Shown here: piece by piece, positions 1 through 64,000 of the stretch | How positions within the stretch are numbered: the first letter of the stretch is position 1 | Layout: each line of letters opens with the position of its first letter | Origin: Auricularia sp. M13 | Taxonomy: Eukaryota; Basidiomycota; Agaricomycetes; Auriculariales; Auriculariaceae | Assembly (NCBI GenBank): GCA_037042915.1 | Contig: CM073193.1 | Coordinates: 6,076,001 to 6,140,000 of the forward strand | Direction: 5' to 3' | Length of the DNA: 64,000 nt | Notes under the pieces: generated by a model | The model's database searches: none | Told to the model about the DNA's origin: nothing | The model's input: only the letters and a program-made list of their open reading frames with translations | Program-made: the position numbers and the translations under genes

Positions 1-2905
1 TAACCCGGAGCTCGCTGGAAGACATCAGGACATACGTGCAGAAACAAAGCGATATCAGCTTAATGCGGCGTGTGTTTTCAGCGGATGATCCTGCAAAGGA
101 ATTGCAGCATGATCTGAGAATGGCTTTGTCTACCTTTCAGGCAGGTCACCCTCAAAATGAGCTTCAAATGAAACTGATCCTCAAATTTCCTCCAATTTCC
201 AGCTCCAAAATCAGGTTGAAATGCAATCGCAACTTGTTCGTACGGAGGACGAAAGTTATGTCCGTTTCCAGACGGTCGTGGATAAGCTGGACTCGCAGGC
301 GGCGGAATTTTCAAAGCCTCAACGCCCCCCGAAAACAGACGACATCAGACCCCGGTACGCCACCCGAGTGACTGCAGTCCAAACCAGAGCTCATTTTCGG
401 TTTAGGTCCTACCCAATACCGACGCCACTGCTGTTTGGCCGCGACACAGAAGTGACGGAACTTGTGGATGCGATCACCAACCCTCCCGGTGGCAACGCAG
501 CACGCATTGCTCTGCTGGGACCTGGCGGTATTGGGAAATCCAGTCTTGCACTCGGAGCCCTCTCGCATGAACTCATTGTGTCAATGTTCGGCGAGCACTC
601 CTATTTCGTTCCGTGCGACAGCAGCACCTCTGCCAGCAGCCTCATTGCGGAAATCGCAGCCCACCTCGGCATTTCGGGCGATCATCTACGAAAGCGGCTG
701 ATATCTGCTCTCAGACGCACGACAAATGCGATAATTGTGCTCGATAACTTTGAGACTCCATGGGAGGACCCTCGCACGCGCACAGAGGTCGAGGCGGTGC
801 TCACTGCTCTCGCAGATGTTCCCACGCTGACCATTGTCGTCACGATGCGCGGTACGGAGCGTCCGCTCGGCGTTGATTGGACGAGGCCTCCGATGAAGCC
901 CATCGCCCCGCTTAGACGCGACGCTTCGCTACAGGCATTCTTGACTGTCTCGTCTTTATCCGTTGAGCGCAGCCCGGAGTTGCAGGAGCTACTGCAATGT
1001 GTGGACGATATTCCACTCGCGATTACTCTTGTTGCCCAGATGGCCCAGGTGGAATCTCCCGCTGCATTACTTGCCCGTTGGAAGACCGAAAGCACGTCGA
1101 TGGTGCACGCTCCGGTAGTGGCAGGCAGTTCCGATGCAGATCGGCTTTCCAGCCTGGACGCCTCGATTCGCCTGTCCCTCACATCGCCACGGATGCAGAA
1201 CACCCCACAAGCTCTCCAGCTTCTCAGTTTGCTCTCTCTACTTCCTGCTGGTCTTTCAGAGTCTTTCCGGCATCCCGGTCTTCCCGAGCTCCGGAAGAGC
1301 GCGTCCGTCCTGAAAAGTTGCGCGCTGGCCTTCTCACATGGAAATGGCCGGATACGCGTTCTCTGTCCAATTCGGATGTACATGCTCGCGCACCACCCGC
1401 CGCCCTACGAGCTCATTGCGCCTCTGGAACCCTCTTACACAGGTGTCGCAGATATATGCGCCAAGCTGGAATCAAAGGACACCCCGGACGTCTTGGCCCA
1501 GGTCATGGTGGAGGCTGCAAACGTCGAGTCGCTGTGCTTATACGTTCTTGATCACTGGCCCGCGGTGGACTGGCCCATTCCTGTGATATGTCGCTTTGAC
1601 GAGTTCTTGTTTTATTCGGGCCTGCCGTCAGGTCGACTGCTGGAGCGGGCAAGTGCTACCGCGAGACGGCCGGAACACCGGTTGCAGGTGCTTATGAGGC
1701 GAATCGTGCGCGAGCCTAGCAATGCAGGGCAGAAAATCTTAGGCGAGGAAGCCCTGGATCTATCCCGTACTGCAGGGCTCAGAGTGTATGAAGCGGAGGC
1801 GCTTGCGCGGCTCGGGGCCTCGCACCAGGGCAAACCGAGTAGTTTGGAGCTTTTGAAGCAGGGGCTCGCGATATTCGAGGAGCTCGGGGACAACTATCTT
1901 CGACATCAGGCCTGGTGTCTGGACCGGATGTCCAACTACGCCTTCTTCGCAGACGACTACGCCGCCGCGTCCAGCTATGCAGAGGAGTCCGTGCGGCGCT
2001 CCGAGGCATGCGGGGCGGTTGGCCGCGCGCTGCACACCCGCATACTGCAGGCCCACATCCACATCCGGCTCGGCGCTCTGAGGCGGGCGGCGGCAATCGC
2101 GGAGTCGTGTGTGCGTGCGGCGCGTTGGCTGGACAATACGCGCGGGCTCGCTGACGCGCTGACGTGCCGCGCGGGCATCGCGACCGCGTGCAGTGATATC
2201 GACGAGGCCCTCGAGCTGCACACGGCGGCGTCCGCGCTCTTCGCGCGGCGCGGAGACCCCATAAACAGGGACTACGCAAAGCTCATGATTGTGCCGCTCC
2301 TCGTCTCCCGCCGCGAGATCATAGCCGCGCGCAACATGCTGGAGGAGGCGCTGCCCGTGCTGCGTACCGCTAATTCCTGGGCCGTGCTCATGGCCCGTTG
2401 TTCAGAGGCTGAGCTCGCGTTGGTGGAAGGCGACTACGAGGTCGCCCAGGCGCATGCGCTGACGGCACTCAGCCACGCGCGCGCGCGCAAGGCGGGGCGC
2501 GTCGAGGCGCGCATACGCGAAATGCTCGGCGACATTGAGCTCGAGCGCGAACGCGTGGACGACGCAACGACGCACTATGTGCTCGCGCTGCTGTTGTACG
2601 CGCGCCTTGGCAACATGCTCTACCTCATCCCGGGCATTTGCAAGCTGGGAAAGCTGTTGATTTTGCGGAATGACTGCAACACCGCCAATGGTGTCTTTCG
2701 CTGGGGTCTAGAGTGGGCGAAGAGATGCGGGTTGAAGGCCGTACAGGCAGGGTGTCTGGTCGGGCTGGCGGAGACACAGGATCTGACAGGCGAGCCGGAC
2801 CCTGCTACCTGGACAGAGGCATTGCACATGAGTGAATTGGCCGGTGAGCAAATGCTTGTTAGCAAGTGTGAAGCCCGTCTTTTGGCTTTGAAGTCTTTGC
2901 AGTAA
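1..2905 (+). CDS. NB-ARC / TPR STAND ATPase, 5' end outside window
   Basis: Large STAND-type signalling ATPase of the kind expanded in agaricomycetes, proposed to act in non-self recognition or regulated cell death (family knowledge, not shown here). The main exon (203-2905) holds a P-loop GPGGIGKSS near 530-550, a Walker B stretch IIVLDNFETPW near 735-765, and a GLPLA-like DDIPLAITL near 1010. About 1.1 kb of helical repeats follows (1740-2850), reading as TPR-like Ala/Leu/Tyr-rich helices. An upstream exon (1-140) encodes the helical region before the ATPase and joins through an apparent GC-AG intron (141-202), giving the junction peptide STFQ-LQNQVEMQSQL. The true start lies left of the window. 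The first ATG of the long frame (221) is internal and should not be taken as the start. Stop TAA at 2903-2905. Confidence 0.85.
141..202 (+). other. Apparent GC-AG intron in NB-ARC gene
   Basis: The upstream exon ends with codon CAG at 138-140. The next bases are GCAGGT, a strong GC-type donor, and the acceptor TTCCAG ends at 202. Phase-0 joining links two different frames into a continuous helical region. The only nearby GT donor, at 145, gives the wrong frame. Confidence 0.6.
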
Positions 2906-3523
2906 ATTTTGCTGCAACTGTAATCTGGATTTTGACGACTTTGTACATCATTGTCTGCAATAGGTTGTACGGTGATTATGGTTCAGTGCGGAGTGACATT
3001 GTAATAGCAATATAACTCACTGTTCGAGAGGAGCCTGCCAGTGTTCATCCCGATAATTGACATTTGTGCCTGTATGTTCGGTTGGGCAATGTCACACAGT
3101 TGTAATCTGCTGCATTCTGGCTGAATACCCCTCAGTCAGATTGATCATGAGACGAATGCCTTTTCTACTTGTTGGAGATGAATAGAATATTCTTACTGGT
3201 GAGGTCTGGAGCAGTCAAGAAGATTAACATGATAATACCTTGATCACATGAACTATCACATAAATATGGTAGATGAAGGTTGACATTCATAGTTGTTGGA
3301 GTTCAAGTTCAAGTTTTCGAATATGTCGGAGGTTGAAATACATTTCCGGGCTTGCAACACTTGCTGCGTTTGGCGTTCAATGACGGACGTGTTCCGCGAC
3401 GTCCCCGAATTTTTCGAGGCAAGGACGCGAAGCAGCAGAGGCCCATACACTTAGGGCTGACCGGCGCGCTCAGGTCGAGCTCGGAGAGTCGTTGGCGGCA
3501 AGAACAGAAACATTATGTGCGCT
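2906..3523. other. Intergenic, no gene seen
   Basis: AT-richer spacer between the NB-ARC/TPR gene and the ChAPs gene, presumably holding the 3' UTR of the first and the promoter of the second. Only short unsupported ORFs occur, and no repeat or RNA gene was recognised. Confidence 0.6.
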
Positions 3524-6092
3524 ATGGTGTCCGATAGCATGCTCAGCGCTCATTGCAGCTCGTTGCTAGCTACATTCCGCGAATTAGGCCCGCCAGACTT
3601 ATGTCACGTGGTCAAGAGCTCCGGCAAGTCAGGCCAGAAGGATGTGGGTGTCCAGGCGTGTGCCTAGCGCCGCGGGTTAGCAACTACTGACCGCGTTGCA
3701 TAGCTTGGCTCATATCACTACGTGTCCGGCGTCGACGCTTCATCCTCAGCATCTCTGGCGGCATACATTAATTCGCTCACATATACTCTGGAAGACAATT
3801 CCACCTGGTTTGCCAAGGGCACCGCCTGGAAAGTTCGCTCAGGGTGCTATTGGTCAGTCCTACCGCCAGCCAGAATTTTGCATCATTGAGTCAATTCCAG
3901 CTGCTTTAACGCGTTTTCACGCGTCGATGTCCGGGTGGATGTCAAAATTCCGGGAGGCGTGCATGCCAAGGTCATCGACTTGCGGGGCGAACAGTACGTG
4001 TCACCTTAACCAGCTCTGTTTCGCTAAACTTGTGAATTCAGGCATGAATGCACAACAGAAATATGGCAGGAGACCTATCTCTCGGCGCTGTTACGAGCCA
4101 TCCTGTACGCGGACGACCCGAATTATCGTCTCGTTGGTTTCCGGAAACTGGACCCAATAACAACACGCGAAGGCGAATTGCGGTTTCTGCAGGCAGCAGA
4201 AGCTTTGTTTTTCAAGGGTAAGTAAGACTTCCTATATCTACACTATCATTGACGCCGTCCAGGTTGGCAACTCGGATCCGACCCAGAAATCCAAGTCGCC
4301 AGCGTCGTGTCCAACCATCTGACGGCGGGCATCATGAAGTACTTTGGCGACGCCTTCCGATACGAAATCGCGGCGAACCTGTTCGAGAAGCTGTACGCCA
4401 AGGACAACGAGGTGTCGAGTCTGCTCGCGCAGTGCTACATCGGGATGAACGAGGAGGTCAAGGCGATCCAGATCATGGCGTCCGCGATCCGGCAGACGCC
4501 GCAGAGCTTCACGCTGCTGCACGTGCAGTGCGACTTCATGCGGTCGAAGGGCCGGCTCGACTGGGCGCTGAAGCTCGCGCGCGAGGCGGTCAACTGCGCG
4601 CCGAGCGAGTTCGTCACGTGGGCGAAGCTGACGGAGGTGTACATCGACATGGGCATGTACGAGAGCGCGCTGCTCACTCTCAACTCGTGCCCGATGTTCA
4701 CGTACAACGAGCGCGACCTGCACCGCATGCCGCCGCCCGCGAAGACGCACCTGCCCGTCAAGCCGTTCATCGCCGAGACCGGGATTATAGACGACGACGA
4801 GCTCAACCGCGACAACGAGGCGGCCGACATCACGCTCACGCGCCTGCCCGCGCCCAACCTCCGCGGCACGTTCGCCAAGGCGTACGCGCTCCTCACGCGG
4901 CTTGTGTCGCAAATAGGCTGGGACGAGCTGCTGAAGAGCAGATCTGCCGTGTTCGTCATGGAGGAGGAATACCGCATGCAGAAGGCGACGGCGGACGTGC
5001 GCAGCTCGCTCGAGGAGCACGACGAGCATGATAACAACGACACCGCGAGTGAGGGTGCGCATGAACACGAGCACGACGACGCGTCGAGCACGCGCGCTAT
5101 TCGCAGCCGGCCGGGCAGCCCGAATGGCCAGCAGCAGCATTCGCGCGTCACTTCTGAAGCGGAGAGCACCACGCTCGCGGAGAGCACGAGCAAGCACGCG
5201 CCGCAGCCGAGCACGGACAGCGTCGTGCCCGGGCCCGACGTGCCGGTCATCAAGGTCTCGACGGAGGAGCAGTGGCAGCAGGACGACGAGGCCAAAGCCG
5301 CCTCGACCGTCAACCTGAACGAGAACGTCGAGAAAACCACGACGAACGGTACTGCGCACCATAACGACGAGAAGAACGGCGATGCGGATGCGGACGGGGT
5401 GGCTCCGCCCACGCCGACGCTGGATAAGCCTGAAGTCGCCGCTAGCGGTCCCGATAGCAGCGAGAACGCGAAATCCAGCGCCGGCGCAGACGAGGAGGGC
5501 GAGGGTTTCTCGTTCAGCAACAAGCGCTTATGCGAGCGGTGGCTCGATAACTTGTTCATGGTTCTCTACGAGGTGAGCTCAAGTCCTATTCGGCCATTGT
5601 GTGAAGTGCAAGTCTGACAAACCCGACGCGCAGGACCTGCGGATCTGGACGATCTTCCGCGCGGAAGTCGCGCACTTCAAGACGCAGCACGTAGCGTACC
5701 GCAAGACGGGCAAGGAGTGGGAGATTCTCGGCGACCTGGGGATGCGGCTGCACCACAAGGAGGAGGCCAAGGAGGCGTACCAGCGCTGCCTCGAGTCGCG
5801 CTTCAGCTCGCGCGCTTGGACGCGGCTGCTCGAGATCTACGCGGACGAGGGCGACCTGCAGAAGACGCTGAACGCGGCGATTCGCCTCGCCGCGTACCAG
5901 CACCGGTGGTACATGGAGACGGTGTACCCGAGCGAGGTCGCGCGCCAGCTGTTCAAGCTCGGCCAGATCCACGGGCACGACAAGATCTCGTACACGCTCC
6001 TCAGCATGGGCCTCCCGCAGCCCATCCAAAACATCATGAAGGCCTATTTGCGCTACGGCCAGACGTTCAAGGTGGAGGGGTACGACTTCTAA
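3524..6092 (+). CDS. ChAPs family protein (Chs5-Arf1-binding, Bch1/Bud7-like exomer cargo adaptor)
   Basis: TPR-containing adaptor that, in yeast, works with Chs5 and Arf1 in exomer at the trans-Golgi to export selected cargo such as chitin synthase. Exons read as about 3524-3643, 3704-3852, 3901-3993, 4042-4217, 4263-5572 and 5634-6092. Diagnostic peptides include ELGPPDLCHVVK, YHYVSGVDASS, VDVRVDVKIPG, the TPR core around FGDAFRYEIAANLFEKLYA, and the family-typical C-terminus YGQTFKVEGYDF just before the stop. A region rich in Glu/Asp/Ser/Thr (roughly 5000-5500) forms a disordered insert before the C-terminal TPR block, a common position for one in filamentous fungal members. The first exon is the weakest part: two further in-frame ATGs lie near 3515 and 3539. 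The first intron (3644-3703) has a GTGGGT donor. Long reading frames on the minus strand here are compositional shadows. Confidence 0.9.
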
Positions 6093-6412
6093 GTTCCTTT
6101 TTTTCCCCGCACGGTCTTCGTTCGCCTCCAAGCTTGTTCCTTCCCCCTTTCTTGTCTTGGTGCGGTACTATAGCTTTCTCTCGTTTTCGATTGTCATTCC
6201 TATGAATTGAATGCGCCCTCCTATGATATTCTCCAGTACATAGCTCCGTCCGCCAGTAGAATTTTTGGAACATATCGTGCTCTGCTGTTTGACGCAGGAG
6301 AGTTGGACAAACGAAGTGTTTAGTCAAACTGTTTGGAACAGGTGCAATGCAACTCAAGCGGAGGATAACCGCGTTTGCATCCGACCTTGCTCCCTGACCT
6401 CTGACTTGTACC

Positions 6413-7421
6413 ATGGCAGACCAGTTCTTTGCCGAGCTGCGCAAGATACCACCAGTGACACGCATTGTCGTCGCGTCGACACTAGTGATCACACTATCCG
6501 AGATTCTGCAATTCGTCAACATATATTCGCTCGTGTTCTCTACGCGCTACGTGGCCAGATGGCAGGTGAGCACACTCCTCCTGGAACCACCGCTTCATAG
6601 TCTTAATTCGATTAATTGCGCAGATATGGCGACTGTATACAACATTCTTCTGGGCTGGTGAGTGGCTCCCGCTGCTGCTGCTGTCAGAGTGCCTTCGCTG
6701 ACTGGGGTTCTGCAGGACGAGGATTATCATTTCTGTTCAGCGTTATTATGCTGTAGTGAGTACAGTCCTCGTTGTTTATTGTCTTCAATTCTCTAATATG
6801 AATCTGCAGTCGAAATTTGCTCGAGGTTGAAGAGCAGCATTACGGCCGGCGCTCGCACGACCTGGCATGGCAGAGCATCCTCGCGGCCCTCGCAATACTC
6901 GCAAGTACCATTCCCTCCCACAGATCTATCCCATGCTTGCTGATACGCTATTCTCGCAGGCTCTGAACCTGCCCCTCCACACGCCCATCCATTTCTCAGC
7001 ACTTTACATCTGCTACGTGTACCTCAGCTCGTGGCTCACCACCGCGCCGACCGTCTCGCTCTACGGCCTCGTAACAGTGCCGACCCGCTGGTTCCCGTAC
7101 ATGCTCATGCTGTTCGACGTCCTGCAAGGCGGGCCCGCCGCGGCGCTCGTCAGCCTCACGGGGTGCATCGTCGGCCACGCCTGGTGGCTGCTCGAGTGGC
7201 GGGACGGCCAGCGCCAGGACACCGTCTGGGGTCGCGCCCCGCCCTGGTTCAAGGCCTGGGTTTCCGACGGCGCCGCGGTCGACCAACCCGCGCCGGAACC
7301 GCGCGCGTACGGCGGCGCGCGGGCGCCACCTAACCGTGGGTTTGGAGATGGAGGACGTCCGGTGGCTGCCCAGCAGCCGCAAGGGTACAATTGGGGCTCG
7401 GGTCATAGACTGGGCTCTTGA
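6413..7421 (+). CDS. Derlin (Der1-like ERAD membrane protein)
   Basis: Rhomboid-pseudoprotease-like ER membrane protein that helps retrotranslocate misfolded proteins in ERAD. Five exons read as 6413-6565, 6624-6657, 6716-6755, 6810-6900 and 6960-7421. The N-terminus MADQFFAELRKIPPVTR is the family signature for Derlins, followed by hydrophobic segments and the FSARY-like FSTRYVARWQ. The C-terminal exon carries further membrane helices (FSALYICYVYLSSW, VTVPTRWFPYMLMLFDV) and the GHAWWLLEW motif close to the last helix. The tail is Gly/Pro/Arg-rich and ends at TGA 7419-7421. Exons 2 and 3 are very short (34 and 40 nt). The fourth intron appears to be GC-AG. No active-site Ser/His pair of true rhomboid proteases was noted, as expected for a Derlin. 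Confidence 0.9.
6901..6959 (+). other. GC-AG intron in Derlin gene
   Basis: Donor CTC|GCAAGT follows the exon ending in ALAIL, and the acceptor CGCAG ends at 6959 before ALNLPLHTP. GCAAGT is the canonical sequence of GC-type donors. Using the GT at 6905-6906 instead puts an in-frame stop directly after the junction. Confidence 0.75.
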
Positions 7422-7708
7422 TGTGTGAGTAAATGTCAAAATATAACAGCTTGTTGTACATGGACACCCGCCGCGGCAACCTTACAGCAATAGCGTACAG
7501 CCAGCTCTACTTTTCGGATCTTCGCCTGCGCAGACGGACTCGGAGCTCGAGTGGAGCTTCATGAATCATGTTGCAAGACTTGTTCTCTCCTTTCCAGGAC
7601 GCGCAGATTTCAAACGTTGGTTGCATCTAAGTAAGTCGCATCGTTGTACTCGCAGCTCGGTCGTTGTATGAACATGATATCCAGGAAGTCGTGGCACTAG
7701 CAGCTCAA

Positions 7709-7957
7709 TCAAGCGAACGCGATGTAGGATGCACGAGCCGAATACAACACCGTGTCCTCCCAACTATCGATGTGCCAAGTCATGCCAGTCGCAGAAATCA
7801 AGTCGGCGCTCAACTTCAGGCGCAGGTTCGCCCCGTTGTCGATGTCGATGGAACTGAGCCCCAGCATGACCTTGGGCCTATCCTGGAAGGCGCCCGGAGG
7901 GAAGTTGATTCTCCAGGCGTGGGCAGTCGCTAGATAGGACGTGTTAGACTCTTGCAC
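7709..7957 (-). CDS. H-type lectin domain, small gene or remnant
   Basis: The minus-strand reading contains a single H-type (agglutinin-like) lectin repeat. It includes RPKVMLGLSSIDID, an LKLSADLISATGMTWHI strand and the closing SWEDTVLYSARASYIAF, with the Trp and Asp-Thr positions typical of that fold. H-type lectins bind GalNAc-like sugars and occur in secreted or cytosolic fungal proteins. No ATG opens this frame within the block. An in-frame TAG lies immediately upstream, followed in the 3' direction by what may be a splice acceptor (CGTCTAG), so at least one upstream exon is needed. A candidate ATG at 8094 starts a short frame that I could not join. Other fungal members often have longer N-terminal regions or several repeats, so this may be a truncated copy. 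Stop TGA at 7709-7711. Confidence 0.5.
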   Translation of the reverse strand: MQESNTSYLATAHAWRINFPPGAFQDRPKVMLGLSSIDIDNGANLRLKLSADLISATGMTWHIDSWEDTVLYSARASYIAFA

Positions 7958-8194
7958 CTAGACGGCCACGTACAGAACCGCGCCTGCGAGCAATCGTCCA
8001 AGTATTAGCGTATGAAGCCCTTGCCGTGGGCACGCAGCGCCGGCTCCGATCTCCACCCTGCAAAGGCGCCTGTGGAAGGTTGCGCCGCGCTCATGCATTT
8101 AGCAGTAATTATAACATTTCTACGCTGGTATACAATAAACTGCTCCAAATAACAATATCCGGCCACATACGACGACGATAAGACGAGGCGAGAA

Positions 8195-10475
8195 TTAGAA
8201 CAGGGCCAGCGCGGCGCTAGCAATGGCAGCGATGAGCACCATCATGCCGACAGGCAAGACAGCGCCGAGCGATGCAGAGCCAGTACCACCGTTTCCACCG
8301 CTGCCGCCGCTCGGCTTCGTCTCGGTGGTGTTGACGATGCGACCTTCGATCTTGACGTGCAGCGGCTTGTTCTTGTTGAGGTAGTTGACGAGGATCTCAT
8401 CGAGCGTGCCAAGCGCGATGTAGTCCGTGCGCGGCGGCCAGAAGTAGTCGCCGCCCGTGGCGAGGAAGTCGACCGCAGCCTGCACAGTATTTGTGGAGGA
8501 TTAGAAAAGTTTTCAAAGAAGACGAGAGCAAGGGACGTCGGCGATACGCACAATGGTGTACGTCTTGTCATCCTCAACCGGCTTCCCGCCAATGCTGAAC
8601 TCAATGAGGCGCGATCCCACCGGGTTCTTGGGGTTCCACGCGAACTTCATGCTATGCGAGACCTGGACGAACGACGTGACCTCGTGCTTGCTCGCGTTTG
8701 ACTGTCCAGACGCGATGCCCTCGAAGATCTCCCACAGCTCGGAGCCCTTGAAATCGAGGTCCGTGACGGCGTTCAGGAAGGGGAACGACGTGAGCACGTC
8801 GCCCTGCGTGACGTCGCCCGACGCAATGCTGGCGCGGATGCCGCCCGCGTTGATGATGGCGCCGTCGACTTTGCCGCCAGCGGAAACGCGGTAGTCGTAC
8901 ATCGCGTCCGTAATCTGGTGCAGAGTTATCATTAAGAGCGTACACTAATGGGTGGTTTATGGAGCGACGTACGACGTTGCCGAGAGTGCACTCGGAGTAC
9001 TGGCAGGTGCTCTGCTCCAGCTGGTCTGCCGTCTTGCCGACAACTGCAACACGAATCAACAATGGCATTCTGCAGTGACACCAGCAGCGCATAACTCACC
9101 CTTCTTAGCCAGCGCATCAAACGGCACGCGCCACTCGGCGACCTCATCGTCCAACTTCGCGTTCTGCTTGGTGGTGTTCGTGAGGCGGATGGGCTCGCCT
9201 TCGTACTTGACGACCTTGCCCGCCTCATCGAACGCGAGGTTCATGCGGCCGAGATACTCGCCCCAGCGGTACGCGGTGACGATGAAGACCTCCTCGCCGT
9301 CAAGGTTCTTCGCGATCGTCGGGTACTTGCCCGCGGCACCCTCCATGTCGCCGATGAGCGTGTGGCTGTGACCTCCGACAATCTACAAGAAACCAGGACT
9401 TGAGTTGGAGAACAGGATAATATGATAGTGGGAGGTTAGGAACTGACGAGGTCGATACCGCGCGTCTTCGTCGCGAGCTCGATATCCTTGTCATAGCCGA
9501 TATGCGTGAGCGCGATAATGCGCTGCACGCCGGCATCCTCGAGCTCCTTCACGGCCTTGGTAACAGTCTCCACGGGGTCCAGAATATCGGTGCCAGGACC
9601 AGCTGCATGAAACATCAACTCCCTGCACGCGGAGGACGAATTGTGTGGACGCACCTCCCGTCGACGTGCCCTTAGTGTCGGGCGTAAGGATACCAATGAT
9701 ACCGAGGTTGTGCTTCTTTATAACAGTGTACGGCTTCCAGTTGTCGAGCCCATTCATGCCGCTGTGGTTGGTCTTCAAGTTGGCGCAGACAACGGGGAAG
9801 GTGAGGTTTCCGATGAACGCGCTCAGCTCGTCGAGGCCCTTGTCAAATTCGTGATTGCCTTTAGACATCGTCAGACACATTTCGCTTGAAGAATGTGTAG
9901 AATACGCACCAAGGGTCATGGCGTCGTAGCCGACTTCGTTCACGGCATACGAAATCTTTTCGCCTCCGTAGTAAGAGAAAAACAGGGTGCCCTGGTAGGA
10001 GATGAGCGTGTTACCAGAAGTATCATCAAAAGCCGTGCCCACCTGAAATTCGTCGCCATCGTCGAGAACAACGACATCTGGCTCGGCCGCGCGAATCTCG
10101 TCGACCTTGGTTTTAATGCGCGCATATCCAGCGATGCACTCATTGCCTTCTGTGCAGTCGGTGCCTCTTCCCGCTGCGAAGATCGAATGTCCAGACGACA
10201 GATACAGTAATGAACGCGGAAAGAGGTCACGCACCACGCCATTCATCGAGATGAGCATGCACGTCGTTGGTGTGAAGGATAGTCACATTCTACAGAGCAT
10301 GGCTGTATCAGACGCGGCAGTACCGCAGACACAGCGAAACGCGACTTGCGTAAAGACCGTCAGCGTCGAGGCCGCGCTTCGAGAGGCGTTTTGAGACCAA
10401 GCTGTCGACTTTGCCGAACACAGCCGTCGGGACAGCGGCGAGCGTCGCAGCGAATGCAAGGGTAGCTGTGCGCAT
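8195..10475 (-). CDS. Secreted, probably GPI-anchored 5'-nucleotidase / metallophosphoesterase
   Basis: Ecto-5'-nucleotidase-type enzyme predicted to dephosphorylate extracellular nucleotides (family knowledge). A signal peptide starts at ATG 10475 (MRTATLAFAATLAAVPTAVFG). The catalytic domain shows the metal-binding motifs in order: ILHTNDVHAHLDE, DDGDEFQ, GNHEFDKG, LTHIGYDKD and GGHSHT. The C-terminal nucleotide-binding domain has VDGAIINAGGIRASI and YTIV-AAVDFLATGGDYFW. The protein ends with a Gly/Ser-rich linker and a hydrophobic tail (VGMMVLIAAIASAALALF) typical of a GPI-attachment signal. There are many short introns. The first (10349-10290) appears to be GC-AG, and the second exon is only 55 nt (10289-10235). 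A TATA-like element lies about 104 bp upstream of the ATG. All expected metal ligands seen by eye are present, so the enzyme looks functional. Confidence 0.9.
10290..10349 (-). other. GC-AG intron in 5'-nucleotidase gene
   Basis: On the minus strand exon 1 ends in codon TAC and is followed by donor GCAAGT. The acceptor CTGTAG ends at 10290 and the next exon opens NVTILHTNDVHAH. Phase-0 joining gives GLY-NVTILHTNDV, as expected for the family. The nearby GT at phase 1 breaks the frame. Confidence 0.65.
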
Positions 10476-10578
10476 GGTGAAGGAAAGTCAAGCCGCGAAG
10501 TGAACGAACGATAGGGAGTAACAACGCCCGGGAAGTTGAAGCGAGGGACTTGACGGCGAGATATGGACGCGTAGGGAA

Positions 10579-10584
10579 TATATA
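10579..10584 (-). promoter_or_regulatory. TATA-like element of the 5'-nucleotidase gene
   Basis: TATATA on the minus strand, about 104 bp upstream of the start codon at 10475, within an otherwise GC-rich leader. Position and sequence fit a core promoter element, but the transcription start was not determined. Confidence 0.4.
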
Positions 10585-11052
10585 GCCGCTCGACAGGCAC
10601 GACGCACATGCGCAAAAGTCTTGGCACGGGATGCATGCATCATGATCCTGGACCTGTTGGAAGATAACGACGATTTTGACTCTCAAGAAAGGTCTCCGCG
10701 AGGAAAGGCTTGGCCGCGTAGACCGCCGCAGAAACAGAGAAGCGACTCCTATCACAAAGAACGGAGCAGGGCAAGCCTGTCCCGGCACATATGGGCTGAG
10801 ATACGATACTATCGCTCTGGTGCCGCTGCAGATGGCAGTGGCGCCGACATCAGCGTCCTATCAAACGGGCGGGCGACGCCGAGGCACCGGTTTCGGACTA
10901 ATCACCCGCAAAGGCCGGGGTGTGTATAATTAGGCACAAGTATCCCTGTAGAGGAATTTAGAATCGCAAGGCAAGTGCAAGGCATCCTCGTGCTGGTGGT
11001 AAACTATTCAATGTGTACGACGCACATTTTATCCGAGGATCTACTATCAGCT
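10585..11052. other. Intergenic, no gene seen
   Basis: Spacer between the 5' end of the 5'-nucleotidase gene and the 3' end of the potassium channel gene. Short ORFs on both strands show no recognisable domain. Confidence 0.5.
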
Positions 11053-13818
11053 CTACTCCCCGCGAGCGAGGAGCTCCGAGTCGTCGAACGTGACACGAGA
11101 ATTGTCTCGGCGTCGCAGTGCGGATTCGAGCATGTCGTCGGTCCTTTGAATGTCATCTGAACGCTCCCCGAGTTTTGCTATGGTTTTCTCGGCCTTGTTG
11201 ATCAACCCTCGTAATCGTCCTCAAGAAAATATCAGACAATTGTGAGAGCCAATGCGACTGACGCACTCTCATAGCTGAGGAAAAGAAGTAGCTGCAGCAT
11301 ATATTTGAGCGACGGCAGAAGAGATTGACACTCTCGACGTACCTTGCTAGCTTCGGGGTCATCCAGCATGCCCCGGCGTAATGTCTCATCGAGTTCATCA
11401 GCCTCGACAATGTCTTCGATCAGTTTCTGCACGACCTCCGGGGCAAGCTGCCCGTTCGTCGCTGAAGCAACATTAAAATTGCGCAAGTGACCGTGAAACT
11501 GGCGGGCAACGAGCACGAGGTCCTGCGAAATATTCTCCATGGACGTCTGGACGCTCTTAAGGGACACACGGCCGTCCGGCGCAGAGGGAGACGGTGAGCG
11601 CGTTTCAGGAGGGTCATCCCGGACTGATCGTTCGCGGAAGGTCTTGAGCGCTTTGTTAAACGAGTCGTTGGTCACGATGTTGTGATACTTGGATGAGTAT
11701 GCCTCTGAGAGCACGGAGATGAGGATCGTCATCGCCGCCACGCCGAGAAGAGCCCAGACAACGAATATGGCGCGCCCAGCGGGGGTCTTTGGCGAGTAAT
11801 CTCCATAACCTGAGCCAAGTATCAGTGCCTTGATGCGAGCGCCAATGAGGACGAACCAAGAGTACTGAAAGTGATAAAACCTGATTACTCATGAGAGAGA
11901 ACCGCAGGAGCGAAGTAAACGAAACATACAAAAGTATAGGGCAACCCCGAATCCCCATCCTTCCGCCTTCCAAAAGATGACCGCCCCAAGCTGCAAAGTA
12001 TAAGTGATGTGTTAAACATCGGCGAAAGATGACGTACAATCCAGAATGTCAGGAAGATGGACCAGGCGACAATCATCTGCATGGGTGGCGGTGAGTCCAA
12101 ATGCTTTTTGTTGCACGCACTGCAGATTACCTTAGCAGTGGTCTCCTTTCTCTCCTCCTTCGCAAGGTTCGATCGGAAATCCTGATAGGCCTGTTCCTGC
12201 GCTTCCCAAGACTGGCGTGCGGTCGTCAACTCATCTTGCAGATTCTGGGGAGCAACAGGAGAAGCGACGTCTGTGACCGACGGGGTGGCTGTCGTTCTCA
12301 ATCGATGCTCGGCAGCCGAAGTAGCATTGAGATGGTTCCGCGCGTTTTCAGCGGCCTCCTTCAACGCAGCGTCGAGTTGCTCCTCAGATAAAGCATTCGT
12401 GTTGAGCGTGGCGTGCCGATTCAAGCTCCTAAGCCAATTTTGAGAATGCAGGACCGCATACAAGGGCGAAAACCTACAGGATAGAGTTGCGGCGCTGAAT
12501 ATGAGTGGGCAACCCCGCGACCCGGAGGTGACGCTCAATCGCCTGCGAACGGGCAAGTTGTTCCATCCGCTGACGATGATGTTCCCGCCGCCTCTCGGCC
12601 AGCTCGTGCGCGCGCCGTCGGTAGGACTGCTCGAACGATTCAATGATCGTTTCTCGCGCAACAGAGACGGCGAGGGCCAAGTTCAGGATGCCCAGAACGA
12701 CGAAGAAAATCTACCATCATTTCTATCAGCCCAATGCCCTGTAGTACACGTTACGAACGCACGTTGAATATTCGGGCTCCTGTAGAGCGTGGCACAATAT
12801 CGCCAAACCCGACGGTTTCCACTGAGCAGAGAGTGAAGTACAGAGCGCTCACAAAATCGAGATTATTGAGAAAGGTGTTGCAGAGAGCTCCAAGTGCGAT
12901 CCAGCAGAGAAAAACCATGATGATGATTAAGAGAGAGCGTTGCTTCCGCGTGACCCCACTTCCTGAGGAGCCTTTAGTTGCATGTTGGGAGCAGAGGTAC
13001 ATGGCCACGGACCACTCTTTGCAAAATCCTTCGTGCTAAGAAAATCAATCACAAGCGTGACATTGACAAACGTTGAGGCGATCGTCGAACAGAGCGTGAT
13101 CCAGAAGGGCTGGTAGGATGATGATCAATGGATAGTGCAACTGCAGGACACGGGACAGGCACCTCGCCGTACGTGAATCCGTCATTGAAGCGGTGGACAA
13201 TGCCGAAAGAACTGACGGCGATGATATTGATAATGTCTGCACAGCTGTCAGTACCTTGAATGCTATACCGGAGACTAGACTCGTACCATGTACCGTTAAA
13301 GCCATGATGGAGAGTATCGTCATATCCCTAGGCCGTTTTTCCAAGAACCGAAGGACCAGAAATACGTTCGCGAGCACGCCGCAAGCCATGGAGAATGCGA
13401 GGCCAACGTCGAGCAACACAGGATTATCGCGCCGCTCTACGATGTGGTTGTCCTCTGTACGAACATACCATCGTTCCGTCAGACCGGGTATTTCGAGCAG
13501 TGTTGAAAAGGGAACAACGATGCCGCTGAGGATAGGGAGGGATCTGTAGCGCGGCACAATTTCGCCGTCGTCTGGCCCAGTTTGGAAGACGAAGTCGTGA
13601 ACCCTCGTCCACCAGTGTTGGCCGGGTGGAAATGCGTCGTTTTCCTCAGTCCAGGTCTTTTCCAAAGTATTAGGCTTCGAGCGCGCCTGGGCTGATTCGA
13701 CGCCGTCATCGTCCGTTGGACTTGGTTCAGCGCCTGTTTGCTGTTCTGGGTCGTTTCCAGCACCACGCCGGAAGCGCTGAAATGCTATGATAGGTAGTAA
13801 AACGCTGAAAATGCCCAT
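11053..13818 (-). CDS. TOK-type two-pore outward-rectifier potassium channel
   Basis: Plasma-membrane K+ channel of the fungal TOK family (eight transmembrane segments, two pore loops). Start ATG 13818 (MGIFSVLLPIIAF). The first pore has the selectivity filter TVGFGD inside CSVETVGFGDIVP. The second pore reads TLGYGDYSP, assembled across an apparent 8-nt microexon (11857-11864). Helices such as WALLGVAAMTILISVLSEAY follow the second pore. Between the pores is a charged, coiled-coil-like cytoplasmic segment (about 12100-12700: ERRREHHRQRMEQLARSQ). The C-terminal tail is hydrophilic and ends ARRRDNSRVTFDDSEL-LARGE with TAG at 11053-11055. Many introns of 45-65 nt interrupt the gene. Longer plus-strand ORFs in the region are shadows. 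Confidence 0.85.
11857..11864 (-). other. 8-nt microexon in the second pore filter of the K+ channel
   Basis: The upstream exon ends at 11926 (donor GTTTCG), the microexon TACTCTTG follows an intron at 11925-11865, and an intron at 11856-11810 leads to the exon beginning GTTATGGAGAT. Splicing this way gives YFC-ITLGYGDYSP, the filter expected for TOK pore 2. Other combinations tried break the frame. Transcript support is needed. Confidence 0.55.
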
Positions 13819-13911
13819 GGCGCAGGTGTGAACGTCAAACGGACAAGCGCGTCATAGTGGCGGAAGTCAAGTCTATTTCGGTGTTTGAATTTTGTTGTCC
13901 TAGTTGAAGCA

Positions 13912-15081
13912 TCACTCCCAATATTTCCTGTCAATCTTACTGCTCCCAATGTCATTCGGTACGTCAAGCGCTTCCCGCCCCTCCTGGATAGCCTGCGTCC
14001 GTCTCCAGAGCTCAATGGCCTTCCGAACAACGAGCAGCTCGGTTTTGGCTTCCTGGCTTCCTGCCGGCGCTTGCTGCTCCAATTTCTGCACCGCGTCGTC
14101 CACATAGAGAAGATGTGTCTCGAATGTGCTTTCGTTTTCGAGGTAGGTGTGGTCTGGCTCGATGACTGCGTCGCGTGTAATCTGCGCGACGAACCAGGAC
14201 GTGATATATGTTCCCCCCTTGTGCTCTTCGCGTGGAGGAAACTTTCTGGAAAAGAACGGTACGAGGGAGACGTAGAAGGGTTCGACTACGGTGGATATGG
14301 ACTGCTCCGACGGCCGGGGAGCGCGAGAGGGTATGTAGAGGGGTAGAAGCTTCGCGCGGTACCCCGTCCAAGGGGGGGCCGGAAGCAAAATGACGGCATG
14401 GGGTCGGTAACCTCTGCAAGCTGCAGAGGCTGAGGGTATCCATCCTATATCCGCGGATATGCTTCCGAAGCCCGCGGATATACTTCCGCGTGTTCCGCTT
14501 TTGATAGATCCGATCGGTGCTGTCGGAGCGAGCAAGTGTTATTATCAAGTTACTGCTTGGTTGCTGCACATTTGCTGCACACAGAGAGGCACAAAACTTC
14601 ATGAAGTGTTGGATTACAGCTCTCAGTCAATATCAGCATGCAAACATGTAGTCCACTGGGTCTACAACGCACCGGACCGGCCTCCGGCTCCGCCGGAGCC
14701 TGGGGTCGGCAACCTCTGCAGCGCAAGCTCGGAGGACCCATCCATAGTAACGTGATGTACCGGATTTTGCCGGCTGCCCCCCCTTGACCCCGTCTGAACG
14801 AAGTTCCAGCGAGATATCAGCAAGTTTCGCATGCATATAATGAGGCCTCTAACTTCCTTGTAGCCTTCGCGCAGTTCGGCCTGCTCAAGTGATTCGCGCA
14901 GATCCTTCCGCCCTCGAGGCAGCATCCAGTACTTATTCTCGTGGTCCCAAATCAGAACTATCTTTGACGTTTCGGGCTGGAGTATAACGCAGCCCGCGCC
15001 GAGGACGAAGTCGCTGCGCGAAATGGTATTCAAGCGAAACACGCGCCGGATTGATTGCGGACCTAGCAAACCATAGGGCAT
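13912..15081 (-). CDS. Nudix hydrolase, probably disrupted
   Basis: Nudix hydrolases cleave nucleoside diphosphates linked to another moiety. The N-terminal part (start near ATG 15081) shows DFVLGAGCVILQ and a Nudix box, GRKDLRESLEQAELREGYKE, ending at about 14854. The C-terminal part (about 13912-14417) continues with GYRAKLLPLYIPSRAP, EPFYVSLVPFF and GGTYITSWFVAQI, matching the usual order in fungal members, and stops at 13912. Between them are about 440 bp, against the usual intron size of 45-65 bp here. They contain a duplicated copy of the 3' splice-site neighbourhood (near 14700-14720 and 14400-14420). With the only good donor (14853) I found no splice that keeps frame into the C-terminal part. 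The gene may therefore be inactive, or the splice non-canonical. Confidence 0.55.
14400..14720. repeat. Segment with duplicated ends inside the Nudix gene
   Basis: A block of about 20 bp, TGGGGTCGGYAACCTCTGCA, occurs at about 14399-14418 and again at about 14700-14719, with looser similarity just beyond. The roughly 280 bp between includes two near-copies of CGCGGATATRCTTCCG (about 14450-14490) and a palindrome CTCCGGCTCCGCCGGAG near 14683-14699. It could be a small inserted element or a local duplication. No family was recognised. Confidence 0.4.
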
Positions 15082-17150
15082 GGGTAGCCAAGGGGTACGC
15101 ACTTGTTAAGCGCCCGGAAGCAACGGGGAGGGGGAGGGTCCCCCGCAGAGGCTGTTATGGAATTTTTTAATTATATGGAATTAATTTTTTATAGGTCGTG
15201 GAGAATTAGTTGGCCTTCCAGCAGGTGATACTACTCACCATCGGTCTCTCAAGTGGGAAAATCATCCAGGTTGAAGGAATCGCAGTCAACAGCCCGTTTT
15301 GAGCCCATTGCTCCCGATGTCGGCATCAGACTGGGCTGCTGCTGTGCTCCTGACTGTTAGAGAGCCCTGCAGCTTGCATGAGAACAGGTATTCTAAGTAT
15401 ATGAGGAATTTGGCAATATCAGGCAGAGTGTTTCACATGCTGATAGGTAGCAGGGGGCAATAAACTCACAGTAGGTGTTGAATTGTGTGTTCCGGAGCAA
15501 TCTGGAACTCAGGAGAAAGTTCCTCGGATCTTAGGATACTTGTAAGATACTTATAGAATGTTCTAGATACTGGATAATACGAGTATATAAGGCCCTCCCT
15601 GAGGTCTGTACGACCTCAGTGAGTTGGACCGTTTGGGCTAACACCCGGAGTGAAGTACTCAAATTCTGACAGTAGGACTGGTTTTGATCACATCTCAGCA
15701 AGGAGTCACATTGGCCCTGCTCAGATAAGACACCAGGACAATCTCAGTACCCTCAGGCATTTATTTGGTGATGTGATAGCACTGGTTCACTTGGGAGTAC
15801 TGTCTGCCCAGTTGAGCCTCGGGATCAATAAGGTCTCCCAAAATGGGAACTGTCACCTGTCAGGTCACGTGACAGGGGGGGAGGGGGGTCGCTGAACAAG
15901 CGTTATGGAGTTATTCGGGACGGTGCAGGAATTTTTTTTCTGCCACCCCCTTGTGGGTAGCCCCGTCTCCAAAAGAGTCATCTGAGGTAGAAGGTCGTTC
16001 TGCGTCTTCTGGAGGATACCAATTGCTCTTTGTGCTCATGGTAGAGGAGAAAGATGCGGAACTAGCCGATATGACTCTCAGCGCTTTCCCACATTTCGTC
16101 GGTCCCGTGCTGACAAGGATCAACCAATCATAGCTCACTGCAACCCGGGGCAGCGGGTAGCAGCATCAACGAACATTGTCACTTTACGTCCATTAGGTTG
16201 GCCATTTAATGATCCCGCTGTAAATATCTGGTTGACCTGTATATATCAGTGTGAGCACGTTTCCGCCGTATTCGCACATGATCCGCTGTATTCATTTGGG
16301 TCCGGATGGTTCCGGCCATGACCTCCCGATCGCCCGTCTCGTCAGCGTCTCGTCCATGTTGCAGGCTCAGATGGTTGATTAAAATTCTGAAGGGCATGTG
16401 GAGGAGCAATAAGATTCAGTGAGAGATGAACATGGTCAATTTCATGCAGAACCTGCTGCCCGAGTCGCTTGGCAAGTAATGACTGAGCCTGAGGCCGACT
16501 GTAGTCGTGATATTGGTAGGAAAATGCTCTGAGTAATTTTTCTTGTCAATACTTGAGTCCCTGAGGAGCTTGAGAGTCACCGAGGAGCTTAAATCTCTCT
16601 CGTGGTCCTCAAGAGGCCTTATAGAGGCTTTGCCTCGTCATGGGACGAGAATAAATTTTGGCTTGCCTTATGGGGTCTCTCTAGCCTTTCTGAGACTCAT
16701 TACAAGAGCTGAGACGTACTCCTGAGCTTTCAAGGAAGCTGGAGCCTCGCAGATGGCCACGGATCAAGGGTCGGCGATAAGCTCGGACATATCCAAAGTA
16801 TCTCCGCGCCGGAGTGCGCTTGCTCCTGGACACCAGTCAGACACGATGCTGGCCTGGGACCATGGCCATTACGTGCACAGAATGGAGTGGAAGCCTCCCA
16901 TGCCGTAAGAAGCACAATAGGAGGTGGTCCCCTGCAGAAGGTGAAACATACAGCGGTATCGGAGCTGATATACAGCGGTGTTTGACGCGATAGATACAGG
17001 ATTCGGATTTACATACAGCGGTTTATTTTTTGGCCACTCTGTAAGCCATAGTCACTTGAATACAAAAATGCGAGTAAATAACTGCGCAGTGCGGCAGAAA
17101 CAACCGAAAACTCCGCCGTTCTTGTAGGCCGCATTCTCCACGTCGTCGCT
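15082..17150. other. Gene-poor 2 kb, possible degraded retroelement LTR
   Basis: No convincing coding exon on either strand. From about 15149 (TGTTATGGAATTTTTT) the sequence is AT-rich. It includes a TATA-like GAGTATATAAGG near 15580-15590 and an inverted GAGGTCTGTACGACCTC at about 15601-15617, features often seen in LTRs. I could not find a matching second end or a target duplication. A polypurine run lies near 15876-15890. The 16.5-16.7 kb part holds loosely repeated GAGGAGCTT-type motifs. A 75-codon minus-strand ORF at 15911-16138 has no recognisable domain. Confidence 0.3.
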
Positions 17151-17771
17151 ATGATAGTGCTGTTAATACCGCTCATCACATTGCTGGTTCTACGTGCTGT
17201 CTCTGTGTACTGGCAGCATCGGCGCCGAGCAGTGCGTCCTATGCGCAAGACGTGCAGCATCGCAGTTTTTCTCGGCTCTGGTGGACACACGACGGAGGCC
17301 CTGCAGCTCATGGCTGGACTCGACCGTGAGCGCTACACGCCTCGCACATACATAGTCTCCTCGGGCGACGCTCTGAGCGCTCAGCGTGCCACAGCATTCG
17401 AAGGCTCCGCTCAGACTGCCATCCTCGAAATTCCGCGAGCACGGGCAGTACACCAGCCCCTTCGCACTGTTCCGCGCACCTTTCTAGTTTCTCTCCGACG
17501 GACGCTCCAAGTACTAGGCGATGTGGAGTGCGATGTGCTGCTGCTCAACGGGCCAGGCACATGTGTCGTGCTCTGCGCCGCAGTGTGGATCGCGCGGTTC
17601 TTCGGGACCCAGCGGACACCGAGGATGGTCTACGTCGAGTCCTTCGCCCGCGTGCGCTCGCTCTCGCTCTCCGCCCGGATCGTCGCGCCATTCGTGGATC
17701 GGTTTGTCGTGCAGTGGCCGGAGCTGGCGGCCAAGTCGCCCTTTGCGGAATATCGCGGTTGGCTCATTTGA
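17151..17771 (+). CDS. ALG14: ALG14, membrane anchor of UDP-GlcNAc transferase
   Basis: Alg14 recruits the catalytic subunit Alg13 to the ER membrane. Together they add the second GlcNAc to dolichol-PP-GlcNAc in N-glycan synthesis. This is a single uninterrupted exon of 206 residues, close to the usual size. The N-terminus is one hydrophobic anchor (MIVLLIPLITLLVLRAVSVYW). The Rossmann-like domain then opens with VFLGSGGHTTEALQLM, the family signature. Further conserved stretches are YIVSSGDALS, LLNGPGTCV, MVYVESFARVRSLSLSA and the end VQWPELAAKSPFAEYRGWLI. ATG at 17151, TGA at 17769-17771. The lack of introns is a contrast to almost all neighbours. The two genes flanking it are unrelated in function. 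Confidence 0.93.
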   Translation: MIVLLIPLITLLVLRAVSVYWQHRRRAVRPMRKTCSIAVFLGSGGHTTEALQLMAGLDRERYTPRTYIVSSGDALSAQRATAFEGSAQTAILEIPRARAVHQPLRTVPRTFLVSLRRTLQVLGDVECDVLLLNGPGTCVVLCAAVWIARFFGTQRTPRMVYVESFARVRSLSLSARIVAPFVDRFVVQWPELAAKSPFAEYRGWLI

Positions 17772-18325
17772 CTCAACGCCTAAAGCCTGACGCCCGGCGG
17801 TGCTTCAAGGCGTGGCTCCGCCTCTTCTGTTACTTTGGCGCGGGCGAATACTATATCAACTGTTTGGGTGCACAACCTCTGGCTGTAAATCCAGTGTCAA
17901 CTTGGTGTCGTCCATTCGCCCGGACGGGATTCGCTGCACAATTCCGCACTTCGCTCCACAAGTGCAGTCGCCGCATCATTCAACTTGTACTCTAACAAGC
18001 CATACGTACACGCACATCCTCCTTGCTCATCGCCGCTCTAGATTTGTCTGGCGCTCACAGCTTTCACGACACTCTACCGCCGCACGTGCTGCCTTTCCTA
18101 GCCTCGAAAATCAATGCGCCACCTGTCCGAGGGATGTGCTTCTACACTCAAGGTCCCATGAACAACCGGAGATCGCAATTCACCAACTCGTACTCTGCCT
18201 ATTCAGGTGGCCGCTGTGTCCAGGAGCTTAGGACACGCGCATCCCCCACTGGCATTCATGCCTGCTAAGTGTCTCGACACGAACGTCCGTATGGTCCACA
18301 GTACACAGCCCGCCTGGCCCTCGCG
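17772..18325. other. Intergenic: ALG14 3' end and hydrophobin promoter
   Basis: No supported gene. The region just upstream of the hydrophobin gene is likely its promoter. ORFs of up to about 150 codons here have no recognisable domain and no coding-like continuation. Confidence 0.5.
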
Positions 18326-18333
18326 TATAAAAG
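18326..18333 (+). promoter_or_regulatory. TATA box of the hydrophobin gene
   Basis: TATAAAAG lies 93 bp upstream of the hydrophobin ATG and about 30 bp before a pyrimidine/CA-rich stretch that could hold the transcription start. This is a textbook core promoter for a highly expressed small secreted protein. Confidence 0.6.
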
Positions 18334-18418
18334 CTCGCCGTGTTCTCCACCAAATCCTCAGCTCGCTCTCCAAGCAGTTACAGCGACGCAGTCCTTTCAC
18401 AACTCGCAACCAGCAGCA

Positions 18419-19176
18419 ATGTTCGCCTCTCGCGTCCTCCTTTCGCTCCTCGTCGCCTGCAGCGCATTCGTGGCCGCTGCCCCGTCAAACCCGCTGCCTA
18501 CCGACCTCGCCGTCGTCGCCGACTGCGGTTGCACTGGTGGAAGCGGGGGCACGGGCACGGGTACCGGCACTGGCACTGGCACTGGCACTGGCACTGGCAC
18601 CGGCACTGGCACCGGCACTGGCACTGGCACTGGTACTGGTACTGGCACTGGCACTGGCACTGGTGATGGCGACAGCGGCACTGGGACTGGAGACTACCCA
18701 CCCACCGACCCCGGCACCGGCTCTGGTACAGGCTCAGGTACAGGCTCTGGCACGGGCTCTGGAACGGGCTCAGGCTCTGGCACGGGCTCCGGCACTGGCA
18801 CTGGCGGCGGGGGCTCCGGCACGGGCACGGGCTCTGGCACCGGCGCAGGTTCAGGCGCAGGCAACGGCGGCGGCGGCAGCAGCAACCAGTGCACCGGCGG
18901 CAACGTGTACTGCTGCAACAGCGTCTCTGGCATCGAAGGCATCCACAAGGGCAGTCTGGCCACCATCGGCATCGTCATCCCGGGCATATTGCAGTGCGCT
19001 CTGCTCAACATTCTTGGTGTGCTGGGTCTTGGCCAGTGGTGCGTCCGACCAGCCCTGTCTCACCCATAGTCATCTGACCCTCCTTCTTCCGTAGCTCGGC
19101 GACCACCATGTGCTGCCAGAATGTCGAGCAGAACGGGCTCATCAACGTCGCATGCTCCCCGATGCATTTATTGTAA
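18419..19176 (+). CDS. Class I hydrophobin with long Gly-Thr/Gly-Ser insert
   Basis: Small secreted surface-active protein that coats aerial hyphae and fruiting structures. Exons read as 18419-19038 and 19095-19176, giving 233 residues, against about 100-150 for ordinary class I members. A signal peptide ([21 protein letters not shown]) is followed by a short mature start with DCGCTGG. Next comes a very long Gly-Thr dipeptide run, then Gly-Ser/Gly-Thr repeats (roughly residues 40-155). The C-terminal hydrophobin domain has the eight-cysteine pattern: C-X6-CC, then X26-C, X13-C, X5-CC, X12-C ([29 protein letters not shown]). The intron falls inside the Cys codon before SATTMCC, a frequent position in this family. 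The repeat block is a DNA minisatellite and may vary in length between strains. Confidence 0.93.
18541..18880 (+). repeat. In-frame GGCACT-type minisatellite in hydrophobin
   Basis: Tandem hexanucleotide units, mostly GGCACT or GGCACC with GGTACT variants, run from about 18550 to 18665 and encode Gly-Thr. A second array of GGCTCT-GGCACG-like 12-mers at about 18715-18850 encodes Gly-Ser-Gly-Thr. All units are multiples of three, so slippage keeps the reading frame. Confidence 0.85.
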
Positions 19177-19912
19177 ACGGTCTATCCTCCCGTACTTGTC
19201 CACCCCACTCGTTTCTCAACCGCACGCGTTTTGTTACCCGCCTCGTTGGAGTGTTACATGGACGTTGATATGTAATTCATGTATTTCCTCTCCGATGCGT
19301 CCGCTCGTTATCCTCTAATACACGCGTGCTCCCGCCCTATCGACAGTGTTGCGTATCAGTGTTCTACAAATATGATTCTAAAAATGAGGGGTGATCATAT
19401 GCCCCCTGTCGAAGAGGCGGGCTTGCGCTCATTCATACCATGATTGCACTTGTATTTTGTTCGTTTCACTACGAAATGTAGATCTTTCGCTGCAGTCTCA
19501 CCCTTGAGAAGAGATCCACGATGTTCATATAGTCGTGATGAAAAGATACTGTAATTGAGTCCGTGTCTTCATGATCAACGCATATTGCTGCTCGCGTTGG
19601 GACGCATTCGACTGGAGTGCGTGGCAACGGCACGTGCGGCACGTGCTCCGGACTGTCGTGGAGCGCCGGAAGCAAATGCGACTTTTCGAACATGAGGCAC
19701 GCCGTCATCCGAATCGAACCTGGCCTCTGCCCTTCGTCGGCCCTCGCGACGCGCCCCGGTTCGGCCGATAAGCTCAGCGCCTTCCGAGGCTGCATATCCC
19801 GGCCAGAGCGCGCGCGTACATTGCTATAACTGCCTACAAGCTTCAAGTCGGAACGCCGTACATTGCTGTCTGCATCCCGTCACTTGTCTTCTTCTCCCAG
19901 ACCTACCGCTAC
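19177..19912. other. Intergenic, no gene seen
   Basis: Holds the hydrophobin 3' UTR and the presumed promoter of the GH16 gene. ORFs on both strands at 19469-19846 lack any recognisable motif and overlap each other, as expected of shadows. Confidence 0.5.
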
Positions 19913-21778
19913 GATGCGCTGGCTGGCCGGAATACTGCTCCTGGGCTGCGCTGTCAACGCGGCTGGATACACATTCGTCAGAGAATACTCTGGCGGGGAC
20001 TTCTTCAATCACTGGGATTTCTTTGGCTCCTGGTGCGTGCGCTGCGCTTCTCTCAGCCTGAAAATTGTCCTGAAGACCTGTTGAAAACTTCAGGGACAAC
20101 CTGACTCTGGGTATGTACATCCCAGCCTGTCGCAGAGTGGCCACTGACGAAGTTGCGGGAACAGGGGACACTAACTGGGTTAATTCCAGCGTCGCTTGGA
20201 ATCACCAGCTCATCAAGATAAATCCCGCCGGAAATGTAGTTATCAGCGTTGACCAAGGAAACGTTCCCTGGAATTCCAAGCGCGATGCGGTCCGCCAGCT
20301 TCCACTGCAGCGCCAGGAGTGGCACTGATTTCGTCGACTGTGGAACAGGTCCGGATAACGACGCGCGATCGCTACGACCTTGGGACGCTGCTATTGCTCG
20401 ATGTCTATCACATTCCATGGGGCTGCGGTGGTATGTGAAACGAGCAACAGGATGCACACAGTTGACTCGGTCGCCCGCAGTGTGGCCCTCGATATGGACA
20501 ATGGGTGCGCAGAGTGCATTGCAGTGCCCCGGGTCTCATCTAACCACTCTGTGCAGGCCCGGAATGGCCCCAAGGCGGTGAGTGAGCTGGCGCGCGGCAT
20601 CCATCCGGTAGCATTGCGCCCATGCTAACAATACCGCGATTCCCGTGCTCAGGCGAGATCGACATCATCGAAGGCGCGTCCCTGTCCCGCCCTCTGCCCC
20701 CATTCGTATACTCTGTGCTAACCGTGCAGAAGGCATCAACAAGCAGCCCGCGAACCAAATCGCCGTGCACACCGTCCCAGGGTGAACATCCTTCGCACCC
20801 CTGATCGCCTCCACGCGTTTTGCTGACTATTTTTTCAGGTGCACGCACGACTCGAACGCGTGGCAGTCGGGCGTGTCAGGCACGGCGGACTGCTCCGCGC
20901 CGGCGGGCTGCATCGTCAAGCAGACCGACGCCTCGCAGCCGAGCTTCGGCGACACTTTTGCGCAGGCTGGCGGCGGCATCTGGGCGCTGCAGTATGATAT
21001 TCAGTGCGTACTACCATCCGCAGTCCGCATGCCCAGCCTGACCGTTCATCCTCTCTTGCGCGCAGGGGCGTCTTGTGAGTGGCACCGCGCGTGAGTTGGG
21101 TTGTGGGCTGACATCTGGCAACTTGTGCGGCGCAGCATTTGGTTCTGGACGGTGCGCCGCCCTTCATCTCGCATGCTGAAGGCCTGCTGAATTCAAGCGA
21201 CCCCTCACAGCGCGCGGACGTGCCGCCGGAGCTGTACAACATCAACGCGCCGATCGACATGCGCTCCTGGGCCCAGCCCGTCGCCGCATTCCCGAGCACG
21301 ACGTGCAGCATGACCGAGTTCTTTGCGCCGCAGCAGATCGTCATCGACACGACGTTCTGCGGCAACTGGTGCGCCCCCTGCATCTCCTGGCCTCCCCCCC
21401 TCCTCCTTCGACTTGCTGACATCCGCACCCTCCTTCAGGGCGGGCATCCCGGAGCTGTACGCGGAGACGTGCGCCGGGCAGCCGAGCACGACGGGCCAGC
21501 CGGCGACGGGCGTGTGCTACATCGACAACGTGATCGGGCCCGGCTCGCCGCGCTTCGACGACGCGTACTGGGAGATCGCGAACGTGCGCGCGTACACGAC
21601 GGGCATGAACGGCCCCGCGCCCACCGCGCTGCCCGACCAGGCCGCCTCCGTATCCCTCGCGCCCACTGCCGGCGCCGCCCACACCCGCATCAACGCCGCT
21701 CCGACACACGCCCCCGCTCCCGTGCTCTTGCTCTTGCTCTCGCTTTCGTTGTCGCTGCGGCTGCTCTCCGGCTGGTAA
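19913..21778 (+). CDS. GH16 family glycosidase (laminarinase / wall beta-glucan enzyme), GPI-type tail
   Basis: Predicted secreted glycoside hydrolase of family 16 acting on wall beta-1,3(4)-glucans or a related transferase. Signal peptide MRWLAGILLLGCAVNAAG, then YSGGDFFNHWDFFGSW and DNLTLG. The active site reads GEIDIIEG, the E-x-D-x-x-E catalytic motif. Conserved flanks are YHIPWGC, WPSIWTMG, INKQPANQIAVHT, GGGIWALQYDI, FIWFWTR, FCGNWAGIP and DNVIGPGSPRFDDAYWEI. The tail is Ala/Pro/Ser-rich followed by a hydrophobic end (VLLLLLSLSLSLRLLSGW), suggesting GPI anchoring. About ten short introns. One (20674-20732) can only be read as GC-AG, and one exon is just 9 nt (21066-21074). A paralogue lies at 55524-57204 on the other strand. 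Confidence 0.88.
20674..20732 (+). other. Apparent GC-AG intron in GH16 gene
   Basis: The exon ends ATCATCGAAG and the next bases are GCGCGT. The acceptor side ends CAGAAG before GCATCAAC. A small repeat (GAAGGC) sits at both borders, and of the possible slides only GC-AG gives sensible termini. The result is DIIEGINKQ, the conserved catalytic-site reading. Confidence 0.6.
21066..21074 (+). other. 9-nt microexon in GH16 gene
   Basis: GGGCGTCTT lies between introns 21004-21065 and 21075-21135, both with good GT/AG ends. Joining gives QYDIQ-GV-FIWFWTR, matching the order seen in other GH16 proteins (GVFxWFW). Confidence 0.65.
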
Positions 21779-22649
21779 AATTCGCTTTGATCGTTGACTT
21801 GTACAGGACGACCTTGACGGACGTTGCATTGCGCTTATGACTGTGTTATGGGCCGCACCTTTTTACGAGTATCGTTACGCTTCGGGACGACCGACTGGAT
21901 GGACTAATGCCTAGACGACTGCCTATGTAGCGCTATACTCAGCGCGCGATGACTACATATACGAGTATTTTTACGCGTGACCCGCTGCTGTCCGTGCATT
22001 GTGGACGGTCGATGCTGTAAGCAATGATGATGTTTGGTGAGCATTTCGCTGAGCGATTGGAACTGTTTTAAGCTTGATCGCTTGTTAGGCTTGACTACAG
22101 CTCCTGAACACATAAACGATTCAAGGCCTTGAAAGGGCTGACCCTACGTGACACATCGGTGCCGCGTTTCTTGTAACACTCCCTGATAACGGACATGGAG
22201 GCCCTCGTATGTCCATGTCAGCCATCATAGTTTTCTCTTCCGGGAGGTCCGCGACAGAGGCACCATCTCCTGTGGGATCTCAGCTCAATAATGTATCACT
22301 GAACGACGTTTGCAGAAGCGCTTGCCACTCTGCACGAACGATCCTCGCATGGGCCAGGAAAAGATCAGGAGAGGGCAAGCGACTCCCAGGCGCGTCAGCG
22401 CCTTCGCACCACCGGTGTTTACGGTGTTTTTCCTACCTCGCGAGGTGCGCGAATGTTTCTCCTACACATCGCTTTGTCTAACAGGCAGTCATCGGCTTCG
22501 CGACACATCCCGCTCCTATACACTGCTACACACTTCCGACCTCGGCATATGAAAGTTATGGCTGCTTCGGCCAATGTTTCTCCTTCTCTCGCTCTCTCCC
22601 CTGCAAATCCGTCCGCCCACCCCCGTGCCTTCCCACCAGGCTCGTTGAA
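21779..22649. other. Intergenic, no gene seen
   Basis: The 3' region of the GH16 gene and upstream region of the first membrane-protein gene. No recognisable motif in the short ORFs and no RNA gene or repeat identified. Confidence 0.5.
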
Positions 22650-24010
22650 ATGCCTCAAAAAACTACAGAACAGAAGGGAATGGACATATTGTACATGTCC
22701 ATGACGCTCTTGTGTCAAACGTTCTTCTTTGGTATGTGCTTAGGTGGTCCCTCGGCTCTCTCACCATTTTGTTGACTCAACGCAGGCATATTCTCTGTTC
22801 TCATGCCGCTGGCAATCTACGGCGTCCGGTATGTCCTTCAAAACAGGAGAGGGTATCACATACATTGATGCATCGAGGGTCTCAGAAAACGCGGCGGGAG
22901 AACAGCCCGAGGCCGTCCGAATTGGTTGCTATACTGCACCTTATTTGAGTATAGCCTTTCTGCAGCATTCTGGGCTGCCTCGACGGCAGGCGTCGCTCAG
23001 AGGATTGAGGACTACTTCATACACCCTCCCGAGGTTGCGAAACCCAGATTTGAGTGGATGGACTTTGCCAATGCCGTCATACTTCTAAATGTCAGTCCAT
23101 TGAGGCTGTTATCTCGCTACCCGATTTCTTACCAGCCAGTGCATATATCCATTGGTGTTCCAGTATGTCATCACGGATGGCATCCTCGTTTCCCGTGCCA
23201 TCAAACTGTGTGGCGAAAGAAGGAAGCTGTTGTTTATCCCGAAGGTCTCCCTTGCTCTCACTGCGAGTGGGTCTCTCTCACCATTGATTGAACGACCTCT
23301 GATCACAGCTTGCTTCCAGTTGCTGTTACCTCAACAATATGCTGTCGCATATCCATCGCAATCGTGACCAGGGATGGGCAGCCTCTGCGTAACGGGGCGT
23401 TGACATGGGCGATAAACGTCTCCCAAGTTGCAGGGCTCGTCTTGACGCTTGTTACCAACGTCACGGCGACAACACTCATTGGCATGCTGGCATGGTTCGT
23501 CCAAGTCCAGGCTACCAAATTTCGTAATCAGCTGTGGAGCTGACGCCCCGCCGAAGGAGATACCGCAAGAACGTCGCCCACGTCCTAAGCGACGCTTCGG
23601 ACGCGGGAACTAAAGTCGAAACAGTCCTTGCCCTACTGGTCGACTCAGGCCTGCTGTGCTGTGTCATTGGAGTACGTACCTACTGTCCGACACATTGCTG
23701 CTCTGGGCTGATAGATGCAGGTCACCTCTGTCGTATCTGCCTTCATCAGGCTACCTCACGGTACTCTCGGCGATATTGTTCAACCCTCTGCGGGACAGCT
23801 CGCTGTGCGCCATCTCCTTGTGTGTGCGCAATTCACGCAGCTGAGCACAAATAGGGCATCTATCCGACCATAGTTCTTGCAATAGTTGCCATGCAGACGA
23901 ACTTGAGAGTGGGTCAGACGACACTGCACACAGAGAATACTCTTCCATTGGACTTCGTGCGATCGAAAGGCCCGGCAGCCTCTGTAGCGACTCGGAGCTT
24001 CGTACCATGA
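22650..24010 (+). CDS. Multi-pass membrane protein, agaricomycete family, copy 1
   Basis: Member of a family of predicted seven-helix-like membrane proteins common in agaricomycetes. No function is established to my knowledge. The start at 22650 gives MPQKTTEQKGMDILYMSM; an alternative in-frame ATG is 22680. Hydrophobic segments in order: LLCQTFFFGIFSVLMPLAIYGV, WLLYCTLFEYSLSAAFWAAS, FANAVILLNYVITDGILVSR, SLALTASLLPVAVTSTICC, VAGLVLTLVTNVTATTLIGM and VETVLALLVDSGLLCCVIGV. The C-terminal half has LPHGTLGDIVQPSAGQ, then GIYPTIVLAIVAMQTNL and a Ser/Thr-rich tail ending VATRSFVP at TGA 24008-24010. Exon boundaries match those of the paralogue at 26445, supporting the splicing. The family's genes typically occur in tandem. 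Confidence 0.75.
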
Positions 24011-24253
24011 ACGCTGGCGTTCACTGTAATCCCGACATGTATTTTACTATATGTTTCTTCGGCAGGTAACCGAGCACCTGGAGTGTCTTTTTGATTCTGG
24101 CAGTTCATTAACCAAGAGGTGTCTCCATCATGCTGCGGGTGAACCGTGCGGGGCGGAAGAAGTGTCGGAGTGACAGACGAGAAGCACGCACGTGACTCGT
24201 CTTCTTGTCTTCGCGCCAGCCAGTTCTTAATTTCTGGACCCACCGCCCCAGCG

Positions 24254-24261
24254 CATAAATA
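24254..24261 (+). promoter_or_regulatory. TATA-like element of the chitinase gene
   Basis: CATAAATA lies 75 bp upstream of the chitinase ATG at 24329, a suitable position for a core promoter. Confidence 0.4.
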
Positions 24262-24328
24262 GCAGCTGCAGCCTCCACGATGATGCAGCCTATTAGCCCC
24301 AGCTCTGGACCTGTTTGATACTCGGAAA

Positions 24329-26062
24329 ATGGTGTCGTCGTTCGCGGTCGCCGCCGTCGTCGCTGGAGTTGCCAGCGCTGCTAGCCAGGTTGCCAGCAAG
24401 CCCATCATTGCTGGCTACTGGCCGTCGTACGCTTCCAATCTATTACTTCCCGAAACTATCCAGTATAACCAGTTCACCCACATTGTGCGTTTGCTACGGC
24501 GCCAAGTACTACCATTTTGCACTGACTGGGCTTCGCAGGACTGGTTCGTTGCTGAAACGACGCCTACCTATGCGCTCGACTTTGGCGGAAACGAGGACCT
24601 GATCAAGCCTGTCATCGAGCGCGCACATAGCGCGAATGTGACTGTCAGCCTGAGCATTGGCGGCTGGACCGGTTCAAGGTCTGCACAAAATTCAAGTATA
24701 TAGGCCGTCAGACTAACATTCGCTAAGATATTTCTCTGACCTTGTTGCTAACGCGAGCGGCCGTGCTGAATATGCCCAAAGCATCGCTGGCTATCTGACC
24801 AAGTACGGTTTCGACGGAGTCGATATTGATTGGGAGTCTCCTGCCGTTCAGACCATCGGCTGCAACACCGTGCGCCCGGATGACGCGGACAGTTTGCTAG
24901 GCTTCCTCAAGGATCTTCGCGCCTATGCTCCCAATGCCCGCCTCTCGGCCGCCGTTGGGGTTACGGGCATTGCTGGACCCGACGGTGAAACCTACGAGCG
25001 CATTAACCGGCTCGCCGTGTACCTGGACTATATTGTGCGTGCTGCCTTTGCTCGAATACGCATTGCTGACAATAAAGCAGACCATCGTCAGCAATGATCT
25101 CGGTTGTCTGCACTCTCGCTTATGGTGACTCGACAGATGGCCTACGATATCTATGGCTTTGGCTGGTCGCAGACAACTGGTCCCGTCGGACAGTTGTACG
25201 ACACTTGTGCGACGGACGATGGCAAAGGCATATCTGGCGCGCTCGCCGTCAAGCTTTACACCGAAAACGGTTTCCCAGCCGAGAAGATTCTCCTTGTGCG
25301 TCTTCACGCCATACTCGCACAATAACATCTATTTATTAGCAACTTCATATAGGGCGTGCCTTCATACGCGTATCCTTATATCACAGCATCTAGCACTCTT
25401 GTTCCACGTGCCGGCGGGAATTCATCCTCGCTTGCGTATCAGGACCGCACACAAGATGTTCCAGAGGGTGGCGTAACCTCCGCAGGCCCTGGCGTCGACC
25501 CTTGCGGAGCAGAGACCGGACCCGCCCCGATGTGGCTGTTCCGCGAGCTCGTAGAAACAGGTGTACGCTCTTTCAATCTTCTTGCTGACGTATGCTGAGC
25601 GTTTGCAGAGACTCAGCAGTAACGCGACTGTCGGCGGCAAGGGCTTCACGCGCTACTTCGACGAATGCTCCCAGACGCCGTTCTGTGCGCAGCCACCTCT
25701 ATCTTTTCATCTTATCCTGACATATTCCGACCAGTGTTCAATCCCACGACGCGTGATTTCATCGCCTATGACGAGTAAGTCCTCCATATCCTCACGCTTG
25801 CCGCCGATGTGCAGCATGCTCACGACTACCTGGCCAGTCCTGAGAGCTACGGCGCCAAAGCTGCATTTGCACGGGAGCATGGCCTCGCCGGCATAAACAT
25901 GTTTGACCTAACAGGCGACACCAAGGATTCCAAGCTGATTCGCGCTGCACGCGCGCAACTCATCGGTGTGTTTGTTGTTTATTGACATGCCTTTGACTCA
26001 CCCCATTGTTCGTTCCCTTCATACGTTCAGGGGACCTGCCAACGTTCGGAAGCGCCGTTTGA
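24329..26062 (+). CDS. GH18 chitinase, secreted
   Basis: Secreted glycoside hydrolase family 18 enzyme that hydrolyses chitin, for wall remodelling or nutrient use. Signal peptide MVSSFAVAAVVAGVASAA, then KPIIAGYWPSYASN opens the TIM barrel. VTVSLSIGGWTGS is the SxGG motif. FDGVDIDWES carries the DxxDxDxE catalytic motif with the acid Glu intact. Further barrel strands: MAYDIYGFGWSQ and LLGVPSYAYPY. The C-terminal part holds GFTRYFDECSQTPF, DFIAYDD and GINMFDLTGDT, and ends LIGDLPTFGSAV at TGA 26060-26062. About nine short introns. The intron before MAYDIYGFGW (from 25034) is about 100 nt and could hide an extra small exon. No chitin-binding module was seen. It lies between two paralogous membrane-protein genes, all on the plus strand. 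Confidence 0.9.
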
Positions 26063-26444
26063 TCCACACAACCGTATCCCTGCGGCTAATAGCCTACTAA
26101 TCTCAGTTGTCCTGTGCTTATCGAGTCTGTCATTCCAAGTGCACACACGTTGCCGAGACAAACAATGCCACGCATTGTATTTTGCGTACAAGACCCAATA
26201 CAACCTATGCGGGACCTCACCGCATGTTGCGACGATAGCTCTGTTCCCAGTTCTTCTCCAGTTCCTGTCAGGTCCATCTCAGCCTGAGGCGACAGCTGCA
26301 GGTCCTCCGCACTGCATCCTAATACGGAGAGACTGATATATTAGCATCCTCTCTCAGCCCAAAGTTTGAGCGTTCGCAGAAGATTCCCTCTGAAGCTTTC
26401 CTCCGCCTTTCGCTAAGTCTGGTTGTCATAGGTTGTCGTCCGCC
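26063..26444. other. Intergenic, no gene seen
   Basis: Spacer between the chitinase stop and the second membrane-protein gene. No recognisable ORF or repeat. Confidence 0.5.
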
Positions 26445-27777
26445 ATGATTCCGCGCAGCACACTGGCAGCGCAAACGAGCTATGATGTGCTCATTTTATA
26501 CACATCCATGTCGCTCGTGGCCCAAACCTTTCTTTTCGGTTTGCTTTACTATTCCATTTCAGTTTTGCATGTTTACCGGTGTCTTCAGGAATATTCGTCG
26601 TTGTCTTCTTCCTCTCGATCTACCTCGCAAGGTACGCTGATATTGATACCGAAGATTATGTACCAATCACTCTGATACTCACGGGCTGGAAGGAAACGAG
26701 GCAACCGAATCCGTGGTGATTGGCTCATGTACTGCGCCTTCACTTCCTTCCTCCTCTCAGCTGGATTCTGGGGCGGTTGGGTGGCGAATCTCGTATATAC
26801 CATCCAACCATCCCCAGACTGGGGTCCGCAAATTAACTTCTTTAACCTCATAATGATGCTAAGCGTAACAACCTTTCCTTGCGTTTCCGCCCGGTCTCAT
26901 CCTTACGCAGTGTTTGCTCACCGACGGCGTGGTCGTCTGGCGGGCTTGGATACTGTGCCGAGACGAAAGCAGAAAATTCCTTCGCATCCCGGTTGTATCT
27001 CTTGTCCTAACTGCTCGTGCGTTGATCATGTCCGTCCAAGATAGACATATTTACAACTAATATTCTCAGTGTCCGTCGCAGCAGTTTTCGCGCTCCGTAT
27101 AGTCATCAGCGGGGTGCTTCTAGGTCGTCCCACCCCGCCTGCCATTGTGCGCGCCATCGACTGCACGCAGGTTGCAAGTGTTTCCCTGACTGTATTCACC
27201 AACACGTCTGCGACAATGATTATTGCTCTGAGGGTCTGGTGAGCCGCGGATCCATCCACAGGCGTGCAATGAATCTGACAATGCACAGGAAACATCGCAA
27301 ATCTATGGAGGAGTTCATAAGGGAATCGAAGTCCACCAGCACTACAGCACACGTCGTTCTGGCGTTCCTCGTCGAATCCGGCTTCATCTACTGCACTGCA
27401 GGAGTACGTACTACTTTTATGCGATGCTTCCATATTCACGTATCCTTGAATTGGAGATTGCACTACTCGTGTCTGCCGTGATCAAGTTGCCCTATGGCAC
27501 ACTGGGAGATATCTTGTCCCCATCAGCAGGACAAATCGTGGCAAGTTCCTACCTTGTGCCCGCCTCCTCTGCCTCACGCATCATTTCTGCCCAGGGAATG
27601 TACCCGACGCTCATTGTGGTCGTAATCAGTATGCGCATGACGATAAAGGAAACAACCCTTCATGCGTCTACGATAGACTTTGCACGGCCCCCTTTGCCAC
27701 AGTCCAGATCCCGAATTCCTACGGATCTTCCTCGCGAAGATGAGAGCTCCTTTAGGGAGACAAGATCACACGCATAA
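26445..27777 (+). CDS. Multi-pass membrane protein, agaricomycete family, copy 2
   Basis: Paralogue of the gene at 22650-24010, with the same order of hydrophobic segments and matching intron positions. Start MIPRSTLAAQTSYDVLILYTS, then MSLVAQTFLFG-IFVVVFFLSIYLAR. The second block WLMYCAFTSFLLSAGFWGGW parallels copy 1. Later segments are AAVFALRIVISGVLLG, VASVSLTVFTNTSATMIIAL and VVLAFLVESGFIYCTAG, then LPYGTLGDILSPSAGQ and GMYPTLIVVVISMRMTI. The tail is Ser/Arg/Pro-rich and ends FRETRSHA at TAA 27775-27777. Sequence identity to copy 1 is moderate by eye, so the duplication is not recent. Its role is unknown. Receptor-like or transporter functions are only guesses for this family. Confidence 0.75.
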
Positions 27778-27926
27778 TTTTGTACCTACTGTAGCACTGC
27801 TGCTGGTTGGCAGGCCGAGGTCAGCGTCCAACACGATCCCGGGGGATCTCAGCGTTCCGTTCTGCGCCAGAGGATTTTTAATAGCTTGAAGTGTACATAT
27901 ATCGCCTGCTTTTCCTGCGAATTGCT

Positions 27927-30900
27927 TTACAATGGTTGCGTTTCCGCCGTCAACCACGCCAGAGCCTCCTTGTCATTCTCTCCCTGTAGCAGCGGAGATA
28001 CCTTCTCAAAGACCTCCCGGTGATACGCGTCGACCCATTCACGCTCCTTGGGACTCAGCAGACTGATATCGATGAGCTTGCGGTGCTTTGGACACTGTTC
28101 CACACCGATGAGCATCGCCCGCACAACAACAAACAATTGAACACCGCGACGCATACCATCGTGACATGCTCGAACTTGAGGTAGCCAACATCGCCAAAGT
28201 TGTTCGGCGTCTGAGCCTTCTGCACAATCACGATGTCCTCAATGCGGATGCCGAAGCGGCCATCGGCGTAGTACCCCGGTTCTAGCGAACAGCAGTGAGC
28301 AATGCAATGTGGCTCAGCGAGCAAGGCTGTCAGTGGGGGCGTCTCACCGTTGGAAACCGTCATGCCCGCTTTCAGCGCGGTCTCGTCGTAGGCTTTGCGC
28401 ACGCCGATGCCGTGTGGCCCTTCGTGCACGTTCAAGAAGTGCCCGACGCCATGACCGGTCCCATGGCGAAAATCTGCATCATAGATCCGCATGAGCCCCA
28501 GGGCTGAAACTGGGCATGGAAAAGCTTACCGAGGCCGTCTTCCCACAGCGGGCGCCGCGCGAACGGATCGCTGTCAAAATGCTTGAGCCAAAATGAGCAT
28601 GCAAAGGGCCATCTCATTCACAGTTTGTAGCCTGTGGGACGGTTTGAGGAGATGTTGTGGGTATGTTCTTCTGTGCGGACGCACCCGTAGTTCCCTCCGG
28701 GAAAATGGCAGTGTCAATCGCGATGTGACCCTGGAGCACGCGCGTAAACGCCCGCCTCTCCTCATCCGTAGGAGTGCCGAAGTGCTGGCGTCTCTTGATT
28801 AGTCTCCAGAGAATGCTCCGACAAACAGGACGCAAATACCCATGTGCGCGTCGTATCCCTGACCCAAGTGAGGTTCTCAGTATTGGATCAAACTGTATCG
28901 CCGGACATTTGAGCTCACGTTGTCCCGTCCAGGAATTGTGCTGCGTAGGAGGAACTGTCAGGGTCTGTAAAACAGGCTGAGCGAGCATAGCGTACCACCC
29001 GAGTCGCAGAGGTAGACCTGATCCTGCCGTATGACCGCACAGTCCTTGGGGTCAGGCGAGTAATGGATGATCGCTGAAGACGTTTTCAACATCCTCTCGT
29101 GCTCCAAAGTCCAGCACGCGCACCGCCGTTTGGTCCAGTACTGGAGATGGTCGTAAAGCTCAGTCCTTTGAATAGGTCAAGCTTCGACCGGAACTCCTCC
29201 AGCTTGTCGGCGCCCTCGCTCTCAGTGATACGTGCACCAGCGTTAAGCTGCTTGTCCAGCCACGCAAAGTACCGCACCTACACAAATTGCTTGGATCAAA
29301 GGGTTCTGTGCACTGAGAGAGTGAAGCGGAGACTCACAAGTGCCGAGCCGTCACGTATGTGGCTTTGTCTGAAGCCCTCAATTTCGGTCTCGTTCTTGAT
29401 AGCTTTCGCCTCCGTAACGGGCGGGCGTTCCGTCTTGACCTTGTCCTTGGCGAAGGTGAGTGGCAAAGCTCAGTGTCATCATTACTGCAACAGAGGGATA
29501 CCTTTCCGATCGTGCCAGCAACAGCCAAGCTGGTCCTGGGGCCGAGGAGAACAGGCTGAACAGCGTTTGTTCAGACCACGTCCAGGTAATGCATGCGTAA
29601 ACGGCATACCGCTTCCTTGGTGACACTCGCCGAGGACCCAAGCTCTTTCAAGTATCGCCATATGTCGGCATACGGCCGCAGGGTGACGCCTTCGGGTACG
29701 ACACTCGCGTCCTTGATGTCTGCAAAGAGTAGAGCTTCATTCGCCGTGACCACCGCGTACGCAAAGAAAACTACGGAGTCGTCGTCGTCAACGATACGCT
29801 CCCCCTGGCGCACCGCACAGCGTCGCACCTGGGTTAAAGTCGATATCCGAGCCACGCAAGTTGAACAGCCACGCGATCTCATCGAGCGCAGTGACGACGT
29901 GCGCGGAGTACTTCTTCTCCACCAGGTGCTTGCGGAGGTCCGCGAGCTTGTCCGCGGACGACTTGCCTGCGAACTGTCGGCTATGCGAAGGATCAGGACA
30001 GGCTGCTGAACGCACCGGTGTATTTGATGTCCAGCGCGAAGACGGGGTTCGAAGGGCGCGGCGGGCGGTCGGTCCATACGGCGTCGACGAGATTGCTCGT
30101 GAGCGGGACGAGTTCGGAGCGGCGCGGCTTGAGCGTGTTGGCGAGCGACTCGGCATCCGCTGCGAGTGCAGCGTTAGCCTGCTGCCTGCCGTACGGAAGA
30201 TTTCAGTTATTGGGCTCACCGATGGACAGCAAAGTAGCATCAACGCCAATGCGCGTCTCTTCAGGCAAGTTCTTTCAGTCTATCAGTATGTGCCGCATAA
30301 GAGTATTGCAAGTAGGAAGCGCGCACCTTCGCAAGATACTCCTGCCAGGTCGGCACATCTGTTATTGACATCCCTCAGCCTCAGCCGCCACGGGCAAACA
30401 CGCCGATCGCGAACGCAGGCGCCCGGTGCTCACCTTTGAGTCCTTGTTTCATCAGGGTCCAATTGCTAAGAAACTTGTCAACCCCTATCCAAATTCAACG
30501 AGGGAAAACGTGCCTGTCGAGCTGCTGCCCAGCCTGGAGGAAGTACCGGCCGTCGGTGAACATCAGGGCCTCATTGTGCGTGATCACAGCCAATCCTAAG
30601 ATAGCCAGACAAAGCTCGTTTCAGCAGTCGCTCTCCTCGCTGCGTGGGCGCGAACCAGCTGAGCCGTCGAAACCGGATATGAAGGCCCTGCGGGCGTCGC
30701 AGTCGGCGAGGTACTCGCTGGCGTCTGCGCAGGGGCGTCAGCTCTATATCAGCTCCTCGACAATCGATGGGACGTACGCTGGTCCTCGGACGGCACGACC
30801 AACGCGCCCACATTGTGCTCCGGGGCGCGCATCAGCTCGCGCAGCTTCGCCAGCCGCGACGTCGTGTCAACCGTCTTGCTCGCAGCTTCAGAGCTCATCC

Positions 30901-31033
30901 TGCGCAGCGTCCGATTTGTGGTAGTGGAGGCAGCAGTCCAAGAGCCCAACGCGCGGGCTCGCAGGCTCGGGGCAATCTGCCGGGCGCAGAGCTGCCAGTG
31001 CACATGACCGCCGAGCAGTCCAAGGCTAAGCAT
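27927..31033 (-). CDS. Aminopeptidase P (Xaa-Pro aminopeptidase, M24B)
   Basis: Metallopeptidase that removes N-terminal residues preceding proline, using two metal ions. Three domains are visible. The N-terminal creatinase-like part has [21 protein letters not shown] and [13 protein letters not shown]. The middle domain runs through [18 protein letters not shown] and [20 protein letters not shown]. The M24 catalytic domain has [19 protein letters not shown] (metal Asp residues), [19 protein letters not shown] (His), [17 protein letters not shown] (Glu) and the last Glu in FEHVT; all five ligands are present. The protein ends LTAETQPL at 27927. From ATG 31033 the product has an Arg-rich amphipathic leader ([18 protein letters not shown]), while a second in-frame ATG at 30898 ([12 protein letters not shown]) would give a leaderless form. 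Many short introns; the one at 30513-30466 appears to be GC-AG. Confidence 0.9.
30466..30513 (-). other. Apparent GC-AG intron in aminopeptidase P gene
   Basis: The exon ends GGGCAGCAGCTCGACAG, followed by donor GCACGT. The acceptor TTCTTAG ends at 30466 and gives [14 protein letters not shown], as conserved in the family. The nearby GT at a later position breaks the frame. Confidence 0.6.
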
Positions 31034-31212
31034 CAAAGTTTGACTGAGCGCGTCGCAAAATAAATGAGTGGTATTACACTTTCGGTGTCCCGCGCGGGAG
31101 GGGTCTATATACTGTACTGGCCGCTACGTATACTACTATCATAGCGCGCCACCAAAAAAGCAATGAACAAATGTCCGTCTCTCTCTCTCCCCCGTCGTCT
31201 AGAAATTTCATC

Positions 31213-32655
31213 TCATCTTGTCCGAGGCGACGCCCGCGCCGCCTCGATGTCGCGGTCCAGGTCGCGGTCGCGCTCCATGCGCAGCCGCGTGCGCTCGTCC
31301 GCGTCGTCCTCGTCCTCCTCCTCGTGCAGCGTGCGCAGGCCGACCTCCTCGCCCTCCTCGTCCGCGTCGAACACGCGGTACAGGCTCCCGCGCCGTCCAT
31401 GGCTGGACGACGACACGCGCGGCGACTCGAGCGACAGGCTCAGCCGCGGGTGGAACACGCCGTTGCCCAGCGGCACGTGCCCGTTCGCCGCGGCCTCGCC
31501 GCGCGGCGGCTCCGGCGCGCGCGAGTAGTTGAGCAGGTTGACGCCGAGGAAGGTCGTGAGGAAGCCGGCGATGAGCGAGACGGTGTTCGTCGCGTCCGTT
31601 GTGTCGAACCCCTGGAACAGGATCAAGCTCGCGACGATCGTCGCCGTCGAGAAGCAGACGTAGTAGATCGGGTTCACGACGTTCGTCGAGAACGTGTCGA
31701 GCGCCTTGTTGAAGTAGTTCATCTGGACCACGATGCACACGACGACGATGATGCCAAAGACGTAGGTGCTCGGGTGCGTGAGCTGGTTGTTGCCCGCGAA
31801 GGTGAGCTTGATGGCGACGCCAAAGCCCTTGATGCACATGACGCTGATGCTGCCCACGAGCGAGCATATCGAGATGTACACCAGCGGGTTTTTCTGGCCG
31901 TGCCGCGGGGCGACATGGTATATCATGACCAGGGAAAAGACAAGAACCGTGAAGGCGTATAATAGGAAGCCTGCAGATCGCTCAGCCAGGCATGACCGCG
32001 GCCCGAGAGATGATAACATGCCTGGTTGTACGGCGTAATGCAGTATTTCGTCAACGGTATGGATTTCGCGGTCTTCCGGTGCGTGCAGCACGATAATGAG
32101 CGAGCCGAGCAGACACAGCGTGCATCCTATCCGGCCTATGTGGCCGAGCTCTTCCTTGAGCAGTATCGAGGCCAGCACCGCGCTGAGGAGGCGACATTAT
32201 CGTTTCAGCAGCCGAACCTGGGCCGGCACGCACCCCACCAGTACGCTGAGCGCTCCAAGCGGCGTGACCAATATAGGCGGCGCAAACGTGTATGCGGCAA
32301 AGTTGGCAACTGCGAAGGGCTAAGCGGGTAGCAGATGCGCAGTATTTTGCGCCTTACTCTCGCCCAATATTACTGCTCAGGTTGTCAGCGCAGTCTAAAC
32401 CGTTTGTTGAATGGCACAGCACGCACGCGTCGAGAATCCCAGCCACCATATAGGATTTCGTAAGTAGCCGTGGCCGTCGCTGGCAGAGCCGCTAGTTTTG
32501 TGCTTTGCGGCGTCGTTCAAACCCTGGGCCGGGTTCAGGCGGTGGTGCGATTGTTGAATTGCTACACGTACCTTCTTGGTTATAATGAAGGAGGTACCAA
32601 TGGCGGCGGAGCTGGATATGGCCAGTGCAAGCCCTATCCATTTGTCGTCGACCAT
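31213..32655 (-). CDS. NIPA-type magnesium transporter
   Basis: Multi-pass membrane protein of the NIPA family, linked to Mg2+ transport. Start ATG 32655 (MVDDKWIGLALAISSSAAIGTSFIITKK), the family's first helix. Conserved NPIWWLG is followed by [27 protein letters not shown], assembled across a 15-nt microexon (32358-32372). Later helices include LLKEELGHIGRIGCTLCLLGSLIIVLHAP, ICSLVGSISVMCIKGFGVAIK and FGIIVVVCIVVQMNYFNKALDTF. The cytoplasmic tail is acidic and Arg-rich (DADEEGEEVGLRTL, ERDRDLDRDIEAARASP) and ends at TGA 31213-31215. A reading upstream of 32655 continues in frame without ATG and was not used. Only 137 bp separate the ATG from the LINE insertion, so the native promoter is largely displaced. 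Confidence 0.9.
32358..32372 (-). other. 15-nt microexon in NIPA gene
   Basis: Minus-strand TAATATTGGGCGAGA lies between introns 32426-32373 and 32357-32310, both with GT/AG ends. It restores [17 protein letters not shown], matching the family's conserved GEIANFAAY segment. Confidence 0.7.
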
Positions 32656-32777
32656 GGCGCGGGGGGCTGCAGCGGCAGCCAAAGAGTGGTCGTGTACGAG
32701 GAAAAGGAGCTCAGCGGACTCCGGAGCGCCGGACTCGCGTCACGAAGCTTCCGCACCGAAGCCGGACCAATTCGATC

Positions 32778-32789
32778 ATCTCGACAATA

Positions 32790-32792
<3 letters not shown>
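32778..32792. repeat. LINE target-site duplication, left copy
   Basis: ATCTCGACAATATCT; an identical 15 bp occurs at 43838-43852. The last T merges with the poly(T) tract, so the duplication is 14-15 bp. Confidence 0.9.

Positions 32793-32821
<29 letters not shown>
32792..32821 (-). repeat. Poly(A) tail of LINE (30 T on plus strand)
   Basis: Thirty consecutive T on the plus strand, that is a 30-nt A tail at the 3' end of the minus-strand LINE, directly beside the target-site duplication. The length suggests a fairly recent insertion. Confidence 0.9.
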
Positions 32822-32822
<1 letters not shown>

Positions 32823-33683
32823 TGGTGCTTAGTGTTACGAATTCATATATAATATGATCTTCACACATGCGTCAAGGTAGAGGCTCAGGACTCTTTGCCA
32901 CCGCTGGGGAAATGCTTTAGGCACTTCAAACTGTGTGTGGGACTCCGGCAGTGGCTGTAGTCAAGGACTACAGTCTGGTGGGCGATCAATATTGCCGATA
33001 CCCACTAAAACCCCAGATTCTCTTTCTGAGCATAGGTGTTTTAGATGCATGTGCAAGGGCGTGTCCTGCCAAGTTTGTAAGACTAGTTTCCGTGGCAAGG
33101 ACTTTTTGTTATGTGCAACTTCAGACATATAAAAGTCCAGACGCATGCGTTGTTCAATTATGTATGTCCATTTGTGGTGAATTTCCTGATGTGTGGGTAA
33201 TATTGTTGGATCCTGATTATTAAATAGGCGTCTGCATCGTATTTTCCAGATAAGGTGTGCAGACTCTGAGATCAGGATACGGTAAAGTCTATTTGTCGCA
33301 TGAAGTTTTTTATTGTCTATTCCCTTAAACTCCATTTGTGCGCATGAAAGAATTGTGGCGAGGGAGGGGGTCGGCCAGTAAGGGTGTTTTTTCTCCCAGA
33401 ACTGTTTTGCTAGAGACCAGATTTGCGCTTGGCCATTACCAGGGCATTCTGTTAGTATGTGTTCCATTGACTCTTCGCATTCGCACACAGGGCATATTTC
33501 ACGCTGCTCTTTTTCAGGGACATGTGACCAGTCACGCCCCAGTTTGTATGCACCATGGAATAATTTCCACATATAGTCACGCACTGGGCGTCTGAGATCC
33601 TTTGTTCTGATGGATTTCCACAGTTTATCATCTGGAACAACATCACCAGATACTTCAGCATTAGCACATCTTGCCATTTCAAT

Positions 33684-33688
33684 GTTCA
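33684..33688. repeat. Gypsy element target-site duplication, left copy
   Basis: GTTCA directly before the LTR start; repeated at 42314-42318. Confidence 0.9.
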
Positions 33689-34414
33689 TGTTAAGCCTGC
33701 TGTGCCTTGGGGGTTTGGTTGCAAGGATAGTCGAACGTCCGGGCGCAGAGAACACTCGAACGAACAACTAGAGCCTTCGGTGCGTTATTGAGCACACCGG
33801 CTACGTCGAGTAGCACGACCGAAGGGACCGCGAGCAGCAGAGGACTCAGACGAGTAAGTCGGGCGAAGGGAGAACCCAGATGCGAAGTCGAGAGAGAGAG
33901 AGATAGAGTGTGCGAGGGGCACGACTATGTCGATTTCGTAACTGGGGAGCTAGATACAAAGTCGAGGGTCTTTTATACCTGGGGAGGTGATCCGATGTAC
34001 TCGGAGTGTATCCTAGAGACGAAGGAGAAGGGGCCTCAGATCAATAGAGATCGTCGTCATCGGCCGATAGGATGAGTAAGAGCGAGTGGGTAAGGTATCG
34101 GGGGATCGGGCGAATGACGAGAGGCGAATGACTAAGACGAGTGGAGCGAACCGGATATGAACACTATCGATACAGTAGGGACAAGGCGAGTTAGGTGGAT
34201 GTATGCGAGTAAGGAGAGAAGCTAGAGAAGTGAGGGAGAGGTCTAGAGGTAGAGGACGATGAGGAGAACATATCCCGAGCATATGAACACGAGGGGAGAT
34301 AAGCCGGGTATTCGGGAGCTTGACCGAGTTGACCGAGTTGGCCGAGTGACGTAGAATGACGCCGAGTGATGCCGAGAGCACGTGGGGTCCGCGGACCGGG
34401 GCACGGGCGTAACA
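33689..34414 (-). repeat. 3' LTR of Gypsy element
   Basis: 726 bp, with TG..CA-type ends (TGTTA/TAACA inverted ends). It matches the copy at 41588-42313 with about one difference seen by eye. It contains a short GA-rich microsatellite and repeated GACCGAGTT units. Confidence 0.92.
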
Positions 34415-34613
34415 GTATCCCCCCTTTACGTCCTGAGCCCACGAAGGACTGCAGCAACGCAAGGTGAATACGAAAAATGAGACAGCACGCACTCGAGTCC
34501 GAATGGGGCCAAAAGATCGGGTCGGGTCGGAACGGGTCGGACGCAGATTAAAAGTGGTTGGGTCGGGAGTTGAATCGTCGAACCACTCTTTGTCTTCTGC
34601 CCGCCGCCCACCA

Positions 34614-35849
34614 TGCCGCGATACGAGTCGCTCGAGGACGTCGCCGCCGCGACGACCGCAAGACCGTCGGCGCCGTCATGAGGTCGCTCGAGGACGACCC
34701 GACGATGGAGGCGCTGATCGCAGCGCACGAGGACGCGGCGGACGCTCGGCGGCCTACAGCAAGAGGCCGTCGACGAGGAGGACCTCGACGCGATCGAGGC
34801 GTTCAGCGCGCGCAGGCGCCAGGCGAAGGCCGAGCTGCGCCTGGCGGCGCAGCGACGCTTCGGGATGCTGGCCGAGCGCGTGGCCAGGATCGCGGCGGAC
34901 GCGGGCGCCAAGGCGACAAAGAGCCAGGCGTCGCCGGCGAAGGCGCCGACCACGAGCACGAAGGCGCCGGCGAAGGACGCGAGGGAGACCGAGTCGCCGC
35001 CGAAGAGGCGGAAGGCCATGGAGGTATGGGTCGAGCTCCCGCGATTGCGGGACGTTGCTAAGGTGCGCTTATTTTGCAGGTCGAGAGCGCGAAGACGACT
35101 CAGGCGCCGCGCAAGGTCGCGCCGAAACCCGCGCCGGTCGCGGTCGCTCGCTCGCCGTCGCTCGGGGCGGGCGAGACGCTCGAGGACGACGACGAGGTCG
35201 AGGAGATCGCGAGCCCGGTGGTGCCGGCCACGAAGCCCAGGCCCAAGCCCAAGCCGCGCGCCGGCGGCAAGTTCACGGACAGGTGGCCGGAGGTGCCATA
35301 CGGGGCGCGGTTCCCGAGCCCGGTAAGTCTTCGATTGTTCGTGTTTTGCTCGCCGGGGCTGACATCGAGCAGTGCGAGGCTTGCGTCAAGCGCGGCGGTC
35401 CGTGCGTTCGAGCACACCGCTCGAACACTTGCACCGCGTGCAACCAGAGCCGCGGCAAGTGCACGCACTCGGGCAAGCCCTTCGTGCCGCGCGGCGAGAA
35501 GAGGGCGGCGTCGCCGAGTGCGTCGCCCGAGCGCCCCAAGAAGGTGCGGATCGTCGAGGGGACGACGCTGGGGACGCGGGCGGCCGAGGATCGCGCGAAG
35601 ACGGCCGAGCACCGCAGGGTCGTGGAGAACCACGCCCTGTGGACGAACAATTCGGTGCACAACATCGAGCGGATGTTGTACCGGATGCTGCAGTGGCAAG
35701 CGCAGCAGTTCGGCCAGTCGATCGACGAGTCGATCGACAATCCGTTTTCGAGCGAGGAGGAAGAGGAGGCCGAGGAGGAGGTCGAGGAGGAGTCCGAGGA
35801 GGAGGACGAGGAAGCGGTCGAGGAAGCGACCGAGGACGCGGACGAGTAG
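34614..35849 (+). CDS. Extra antisense spliced gene carried by the Gypsy element
   Basis: Coding-looking plus-strand region between the integrase/chromodomain end and the 3' LTR, opposite in direction to gag-pol. Two introns with good consensus, 35024-35079 and 35323-35372, separate Lys/Pro/Ala-rich exons. The exon after 35373 opens CEACVKRGGPCVRAHRS and TACNQSRGKCTHSGK, a cysteine cluster reminiscent of zinc-binding DNA-contact motifs. A predicted helix follows (NIERMLYRMLQWQAQQFGQ), then a very acidic Glu-rich tail. The 5' start near 34614-34706 is unresolved. Similar cysteine-cluster proteins are, as far as I recall, often annotated with agaricomycete Gypsy elements, but I know of no established function. 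Whether it is expressed cannot be told. Confidence 0.5.
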   Translation, partial: CRDTSRSRTSPPRRPQDRRRRHEVARGRPDDGGADRSARGRGGRSAAYSKRPSTRRTSTRSRRSARAGARRRPSCAWRRSDASGCWPSAWPGSRRTRAPRRQRARRRRRRRRPRARRRRRRTRGRPSRRRRGGRPWRYGSSSRDCGTLLRCAYFAGREREDDSGAAQGRAETRAGRGRSLAVARGGRDARGRRRGRGDREPGGAGHEAQAQAQAARRRQVHGQVAGGAIRGAVPEPGKSSIVRVLLAGADIEQCEACVKRGGPCVRAHRSNTCTACNQSRGKCTHSGKPFVPRGEKRAASPSASPERPKKVRIVEGTTLGTRAAEDRAKTAEHRRVVENHALWTNNSVHNIERMLYRMLQWQAQQFGQSIDESIDNPFSSEEEEEAEEEVEEESEEEDEEAVEEATEDADE

Positions 35850-38800
35850 GCGATAGGATAGAGTAGTAGCGGGTGCGACCAAAGTCGCCCAAAAATGTAA
35901 TAAATGACTGTTTCTTGGAATCGGGTGAAAAGCGAGTGAGCGAAGAAATAGCGAGTGAAAAAACGAGTGCTTAGATGTTTTCGAATTTCTTGAGGATCTG
36001 CTGGAATTCTTGATAACTGCCGGGAGCGCTGGGATTTGCAGCATAGAAGTCTTGAACTGCTTCCTGCGCGTGTTCGAGATTTTCGGAGCCCATCTCGGTG
36101 GTCTCGGGGTCGTCGGGAGTGCCGATGTGACCGATCCAGCGAATGCGAAAACGAAGGCGCGAGTGACGATGGCGATTGTCGATGCGTACGCTGAGTACTT
36201 CGAGCTCGTACTCTTGCTCGCCGTCGACGACGACGGGCGGAGGAGGTTCTTGACGTTGACCGGGGAACGCTTCTCGAGGGTGGGGTTCGAGTTGCGAGAC
36301 GTGAAAGACCGGGTGTACGCGAGCGAGGTAGTCGGGTAGGCTGAGGGTGAACGATTGCGAGCTAGGTTGATCGACGATCGGGAACGGGCCTAGGTAGCGA
36401 TCGGCGAGTTTGCGAGTGGGCTGCGTCGTCTTGATGTGTTCCGAGAGGACGTAGGCCATGTCGCCGACCTTGAAGTCAGGCGGGGAGTGCGTCGAGCATT
36501 CGCAGATGCAGTGTAACGCTTCTGAGCGGCAGCGATCTGCTCCTTCAGGACGTCCTGCAGTTCGTGGATGTCGACAGCGAAGTCGCGGGCGCGAGCGGAG
36601 GCAACGTCGCGCTCGGGGTAGACGGAGATGTTCGGGTGAAAACCCTTGTTGGCGAAGAAAGGCGAGACACCAGTCGAGTCGTTCGGGGTGTTGTTGTACG
36701 TGAACTCGGCGAGAGGGAGTAGCTCGGACCAGTTGTCCTGCTCGTAGTTGCAGTAGAGACGGAGGTACTGCTCGAGCGTCTGGTTCGTGCGTTCGACTTG
36801 ACGTTCGCCTCCGGGTGGTGACCCGAGGTGAAGTGCATGGTCATGTTGAGGAGCGAGCCGAGTGCGCGAAAGAAGCGGGAGACGAATTCGGAGCCGCGGT
36901 CGGTAGAGACGTGCGAGGGAGCGCCATGTTTGGCGAAGACGTGGATGAGGAAGAGACGCGCGAGTTCTTCGGAGGTGATCTTGCCCTTGGTCGGGACGAA
37001 GATACCCTGCTTCGAGAGGCGATCAATAATGACGAGGATCGCGGTGTAACCGTTGGACTCAGGGAGTTGTTCGATGAAGTCCATCGAGATCGAGTCCCAG
37101 TTGCGAAGCAGAATCGGGAGCGGTTGAAGTCGACCGTACGGCTTGTGTCGTCGAGGTTTGCTGCGCCCACAGGTGACGCAGGCCTGGACGTAGGTACGAA
37201 TCGAGTCGCGCAGGTCGGGCCAGTAGTACTCGCGGGCGACCATCTTGAGTGTCTTGTTCTGACCCGGATGGCCAGCGAGCGGGTGATCGTGCTTTTCGCG
37301 AAGGATACGAAGGCGACAATCGAGAGCGTTCGGTACGTAGATCCTGCCCTTGAACAGCAAGAATCCATCGTCCGAGGCCGACCAGTTGATCGCGTCATCG
37401 GTGCCGAGTTTCGAGCAAATGTCGAGAGCGAGTTCGTCCGAGTCGTACGAGGCGCGAATGTCATCCCGAATGGACTGAGTGTCCATGATCGTGGCTGCGC
37501 GAAGGAAAGTCTCTTCAGCATACGTCGCGCGAAGGGAAGCGGCGAACTGTTCGAAGTAAAAACGGGTCGGAAGTTCTGCGGGTTTGCGCTGGCGTAGCCA
37601 CCATCCCCCTTTTGAGATAGACGTCGTGGCGGCGAGTGAGAGCATCGGGTTTGCCGCCGAGTCGACCGGGTCGAAAGCGAATGAGGAGGTTGAAGGTAGA
37701 AAGGTACTCGGACCAGCGAGCTTGCCGACGAGTGAGCATCTTCGTGGTAGAGAAATACTCGAGGTTCTTGTGGTCCGTGACGACGTCTATTGGGGTCTCG
37801 GCCCCTTCGAGGTAGTGTCGCCATAGCTCGAACGCCTCGAATATCGCGAGTAGCTCCTTGTCGTGCGTGTCGTAGTTGAGCTCGGTGGGAGTGAGCGTGC
37901 GCGAATGGAAAGCGACGGGGTGAACAGAGCCGTCCGGGAGGACGTGCGAGAAGATCGCCGCGATCGCGTAGTCGGAAGCGTCAGTCTCGACGACGCGAGG
38001 AAGAGCGGGATCGAAGTGGTGAAGGACGGGAGCGCAAGTGAACGCCTTCTTGAGCTCGTTGAACGCAGCGAGGCATTGCGGAGTGAAGTTCCACGTTGCG
38101 GTCTTTCGAGTGAGACGAGTGAGCGGGACGACGATATCGGAGTAGTCGTAGATGAATCGTCGATAGAAGTTCGCGAAGCCGAGGAACGACTGGATGTCGC
38201 GAACGTTGCGAGGAACGGGCCACTCGAGGAGGGTGGCAATCTTCTTCGGGTCCATGCTGATGCCCTCGGGGCTGATGATGTACCCGAGGTACTCGATGGT
38301 GTCAGCATGGAACTCGCACTTCTCGGGCTTACAGAAGAGGTCATTCTCCGCAGCCGTCGAAGGACCTCTCGAACGTGTTCCTCATGCTTCGAGGGATCGT
38401 CCGAGTAGATAAGGATGTCGTCGAGGTAGACGGTGACCGTGACGTCGAGGAGATCGGAGAAGATGTCGTTCATGAAGCGCTGGAAAGCGGCTGGAGCGTT
38501 CGTGAGACCGAAAGGCATGACGAGATACTCGTAGGTGCCGTAGCGCGTTCGAAAGGCAGTCTTCCACTCGTCGCCGGCCGCGATGCGAACGTTGCTGTAT
38601 CCGACACGAAGATCGAGCTTGGTGAACGTCTTGGCGGTGCGAAGGCGGTCGAGCGTGGACGAGATGAGCGGAAGCGGGTACTTGTCCTTCCGAGTGATCT
38701 TGTTGAGCCCACGATAATCGACGCATAGGCGAAGAGAACCGTCGGCCTTCTTGACGAAGAGAACCGGGGGCGCCACCCGGGGACGACGAAGAGCGAATGT

Positions 38801-40939
38801 GTCCTTTGCTGAGGTTATCCTGAATGTACTCCCGAAGCGCGAGTTGTTCGGGCTCGGAGAGCGAGTAGATCGGACCGGATGGGAGAGGCTTGCCTTCTTC
38901 CATGTCGATCTTGAGATCGTACGGCCGATGTTCAGGGAGTCGATTCGAGGCCTCCTTTGAGAAGACGTCGAGGAACTCGTGATAACACTCGGGGATGCCT
39001 TCGCCGGTTTCCGAGGCCGGGTTGGCAGACGCAGAGCGAGCGGGCACCGATGGATCTCGAATGTAGATGGCCGAGACCATCGAGCCGCGAAGTCGACGAG
39101 AGGTGTCGAAGGCTGCGGCGCCGATGATCTTGATGTCGACGCGAGCAGCGGCCGCGCGAAGGGCGGTTTCGTCCATCGGCGGTTCTGGAGGCAGAGTACG
39201 TGGCGCGGGAGGAGGTGACGACGGAGTCGGAGGATCCGAGTCAAGCGAAAACCCAGGGACGAAACCCGAGGGATCCGAGGGCGAGACACGAGTGGGGAAA
39301 GAGATGCGGTGATGGAACCAGTCAATCCTAGGATTGTAGCGGGCCAACCAGCGGTATCCCAGCACTGCAGAGCAAGTCGGATCTAGAGTGGTGAGGAGGA
39401 AGTTGATGATCATCGAAGTTCCGCAAGGGAAGCGGACGGGAAGCGACACGTATTTGGAGATAACACCGCGATAGGAGCCGTCGAAGAGCCGAAGGCGTAG
39501 CGGTTGATCGAGAGACTTTTGAGGGAGTCGAAGACTCTCGGCGAACTGAGTATCGAGGAACTGATCTTCGGAGCCGGAGTCGACGAGTGTGCGAAAGGAT
39601 GGGACAGCGTCGGAGGAAAGGACGACGATGAGAGCGTCTTGATCGGTGAGCGCGGCAGCGTTCAACCGAGTGTAAGGCATCTTGGGCTTGACGCAGTTAG
39701 CCCTAGATGCCCGTGGGGAACTGCCCGTTAGTTTTTCGCTTCCGCCGGGGCAGAAGCGGCGGCGCCCGAGGGAGCAGGAGCCGGCGTCGAGGAAGTCGCG
39801 GGTTGAGCCCTAGCGGCGCGACCCTTCGACTCGCGATTGTGAGCGGCCTTGCGGCACTCGGACGCGGTGTGGCCGGCGTGGCCACAGTAGAGGCAGAGGT
39901 TGTTATCGAGGCGACGGCGTCGTTCGGCGTCGTTGAGCTTGCCGTTCGAGTTGAGGTTCTTCGCGACGTCGTCCTTCGACTTGGTCGTGGTCTTCGAAGA
40001 CGAGCGGGCCGAGGTCGAGGACTGACCCCTCGAGTTCGAGTGGTTGTTCGAGTTGCTGTTGTTGCCGTTGTTGCCGTTGTTGGAGCGCGCGTTGGACTTG
40101 GTGTTCGATCGGGAGCCCGATTGAGGCGTCGCGGTCGAGGTGGTCTTCTGCGCTTTGCGGGGTTCGTTCGCGTGCTCGAGAGCTTGCTCGTCCTTATCGA
40201 TCCAGTAGTTGGCGTCGATGCTAAGAGCGAGCGCAGCGAGTGGCGTCAGGGAAGCCGGGCGTTGAGCTACTTGAGCAGCGAAGACAGATTTGATGCGGCG
40301 AGGGAGTCCGCGATAGAATTGCGAGGCGAGTGCAGCGTCGTCCCAGCCGAGCAGTTTGGCGTATTCGTCGAACTGGAGCTTGTAGCGGGCGACCTTGCCG
40401 TTGTCGGCCATTTGCAGTCGTCGAATCTTGACTTCGGGCGCGTTCGCGTTCGTTCGTGACGCCGAAGGTGATCGTGAGTTCGTTCTTGAATTCGTTCCAA
40501 TCTTCGAGGAACTCGTAGCCGGGAGGCGGATTCGGGACGAGAGGAACGTAGCCGCCCCACCATTCCTTCGCCCGACCCGAGAGATAGGTCGCGGTGAAGA
40601 GAATCTTCTCGCGGGACGTCTGGTACTTCCGAGGGTTGGCGAGGAAGTAGGTTTCGCAGTCGATGAGGAATCCGCGAAGTTTGTTGGCGTTTTCGCCGTC
40701 GAATTTGTCGGGTTTGGCGGCGTCGATGCGAGAGCCGCTGTCGCGGTCGACGAAGTAGACACGAGGGACGTTGTCGTGTTAATCGTGGAATTGTCGTTCG
40801 CGATCGACGTCCGAGTCGTAGCCGTCCGACGGGGGTCGAAGGGAGGTCCCGGGGACCAGGAGGATCGTTACCGCCACCACCGCCCCCACCGCCGCCACCT
40901 CCGGGAGGAGGGTTCGGAGGGTGCGAGCCGTGCGAGTGG

Positions 40940-41070
40940 TGCGAGTGGTGCGAGTGGTGCGACGAGGGCGAGGGAGCACCTCGATGACCACCACCGCCAC
41001 CGCCGCCTCCGCCGCCTCCGCCTCCACCGCCGCCACCTCCGCCGCCTCCTCCGCCACCCCCGCCGCCACG
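40940..41070 (-). repeat. Gly-rich trinucleotide repeats in gag region
   Basis: Plus-strand CCNCC-type runs give a poly-Gly stretch in the gag-sense reading. Neighbouring GAGTGGTGC units repeat three to four times (about 40935-40962). These are simple-sequence arrays within the LTR element. Confidence 0.7.
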
Positions 41071-41574
41071 CCGGGGCGTGTTAGGGGTGCCGGAATGGAA
41101 GAAGCCGCGGAACGACGAGGAGTGCTGCGAAAAGCGAGGAGTCGAGCGAGAGCCGGTGTACGGAACGAGCGCGAGAGGGTGTCGAGAGCCGAGCGAGTGA
41201 GTCGAGGGATGCGAGGGCGATCGCGTCGTGTGACTTGAGGGAGGGTAGGAACCGCTCGGGTCCGCGCGTAGTGTGGACTGGGCCGGCGAGAAACGCGAGG
41301 TGTGAAGCGAGCCGGAGAGAGTGTGTTGCGAGAGGATTTCGTCATCATCGTTCGGCGGTTGCGAGTGCCGAGATGATCCGAAGCGGCTAGTGCCCGACAT
41401 CGAGACTGATGGCGAAGGCGTAGCCGGCTGAGGAGGTTGTTGGTCGCGAAGACGAGCCTGACGACGGGCTTCGCGAAGGATAGCGTCGGGGAGTCGAGTA
41501 GAGGATGAGGTTCTTCCTGGTTTCTTCTGAGGTTCTGTCGAGTCCCAAAGGCCATACAACTCGAGCGGAGCTCG

Positions 41575-41585
41575 AGTTACGAAAT
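41575..41585 (-). promoter_or_regulatory. Primer-binding region of Gypsy element, self-complementary to the predicted RNA 5' end
   Basis: Two bases after the 5' LTR the element-sense strand reads ATTTCGTAACT. This is the exact reverse complement of AGTTACGAAAT at 41842-41832 inside the LTR, 34 nt after a TATAAAAG box (41876-41869). That is the layout of Tf1-type self-priming elements. I did not see a tRNA 3' end match here. Confidence 0.7.
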
Positions 41586-41587
41586 AC

Positions 41588-42313
41588 TGTTAAGCCTGCT
41601 GTGCCTTGGGGGTTTGGTTGCAAGGATAGTCGAACGTCCGGGCGCAGAGAACACTCGAACGAACAACTAGAGCCTTTGGTGCGTTATTGAGCACACCGGC
41701 TACGTCGAGTAGCACGACCGAAGGGACCGCGAGCAGCAGAGGACTCAGACGAGTAAGTCGGGCGAAGGGAGAACCCAGATGCGAAGTCGAGAGAGAGAGA
41801 GATAGAGTGTGCGAGGGGCACGACTATGTCGATTTCGTAACTGGGGAGCTAGATACAAAGTCGAGGGTCTTTTATACCTGGGGAGGTGATCCGATGTACT
41901 CGGAGTGTATCCTAGAGACGAAGGAGAAGGGGCCTCAGATCAATAGAGATCGTCGTCATCGGCCGATAGGATGAGTAAGAGCGAGTGGGTAAGGTATCGG
42001 GGGATCGGGCGAATGACGAGAGGCGAATGACTAAGACGAGTGGAGCGAACCGGATATGAACACTATCGATACAGTAGGGACAAGGCGAGTTAGGTGGATG
42101 TATGCGAGTAAGGAGAGAAGCTAGAGAAGTGAGGGAGAGGTCTAGAGGTAGAGGACGATGAGGAGAACATATCCCGAGCATATGAACACGAGGGGAGATA
42201 AGCCGGGTATTCGGGAGCTTGACCGAGTTGACCGAGTTGGCCGAGTGACGTAGAATGACGCCGAGTGATGCCGAGAGCACGTGGGGTCCGCGGACCGGGG
42301 CACGGGCGTAACA
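41588..42313 (-). repeat. 5' LTR of Gypsy element
   Basis: 726 bp. Contains the TATA box (41869-41876) and a predicted transcription start at about 41842, so U3 is about 471 bp. Near-identical to the 3' LTR. Confidence 0.92.
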
Positions 42314-42318
42314 GTTCA
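42314..42318. repeat. Gypsy element target-site duplication, right copy
   Basis: GTTCA directly after the LTR end, matching 33684-33688. Confidence 0.9.
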
Positions 42319-43837
42319 ACAGTGTGCGCTGTCTTTCAGGAACCTTTTTTAGTGCCAGGATTTGCTTGTACGCAGTAGCCTGAGAGAGGGTTTGCAGCTT
42401 AATTCCCCGTGTATCAAAATCTGCAGGGTAGTTGATATCAACTACATCAGGATTCTCACGATTTGAGGCCTGTTTGGCGCGCTCGTGAGTTTGGTGCATT
42501 TCTGTATCTGATTTAATTGGAACATATTGAATAGTAGTTCTAGCTTCACGAGCACGTAGAAGACATATTAATGCCCTGTATAGGTGTGCACATTTATTTC
42601 CAAACCATCCATTATCATAGTTAGATGTGCAGCTTACAGTAATATTTTTAATGACACGCTTAGAGCAAGACTTTAGGTGAAGGATGCAGTCTATAGGGGC
42701 TGATTTCGCAGCCAGAATCAAGGCTAATATATCTCCTTCCTCTTGTAAGTTAAAATTATTTGGAAGGCGATTGCTAAAGCGCTCAATTGAGTCCTGGATT
42801 TTCATGGTCCAGGCCGAGGCAACTTTAGAGTCAACACATTTCCTGTTCCGAGCAAATCCTGCGCACCAGACAGTGTATTCGTTAGGGTTTTCAATTTGAG
42901 CCCCTCTGAATGCAGGTTGACCTTTTGCGAGGATATGTACAGCATGATCATTTTCAGGCATTTGAGTGAATATTCTAAAGGCATCTGCTAAGGAGCTGGG
43001 CGAAGCAGCAGGGTTAAATGTTATGACCTTTCCCTGTTCAACGTCTGAGAGAGAGGGTTCAATGGCTGGTAGCCGATCAAGATCATTGGGTGGAGGTCGT
43101 TTAAGGGGATTCCATTTTGGTAGAAGGCTATCCAGAATCTTTTTGGCTGCTTTCGCACATCTATGAGGATTATTACAGCTTGTACTCTGCCTAATTTGGT
43201 TGCATTTGCGACATATACAGTTCTTATTGTTCCTGTGCCAATTGGAGTCGAGGATAGATGCTAAGGCGCAAGCGTCAGAGACTGTTTTGCACTTATGATT
43301 ATCAAGTAGGCACACAGTGCTGGCTGATTCCCTTGGTGATTTCTCAAGTGCAAAATGGCCCCATATCGGCAGATCTCCTTGTACTGATGCTTCAAGATAG
43401 GGGTGTGCGTCTAGTGATACACCAAATTCTTTTGCTAGTGCGAGCATTTCAGCCAGGTCACGAGGTAGTTTAGAGGTTTTAGTATTTCTAGTCTCAACTC
43501 CCCAATTTTGTACAAAGGGGTTTTCGCGTAAGTTAGCGCTCAACTTCTTTTCCTGGGTCTTGAGGACATTTAACCTTAATAGTGCATCAGCAACTTTTGT
43601 CCACAGAGGTCGAGGCATCTGTGTCAGGTAGTCGCGAAGCCAAGTCAGGGTGATCGCTTTGTTTCTAGCGCATATATCTAATAGTTGTTTACCACCTTGT
43701 CCTAGTGGGAGTTGGAGCACATCAAGTGCCACAGGTGGAGGGCCAGATTTATAGTTCCACATGAAGTCACGCACTATTTTGACCACACGCTGTTCAATAT
43801 GTTTAGGCATTCCTTGCGCTTTGGTAAGGAACTGTGT

Positions 43838-43852
43838 ATCTCGACAATATCT
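43838..43852. repeat. LINE target-site duplication, right copy
   Basis: ATCTCGACAATATCT, identical to 32778-32792. It marks the 5' end of the LINE; sequence beyond it (43853-44099) is host spacer downstream of UNC-50. Confidence 0.9.
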
Positions 43853-44099
43853 GTGCTTGAACTGATCGGAATGAGGTAGACAGTAAAATGTGGACGAGAC
43901 TGCAACGTAGTACATAATTCGGAAGGAATTTTTGTACTAGGTCTTCAACGGACTCGGAAGATTCGCAAAGTAACATTGAATGCATCCTGGCTGGCTTCAT
44001 ACACCCAACCTTTCGCCATTCTCCCAAATCATCCAGATTAACGAGCATACAGCCAACATACCGCACAGGAGTTGAATAAATTTAGATTCATCAGGCCCT

Positions 44100-45289
44100 C
44101 TATCCGAAATACACCGCGAGCGCCTGCTTGGCCACGTTGAACCCCAGTAACGAGAATACATACGCAATGAAGATGGGCAAGAGCGGAACGAGCAGCGCTT
44201 CTGTCCGCGCAAGGAAAGGCAGGGCTGTGAGCTGTCAGCGAGGGCCGGCCAAGGTGTATTTTCGCGTCGGGCGCACCATTAAGGCCGAGATAGATGCCGT
44301 AGACGTATTGCGCTGCGCTGCAGCACCGTCAGCGCGGTGTACAGCTTATTAAGGTAGGAAATACACAACGCACGCAGCGAGGTAAATCGTGTTGCCGACC
44401 CACAAGCAGACCCAGTTGTCTTTGAGCACGACGGGCACGAGGAAGAGCTGAGCGATGTACAGCCAGAGAAAGAGCGGGAAAAAGGCGTTTATGTGCACGT
44501 CGAGCGCGTACGCCCATTCGACGCTGCTTGCGTCCGTCGACGAGGCGTGCGGCGCTGGCTGCAACATCGCGCGGTTGCCGATGAACCTGCGTCAGGTCAG
44601 CCAAATATACGCGAGCGAGTGTGATATGAAATGCGGACCATAGAAGACTTGCGACGAGGACCCCTGAGAGGAGAAAGTCGCGGAAGATCATGAGGAATGC
44701 TAGCCATATTGCCTCGAGAACCGAGAACGAATAGACTAGCGACCACGCTACAGCAGCGACTGCAAAGATTTCTCAACAAAATTCTGAGTACTGTTATGAA
44801 GACAGGACGTACCACAGAGGCATGCAGATATCAATAGCAGAATGGCAGGGTCGTCCCGCGCCCACGTATTCTTCGTTTCTGCGCGCCCATTCAGTCCAAC
44901 TCCAACTTCACGGCGGGGATAGCATACGTTTGTGAAAGTATACATTTCTGTAACTGATCTCCAAGTCAGTAATATTCAGCATTCAGGCGTGTCTGGACGT
45001 ACACTCGTCGCGGTGCGATGCAGAGGTAAGTTAGCTGCCACGCCGCCAGCTCAAAGTCCTACAACAGCAATAAAGCGCGCCCCGTGTCAGCAATGCTCCT
45101 ACGACTTATGCAGCATGCAATGCGCACCATTTGCGCGTGCTTGAACTTGAACAGGCGGCGGAACATGAGCGGGACGCGCGACGACGCGGCTGCCGGCGCC
45201 GCCCATGTCCTCGCGCCGCTCGATGACGCGCCGACGTTGATGGATGGCTGGGAATGGGTATGGTGCACGGCCGTGGGTAGGACAGACAT
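44100..45289 (-). CDS. UNC-50 / GMH1 family Golgi membrane protein
   Basis: Multi-pass protein of the inner Golgi. Yeast Gmh1 interacts with the Arf-GEF Gea1, and the animal homologue affects receptor trafficking. Start ATG 45289 (MSVLPTAVHHTHSQPSINVG), then FRRLFKFKHAQMDFELAAWQL. Conserved TYLCIAPRRVYRNVYFHKQTK and NTWARDDPAILLLISACLC follow, spliced over two introns near 44900-45010. Helices LEAIWLAFLMIFRDFLLSGV and AYALDVHINAFFPLFLWLYI (the family's DVHxNAFFPLF signature), LVPVVLKDNWVCLWVGNTIY and LPIFIAYVFSLLGFNVAKQA complete it. It ends ALAVYFG with TAG at 44100-44102. All core segments are present, so it looks intact. Its 3' end is 248 bp from the LINE target duplication, so the insertion did not touch the gene. 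Confidence 0.9.
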
Positions 45290-45472
45290 CGCGCTATGCG
45301 TCCAAGGCGCAGCCGCAGGTGGAAAGCGCGGGACAAGATTGTTCAGATTATGTAAGCTCCGATCTGGTCCCGTACCGTAGCAAGAACGAGGCTTGTAGTA
45401 GTACTTAAGATAAATGGGCCAGGGTTGGGAGAAGCTCAAGAATTGGAAAATTACACGACCAACTAACAAATC

Positions 45473-47814
45473 CTACTGATAGAAAGCACGTATCTGCGTC
45501 TCCACCTCCTCCGGCGTTGCTTTGATGTACTTTTGCAAGCCTGGGCACACAGACAGCATAGCATCAGCGCAAGCCCAAGCAGAATCAGCGAAGGACGAGA
45601 ATGCAACGCACTCTTGACCATATCCTTCTCGCGGCTCTTCTGCAAAAAGCGCTGCATAGCGGGCACAGCGAGTCTGACGGCCTCCTCCTGCAAGCTATCG
45701 CGGCCCTGCGGGTCGTCGGGCATGACACGCGCGAGGCGGTGGCGCTCGCTGAGCTCCTCGAGCGTGTCGAAGAACTTGGTCCACTTGTCCTTCGCGGCGG
45801 CGCGCGAGGCGCTCGCGCCGCCGCGGTCGCGCGGGTCGTCCGCGAGCGCGGTCATCAGCGGCATGAAGTTCGAGTCGAAGTAGCCCGCCTTGGCCGTGCG
45901 GAACGCGCTGTTCATCGCGTCCTGCGTGCGCTGCGCCAGGAGGTCGTCGATCGCCGTCGTCGGGTTCAGCAGCAGCTGGTTCCGCAACGCGACCACGTTG
46001 TTGAGCAGGAAGATCGACCCCACGCCCGGTCGGCGCTGTTGCTTCGAGAGCGCGGTGAGCGTCGCGAGCAACGCGGATATGACGTCGTCTGGAGTGGACG
46101 TGAGCATGAAACACGAATGCGGGAAAGCGATGGCACTTGCAGATGTAGTTCTCGAGCACACCGGACTCGTCGTCGTCTGGAACGCCGGCACGCTGGCCCG
46201 TCTTGCCCATGCCCTCTCCCATTCGCCAGTTGCCGTCGCCAAGTGTGTTGAGGGCGGACGCCATCGCGTCCTGCACCGCGGGCACCTGATTGAGATATGC
46301 AATTACCTTCAAGACAATATTAGCAAAAGTAAGCTGATGGGCCAGACGGCGCACCTCGTTGGTGATCTTCGCGGTGCCCGTCCCGATCTCGCCTTGCTGC
46401 ATCGCCGCGCTCTTGATATCGACCAAGAACTCGGGAAAGCTCCTCAACATCGCGCCGCGCAACGACTGCAGGCCCTCCTTGAGCTCGTTCTCCTTCCGCG
46501 CCGCATGCCGTATCACATCGTCCCACCGCGCCTGCGCCGCCGCCATCCCGCCATACGCGCTCAGCGCGAGGAACGTGTGTTTCTGCAGGTTCTTCTTGAT
46601 GAGCGCGATCAGGCCCGCGACGGTGTTGGCGAACAGCGTGCCGATGGGGTTGAGCAGGCTGGCGAACGTCTGCGGGATGCTGCCCGGGAGCGGCGCGAGC
46701 TGTTCGAGCAGCATGTACTCGGCCTGCACGCTCGACACCAGGCCGTCGATCCAGCTGCCGAGCTCCGCGCCGCCCTGCGGGCCCGTGATCGTCTCGGCGC
46801 GCTCGACGACGCGGCGCGCGGGCACCTCCAGGCACTTGCGCACCCACGCGCCGCGCATGTTGGCGTACCCGCGCTGCGCCTCCGAGAATGCCGTCTGGAT
46901 GCCCGGCGACGCCGGATGCGACGGGTGGGTGGCTGGGAGAGGTAACGTTCGCATTGCTGCCACAAGCGGCTCGAGCGTGTCGAGCAGGTTGGCGGGGAAG
47001 GGTATGGGTGCATAGTCTGCAGATGGTATAGCTGCGCCGGAGGAGCCCTCTGCGACGAGTTTGGTGAAGAGCTGGGCAAGTTTCTTGCCGCCTGTTTCGA
47101 TCAAGCGTGCCTGGAGAATGCGTGAGCGTTGTATAGTAATGATAGCGAGTATTTCAGTAAAAGGAAAGGAAAAGCAAGCGACTAGGTGCAGGGACGATCG
47201 CTCCGGTCCACCATTCTGCTGGTCCACGTCAAAGTACGTACCGTTTCGAGTGAAGACGGTTCAGACGGCTTGAATGCAATGCTCGCGACGAGTCGCTCGA
47301 GCGCTTCAAGATAAATCTTGAGGTTCTCTGGTTGAGGGCTGCAGTACGCTCAGCACCCGTTCAGCGCGGCCAGCAATAACATACCCCTTGAGTATCAAAG
47401 CCTCCTCAGCCGCCACGCCGTCCTGGTCGCTGACCATCTTGTCTATGCTCGCCAGCGTCCGCTCGATGTCTGCGCGCCGTATTGAGCATGCGCGAGCACA
47501 GCAGAACGCGCACGCACGCACTGTCCGCTATGCGCGTCAACGACTGCGTGGACTTGTGCAGCGGCAGGATCGATTTGTCCAGTTTAATCAGCCGTGAGTC
47601 GAATTTGGACAGTATCGCTGTGAGCGGGCATAAGAGGCTGCTGGTGGGCGTGCGGCGGGCGGTTTGGACGTGCCCGTCATGCGCTGCGATATCTGGTGCG
47701 TCTTGTTCAAGTGCTGGTCAAGCTGCGCAACGCTGAATTAGGCTTTGGGAATGGCGCTGGTGACGGGGAGCATGCTTGCCGCACCAGTTCGATCTCTGCT
47801 GTTTCGTCGTCCAT
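45473..47814 (-). CDS. EXO70: Exocyst subunit Exo70
   Basis: Exo70 binds PI(4,5)P2 and Rho GTPases and anchors the exocyst at sites of polarised secretion such as the hyphal tip. Start ATG 47814 (MDDETAEIELVRQA). The N-terminal coiled-coil part contains DQHLNKTHQIS, FDSRLIKLDKSILPLHKST and DIERTLASIDKMVSDQDGV. The long central exon (about 46140-47100) is helical-repeat protein with FVNTVAGLIALIK-like segments and LRSFPEFLVDIK. The C-terminal PI-binding domain includes SIFLLNNVVALRNQLL, KFFDTLEELSERHR and the final KYIKATPEEVETQIRAFYQ, which matches the expected Exo70 end. The last intron is short and ends at the exon starting GLQKYIK. Stop TAG at 45473-45475. Exons between 47280 and 47814 are small and their borders are approximate. 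Confidence 0.88.
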
Positions 47815-48045
47815 GGTCGCCGGCAGGCCACAATGATCGGACTTCGTCGCAACTGTGTCATGTCAAACGTCTCTCGCGTGGCAGATCAGGGACCGAGTAT
47901 TTTCAAAAAATAGCAGAACTCAAAGAAAAACGGCACTCTATCGCGTATGCATGAATGCTCTGCGCCTTCAAGCACTGCAATATATTAATTGGACTTTCAG
48001 TAAAATATGTAGAAGCATTATCTCAAATTTATAAGAAGGTAGTAG

Positions 48046-48366
48046 CACTGGGAGCAGAGTAGAGAATCCAAAGAGTATCTATTGAGTATCCCGACTTGAC
48101 ATTTAGATGAATTGCATGAGTTTCTCAAGAGTATCATATCCTGAACTACTCTGGAGATACTCTATGCACGAGGTAATATATTGAATGAGCATCTCATGAG
48201 AACATTTGTGCATCAAGGGATATTTATGCAATATATTACCTTGTGTATAGAGTATCACCAGAGTGGTTCGGAATATCATACTCTTGGTAAACTCGTGCCA
48301 TTCATCTGAATGTCATGGCGGGATACCCAGGAGATACTCAAGGGATCCTTGGCCTTGCTCCCAGTG
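48046..48366. mobile_element. CACTA-type MITE with 3-bp TAG target duplication
   Basis: A 321-bp palindromic element. Its ends are CACTGGGAGCA at 48046 and the inverted TGCTCCCAGTG at 48366. The two arms stay recognisably complementary for about 150 bp each (for example GAGTATC, ACATTYAGATGAAT and GGTAATATATTG in both arms), so nearly the whole element could fold into one hairpin. TAG flanks both sides (48043-48045 and 48367-48369). CACTG termini with 3-bp duplications fit the CACTA/EnSpm superfamily. No transposase remains. The arms differ at many sites, so the copy is not very recent. Confidence 0.85.
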
Positions 48367-48553
48367 TAGCGGGGACAGGCAATTGACCCATGACGCGGTT
48401 GAGTATTACGATGTCTTATAATTATGTTAGATCTCACGAGCTACTGGTCCAATGGGAGCACGACGTCGATATCATCCTAGGTTCCTCTAGGTACAGAGTC
48501 AGCTCGAGCTCGGAATCGAATATATAGATGAAAAGCATACGTATTGGACGGGC

Positions 48554-50158
48554 TCACTTCAGTAAGTCTTGCAGTTGCTGTTCGAAGCCATCCACCAAGG
48601 TCACCTTAGCCTGGGCTAACCATGATACCATAACATCGGAGAGACGAGTGATGCCCGCGCCCTTGGCAGCCTCGTCATTCCGAAGGCGGATGAGGCGAAG
48701 CAAACCGTCGCCCGTGAAGCCATCCAGAGTTACAGAATTACTGTCTCTGAGGTGAAGTTTCTGCAGCATAGGGCATGTGAGGGTGCCATCCGCTAGGGGT
48801 GTGGCCATTTCTTTGAAGAAGCTCTCAACCACCTTGCACTGGACTAGCTCGATGCTTTTCAGCAGGACACTTGCCGCCAAAGAAGATGCGAATGCGGCAG
48901 CGACTGATCGCTTGTGGATCACGACCGAAGTGAGCGTCGAGGCGCAGGCTGCAATCATAGTGCGCGATGCATGGAGCGGACCGAGGAGTACCTCCAGGCG
49001 CTCAGCTGAGGGGAAAACGATGGAGTTTGCGAATACGTTGGAATCGTGCTCCCTAACCGCGATGGATACATCGATGATTTGGGGATAGCTGCTCTGACGC
49101 GCCTGAGGGTCGTTGTCGAAGTGTGCAAGGTCGATCTTGACTTGCCGAAGGCCGGGACAGCGAGCAAGAAGGCTGTGCAATTCATCGGGCGTCGCTTTGT
49201 GGCCCGAAGAAGTCCCCCCGAAGAACTCGAGAGAGGTCAGCGCAGGGAAGATCTGTGTTTCGCTAGTCCACAATATATCGCAGTGGTGCATGACGCAGCG
49301 GTGCAAGCGGGGCGCTTTCTTGAAGAATACTATCTCAAGAGGCGAGGGGGATAGCGACACGTTGAACGAAGTGCAGTTGATCACTGCGGTTTCGAGAACA
49401 GGCATGTCCGTCTCCAGGAGCGAATTGAGGCCGACCGTGTCGTCCCCGCCATATTCGATATCGAGAGTACGCATGCGCGGCGATGCGGTTGCCAGGAGTG
49501 CCCAAATGTGACGTGTGGGCAGCACAAAATGTCCCTCTTGGGCGATAACGCGGACATGGAGATGAAGAGAGCGGGAATGCTGAAGGTGGAAATGCAGAAA
49601 TCGGCACCACTTGCAGCTGTGTATTAGGCTCTTCGCTGCCTGCGCATCGAGTTTGCGCAATGACAACCCGACGTGGTCCATGTCCAAGTTTACGTTCTGC
49701 CACAGGCGTGGTCGTCCGAGTGCAGCTATTCTCCAACGTCGGCAGACTTGGGAAACAGTAAAAGGTGCTTTACTGGCAAGCAAAGGATCGCGACCGCCGT
49801 CCAAGTTAAGCCCGTCGACCATGACTTGGAAAATTTCGCCGAGAACATCGTCAGAGAGACGGCGGACGGGGTGAAGGCGCGCGCGAGCGAGTCCGACGCG
49901 GGCGTCGAGCGCACGGCATGATTCGGCTATACCATCGTGCATAATTTGTGCCGACTCCAGCGCTTCCCGTGCGGCCTCAAGGACGCGTTCAGCAGCCTCG
50001 ACGTCGCGCCTGGCAGCCTCGACAACAAGAAGCGATTCCTGGCGGCGCCGTGCCAGAATGCGCTGTTCCTCTTCCGCACCAGCCACATGTGCTCTTAGCA
50101 CGGCCTCTTCTTTGGGATACGGGTACCGATTGGCGGCAAGAGCTTTCTGCGAAGTCAT
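48554..50158 (-). CDS. F-box protein with N-terminal coiled coil (agaricomycete type)
   Basis: Predicted substrate adaptor of SCF ubiquitin ligases, one of a very large agaricomycete group. Single exon of about 534 residues from ATG 50158 (MTSQKALAANRYPYPKEE). A long coiled coil (AAGAEEEQR-like through RRDVEAAERVLEAAREALESAQ) precedes the F-box LHPVRRLSDDVLGEIFQVMV, with FTVSQVCRRWRIAALGRPRLWQNV continuing it. The rest is a run of leucine-rich-repeat-like segments (LRTLDIEY, LETAVINC, LTSLEFFGG, LRQVKIDLAHF, LEVLLGPL, LTSVVIH, LQKLHLRDSNSVTLDG). Stop TGA at 48554-48556. A reading frame without ATG runs on upstream to 50215 but is not needed. The target is unknown. Confidence 0.85.
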   Translation of the reverse strand: MTSQKALAANRYPYPKEEAVLRAHVAGAEEEQRILARRRQESLLVVEAARRDVEAAERVLEAAREALESAQIMHDGIAESCRALDARVGLARARLHPVRRLSDDVLGEIFQVMVDGLNLDGGRDPLLASKAPFTVSQVCRRWRIAALGRPRLWQNVNLDMDHVGLSLRKLDAQAAKSLIHSCKWCRFLHFHLQHSRSLHLHVRVIAQEGHFVLPTRHIWALLATASPRMRTLDIEYGGDDTVGLNSLLETDMPVLETAVINCTSFNVSLSPSPLEIVFFKKAPRLHRCVMHHCDILWTSETQIFPALTSLEFFGGTSSGHKATPDELHSLLARCPGLRQVKIDLAHFDNDPQARQSSYPQIIDVSIAVREHDSNVFANSIVFPSAERLEVLLGPLHASRTMIAACASTLTSVVIHKRSVAAAFASSLAASVLLKSIELVQCKVVESFFKEMATPLADGTLTCPMLQKLHLRDSNSVTLDGFTGDGLLRLIRLRNDEAAKGAGITRLSDVMVSWLAQAKVTLVDGFEQQLQDLLK

Positions 50159-50437
50159 CGAAAAATCAGCGAGAGAGTGACGGATCTGCGGACTTCGAAC
50201 TCGTGTCAACTCCAACCTTCATGTCGTCACGGACCCGCCAACATGGGCGGGATTGGCCATGCATGCACAGCGCAAGTCGCTGTCAGCTTTGCAGCAGATA
50301 TTCTGGCGCCGTGGCACGAGGTCATTGGCACCTGGCACCAATAATGATGTCACGCGCTCGTGCCAGCCTGAAGCATAAATAGTTGGCGGGTCCGTAACAG
50401 TCTTCTATCCTTCAATAGCCCCAGCTCTCATACTACC
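50159..50437. promoter_or_regulatory. Divergent promoter region between F-box and Dug3-like genes
   Basis: A 279-bp spacer separating two divergent start codons. A TATA-like CATAAATA at 50374-50381 lies 57 bp upstream of the Dug3-like ATG. Short direct repeats such as GGCACC/TGGCAC occur near 50320-50340. Confidence 0.4.
50374..50381 (+). promoter_or_regulatory. TATA-like element of the Dug3-like gene
   Basis: CATAAATA, 57 bp upstream of the ATG at 50438, the same motif form and similar spacing as before the chitinase gene. Confidence 0.4.
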
Positions 50438-51652
50438 ATGTGCAGGTGGTTTGCGTATCTCAGCGACTCAGAGCGCGCAGTGAGTATAGCGATGATTCCT
50501 TGATCATTCAATCGCTTACACCATGCTGTCTAGCTCCTGGAAGATGTCCTTGTGCGGCCAGCGCACGGCTTGACCAAGCAGGTCAACGATCATTTCCTCC
50601 CAAAGCTTTTCCACCACGAAGAAAATGTTACGGACGAAGAACAGCGTGCTGAGATCCGCAAGCGCAACATTCTTTACAATGAGGTTGGCAGCGCTGCTGG
50701 ATACCCAGCCAGTCGCTGATGCGGTCCGACAGGATGGCACCGGCGTCGCCTTCTACGGTACCATTCGCGAAGTAAGCTTTCATCATAATTCGAGGCAGTA
50801 CCTAAGATCTAATATTGTGCAGGAATATGGTGAAGCCTCGGGCCCGCGTCCCCAGCTGTACAAGACGATCCAGCCACCGCAGAACGACGTGAACTTCCAG
50901 TCGCTCGTTATGCACTCGTCGTCCACCTGCATCTTCGCCCATATCCGCATGGCCACCAGCGCCGTGCACGAGTTCAACAACCACCCGTTCGCCTTTGGCC
51001 GACACATCTTCATGCACAACGGCACCGTCGCCGACTTTGTGCGCATCCGGCGAGACGTCACCGCGCTCGTCACGCACACCGCGTTCGAGAACATCCAGGG
51101 CAGCACAGACTCCGAGCACCTCGCGGCCCTCTACTTCACCTACCTCGCCCCAGACGACAACTGGGACCGCACCTACCCCGTTGCGGACATGAAGCGCGCG
51201 CTCGAGAAGACGATCGCGACGATCATCGCATTGCAGAAGAAGTTGCCGGGCACTATTGACGCGAACTCGCTCAATCTGTGCACGTCGGACGGCGAGCAGC
51301 TCGTCGCCGTGCGCTTCCGCAACCACGCAACCCAGCAGCCGCCCAGCTTGTACTACTCGACGACCGCCGGTGTCACCCTGAACAGAAAGTACCCGGGCCA
51401 CCCCAACGTTGCTGCTCATGAGCCGACCCCAAACCTGCCGACCGACAAGAAGGCCGAGGAACATGGAAACCACATTATTGTCGCCAGCGAACCAACAACG
51501 TTCAACGAGAATGAATGGGAGCTTATTGGTACAGTGGCTTTCTCGCACCCGTTCTTCGCAATTGATCAAAGTATTTATTAGGCAAAAATGAAGCGGTCAT
51601 GGTGGACAAGAACATCAACGTTGTGAAGGAGCCTATGAATGTGCCGTTCTAA
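50438..51652 (+). CDS. Class II glutamine amidotransferase, Dug3-like
   Basis: N-terminal-nucleophile amidohydrolase of the type found in yeast Dug3, which with Dug2 degrades glutathione. The start MCRWFAYLSDSERA gives Cys2, the catalytic nucleophile once Met is removed. The next exon carries LLEDVLVRPAHGLTKQVNDH. Later blocks are GVAFYGTIRE, SSSTCIFAHIRMATS, NNHPFAFGRHIFMHNGTVADF (the oxyanion/substrate-binding Asn-Gly) and NIQGSTDSEHLAALYF. The C-terminal lobe has LNLCTSDGEQLVAVRF and ends VVKEPMNVPF with TAA at 51650-51652. Five or six short exons. Other class II amidotransferases of similar size exist, so the exact substrate is inferred. It is divergent from the F-box gene and head-to-tail with the SDE3 helicase gene 220 bp downstream. 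Confidence 0.85.
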
Positions 51653-51871
51653 ACGCACCGTTTTGTATTTTACCATCGTTTGTGGCACTTGAATTCTGAA
51701 AACGGGAAGGTATCTGCATCTCTGTGCCATCGAATGCCGGCATGCTGGTGCCAATGGTGAATCCCTGATAAGCTTTCCTGTCAACGATCGGAGTTGTCAC
51801 GGACTCATGGTGGCAGTACCGCGTGAGCGCCTTCTTTTCTTTCTTTCATCCTCAGAGTCATTGTCAAGACG

Positions 51872-54800
51872 ATGGCGCCGTGCCCCGAGTTCTTGGACAA
51901 TGGCGCCTGCACGGCTGAAGACTGCCCTCACCAGCACAATGTCTTCATCTGCCGCCTTTGCCGTCTATGGTGTGTGAGCTCGCAGAGCTACCAGCAGCAC
52001 CTGCGCGGCAAAAAGCACCAGCAGACATTGCGCTCTGGCGGGACGCGCGTCGAGCTTCCGACCTGGTGCGATGCGTGCCATTGCAGCCTCAAGAGCGTTT
52101 CTACCCAGGCGGACTACGACATGCATGTGCGGGGAAAGCGGCACCAGGCTGCGCTCGCCGCGCGCGATCTCCGCGGCGACACGGCGTATCCGGCGGACCC
52201 AGATGCACACTGCGACGTGTGCGACTGCGACTTCTTCGAGCGGGAACGGGCGCGGCACGAGGCCTCGTACGAGCACAAGAAGAAAGAGCGCTTCGCGGCA
52301 TACCAGGCCGCGTTCGACGAGGCCGAGCGCGACAAGGCCGGCGTCAACGTGGAAGCCAACATCGACTTCCCGTTCCTCGACACGCCGCGGGTGACCGGCG
52401 CGTCCCTGAGGGCACGCCGCAGCGTCGAGGTCGCCTTCTCTTCGGCGGATAACACCATCTGGCTCGTAGGCGCACGCTTCTCCTCTAGTCTCAGCAGCAG
52501 ACGCGAGGTCTAGTACGTAGCATCGCCGCCATTCCCCCCTGTCGGGTTCAATTCGCCCTAACCCTTCTCCAGTTTCACAACCCCCTATCTTGAACGTGGC
52601 ATCCGCCTGCTGAGTGGCCGCGTCGAGTCGGTCGAGGTTCTTTTTGACTCGCATGGCACAGTTGGCCGGTTCGAGGATCGGCTAGAGCTCACGTTTGAGG
52701 ATCGCAGCCTTGGGAAACGGTTCGCCATTGTACGGCCCATCGCGGCGGTCGTCGGGAACCGCGAGGACTACGAGGCTATCAAGCCCGTAGCACCCTACGT
52801 GCCGCGCGTGCGCAAAGCGGCTGTGCAGGAGCACGACCTGGACATCGAAAAGGGCCCGAAGCCGCGGGCGCTCGCTGATATAGACTGGGTCGTTTCACTG
52901 CCCAAATATGAAATCCCTCGCCACTTGAGCGATGTGATTGCGACTGTGCGCAGAGGCAGCGAACTTATACGTCGTCTGCGAACGTCTTTCCTTCCAGCCC
53001 GGTTCGGGCCTGACACCTATGCGCGGTTCTTCCGGACGCTTCTCTATGTCGAGGAGGCTCAGCTCAGGTAATACTCTTTCAAAGAACTCAGATACTGAGT
53101 CTCATAGCATTGCAGCGTCGATATCGAAACCTTCGACATGGACAACGTCGCTCTTGAGCCTGTGGCTGGCTTCTACAGGTCAGTAATCTGTGACTCATGT
53201 CATTGAGTTGCGGAGCTGAGACGTTACCAGGTTTGCCGTTCCCGGACTGGCTGAGAAGCGGCCTAGTCTCATCGTTGGAGACCGTATTCTCGTGCAACAC
53301 GCCGGTGGCAAATCGGGCCACTGGTGGGAGGGCCGCGTGTTCCGCGTGCGCCAGCTAGAGGTTGACCTGATGTTCAACGGCCGCTTCAATGCATTCCGCG
53401 GCCAGAAATTTAACGTCAAGTTCCGTCTCAACCGTCTAACGCTGAGGCGCATGCATCAGGCGCTCGATAGCCCCTTTTCCCAGGAGCGCGTGCTGTTTCC
53501 TGCGCTGGACCATTTTGCGCACGCTCGGCGGCCGACGAATGCGCGGCTCGATGCCATTCGACCGGGCGAGCGCAAGATTTCGGAGAATAGGCACCAGCTG
53601 GAAGCTGTGGCCGCGATTCTGGGGCAGCATGCGGGTAGCGCGCCGTTCGTCGTCTTTGGGCCGTAAGTTCAACATCCGTCTGCCGCAAAAAGGTACCAAT
53701 TGTCTGACTTGCAACATTGACAGACCGGGAACTGGAAAGACTATCACCATCGTAGAGGCCATGAGGCAGCTCACACTGACCGATCCTGAGGCCCGCATCC
53801 TTGCTTGTGCGCCCAGTAATTCTGCGGCCGACCTGCTTGCGGAACGTCTGGCGCGCGCTGGTCTGAACACGCGAGAGTTGTTCAGACTGAATGCTCCTTC
53901 GCGCAGTGTCGACACGCTGCCGCAGACTCTGCTCTCGTATTCTCTCCGCAACGACGAAGGCACATTCTGCGTCCCTCGCGTCGCCGAACTCAAGCGCTTC
54001 CGCGTGGTTGTTGTGACTTGCGTCTCTGCTAGCGTCCCGCACGGCGTGGGTGTTTCTCGTGGACACTACTCGCACATATTTATCGACGAAGCGGGCCAGG
54101 CGTCGGAACCCGAGGCGATGATTCCCATCAAGACGCTCGCCGACTCGCGAACCAATGTCATTCTAGCTGGGGATCCTCGCCAACTGGGACCTATTGTGCA
54201 CAGTCGTGCCGCTCAGGCTCTGGGTCTTCAGCTGTCTTTCCTGGACCGCCTCATGGCTCGAGAAGCCTATCGCGACGACATGCGTGGCGTGAGGTGCGTT
54301 CACCCGCACTTGGTGGCTACTTCTCATTGAACGGCAATCTCAGTTTCGTGAAGCTCACGCAGAACTTCCGCTCGCACCCCGTCATCTTGAGCTTCCCGAA
54401 CAGACAGTTCTATGCTAACGAGCTCGAGCCGTGCGGGGATCGCGCTGTCACGAGCAGCCTCACGCGCAGTGACGTCCTCGCACGCCAGTTCGTGCCCATC
54501 GTCTTTGAGAACATCTCGGGCAAGGACGCACGCGAAGCGCAGTCCCCGTCATTCTTCAACGTTGCAGAGGCTTCGCTCGTCAAGCAGTATGTTCAGGATC
54601 TCATGGCTGACCAGAAGCTTCGTCTCCGTGCGTAACCTATTTCCGATCTACCAGTACTGCGCGTTCTGATATGCAACTTTTTCTCACTGGTTCGCAGTTG
54701 ACGAACACATTGGAATCATTGCCCCTTACCACGCTCAAGTGTGCAAAATTCGCACGCTGCTCTCTAAGATGCCGAAGGGGCGGAAGATCAAAGTCGGCAG

Positions 54801-55309
54801 CGTGGAGGAGTTCCAGGGGCAGGAACGACGTGTTATCATCATCTCGACCGTGCGCAGTTCGCGGGACTTTGTCTCGTACGACCTGCGGCACACTCTCGGC
54901 TTTGTCGCTAATCCCCGGCGCTTCAACGGTCAGTGAAATCTCGCTTGCTCATAGCTCATCTCGACCTCATCGCATTCCCATTGCAGTGGCCGTCACCCGC
55001 GCACAAGCTTTGGTCGTCATTATCGGCGACGCGTCGGTGTTGTCCCTCGACCCGCTCTGGCGTGCGTTCATGAACTACATATATGACGCTGGTGGTTGGA
55101 AGGGCAAGAAGCCCGATTGGGACACCGAGGAGGAAGTGATCGAGGTCCGTCCCGGCTACGACAAGGCCATACGCACGCTCGCTATCAGCGAGATGGACGC
55201 GCTGGTCGAGCGGACCAAGGAGGTCGTTCTGCAGCGCACGCGGGGTTCGGATGACGGCGAGCAGGAGTGGGATGGCGCCGTTGACAAGGAATGGAAGGAA
55301 GCTGAGTAG
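51872..55309 (+). CDS. SDE3/MOV10-type SF1 RNA helicase with N-terminal zinc fingers
   Basis: Superfamily 1 RNA helicase of the SDE3/MOV10 group, linked to RNA silencing and retroelement control in plants and animals. The N-terminus has a CCCH-like [19 protein letters not shown] and matrin-type C2H2 fingers ([65 protein letters not shown]). The helicase core follows: FGP-PGTGKT (Walker A, split by an intron at about 53664-53724), [16 protein letters not shown] (Ia), [17 protein letters not shown] (DEAG, motif II), [13 protein letters not shown] (III), TQNFRSHP (IV), [21 protein letters not shown] (V) and [15 protein letters not shown] (VI). All motifs are present. The C-terminal tail is acidic and ends VDKEWKEAE. 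About ten exons. A transposon island lies 8 kb away, but no direct link is implied. Confidence 0.92.
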
Positions 55310-55523
55310 GCTGCCTTCACCAGCGGATTGACCGATGGCAGTTTCATAGAATTTACATCAGGATCCGTTTTAAGTCATGTTTATCCTACACTCTAATACT
55401 ATTGTTCGTCGTCCTTGGGCCATATAAGAATGATACAGCGTTAGCGCATTGTTCTAAGTATAATGATTGTCCACGTAGATGTCCCTGTGAGATCCATCAT
55501 GACCCTGCTGGCAACGAGCGGCA

Positions 55524-57204
55524 CTACCACAGGAGACCGATGGCGAATGCAGCCACAGCGAGCGCCGCAGTCTCTGAGAGGGGACAACGTACGGCGGCCC
55601 CAGTATCGTCGCTGGGGAACTCAATGTCACTCGTCTGCGCCGCGGACGGCGTGGTCTGCGTGGCACTCGTCGAAGTGCTCGTCGGAGGCGCGGCGGAGAC
55701 GGTGTACGTGCGAATGAAGTTGATGTCGAAATACGCGTCGTCGTAGTTGTTCCCCGGGCCGATGACATTGTCGTTATAGCAGGTGCCGGTGGGTCCGGTA
55801 TTCTTGCATGTGGAGTTGTATATCGACGGGATGCCCGCCCAGTTGCCGCAAAGCGTGATGTCGATGATGATCTTCTGCGCGGTGAAGAACTTCTCCATGT
55901 CGCAGGTGGAGGAGGGGTACGAGGCCACTGGGGGGCCCCATGTCGAAATGTCAAGAGTAGTGCCTCCGTCCTTTATGACTTGTGGCACGGCCGCTCGCTG
56001 TGCATCCTCAACAATATGACCGCGCGCCCAGGGCCCAGACGCGCAGGCTTACCGTCCAGAACCATATGCTATGTAGGGCGTTAGTGTCGTGATACATCGA
56101 CAAAACGAGAGGGCGTGCTTACAAAACGCCTCTGGATTATGGATTCCGTATGAATGACAGAATTTTGCAAAAGATTGGGATTGGGAAGGCTTACGCGATG
56201 TCGAATTGGGTAGCCCAGACACCTAGACAGTCGTATACGATAAGCAACTCTCACAAGAACTCAGAGGAAAAGGACAGTGCAGCTTACCTCCGCCGGCCGC
56301 AGCGAAGGGGGCGCCGTAACTTTTTGTATCGGGGTCCTGAACTGTGCATCCAGCAGGCACACTGCAGTTCTTCTCGCCATACCACCCGAGTTCGTTCGTG
56401 CCTTCTTGATGCGTGCAGCCGTCGATGGTATGCAGGGCAACTTGGTTGCGGGCTTGTAAGTTAATGCCCTCGATGATGTCGATCTCCCCTGTGGGGGTAT
56501 TAGTGGATTTCCAGGCGTTGGGCGGGTGTGGGCTACCTCCGATAGGCCAATCTTCACCGTGCGTCCAGATAGAAGGCCATACTGCGTTTCGGTGAGATCT
56601 CTTCGGCTATATAGCAGGCGTTAATGGTGATACCGGAACAGCCGTAGGGCAAATGATTCTGCGTCAATTAGGAAGGCTGTAGCAGGGCACAGCGCAAGCT
56701 ACTCACGATGTCAAACACCCAGAGCGATCCAAAGTCGTAAGAATCCTTCGATTCGATTCGTATCTGCCAGTGTTGGATCGGTTTTTGCCTGATCGCTGGT
56801 GACGTATCGCGGACGCACCGTGTTTCGTTTGTAGTTGAAGGGCACGTTCGTGAAGTTGTCAACGCGAATGATCGTTGATCCCAAAGGGGTCGTTTGTACA
56901 AGTTCATTAGAAAAGGCGTCCTCCCGGTTGAGATAATTGACATCGCCTGCGCACGGTCCACCGTGAGCCACACGCTGGCAAACCAGGCAAGCACACTTCG
57001 AACCTAATGTCAAGTTATCCCTGGGCACCCCAGTGAGCAGCGCGTCGAGTCCAGTGAGGATGGCACGCACCAGAACCCGTAAAAGTCCCACTGGTCGAAG
57101 AAGGTCGCGCCCTTGTGCTCGCGCACGAGGTCGAATGCGCGAGCAGACCGCAAAATCGTGAAAGGCCCCAAGAGCACGGGAAGCCAGGCGTAATACATGA
57201 TCAT
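55524..57204 (-). CDS. GH16 family glycosidase, second copy, GPI-type tail
   Basis: Paralogue of the gene at 19913-21778, on the opposite strand. Start ATG 57204 (MIMYYAWLPVLLGPFTILRS), then VREHKGATFFDQWDFYGFW, DNLTLGDVNYLN and VDNFTNVPFNYKRNT. YDFGSLWVFDI leads to NHLPYGCS and WPSIWTHGEDWP. The catalytic motif is GEIDIIEGI. Further blocks: ARNQVALHTIDGCTH, NCSVPAGCTVQD, AAAGGG, WFWTR-type segment, ITLCGNWAGIPSIYNSTC and NDNVIGPGNNYDDAYFDINF. The end is Thr/Ser-rich followed by ETAALAVAAFAIGLLW, a GPI-type tail. Stop at 55524. Intron positions broadly follow copy 1. The reading upstream of 57204 is open but its first codons lack an ATG with a signal peptide, so 57204 was chosen. Confidence 0.85.
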
Positions 57205-57719
57205 GTCGTGCAGCAGAAGCTGGAGGCTGGCTTCAGCCAGCAGGGCTAGGCGCTTTAACAAGTTGGGATCGACAAGGTCGGGCCGGAAGTAAGCAAAGCG
57301 AGCACGTGCCTCCAGCGCTCCGCAGCACCACGTGTGGGCACTCGAACTCGCAATTTTCGACAATCCTAAATTAAGCAGGCACGGGCGGGTAACTCGATAC
57401 ATTCTAGCAAACAAATATTCATCTTTCAAGAGAGAACGACATAAGTCACGAACATACGACGTCGGAGTTTCTTACAGGCTGCTCTTGAACCTTTGAACCT
57501 TTGAACGGAGTCCATGCTGGTCAGTCAGCGCGCTTCCAGTTGAACTCGAAGGTACCGCACCCAATCACAGATTAGGATAATCATGGCTTGCTCACCGGTC
57601 TTCAGCGCTTCAGCAGGCGTTCCAGGCCCCACTTTCGGCCATTTTCGAGTAGTGCCAACTGCCAAACGATAGGTACCTCTTCCTGTCCACAGTCCATCGT
57701 CCTGGCAGGTGCTTGTGCA
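57205..57719. other. Intergenic between divergent GH16 and NACHT-WD40 genes
   Basis: Shared upstream region of two divergently transcribed genes. A minus-strand open frame overlaps it but has no supported start. A direct repeat AACCTTTGAACCTTTGAAC occurs near 57487-57505. Confidence 0.45.
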
Positions 57720-60700
57720 ATGTCGATCAGAGCGAAACTCAGAACAAAGCTCGGGCAGTACGGACAGCGACTTGGTATCTCCCGGCCGAGTTCGCCGTCT
57801 GGCGCGACAGTGAGCAGCCATTTGTCTTGCGGTTGTGGAGCTAGCAACTGACCGACGAGTCGCAGCCTAATCCGCCAACGCCAAGCGCGTCAGGCGAAGG
57901 CCCAGCTCACCGATCAGCGCCTGGCGCGGCTGTTTCCCGCCCGCCAGGCGGTGACGACCACGACGCGCCGCCTCTCACAACGGGCGAGGTTCTTGTTCTC
58001 AGTTGTAGCGTTTCGCCGACGCCTTACGGATGACAGGTCGGTGCTCTCGTCGAGCAAGCAGGAGAGGGATTTGCTGGTGCTCAACGCCTCGGAGACAAGA
58101 CTGGAGGCGCCCTCGACCACTGGGAGGCGGCAGAGTCCACCTTCAAGCTGTGGAACGAGGTCGTCTCGACGATAGAGACATTTGCGGACGCGGCCTCCCA
58201 GTTCGGAAAGGTATGGTGCTCTGCGCTCTATCATTAGCGATCGTCTGAATGTCGGTGTACAGATACACCCGTATGTGGGAGCAGTGACGAGCGCGATCGA
58301 TATTATCGTGAAGGTTCGGATGCAGCATTCCGCCTTCGACCACCATTGACGCGTCGTATAGCCCATCAAGAAGCAGCACGCCCGCGATGACGCGTTTGAA
58401 GCGCTGTTGAAGGAGCTGATACGCACGTACGACCTCGTGAAGAAAGAGCTCTATCACGACGCAGCCCGCGTGAAGAAGCCAGCGAATTACCAGACCAAGC
58501 TTTTGTTGAAGATGTTGGCTAAAACGGAGACCTGTGCTCGTTTCATCAAAGACGAGTACATTGCGCAAGGATTCTGTAAGCAAACTGGTTGTTGTGCGAA
58601 AGAATCTGGAATAATTAACTGCCGTCTAGGGTCCCGTACAACGAAGAATGTCTTCCGCGGCGGCGATGTCGACACCCGCATGCAGCAATTTACGACGGTA
58701 TTCGTGGATTTGCGAGAGCAATGGCGCGATGAGAAACTCATGTATCTTGGTGCGTACATGGGAGTCGCCCGCCATGGTGCTGAAATCGTCTTCAGAGGCG
58801 TCAACCATGCTTGAGAGGCTACCGCGCGTCCGGAATGCCGGCCACACAACGCAGAAGTCGTGCCTACCGGGCACAAGAGACCCAGTCCTGCGCAGGCTTA
58901 TGGCGTGGATGAACGATGAAAGCGGTACTCGCGCGCAGTACCTCGTTGGAGTTGCTGGTAGTGGCAAGTCGTCCATCGCGCACACCATTGCCTCGAAAAT
59001 GCAGGAAGAAAACCGACTTGGGTCGTTCTTCGCGTTCGACCGCAGCGAGACGGATCGGGTTCCGCAGCGCACACTCAGCACCATTGCTCATGATCTAGCT
59101 CTGGCAAACGAGGACTACCGAGATGCACTCATCAGAGTCCTTAAGGAAGATCCCATGCTCGCTAGCTCGATAGACATCGACAAGCAGTGGTATCGACTGA
59201 TTCTTGAACCTTCGAGCGGTCTTGCGCTCGAGGATCCGCTGCTCATTGTCGTCGATGCCCTTGACGAATGTCCCGAGGAGCCTGACTCGGAGACTCGTGA
59301 CCAGCTATTGCAACTTCTGACGACGAGCGCATTGCAGCTTCCGGCGAGCCTCCGATTGTTAGTCACATCTCGCGCGGAGTCGGACATCGTGCAGGCAACG
59401 AGGCCCGAGAACCGTCTCGATCTGGCTGATTTCACGGCCGACGAGGACATCCATGTCTTTATCCGGAGCAAACTGCTTCGTCCTGACGAAGGCGGCTTGA
59501 CTGAAGCCGAGTGCACGACTCTTGCGGAGGCAGCGGACGGCCTGTTCCAATGGGCCGCCACGGCGTGCAGATTCCTGACCCAGAAACTAGCCGGAACCAC
59601 CGTGAGCGAGAGGTTCAATACCCATCGCGCGGAATTGACTCAAGGCGATCTGCAAGTCGATCGAGGCCGCCCTTCGCTCAACAACCTGTACCAAACGGTC
59701 CTGGCAGCTACTTTCTTCGACACCAGGAAAGACAGCCCGGCGATGGTCCGATTCCGCGCTGTACTGGCGCTTGTTCTCTGTGCGACTTCGGCACCTTCCA
59801 TGGATGCCCTCCAGGAGATCTATAACCTAGTCGAAGGCCGCCTTGCTGCCCCGGTTGCTGGCCACCGCTCGCTTCAAGTGAAGAGCGTGCTCGGACACAT
59901 GGGCGCCGTTCTAGAGGGAACGAGCACATCAACGTCTCCTGTCCGCCCTATGCACGCCTCATTCCGTGAATTCCTACTCGAAGAATCTCGGAGCCAGGCC
60001 TGGTGCATACTTCCAGAAGATCTCAGTTGGGCGCGGTCCGTACTGGCACTTGGCACAGTCCTCATAATGGCGCGGGATCTCGCATTCAACATGTGTGACT
60101 TGCCATCGTCGTCAGTTGCGAACAACCAGGTTCTGGACCTCCCTTCACGTCTGTCCAAGCTTCCAGTCGCTCTATCATACAGTGCTGTGAACTTCGGATC
60201 ACAGATATCTCAACTTCTGGATGCATTGCCCCCTGACTCTGCTGCTCCACTGGAGGGTATTCGTGCTGCTTTGCGCGACGTCCTGTACCAAAAGTTCCTT
60301 TTCTGGCTAGAGTTCCTCAGTGTTACAGGCACGACGTCAGTCATATTTTCGAGTTTGCAAACTGCTCGTCTGCTTTTTTCGGTGAGCAGCCTTGCATGTA
60401 CCGTGATTGTTTCCTCATTTCCTTGGTATGGATTTGCAGGACAGAGAGACGCAGGAGTTCATCGCAGATGCGTTATGCTTCTGTTCAAACTTCGAAGAGA
60501 TCATAGATGTCTCAGCACCCGGTATTTATGTGTCTGCTCTCCCTTTCACGCCCGCATATTCTCCTATTCGTCAACGATTTCTTCCCCACTTCCCAGGCAT
60601 ACCTGTGGTCAATCCGACTCCGCCTCCGTGGGTCGACCCCACTCCAGGGATTACATTCGATGTGGATGATCCAATCTGCGTCGTCTGTACTTCCGACTCG

Positions 60701-62366
60701 CTGCTCGTTTCAGGGACCTCGGATGGGCTGCAACTCACTGACACCAATAATTCGTGGCACTCCATCTCCGTCTCCCTTCCGAGTCCGATCTTATGCATTG
60801 CCTATTCTCCAACGCGCGATCTCATAGTGGCTGGTGATAAAGACGGATCGCTCTCGTTGTGGCATCCCGCTACACTGGATGGGATTATGACAGTCGAGGG
60901 TCGCCACAGCGTTGGGGTGCGATCTGTTTGCTTCACTCCGAACGGGCACCTGATTATATCGGCGTCGAATGATGGCACTATAAACTGCTGGGATTCTTTC
61001 TCCGGAAAGCTGGTCCGAACGCTAGAAGGCGGCGACGGCATGGCGAGTGTCGTCTGTTCCCCAGATGGCCTTCGCTTCTACTCTGCGCACGAAACAACAA
61101 TTCATATTTGGACTCTTTCTGACGGCAAATCTATCGGCTCCGTCTCCGTGACAGAGTCCTCAATCGTATGCATAGCCCATTCTCCCACGAGAAATCATCT
61201 GGCTGTTGGCCTTGACGATTCATCCATTCAAATCTGGGATACCGATACCCGACAAATCATTCGGTCACTTCTCGGCGCATCTGGCACATGCGGGTGGCTA
61301 ATGTGGTCCCCTGATGACCGGTACTTGGTGTCAGCACGCGGGGCACCCTTTGCTTGGCCTGCACCAGGGCGGAAGGGAGTCGAGCTTTGGGATGCAGAGG
61401 AGTTGCAACTTCTGAACAGTTGGCCACACATCATCATGAAGACTGCCGTCTTTATGCCCGACGGGCTGAGCGTCGTCTTGATCTCACCTTTCGTCGGACT
61501 CTGCGTGCAGAAGATTGAAAACATGGTCGAACAATCGGATTGGTCTGTCTCAATCAATAGCGTCGCATACTCAGCCGACGGTCACTTTATCCGCGCCGGA
61601 TGTGACACACTTGGTTTGCGTTTCTGGCACTCGCAAACAGGCGCACCTACGCATTTCCCTCGCGGCCTCTCATGGCGACATCCCAGCCCAAGCTCACCGG
61701 ACGGGCTTCTCACAGTAACATTCGACGAGGCAGATATCGTGGTGCACGCTACGAAGGACGGGACAGTCGTTCGGACGGTTCTGTCTGGACACCAGGACCT
61801 CGTCATAGCGGGGGACATTTCTCCCGACGGGCAGAGATTGGTGACCGTCTCATACGACCAGACAGTCCGCATTTGGGACCTCGAAGCCCACGCTCAGCTC
61901 GGAGAGCCCTTCACAGTCGACTGGGCCGCCGAGGGCGTCGAACGTCCCGACCATTTCACGTGCGTCTCTTTTTCGCCAGACGGTCGCGAGGTCGTCGCCG
62001 GAGCGAGCGACACGCTGCTCAGGATCTGGCCGATCGAGCCAAGGATAGGTAAATTCCTCTCGTCCCTCCTGCTGTTATCAATGTCACTCACAACTATTAT
62101 TTGCAGTGGGAGATCGTCAAGAAAGCATTTATATCAATTACACCCCTCCTAGCCAGGACGCAGAACCTGACTTCAAGATCCCTGAGGAACACCAGTTTCG
62201 GTCGTATGTCTGGTCACCTGGCGTGCGGCTTGTCCTCGGGCTGCCATTCACATCCATCGATTTCACCAATGCACGTCTAGGCACAGACTGGGCGCAATGT
62301 TACCAGCCGAATGCAGAGTCGCAGGGCCCAGCAGTTCGCACGGACCATACAAAGGAAAGGGTGTAG
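57720..62366 (+). CDS. NACHT-WD40 STAND protein (NLR-like)
   Basis: Fungal NLR-like architecture: N-terminal helical region, NACHT NTPase, WD40 sensor. Start MSIRAKLRTKLGQYGQRL at 57720, then a Pro/Ser-rich linker and helical exons (ALDHWEAAESTFKLWNEVV, FADAASQFGK, IHPYVGAVTSAIDIIV, ALLKELIRTYDLVKKELYH, MQQFTTVFVDLREQWRDEK). The peptide CLPGTRDPVLRRLMAWMND precedes the NACHT core: VGVAGSGKSSIAHTIASKM (Walker A), LLIVVDALDECPE (Walker B), LRLLVTSRAESD. The C-terminal half has about ten WD-like units, including VRSVCFTPNGHLIISASNDG, IQIWDTDTRQIIRSL and LVTVSYDQTVRIWDLEAHAQ. The final exon ends VRTDHTKERV at 62366. WD repeats look diverged from one another, unlike the near-identical arrays of HET-E types. 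N-terminal exon joins before 58330 are approximate. Confidence 0.85.
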
Positions 62367-62819
62367 ATACTGGTCATGCTATTGTTACATGTAATAGCCA
62401 CTGTATCCAGCCAGGCTGTATCCCACAAGATGTGATGTTGAATTTGGGAGTACCGCACACCAGACTCGGAAAGCATCAGCGGGCACATCCAGACGAGCAA
62501 CAAGATCGGTACTATTGGGATCACAGGCTGACAGACAAAAAAACACGCAAGACATGTACACGGGCAACATGAGCAACGAAACGAAACGAAACGAAACGAA
62601 CCAGGAGAAACGAGCCGGGAGGAAAAGAGCCGAGAAAAGAGAAAGAGACCAGAACAGAGGGGAACAAAGGGGGGAGGGGGGAGATAGTACAGCGTAGACA
62701 ACAGCATTCGAAAGCAAACGAAAACATACTCAGACTGGATGGATTCTTCCTTCCTTCATTCTTCCCTTCTTCCTTTCTTCATCCTTCCTTCGCTATCCCC
62801 CGCGCAAAGCAAGCAAGCT
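62367..62819. other. Intergenic, convergent 3' ends
   Basis: Spacer between the NACHT-WD40 stop and the stop of a minus-strand gene. Contains a short ACGAA tandem (five units near 62577-62601) and a TTCC-rich pyrimidine tract near 62745-62795. No gene seen. Confidence 0.5.
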
Positions 62820-64000
62820 TCACCGCCCATGCACATGGCCGTGCTGCCGCCGCCCAGTACCCCGACGCGGGGGGTACCTGCCGTTGGCATTACTGCGCAT
62901 GCGCCGGAAGCCTCCCCCTCCAGGACCCTCCCCGCCGTCCGCGGTGGCAGCGTCGTCCGCATCGCCCGGCCACGCGCCCTCGTTGGGGTCCGAGATCCTG
63001 TCGATCAGGCTCGCCTTGCGCTCAAGCGGCGGCGGCGGCACTTGCATTCCCCTAAGTAATAAAACGCCCAGGTCAGCTCAGCCATACATGCATGGACTCT
63101 GCGCCCTACCTCGGGTCCAGTCCGAGAGCATCGTACCTCATCTTGCCCGGCGGCGGTCCACGCTCACGCTCACGGTCTCGCTCGCGCTCGCGCTCCCTAT
63201 CATGCGCCGGCGGGTAGAACGACGGCTGGCGCGACGGGCCCGCCACACCGGGCGGCGGTGCCCCGCCGCCGCTCACCAGGCCAGCGCGCTCGGGGTGCAT
63301 GCCGTTAACGAGGCGCTGCTCGGGCGACCGATGGGGCGGAGGCGGCGGCGGTCCGCGACCCCAATCCTGGGACGGCATCATGCCGTCGCCCGGAGGCGGC
63401 GGAGCGTACTGGCGGTGCGGCGACGCCGAGCGCGAGCGGCGGTAGTGCCCGCCCTCCGCGCGGAACGATGCCGAGCGCTCGTTGCGCGTCGGACGCGGGC
63501 GGTCGTTCCAATTATTCTGATTACCACGCGGCGGCGGCGGCGGCGGACCCTGCTATAGCCACGATCAACACCATTTCCAAAAGAAAAATAAAAAGAAAAA
63601 GAAAAGCACACATACATCGCGCATAGGAAACTCCGCGCCTCGATTCGGGCGCTGCTGCACATACGACGGCGGGAGCGGCATCTGGTTGCGGTCCTACACG
63701 ACTAGGTAAGAACCATACACCTCTTCAGGAAGGCAGACAATCACTCACCAGAGCAGGCGATATATGCGGGCTGCGCGAGGGCCCCGTATTCTGGTAAAAG
63801 CCCTGCTGGCTCGCAACCGGAATCGGCCCCGGCCCCGGCCCCGGGCTCGGCAACGGCGGCGGCGCGCCCGTGTGCGGGCTGGCGCCATACCGCGCCTGAC
63901 GCGGCGGCGGGCCGCGCCGCTCGCGCTCGGGGTGCAGCGGGCGTCCATTCTCCATCGGCGATGCCTGCAACTGCAAAACCGCGCCGTCAAACACCGTCCA
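62820..64000 (-). CDS. Low-complexity Pro/Arg/Gly-rich protein, 5' part outside window
   Basis: Function not recognised. Exons on the minus strand read as about 64000-63750 (GRPLHPERERRGPPPRQARY), about 63695-63620 (LPPSYVQQRPNRGAEFPMRD), about 63550-63110 (GPPPPPPRGNQNNWNDRPRP, SFRAEGGHYRRSRSASPHRQ, a long Arg-Glu dipeptide run, then GPPPGKMRYDALGLDPR) and about 63054-62820 (MQVPPPPLERKASLIDRIS, then a Gly-rich tail). RS/RE dipeptides and SRSASP are common in nuclear RNA-binding or splicing-associated proteins, but no folded domain is visible here. The N-terminal part and any domain lie to the right of the window. Stop at 62820. Plus-strand frames over this region are shadows of its high GC. 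Confidence 0.65.

Follow-up and report, generated by a model that had tools for sequence, protein, structure and literature searches.

How did two retroelements come to lie one inside the other upstream of a gene for a NIPA-type magnesium transporter, in which order did they arrive, and what does the inner one carry? The locus belongs to the window, i.e. the whole stretch of 64,000 nucleotides analyzed here (positions 6,076,001 to 6,140,000 of contig CM073193.1 from Auricularia sp. M13), to which all coordinates refer. Very probably, a 5'-truncated LINE near the NIPA gene later received within its own sequence a recent, probably self-primed Gypsy element that also carries a predicted accessory gene in antisense orientation. 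A LINE with an AP endonuclease and a reverse transcriptase (RT) would have inserted by target-primed reverse transcription upstream of the NIPA gene (at a distance of ~120 bp), and its copying would have halted early, leaving the 5' truncation, the 15-bp duplication and the poly(A) tail; an integrase would later have put the Ty3/Gypsy element into the LINE, with the formation of a 5-bp duplication. Reverse transcription of the Gypsy element was probably begun by self-priming of the Tf1 type, and between its pol and 3' LTR the element would carry an accessory gene in antisense orientation, probably with introns. Nested elements of such type are ordinary, and the nested pair is a clean textbook case that adds little; it is the accessory gene that matters more.

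The inner element lies on the minus strand and comprises the following features:

33684..33688, no strand, inner target-site duplication GTTCA, left copy
33689..34414, minus strand, 3' LTR (726 bp)
34419..34427, minus strand, polypurine tract AAAGGGGGG near the 3' LTR, read by eye
35971..39680, minus strand, pol region in several frames, with protease, RT, RNase H, integrase (H2C2 and rve) and SH3_Tf2-1
39728..41559, minus strand, gag region in several frames, with sub-threshold matches to Retrotrans_gag and CCHC
41575..41585, minus strand, predicted primer-binding site; it overlaps a hairpin and is the complement of the 11-nt self-primer
41588..42313, minus strand, 5' LTR (726 bp)
41832..41842, minus strand, predicted 11-nt self-primer (LTR positions 472-482)
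41871..41876, minus strand, TATAAA box in the 5' LTR (LTR position 438)
42314..42318, no strand, inner target-site duplication GTTCA, right copy

The preliminary description called this element a Gypsy, and the matched domains, in the order protease, RT, RNase H, integrase (in minus-strand coordinates), bear the label out, with the gag match just below the cut-off. The exact GTTCA pair at the ends of a 726-bp LTR element, also claimed there, was verified for both copies of the duplication and for the lengths of both LTRs, which have the ends TGTTA...TAACA. The LTRs, thought to differ at about one site, differ on alignment by exactly one transition (C/T at LTR position 90, 33778 vs 41677) and no indel. 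Across 12 LTR pairs of the family, which have TG...CA ends and matching 5-bp duplications in all cases, there are 13 transitions, 1 transversion and 1 indel in a total of 8,694 aligned bases. The single difference found here is a transition at a CpG, a type of change that accounts for 11 of the 14 substitutions in the 12 pairs, and it is therefore a weak clock; moreover, since four of the 12 pairs are free of substitutions (one of them with a 1-nt indel), this copy is young, but not the youngest. The proposal that the insertion is recent stands insofar as the copy is a young member of a recently active family, and has to be weakened as regards the date, which a single CpG difference fixes poorly. 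A chromodomain is expected in many Tf1-like elements; here, neither Chromo (up to E 5) nor the PDB (up to E 10) gave a match, and the region resembles the chromodomain consensus only by eye.

The Gypsy family looks self-primed in the manner of Tf1, with a predicted transcript start: the putative self-primer begins 34 nt downstream of the first base of the TATA box. The 11-mer was found in all 30 LTRs fetched (at position 463-472), and its complement in all 14 copies for which the locus extended as far as the primer-binding site. Among 500 single-base shuffles of the LTR, none reached a complementarity of 11 nt and one reached 10.

Gag, pol and the first exon of the antisense gene are frame-broken in this copy although its LTRs are near-identical, and for this reason it was probably moved in trans; a broken yet recently moved copy would be a good example of such mobilization. 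The breaks could in part be due to assembly error. That they are sequencing or assembly errors altogether and the element is intact appears possible, if rather doubtful. In a stretch of pol compared with one other copy, all 14 indels shorter than 30 nt are of 1-2 nt, and 42 of the 52 pairwise counts of 1-2-nt indels in gag are near runs of G or C, although in such pairwise counts the differences of this copy itself enter up to ten times (the pair L023/L027 was left out). On the other hand, G/C runs of at least 4 are denser in the LTRs (9 per 726 bp vs 9 per 1500 bp of gag), where 1-2-nt indels are fewer (1 in 7,986 bp within 11 pairs and 5 in 7,260 bp between copies), only 13 of the 71 indel counts in the antisense region are near G/C runs, and LINE copies that are 99% alike differ in aligned length by 0 or 1 over 1.5 kb. 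Mobilization in trans of a truly broken copy is the reading that we prefer.

Between pol and the 3' LTR, on the strand opposite to that of the Gypsy element, a three-exon gene is predicted:

34613..35023, plus strand, predicted exon 1, frame broken in this copy
35024..35079, plus strand, predicted intron 1 (56 nt, GTATGG...CTAAG...GCAG)
35080..35322, plus strand, predicted exon 2 (243 nt, open)
35323..35372, plus strand, predicted intron 2 (50 nt, GTAAGT...CTGAC...GAGCAG)
35373..35849, plus strand, predicted exon 3 with the stop codon, comprising a cysteine cluster, a basic and helical segment and an acidic tail

This region is present at all 14 loci that reach that side, interrupted in L023. 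The gene is probably spliced, as judged from splice signals that are kept although the lengths of the predicted introns, mostly non-multiples of three, vary. Introns in antisense orientation escape splicing of the genomic RNA, and every transposition cycle would thus hand on a gene that can still be spliced. Exon 3 is apparently kept intact by selection in many copies: 47 of the 50 stretches matching it in the genome are stop-free, only 2 of the 36 full-length matches contain a stop codon, and dN/dS is 0.09-0.40 in 13 pairs hand-picked from 120 possible ones (16 sequences, with L005 excluded because of a frame break and L023 because of its interruption, and with the stop codons in L065 and L066 skipped). 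It is improbable that the antisense frame is just a by-product of G+C-rich coding sequence. The region is indeed G+C-rich and full of long spurious frames, exon 2 is weakly constrained (mean dN 0.034, mean dS 0.053), and neither Pfam nor the PDB gave a match to the accessory gene that exceeds chance level; however, four of the five control frames give dN/dS of 1.26-1.61 (three control pairs), and the value of 0.39-0.50 in the remaining frame, -2, is probably due to the coincidence of its third positions with those of the gene. These values and the retained splice signals argue for a gene. As to exon 1, its constraint was estimated from only 8 open 414-nt copies, a choice that is biased towards constraint.

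The cysteine cluster of exon 3 (CX2CX6CX8CX2CX6C) agrees with the spacing of the Zn(II)2Cys6 zinc cluster, CX2CX6CX5-12CX2CX6-8C. The Zn_clus Pfam profile was not among the matches listed for exon 3 up to E 10, a PDB search with the cysteine cluster returned one chance-level match (E 1.7), and a structure predicted from the single sequence of exon 3 (mean pLDDT 65.6) is too poor in the cysteine part (~46). Among 212 pattern matches in viral contigs, no homolog of exon 3 was confirmed. We infer that the accessory protein may be a DNA- or RNA-binding regulator. We propose, only tentatively, that this self-primed Gypsy family has an antisense, intron-bearing cysteine-cluster regulator, the cluster segment and introns of which are swapped as mosaic blocks; if so, the family would appear to carry and swap variants of its own regulator. 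Because the family has many near-identical copies, measurable constraint on the coding sequence, splice signals that are conserved and a candidate domain for zinc binding, the function can be tested in one genome.

The outer element and its duplication are as follows:

32778..32792, no strand, outer target-site duplication, left copy
32792..32821, minus strand, LINE poly(A) tail (30 T on the plus strand, the first T common to the duplication)
32793..33688, minus strand, 3' part of the LINE with the C-terminal cysteine/histidine region
42314..43837, minus strand, 5' part of the LINE, truncated at 43837, downstream of the RT domain
43838..43852, no strand, outer target-site duplication, right copy

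Its family is that of a LINE, with a poly(A) tail, a target-site duplication of variable length, an AP endonuclease and RT, and 5' truncation. The enzymatic domains were identified in a longer copy, L062, which comprises Exo_endo_phos (PF03372, E 3e-12) and RVT_1 (PF00078, E 2.4e-38) in one frame, both upstream of the point equivalent to 43837; the C-terminal region gave a Pfam zf-RVT match that falls short of the cut-off (E 0.048). In the other LINE copies compared, the same 3' end likewise bears a tail that is poly(T) or rich in T. Because seven other copies continue past the equivalent of 43837 in sequence that is common to them and absent at this locus, this copy is 5'-truncated, as initially proposed; a copy extending past 43837 in identical sequence had been named as evidence to the contrary, and none of the seven shares the sequence of this locus. 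In three other truncated copies, the junction also has a duplication, which is 9 to about 15 bp long (that of L051 was read by eye from the junction sequence). The script used for these duplications, run on 15 LINE copies, matched L046-L053 (8 copies) and mostly L057 to themselves, which is uninformative; it detected no duplication in L060 or L061, and in L054 just a 9-mer that looks like chance.

When the Gypsy element is left out, the LINE has a single open frame of 748 codons spanning the insertion site, where it matches nine uninterrupted copies apart from scattered substitutions; the frame is unchanged across the inner insertion, as had been noted. The LINE first and the Gypsy second is the best order of events and is strongly favored. 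The preliminary description considered this order clear, and its testable parts held, but the word is too firm for an order that is not strictly proven. The reverse, i.e. that the Gypsy element first entered a source LINE at another locus, from which a single composite transcript of the LINE brought both here, is very unlikely: the shared orientation would allow one LINE transcript to contain the Gypsy element, and nested duplications look alike under either order, but the Gypsy element is at this site in no other LINE match among the 14 and 17 matches listed (own locus counted), the nine copies examined across the site are all uninterrupted, and a composite LINE transcript would need read-through of two LTRs.

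The two copies of the outer duplication, ATCTCGACAATATCT, are identical and adjoin the 30 T at 32792-32821, in accord with the exact 15-bp pair beside a 30-nt poly(A) tail reported earlier; its length is 14 or 15 bp, because the T in position 15 is also the first T of the poly(T) run. A chance origin of the match, a doubt raised at the outset, has practically no probability, as nothing was found in its support, while the 15-mer is placed precisely where the poly(A) tail ends and where the LINE is truncated, and the whole window has just these two copies of it, with none on the minus strand (the same holds for its first 12 bases). No empty allele was found in the assembly itself, in which the 800-bp flanks of the composite each match once, at the locus itself.

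Compared with Tf1 of Schizosaccharomyces pombe (Tf1/sushi group), the Gypsy element described here has a similar 11-nt complementarity below the TATA box, at the predicted transcript start, and, as in the Tf1 group, an SH3_Tf2-1 match after the integrase. It differs from Tf1 in its predicted antisense accessory gene, which Tf1 is not known to have, and in the absence of a chromodomain match. According to the passage on these elements in PMC7175516, the first 11 bases of the Tf1 RNA are complementary to the primer-binding site, and self-priming like that of Tf1/sushi elements has been proposed for Tcn1 of Cryptococcus neoformans. Tcn1 is likened to our element by this proposed self-priming, from the description alone, and the passage does not mention an antisense gene (PMC7175516).

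Genes placed in antisense between pol and the 3' LTR are long known, with their function unsettled (PMC7264820), and those of plant Gypsy elements have been proposed to encode nuclear or DNA-binding regulators (PMC7264820, PMC11963269). The accessory gene resembles the plant genes, as described there, in position, orientation and presence in many copies, and differs from them in having no TRP28 or SMC match and in its cysteine cluster and two predicted introns. The passages on antisense genes in such elements contain no spliced cysteine-cluster example in a fungal Gypsy, which is no proof of absence. The source cited for antisense brtn in Boty-like elements is reportedly Zhao et al. 2011. Boty-like elements of Botrytis cinerea are described as possessing the antisense gene brtn (PMC7264820, PMC8365987, PMC4227169), and the passages describing it mention neither introns nor a cysteine cluster. 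By description only, Boty with brtn is, like the element analyzed here, a fungal Gypsy with an antisense accessory gene. The antisense accessory gene of this locus is a variant of the known antisense genes of plant Gypsy elements and of Boty from Botrytis.

The composite brings together the following features:

32778-43852, minus strand: LINE, including its target duplications
32792-32821: run of 30 T, the poly(A) tail of the minus-strand LINE
33689-42313, minus strand: Ty3/Gypsy LTR element inside the LINE
34613-35849, plus strand: predicted accessory gene, antisense to the Gypsy element, between its pol and 3' LTR
34613-35023, 35080-35322 and 35373-35849, plus strand: exons 1, 2 and 3 of this gene
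35024-35079 and 35323-35372, plus strand: predicted introns 1 and 2

The preliminary description had read the locus as a 5'-truncated LINE later entered by a recent Gypsy element, with both target duplications exact, and all its coordinates were reproduced. The outer 15-bp duplication is exact and unique within the window, GTTCA stands on each side of the inner element, and the two 726-bp LTRs show a single C/T difference. The LINE frame, said to continue across the insertion site, runs for 748 codons without a stop once the Gypsy element is left out, and the site agrees with nine LINE copies that are uninterrupted there. Short introns and the style of the genes suggest a filamentous fungus as the source, probably a basidiomycete. 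A search of its own assembly (52.1 Mb, 14 contigs) gave 14 matches to the left-hand piece of the LINE and 17 to the right-hand piece, the locus itself counted. Among copies long enough to include the truncation point, 7 continue past it in a common extension, absent at the window locus, which starts with ACCGCC or CCCGCC where the window locus has the duplication; at least 1.5 kb more is common to 5 of the 7, while the shared sequence stops after ~510 bp in one copy and ~200 bp in another. Because these 7 copies run on, and because a longer copy encodes upstream an AP endonuclease (PF03372, E 3e-12) and a reverse transcriptase (PF00078, E 2.4e-38), the window copy is truncated downstream of the reverse transcriptase, which bears out the claimed 5' truncation.

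Duplications at their own junctions are present in the LINE copy ending at 510 bp (~13-15 bp, by eye) and in two short copies (13 and 9 bp); a script search for such duplications found none in two other copies and was undecided for most. The three duplicated junctions support target-primed insertion as a putative habit of the family. The closest relative of the window copy, on contig C10, differs from it at 6 of 665 sites, and eight other copies at 30-41 of 866 sites over the same end. Some LINE copies carry inserts of their own. The one at locus L040 (G000:C5:4099495-4100217) is 723 bp long and 97% identical to the LTR of the inner Gypsy family, and the LINE matches around it overlap by 5 bp, as expected of a duplication; judged by its sequence it is a solo LTR, in which case the inner Gypsy family has struck the LINE family at least twice. 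The inserts at L054/L058 (C10:676204-677227; 1024 bp, TG...CA ends, 5-bp overlap), L041/L055 (C1:8998316-8998803, 488 bp, and C1:8999623-9000390, 768 bp and LTR-like) and L043 (C5:4094684 on; ~4.2 kb, compared over its first 1.5 kb) showed no match to the LTR or interior of the inner Gypsy element.

Of 132 first-look candidates in the LTR search of the own assembly, the 40 that were scored are 98-100% identical, and by these matches the inner Gypsy family is abundant in its genome. Pairing assigned 24 of the 30 fetched LTR loci to 12 elements, all with identical 5-bp duplications; among the other fetched loci, L017 and L020 are solo LTRs with matching flanks. LTR pairs with a shared 5-bp duplication lie 29 kb (C4:357581/386840, CCGAG) and 20 kb apart (C12:971099/991356, ATGGG), and are thus probably single elements, themselves invaded by insertions. 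Across 8,694 aligned bases, the 12 pairs together show 13 transitions, a single transversion and a single indel; CpG, which makes up 124 of the 726 LTR positions, accounts for 11 of the 14 substitutions, a bias that points to methylation-driven decay of young Gypsy copies. The one difference of the window element is itself a CpG change, so that its LTRs are identical at non-CpG sites. If substitutions accumulate at 1e-9 to 1e-8 per site per year, 1 difference in 726 would correspond to roughly 70,000 to 700,000 years since insertion, and owing to CpG decay the true age is probably younger. Since 4 of the 12 pairs show no substitution (one of them with a 1-nt indel), the family was probably active even more recently than the insertion of the window copy.

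An 11-nt stretch just past the 5' LTR (nucleotides 3-13) pairs without mismatch with LTR positions 472-482, and these positions begin 34 nt downstream of the first base of a TATAAA box. Among 500 single-base shuffles of the LTR, 11 matching bases occurred in none and 10 in one; all 30 fetched LTRs contain the 11-mer (position 463-472), and all 14 copies whose fetched locus extends that far contain the complementary site. This complementarity makes self-priming, with a predicted RNA 5' end, the likely mode of the family. A hairpin of 10 bp and a 3-nt loop (41557-41579, minus strand) extends into the predicted primer-binding site.

The Pfam analysis of the window Gypsy element identified protease, reverse transcriptase, RNase H, integrase zinc finger, integrase core and SH3_Tf2-1 above the cut-offs, distributed over several frames, and gag and CCHC matches below them. 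The N-terminal half of Gag contains long poly-glycine runs from GGN-type repeats (~40860-41090, minus strand). Of 14 copies read, 5 keep the first 1.5 kb of gag in a single frame; the window copy is not among them. The gag/pol frame damage could alternatively be an assembly error, but the LTRs have a higher density of G/C runs and yet fewer indels, which speaks against general error. As both LTRs were copied at insertion and no indel separates them, the damage probably predates the last jump of the window copy, the proteins for which would then have come from another copy.

Among 18 copies examined, intron and exon lengths of the accessory gene were readable in 15 and unparsable in three. Both predicted introns have fungal-type signals (GTATGG...CTAAG...AG in intron 1, with CTAAG lost in copy L066; GTAAGT or GTGAGT...CTGAC...AG in intron 2). 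Intron 1 measures 56 nt (10 copies), 58 (3), 59 (1) or 47 (1) and intron 2 50 nt (11), 51 (2), 49 (1) or 52 (1), 51 being the sole multiple of three, while the modal exon lengths, 414 nt (7/15), 243 nt (11/15) and 477 nt including the stop (11/15), are all divisible by three. The window copy keeps exons 2 and 3 open, with its frame broken in exon 1. At the start of exon 3 stands the cluster CX2CX6CX8CX2CX6C; a basic, helical segment and an acidic tail come after it. Searching the own genome with exon 3 gave 50 match stretches, some being two pieces of one copy, of which 47 are stop-free; all 158 residues are covered in 36, and 34 of those lack stops. The dN/dS of exon 3 is 0.09-0.40 (13 pairs computed), against 1.26-1.61 in four of the five other frames of three control pairs and 0.39-0.50 in the fifth. 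Mean dS and dN are 0.124 and 0.040 for exon 1 (28 pairs among 8 open copies), which in this set is likewise constrained, and 0.053 and 0.034 for exon 2 (55 pairs), which is little constrained. Three of the four diverged copies examined directly adjoin an LTR 97-98% identical, the fourth being cut by other sequence; the gene is therefore part of the element. Searches of Pfam, PDB and viral contigs with the accessory protein returned no informative relative. The form of this protein (cysteine cluster, helix, acidic tail), together with the regulatory roles proposed for plant antisense genes (PMC7264820, PMC11963269), suggests that it most likely binds nucleic acid and regulates the element.

Variation across the 1.5 kb compared in the region of the accessory gene is mosaic (L023 was left out of the comparison). 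Over ~35015-35114, mostly intron 1, 8 of 12 copies show 14-17 differences per 100 bases from the window copy and the other four 0-4; over ~35215-35514, which spans intron 2 with the end of exon 2 and the cysteine cluster, 10 of 12 show 5-17, the exceptions being L012 (0-1) and L029 (0-6). The rest differs mostly by 0-4 per 100 bases, 8 at most; pol is <1% different from the one copy compared; the LTRs differ by 0.4-1.5%. The window copy shares the first block with copies L010 and L011, and not the second. Such blocks could arise from template switching between co-packaged RNAs or from gene conversion.

The composite lies ~120 bp upstream of a NIPA-type magnesium transporter gene (PF05653, E 4.7e-8; minus strand, running leftwards from a likely start codon at 32655, by eye), and at this distance may separate it from upstream control. 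The arrangement is most likely the passive outcome of two insertions, and it is common to find retroelements nested in this way with exact duplications. New, as far as the literature searched shows, is the combination of likely self-priming, two conserved predicted introns and a constrained cysteine-cluster protein.
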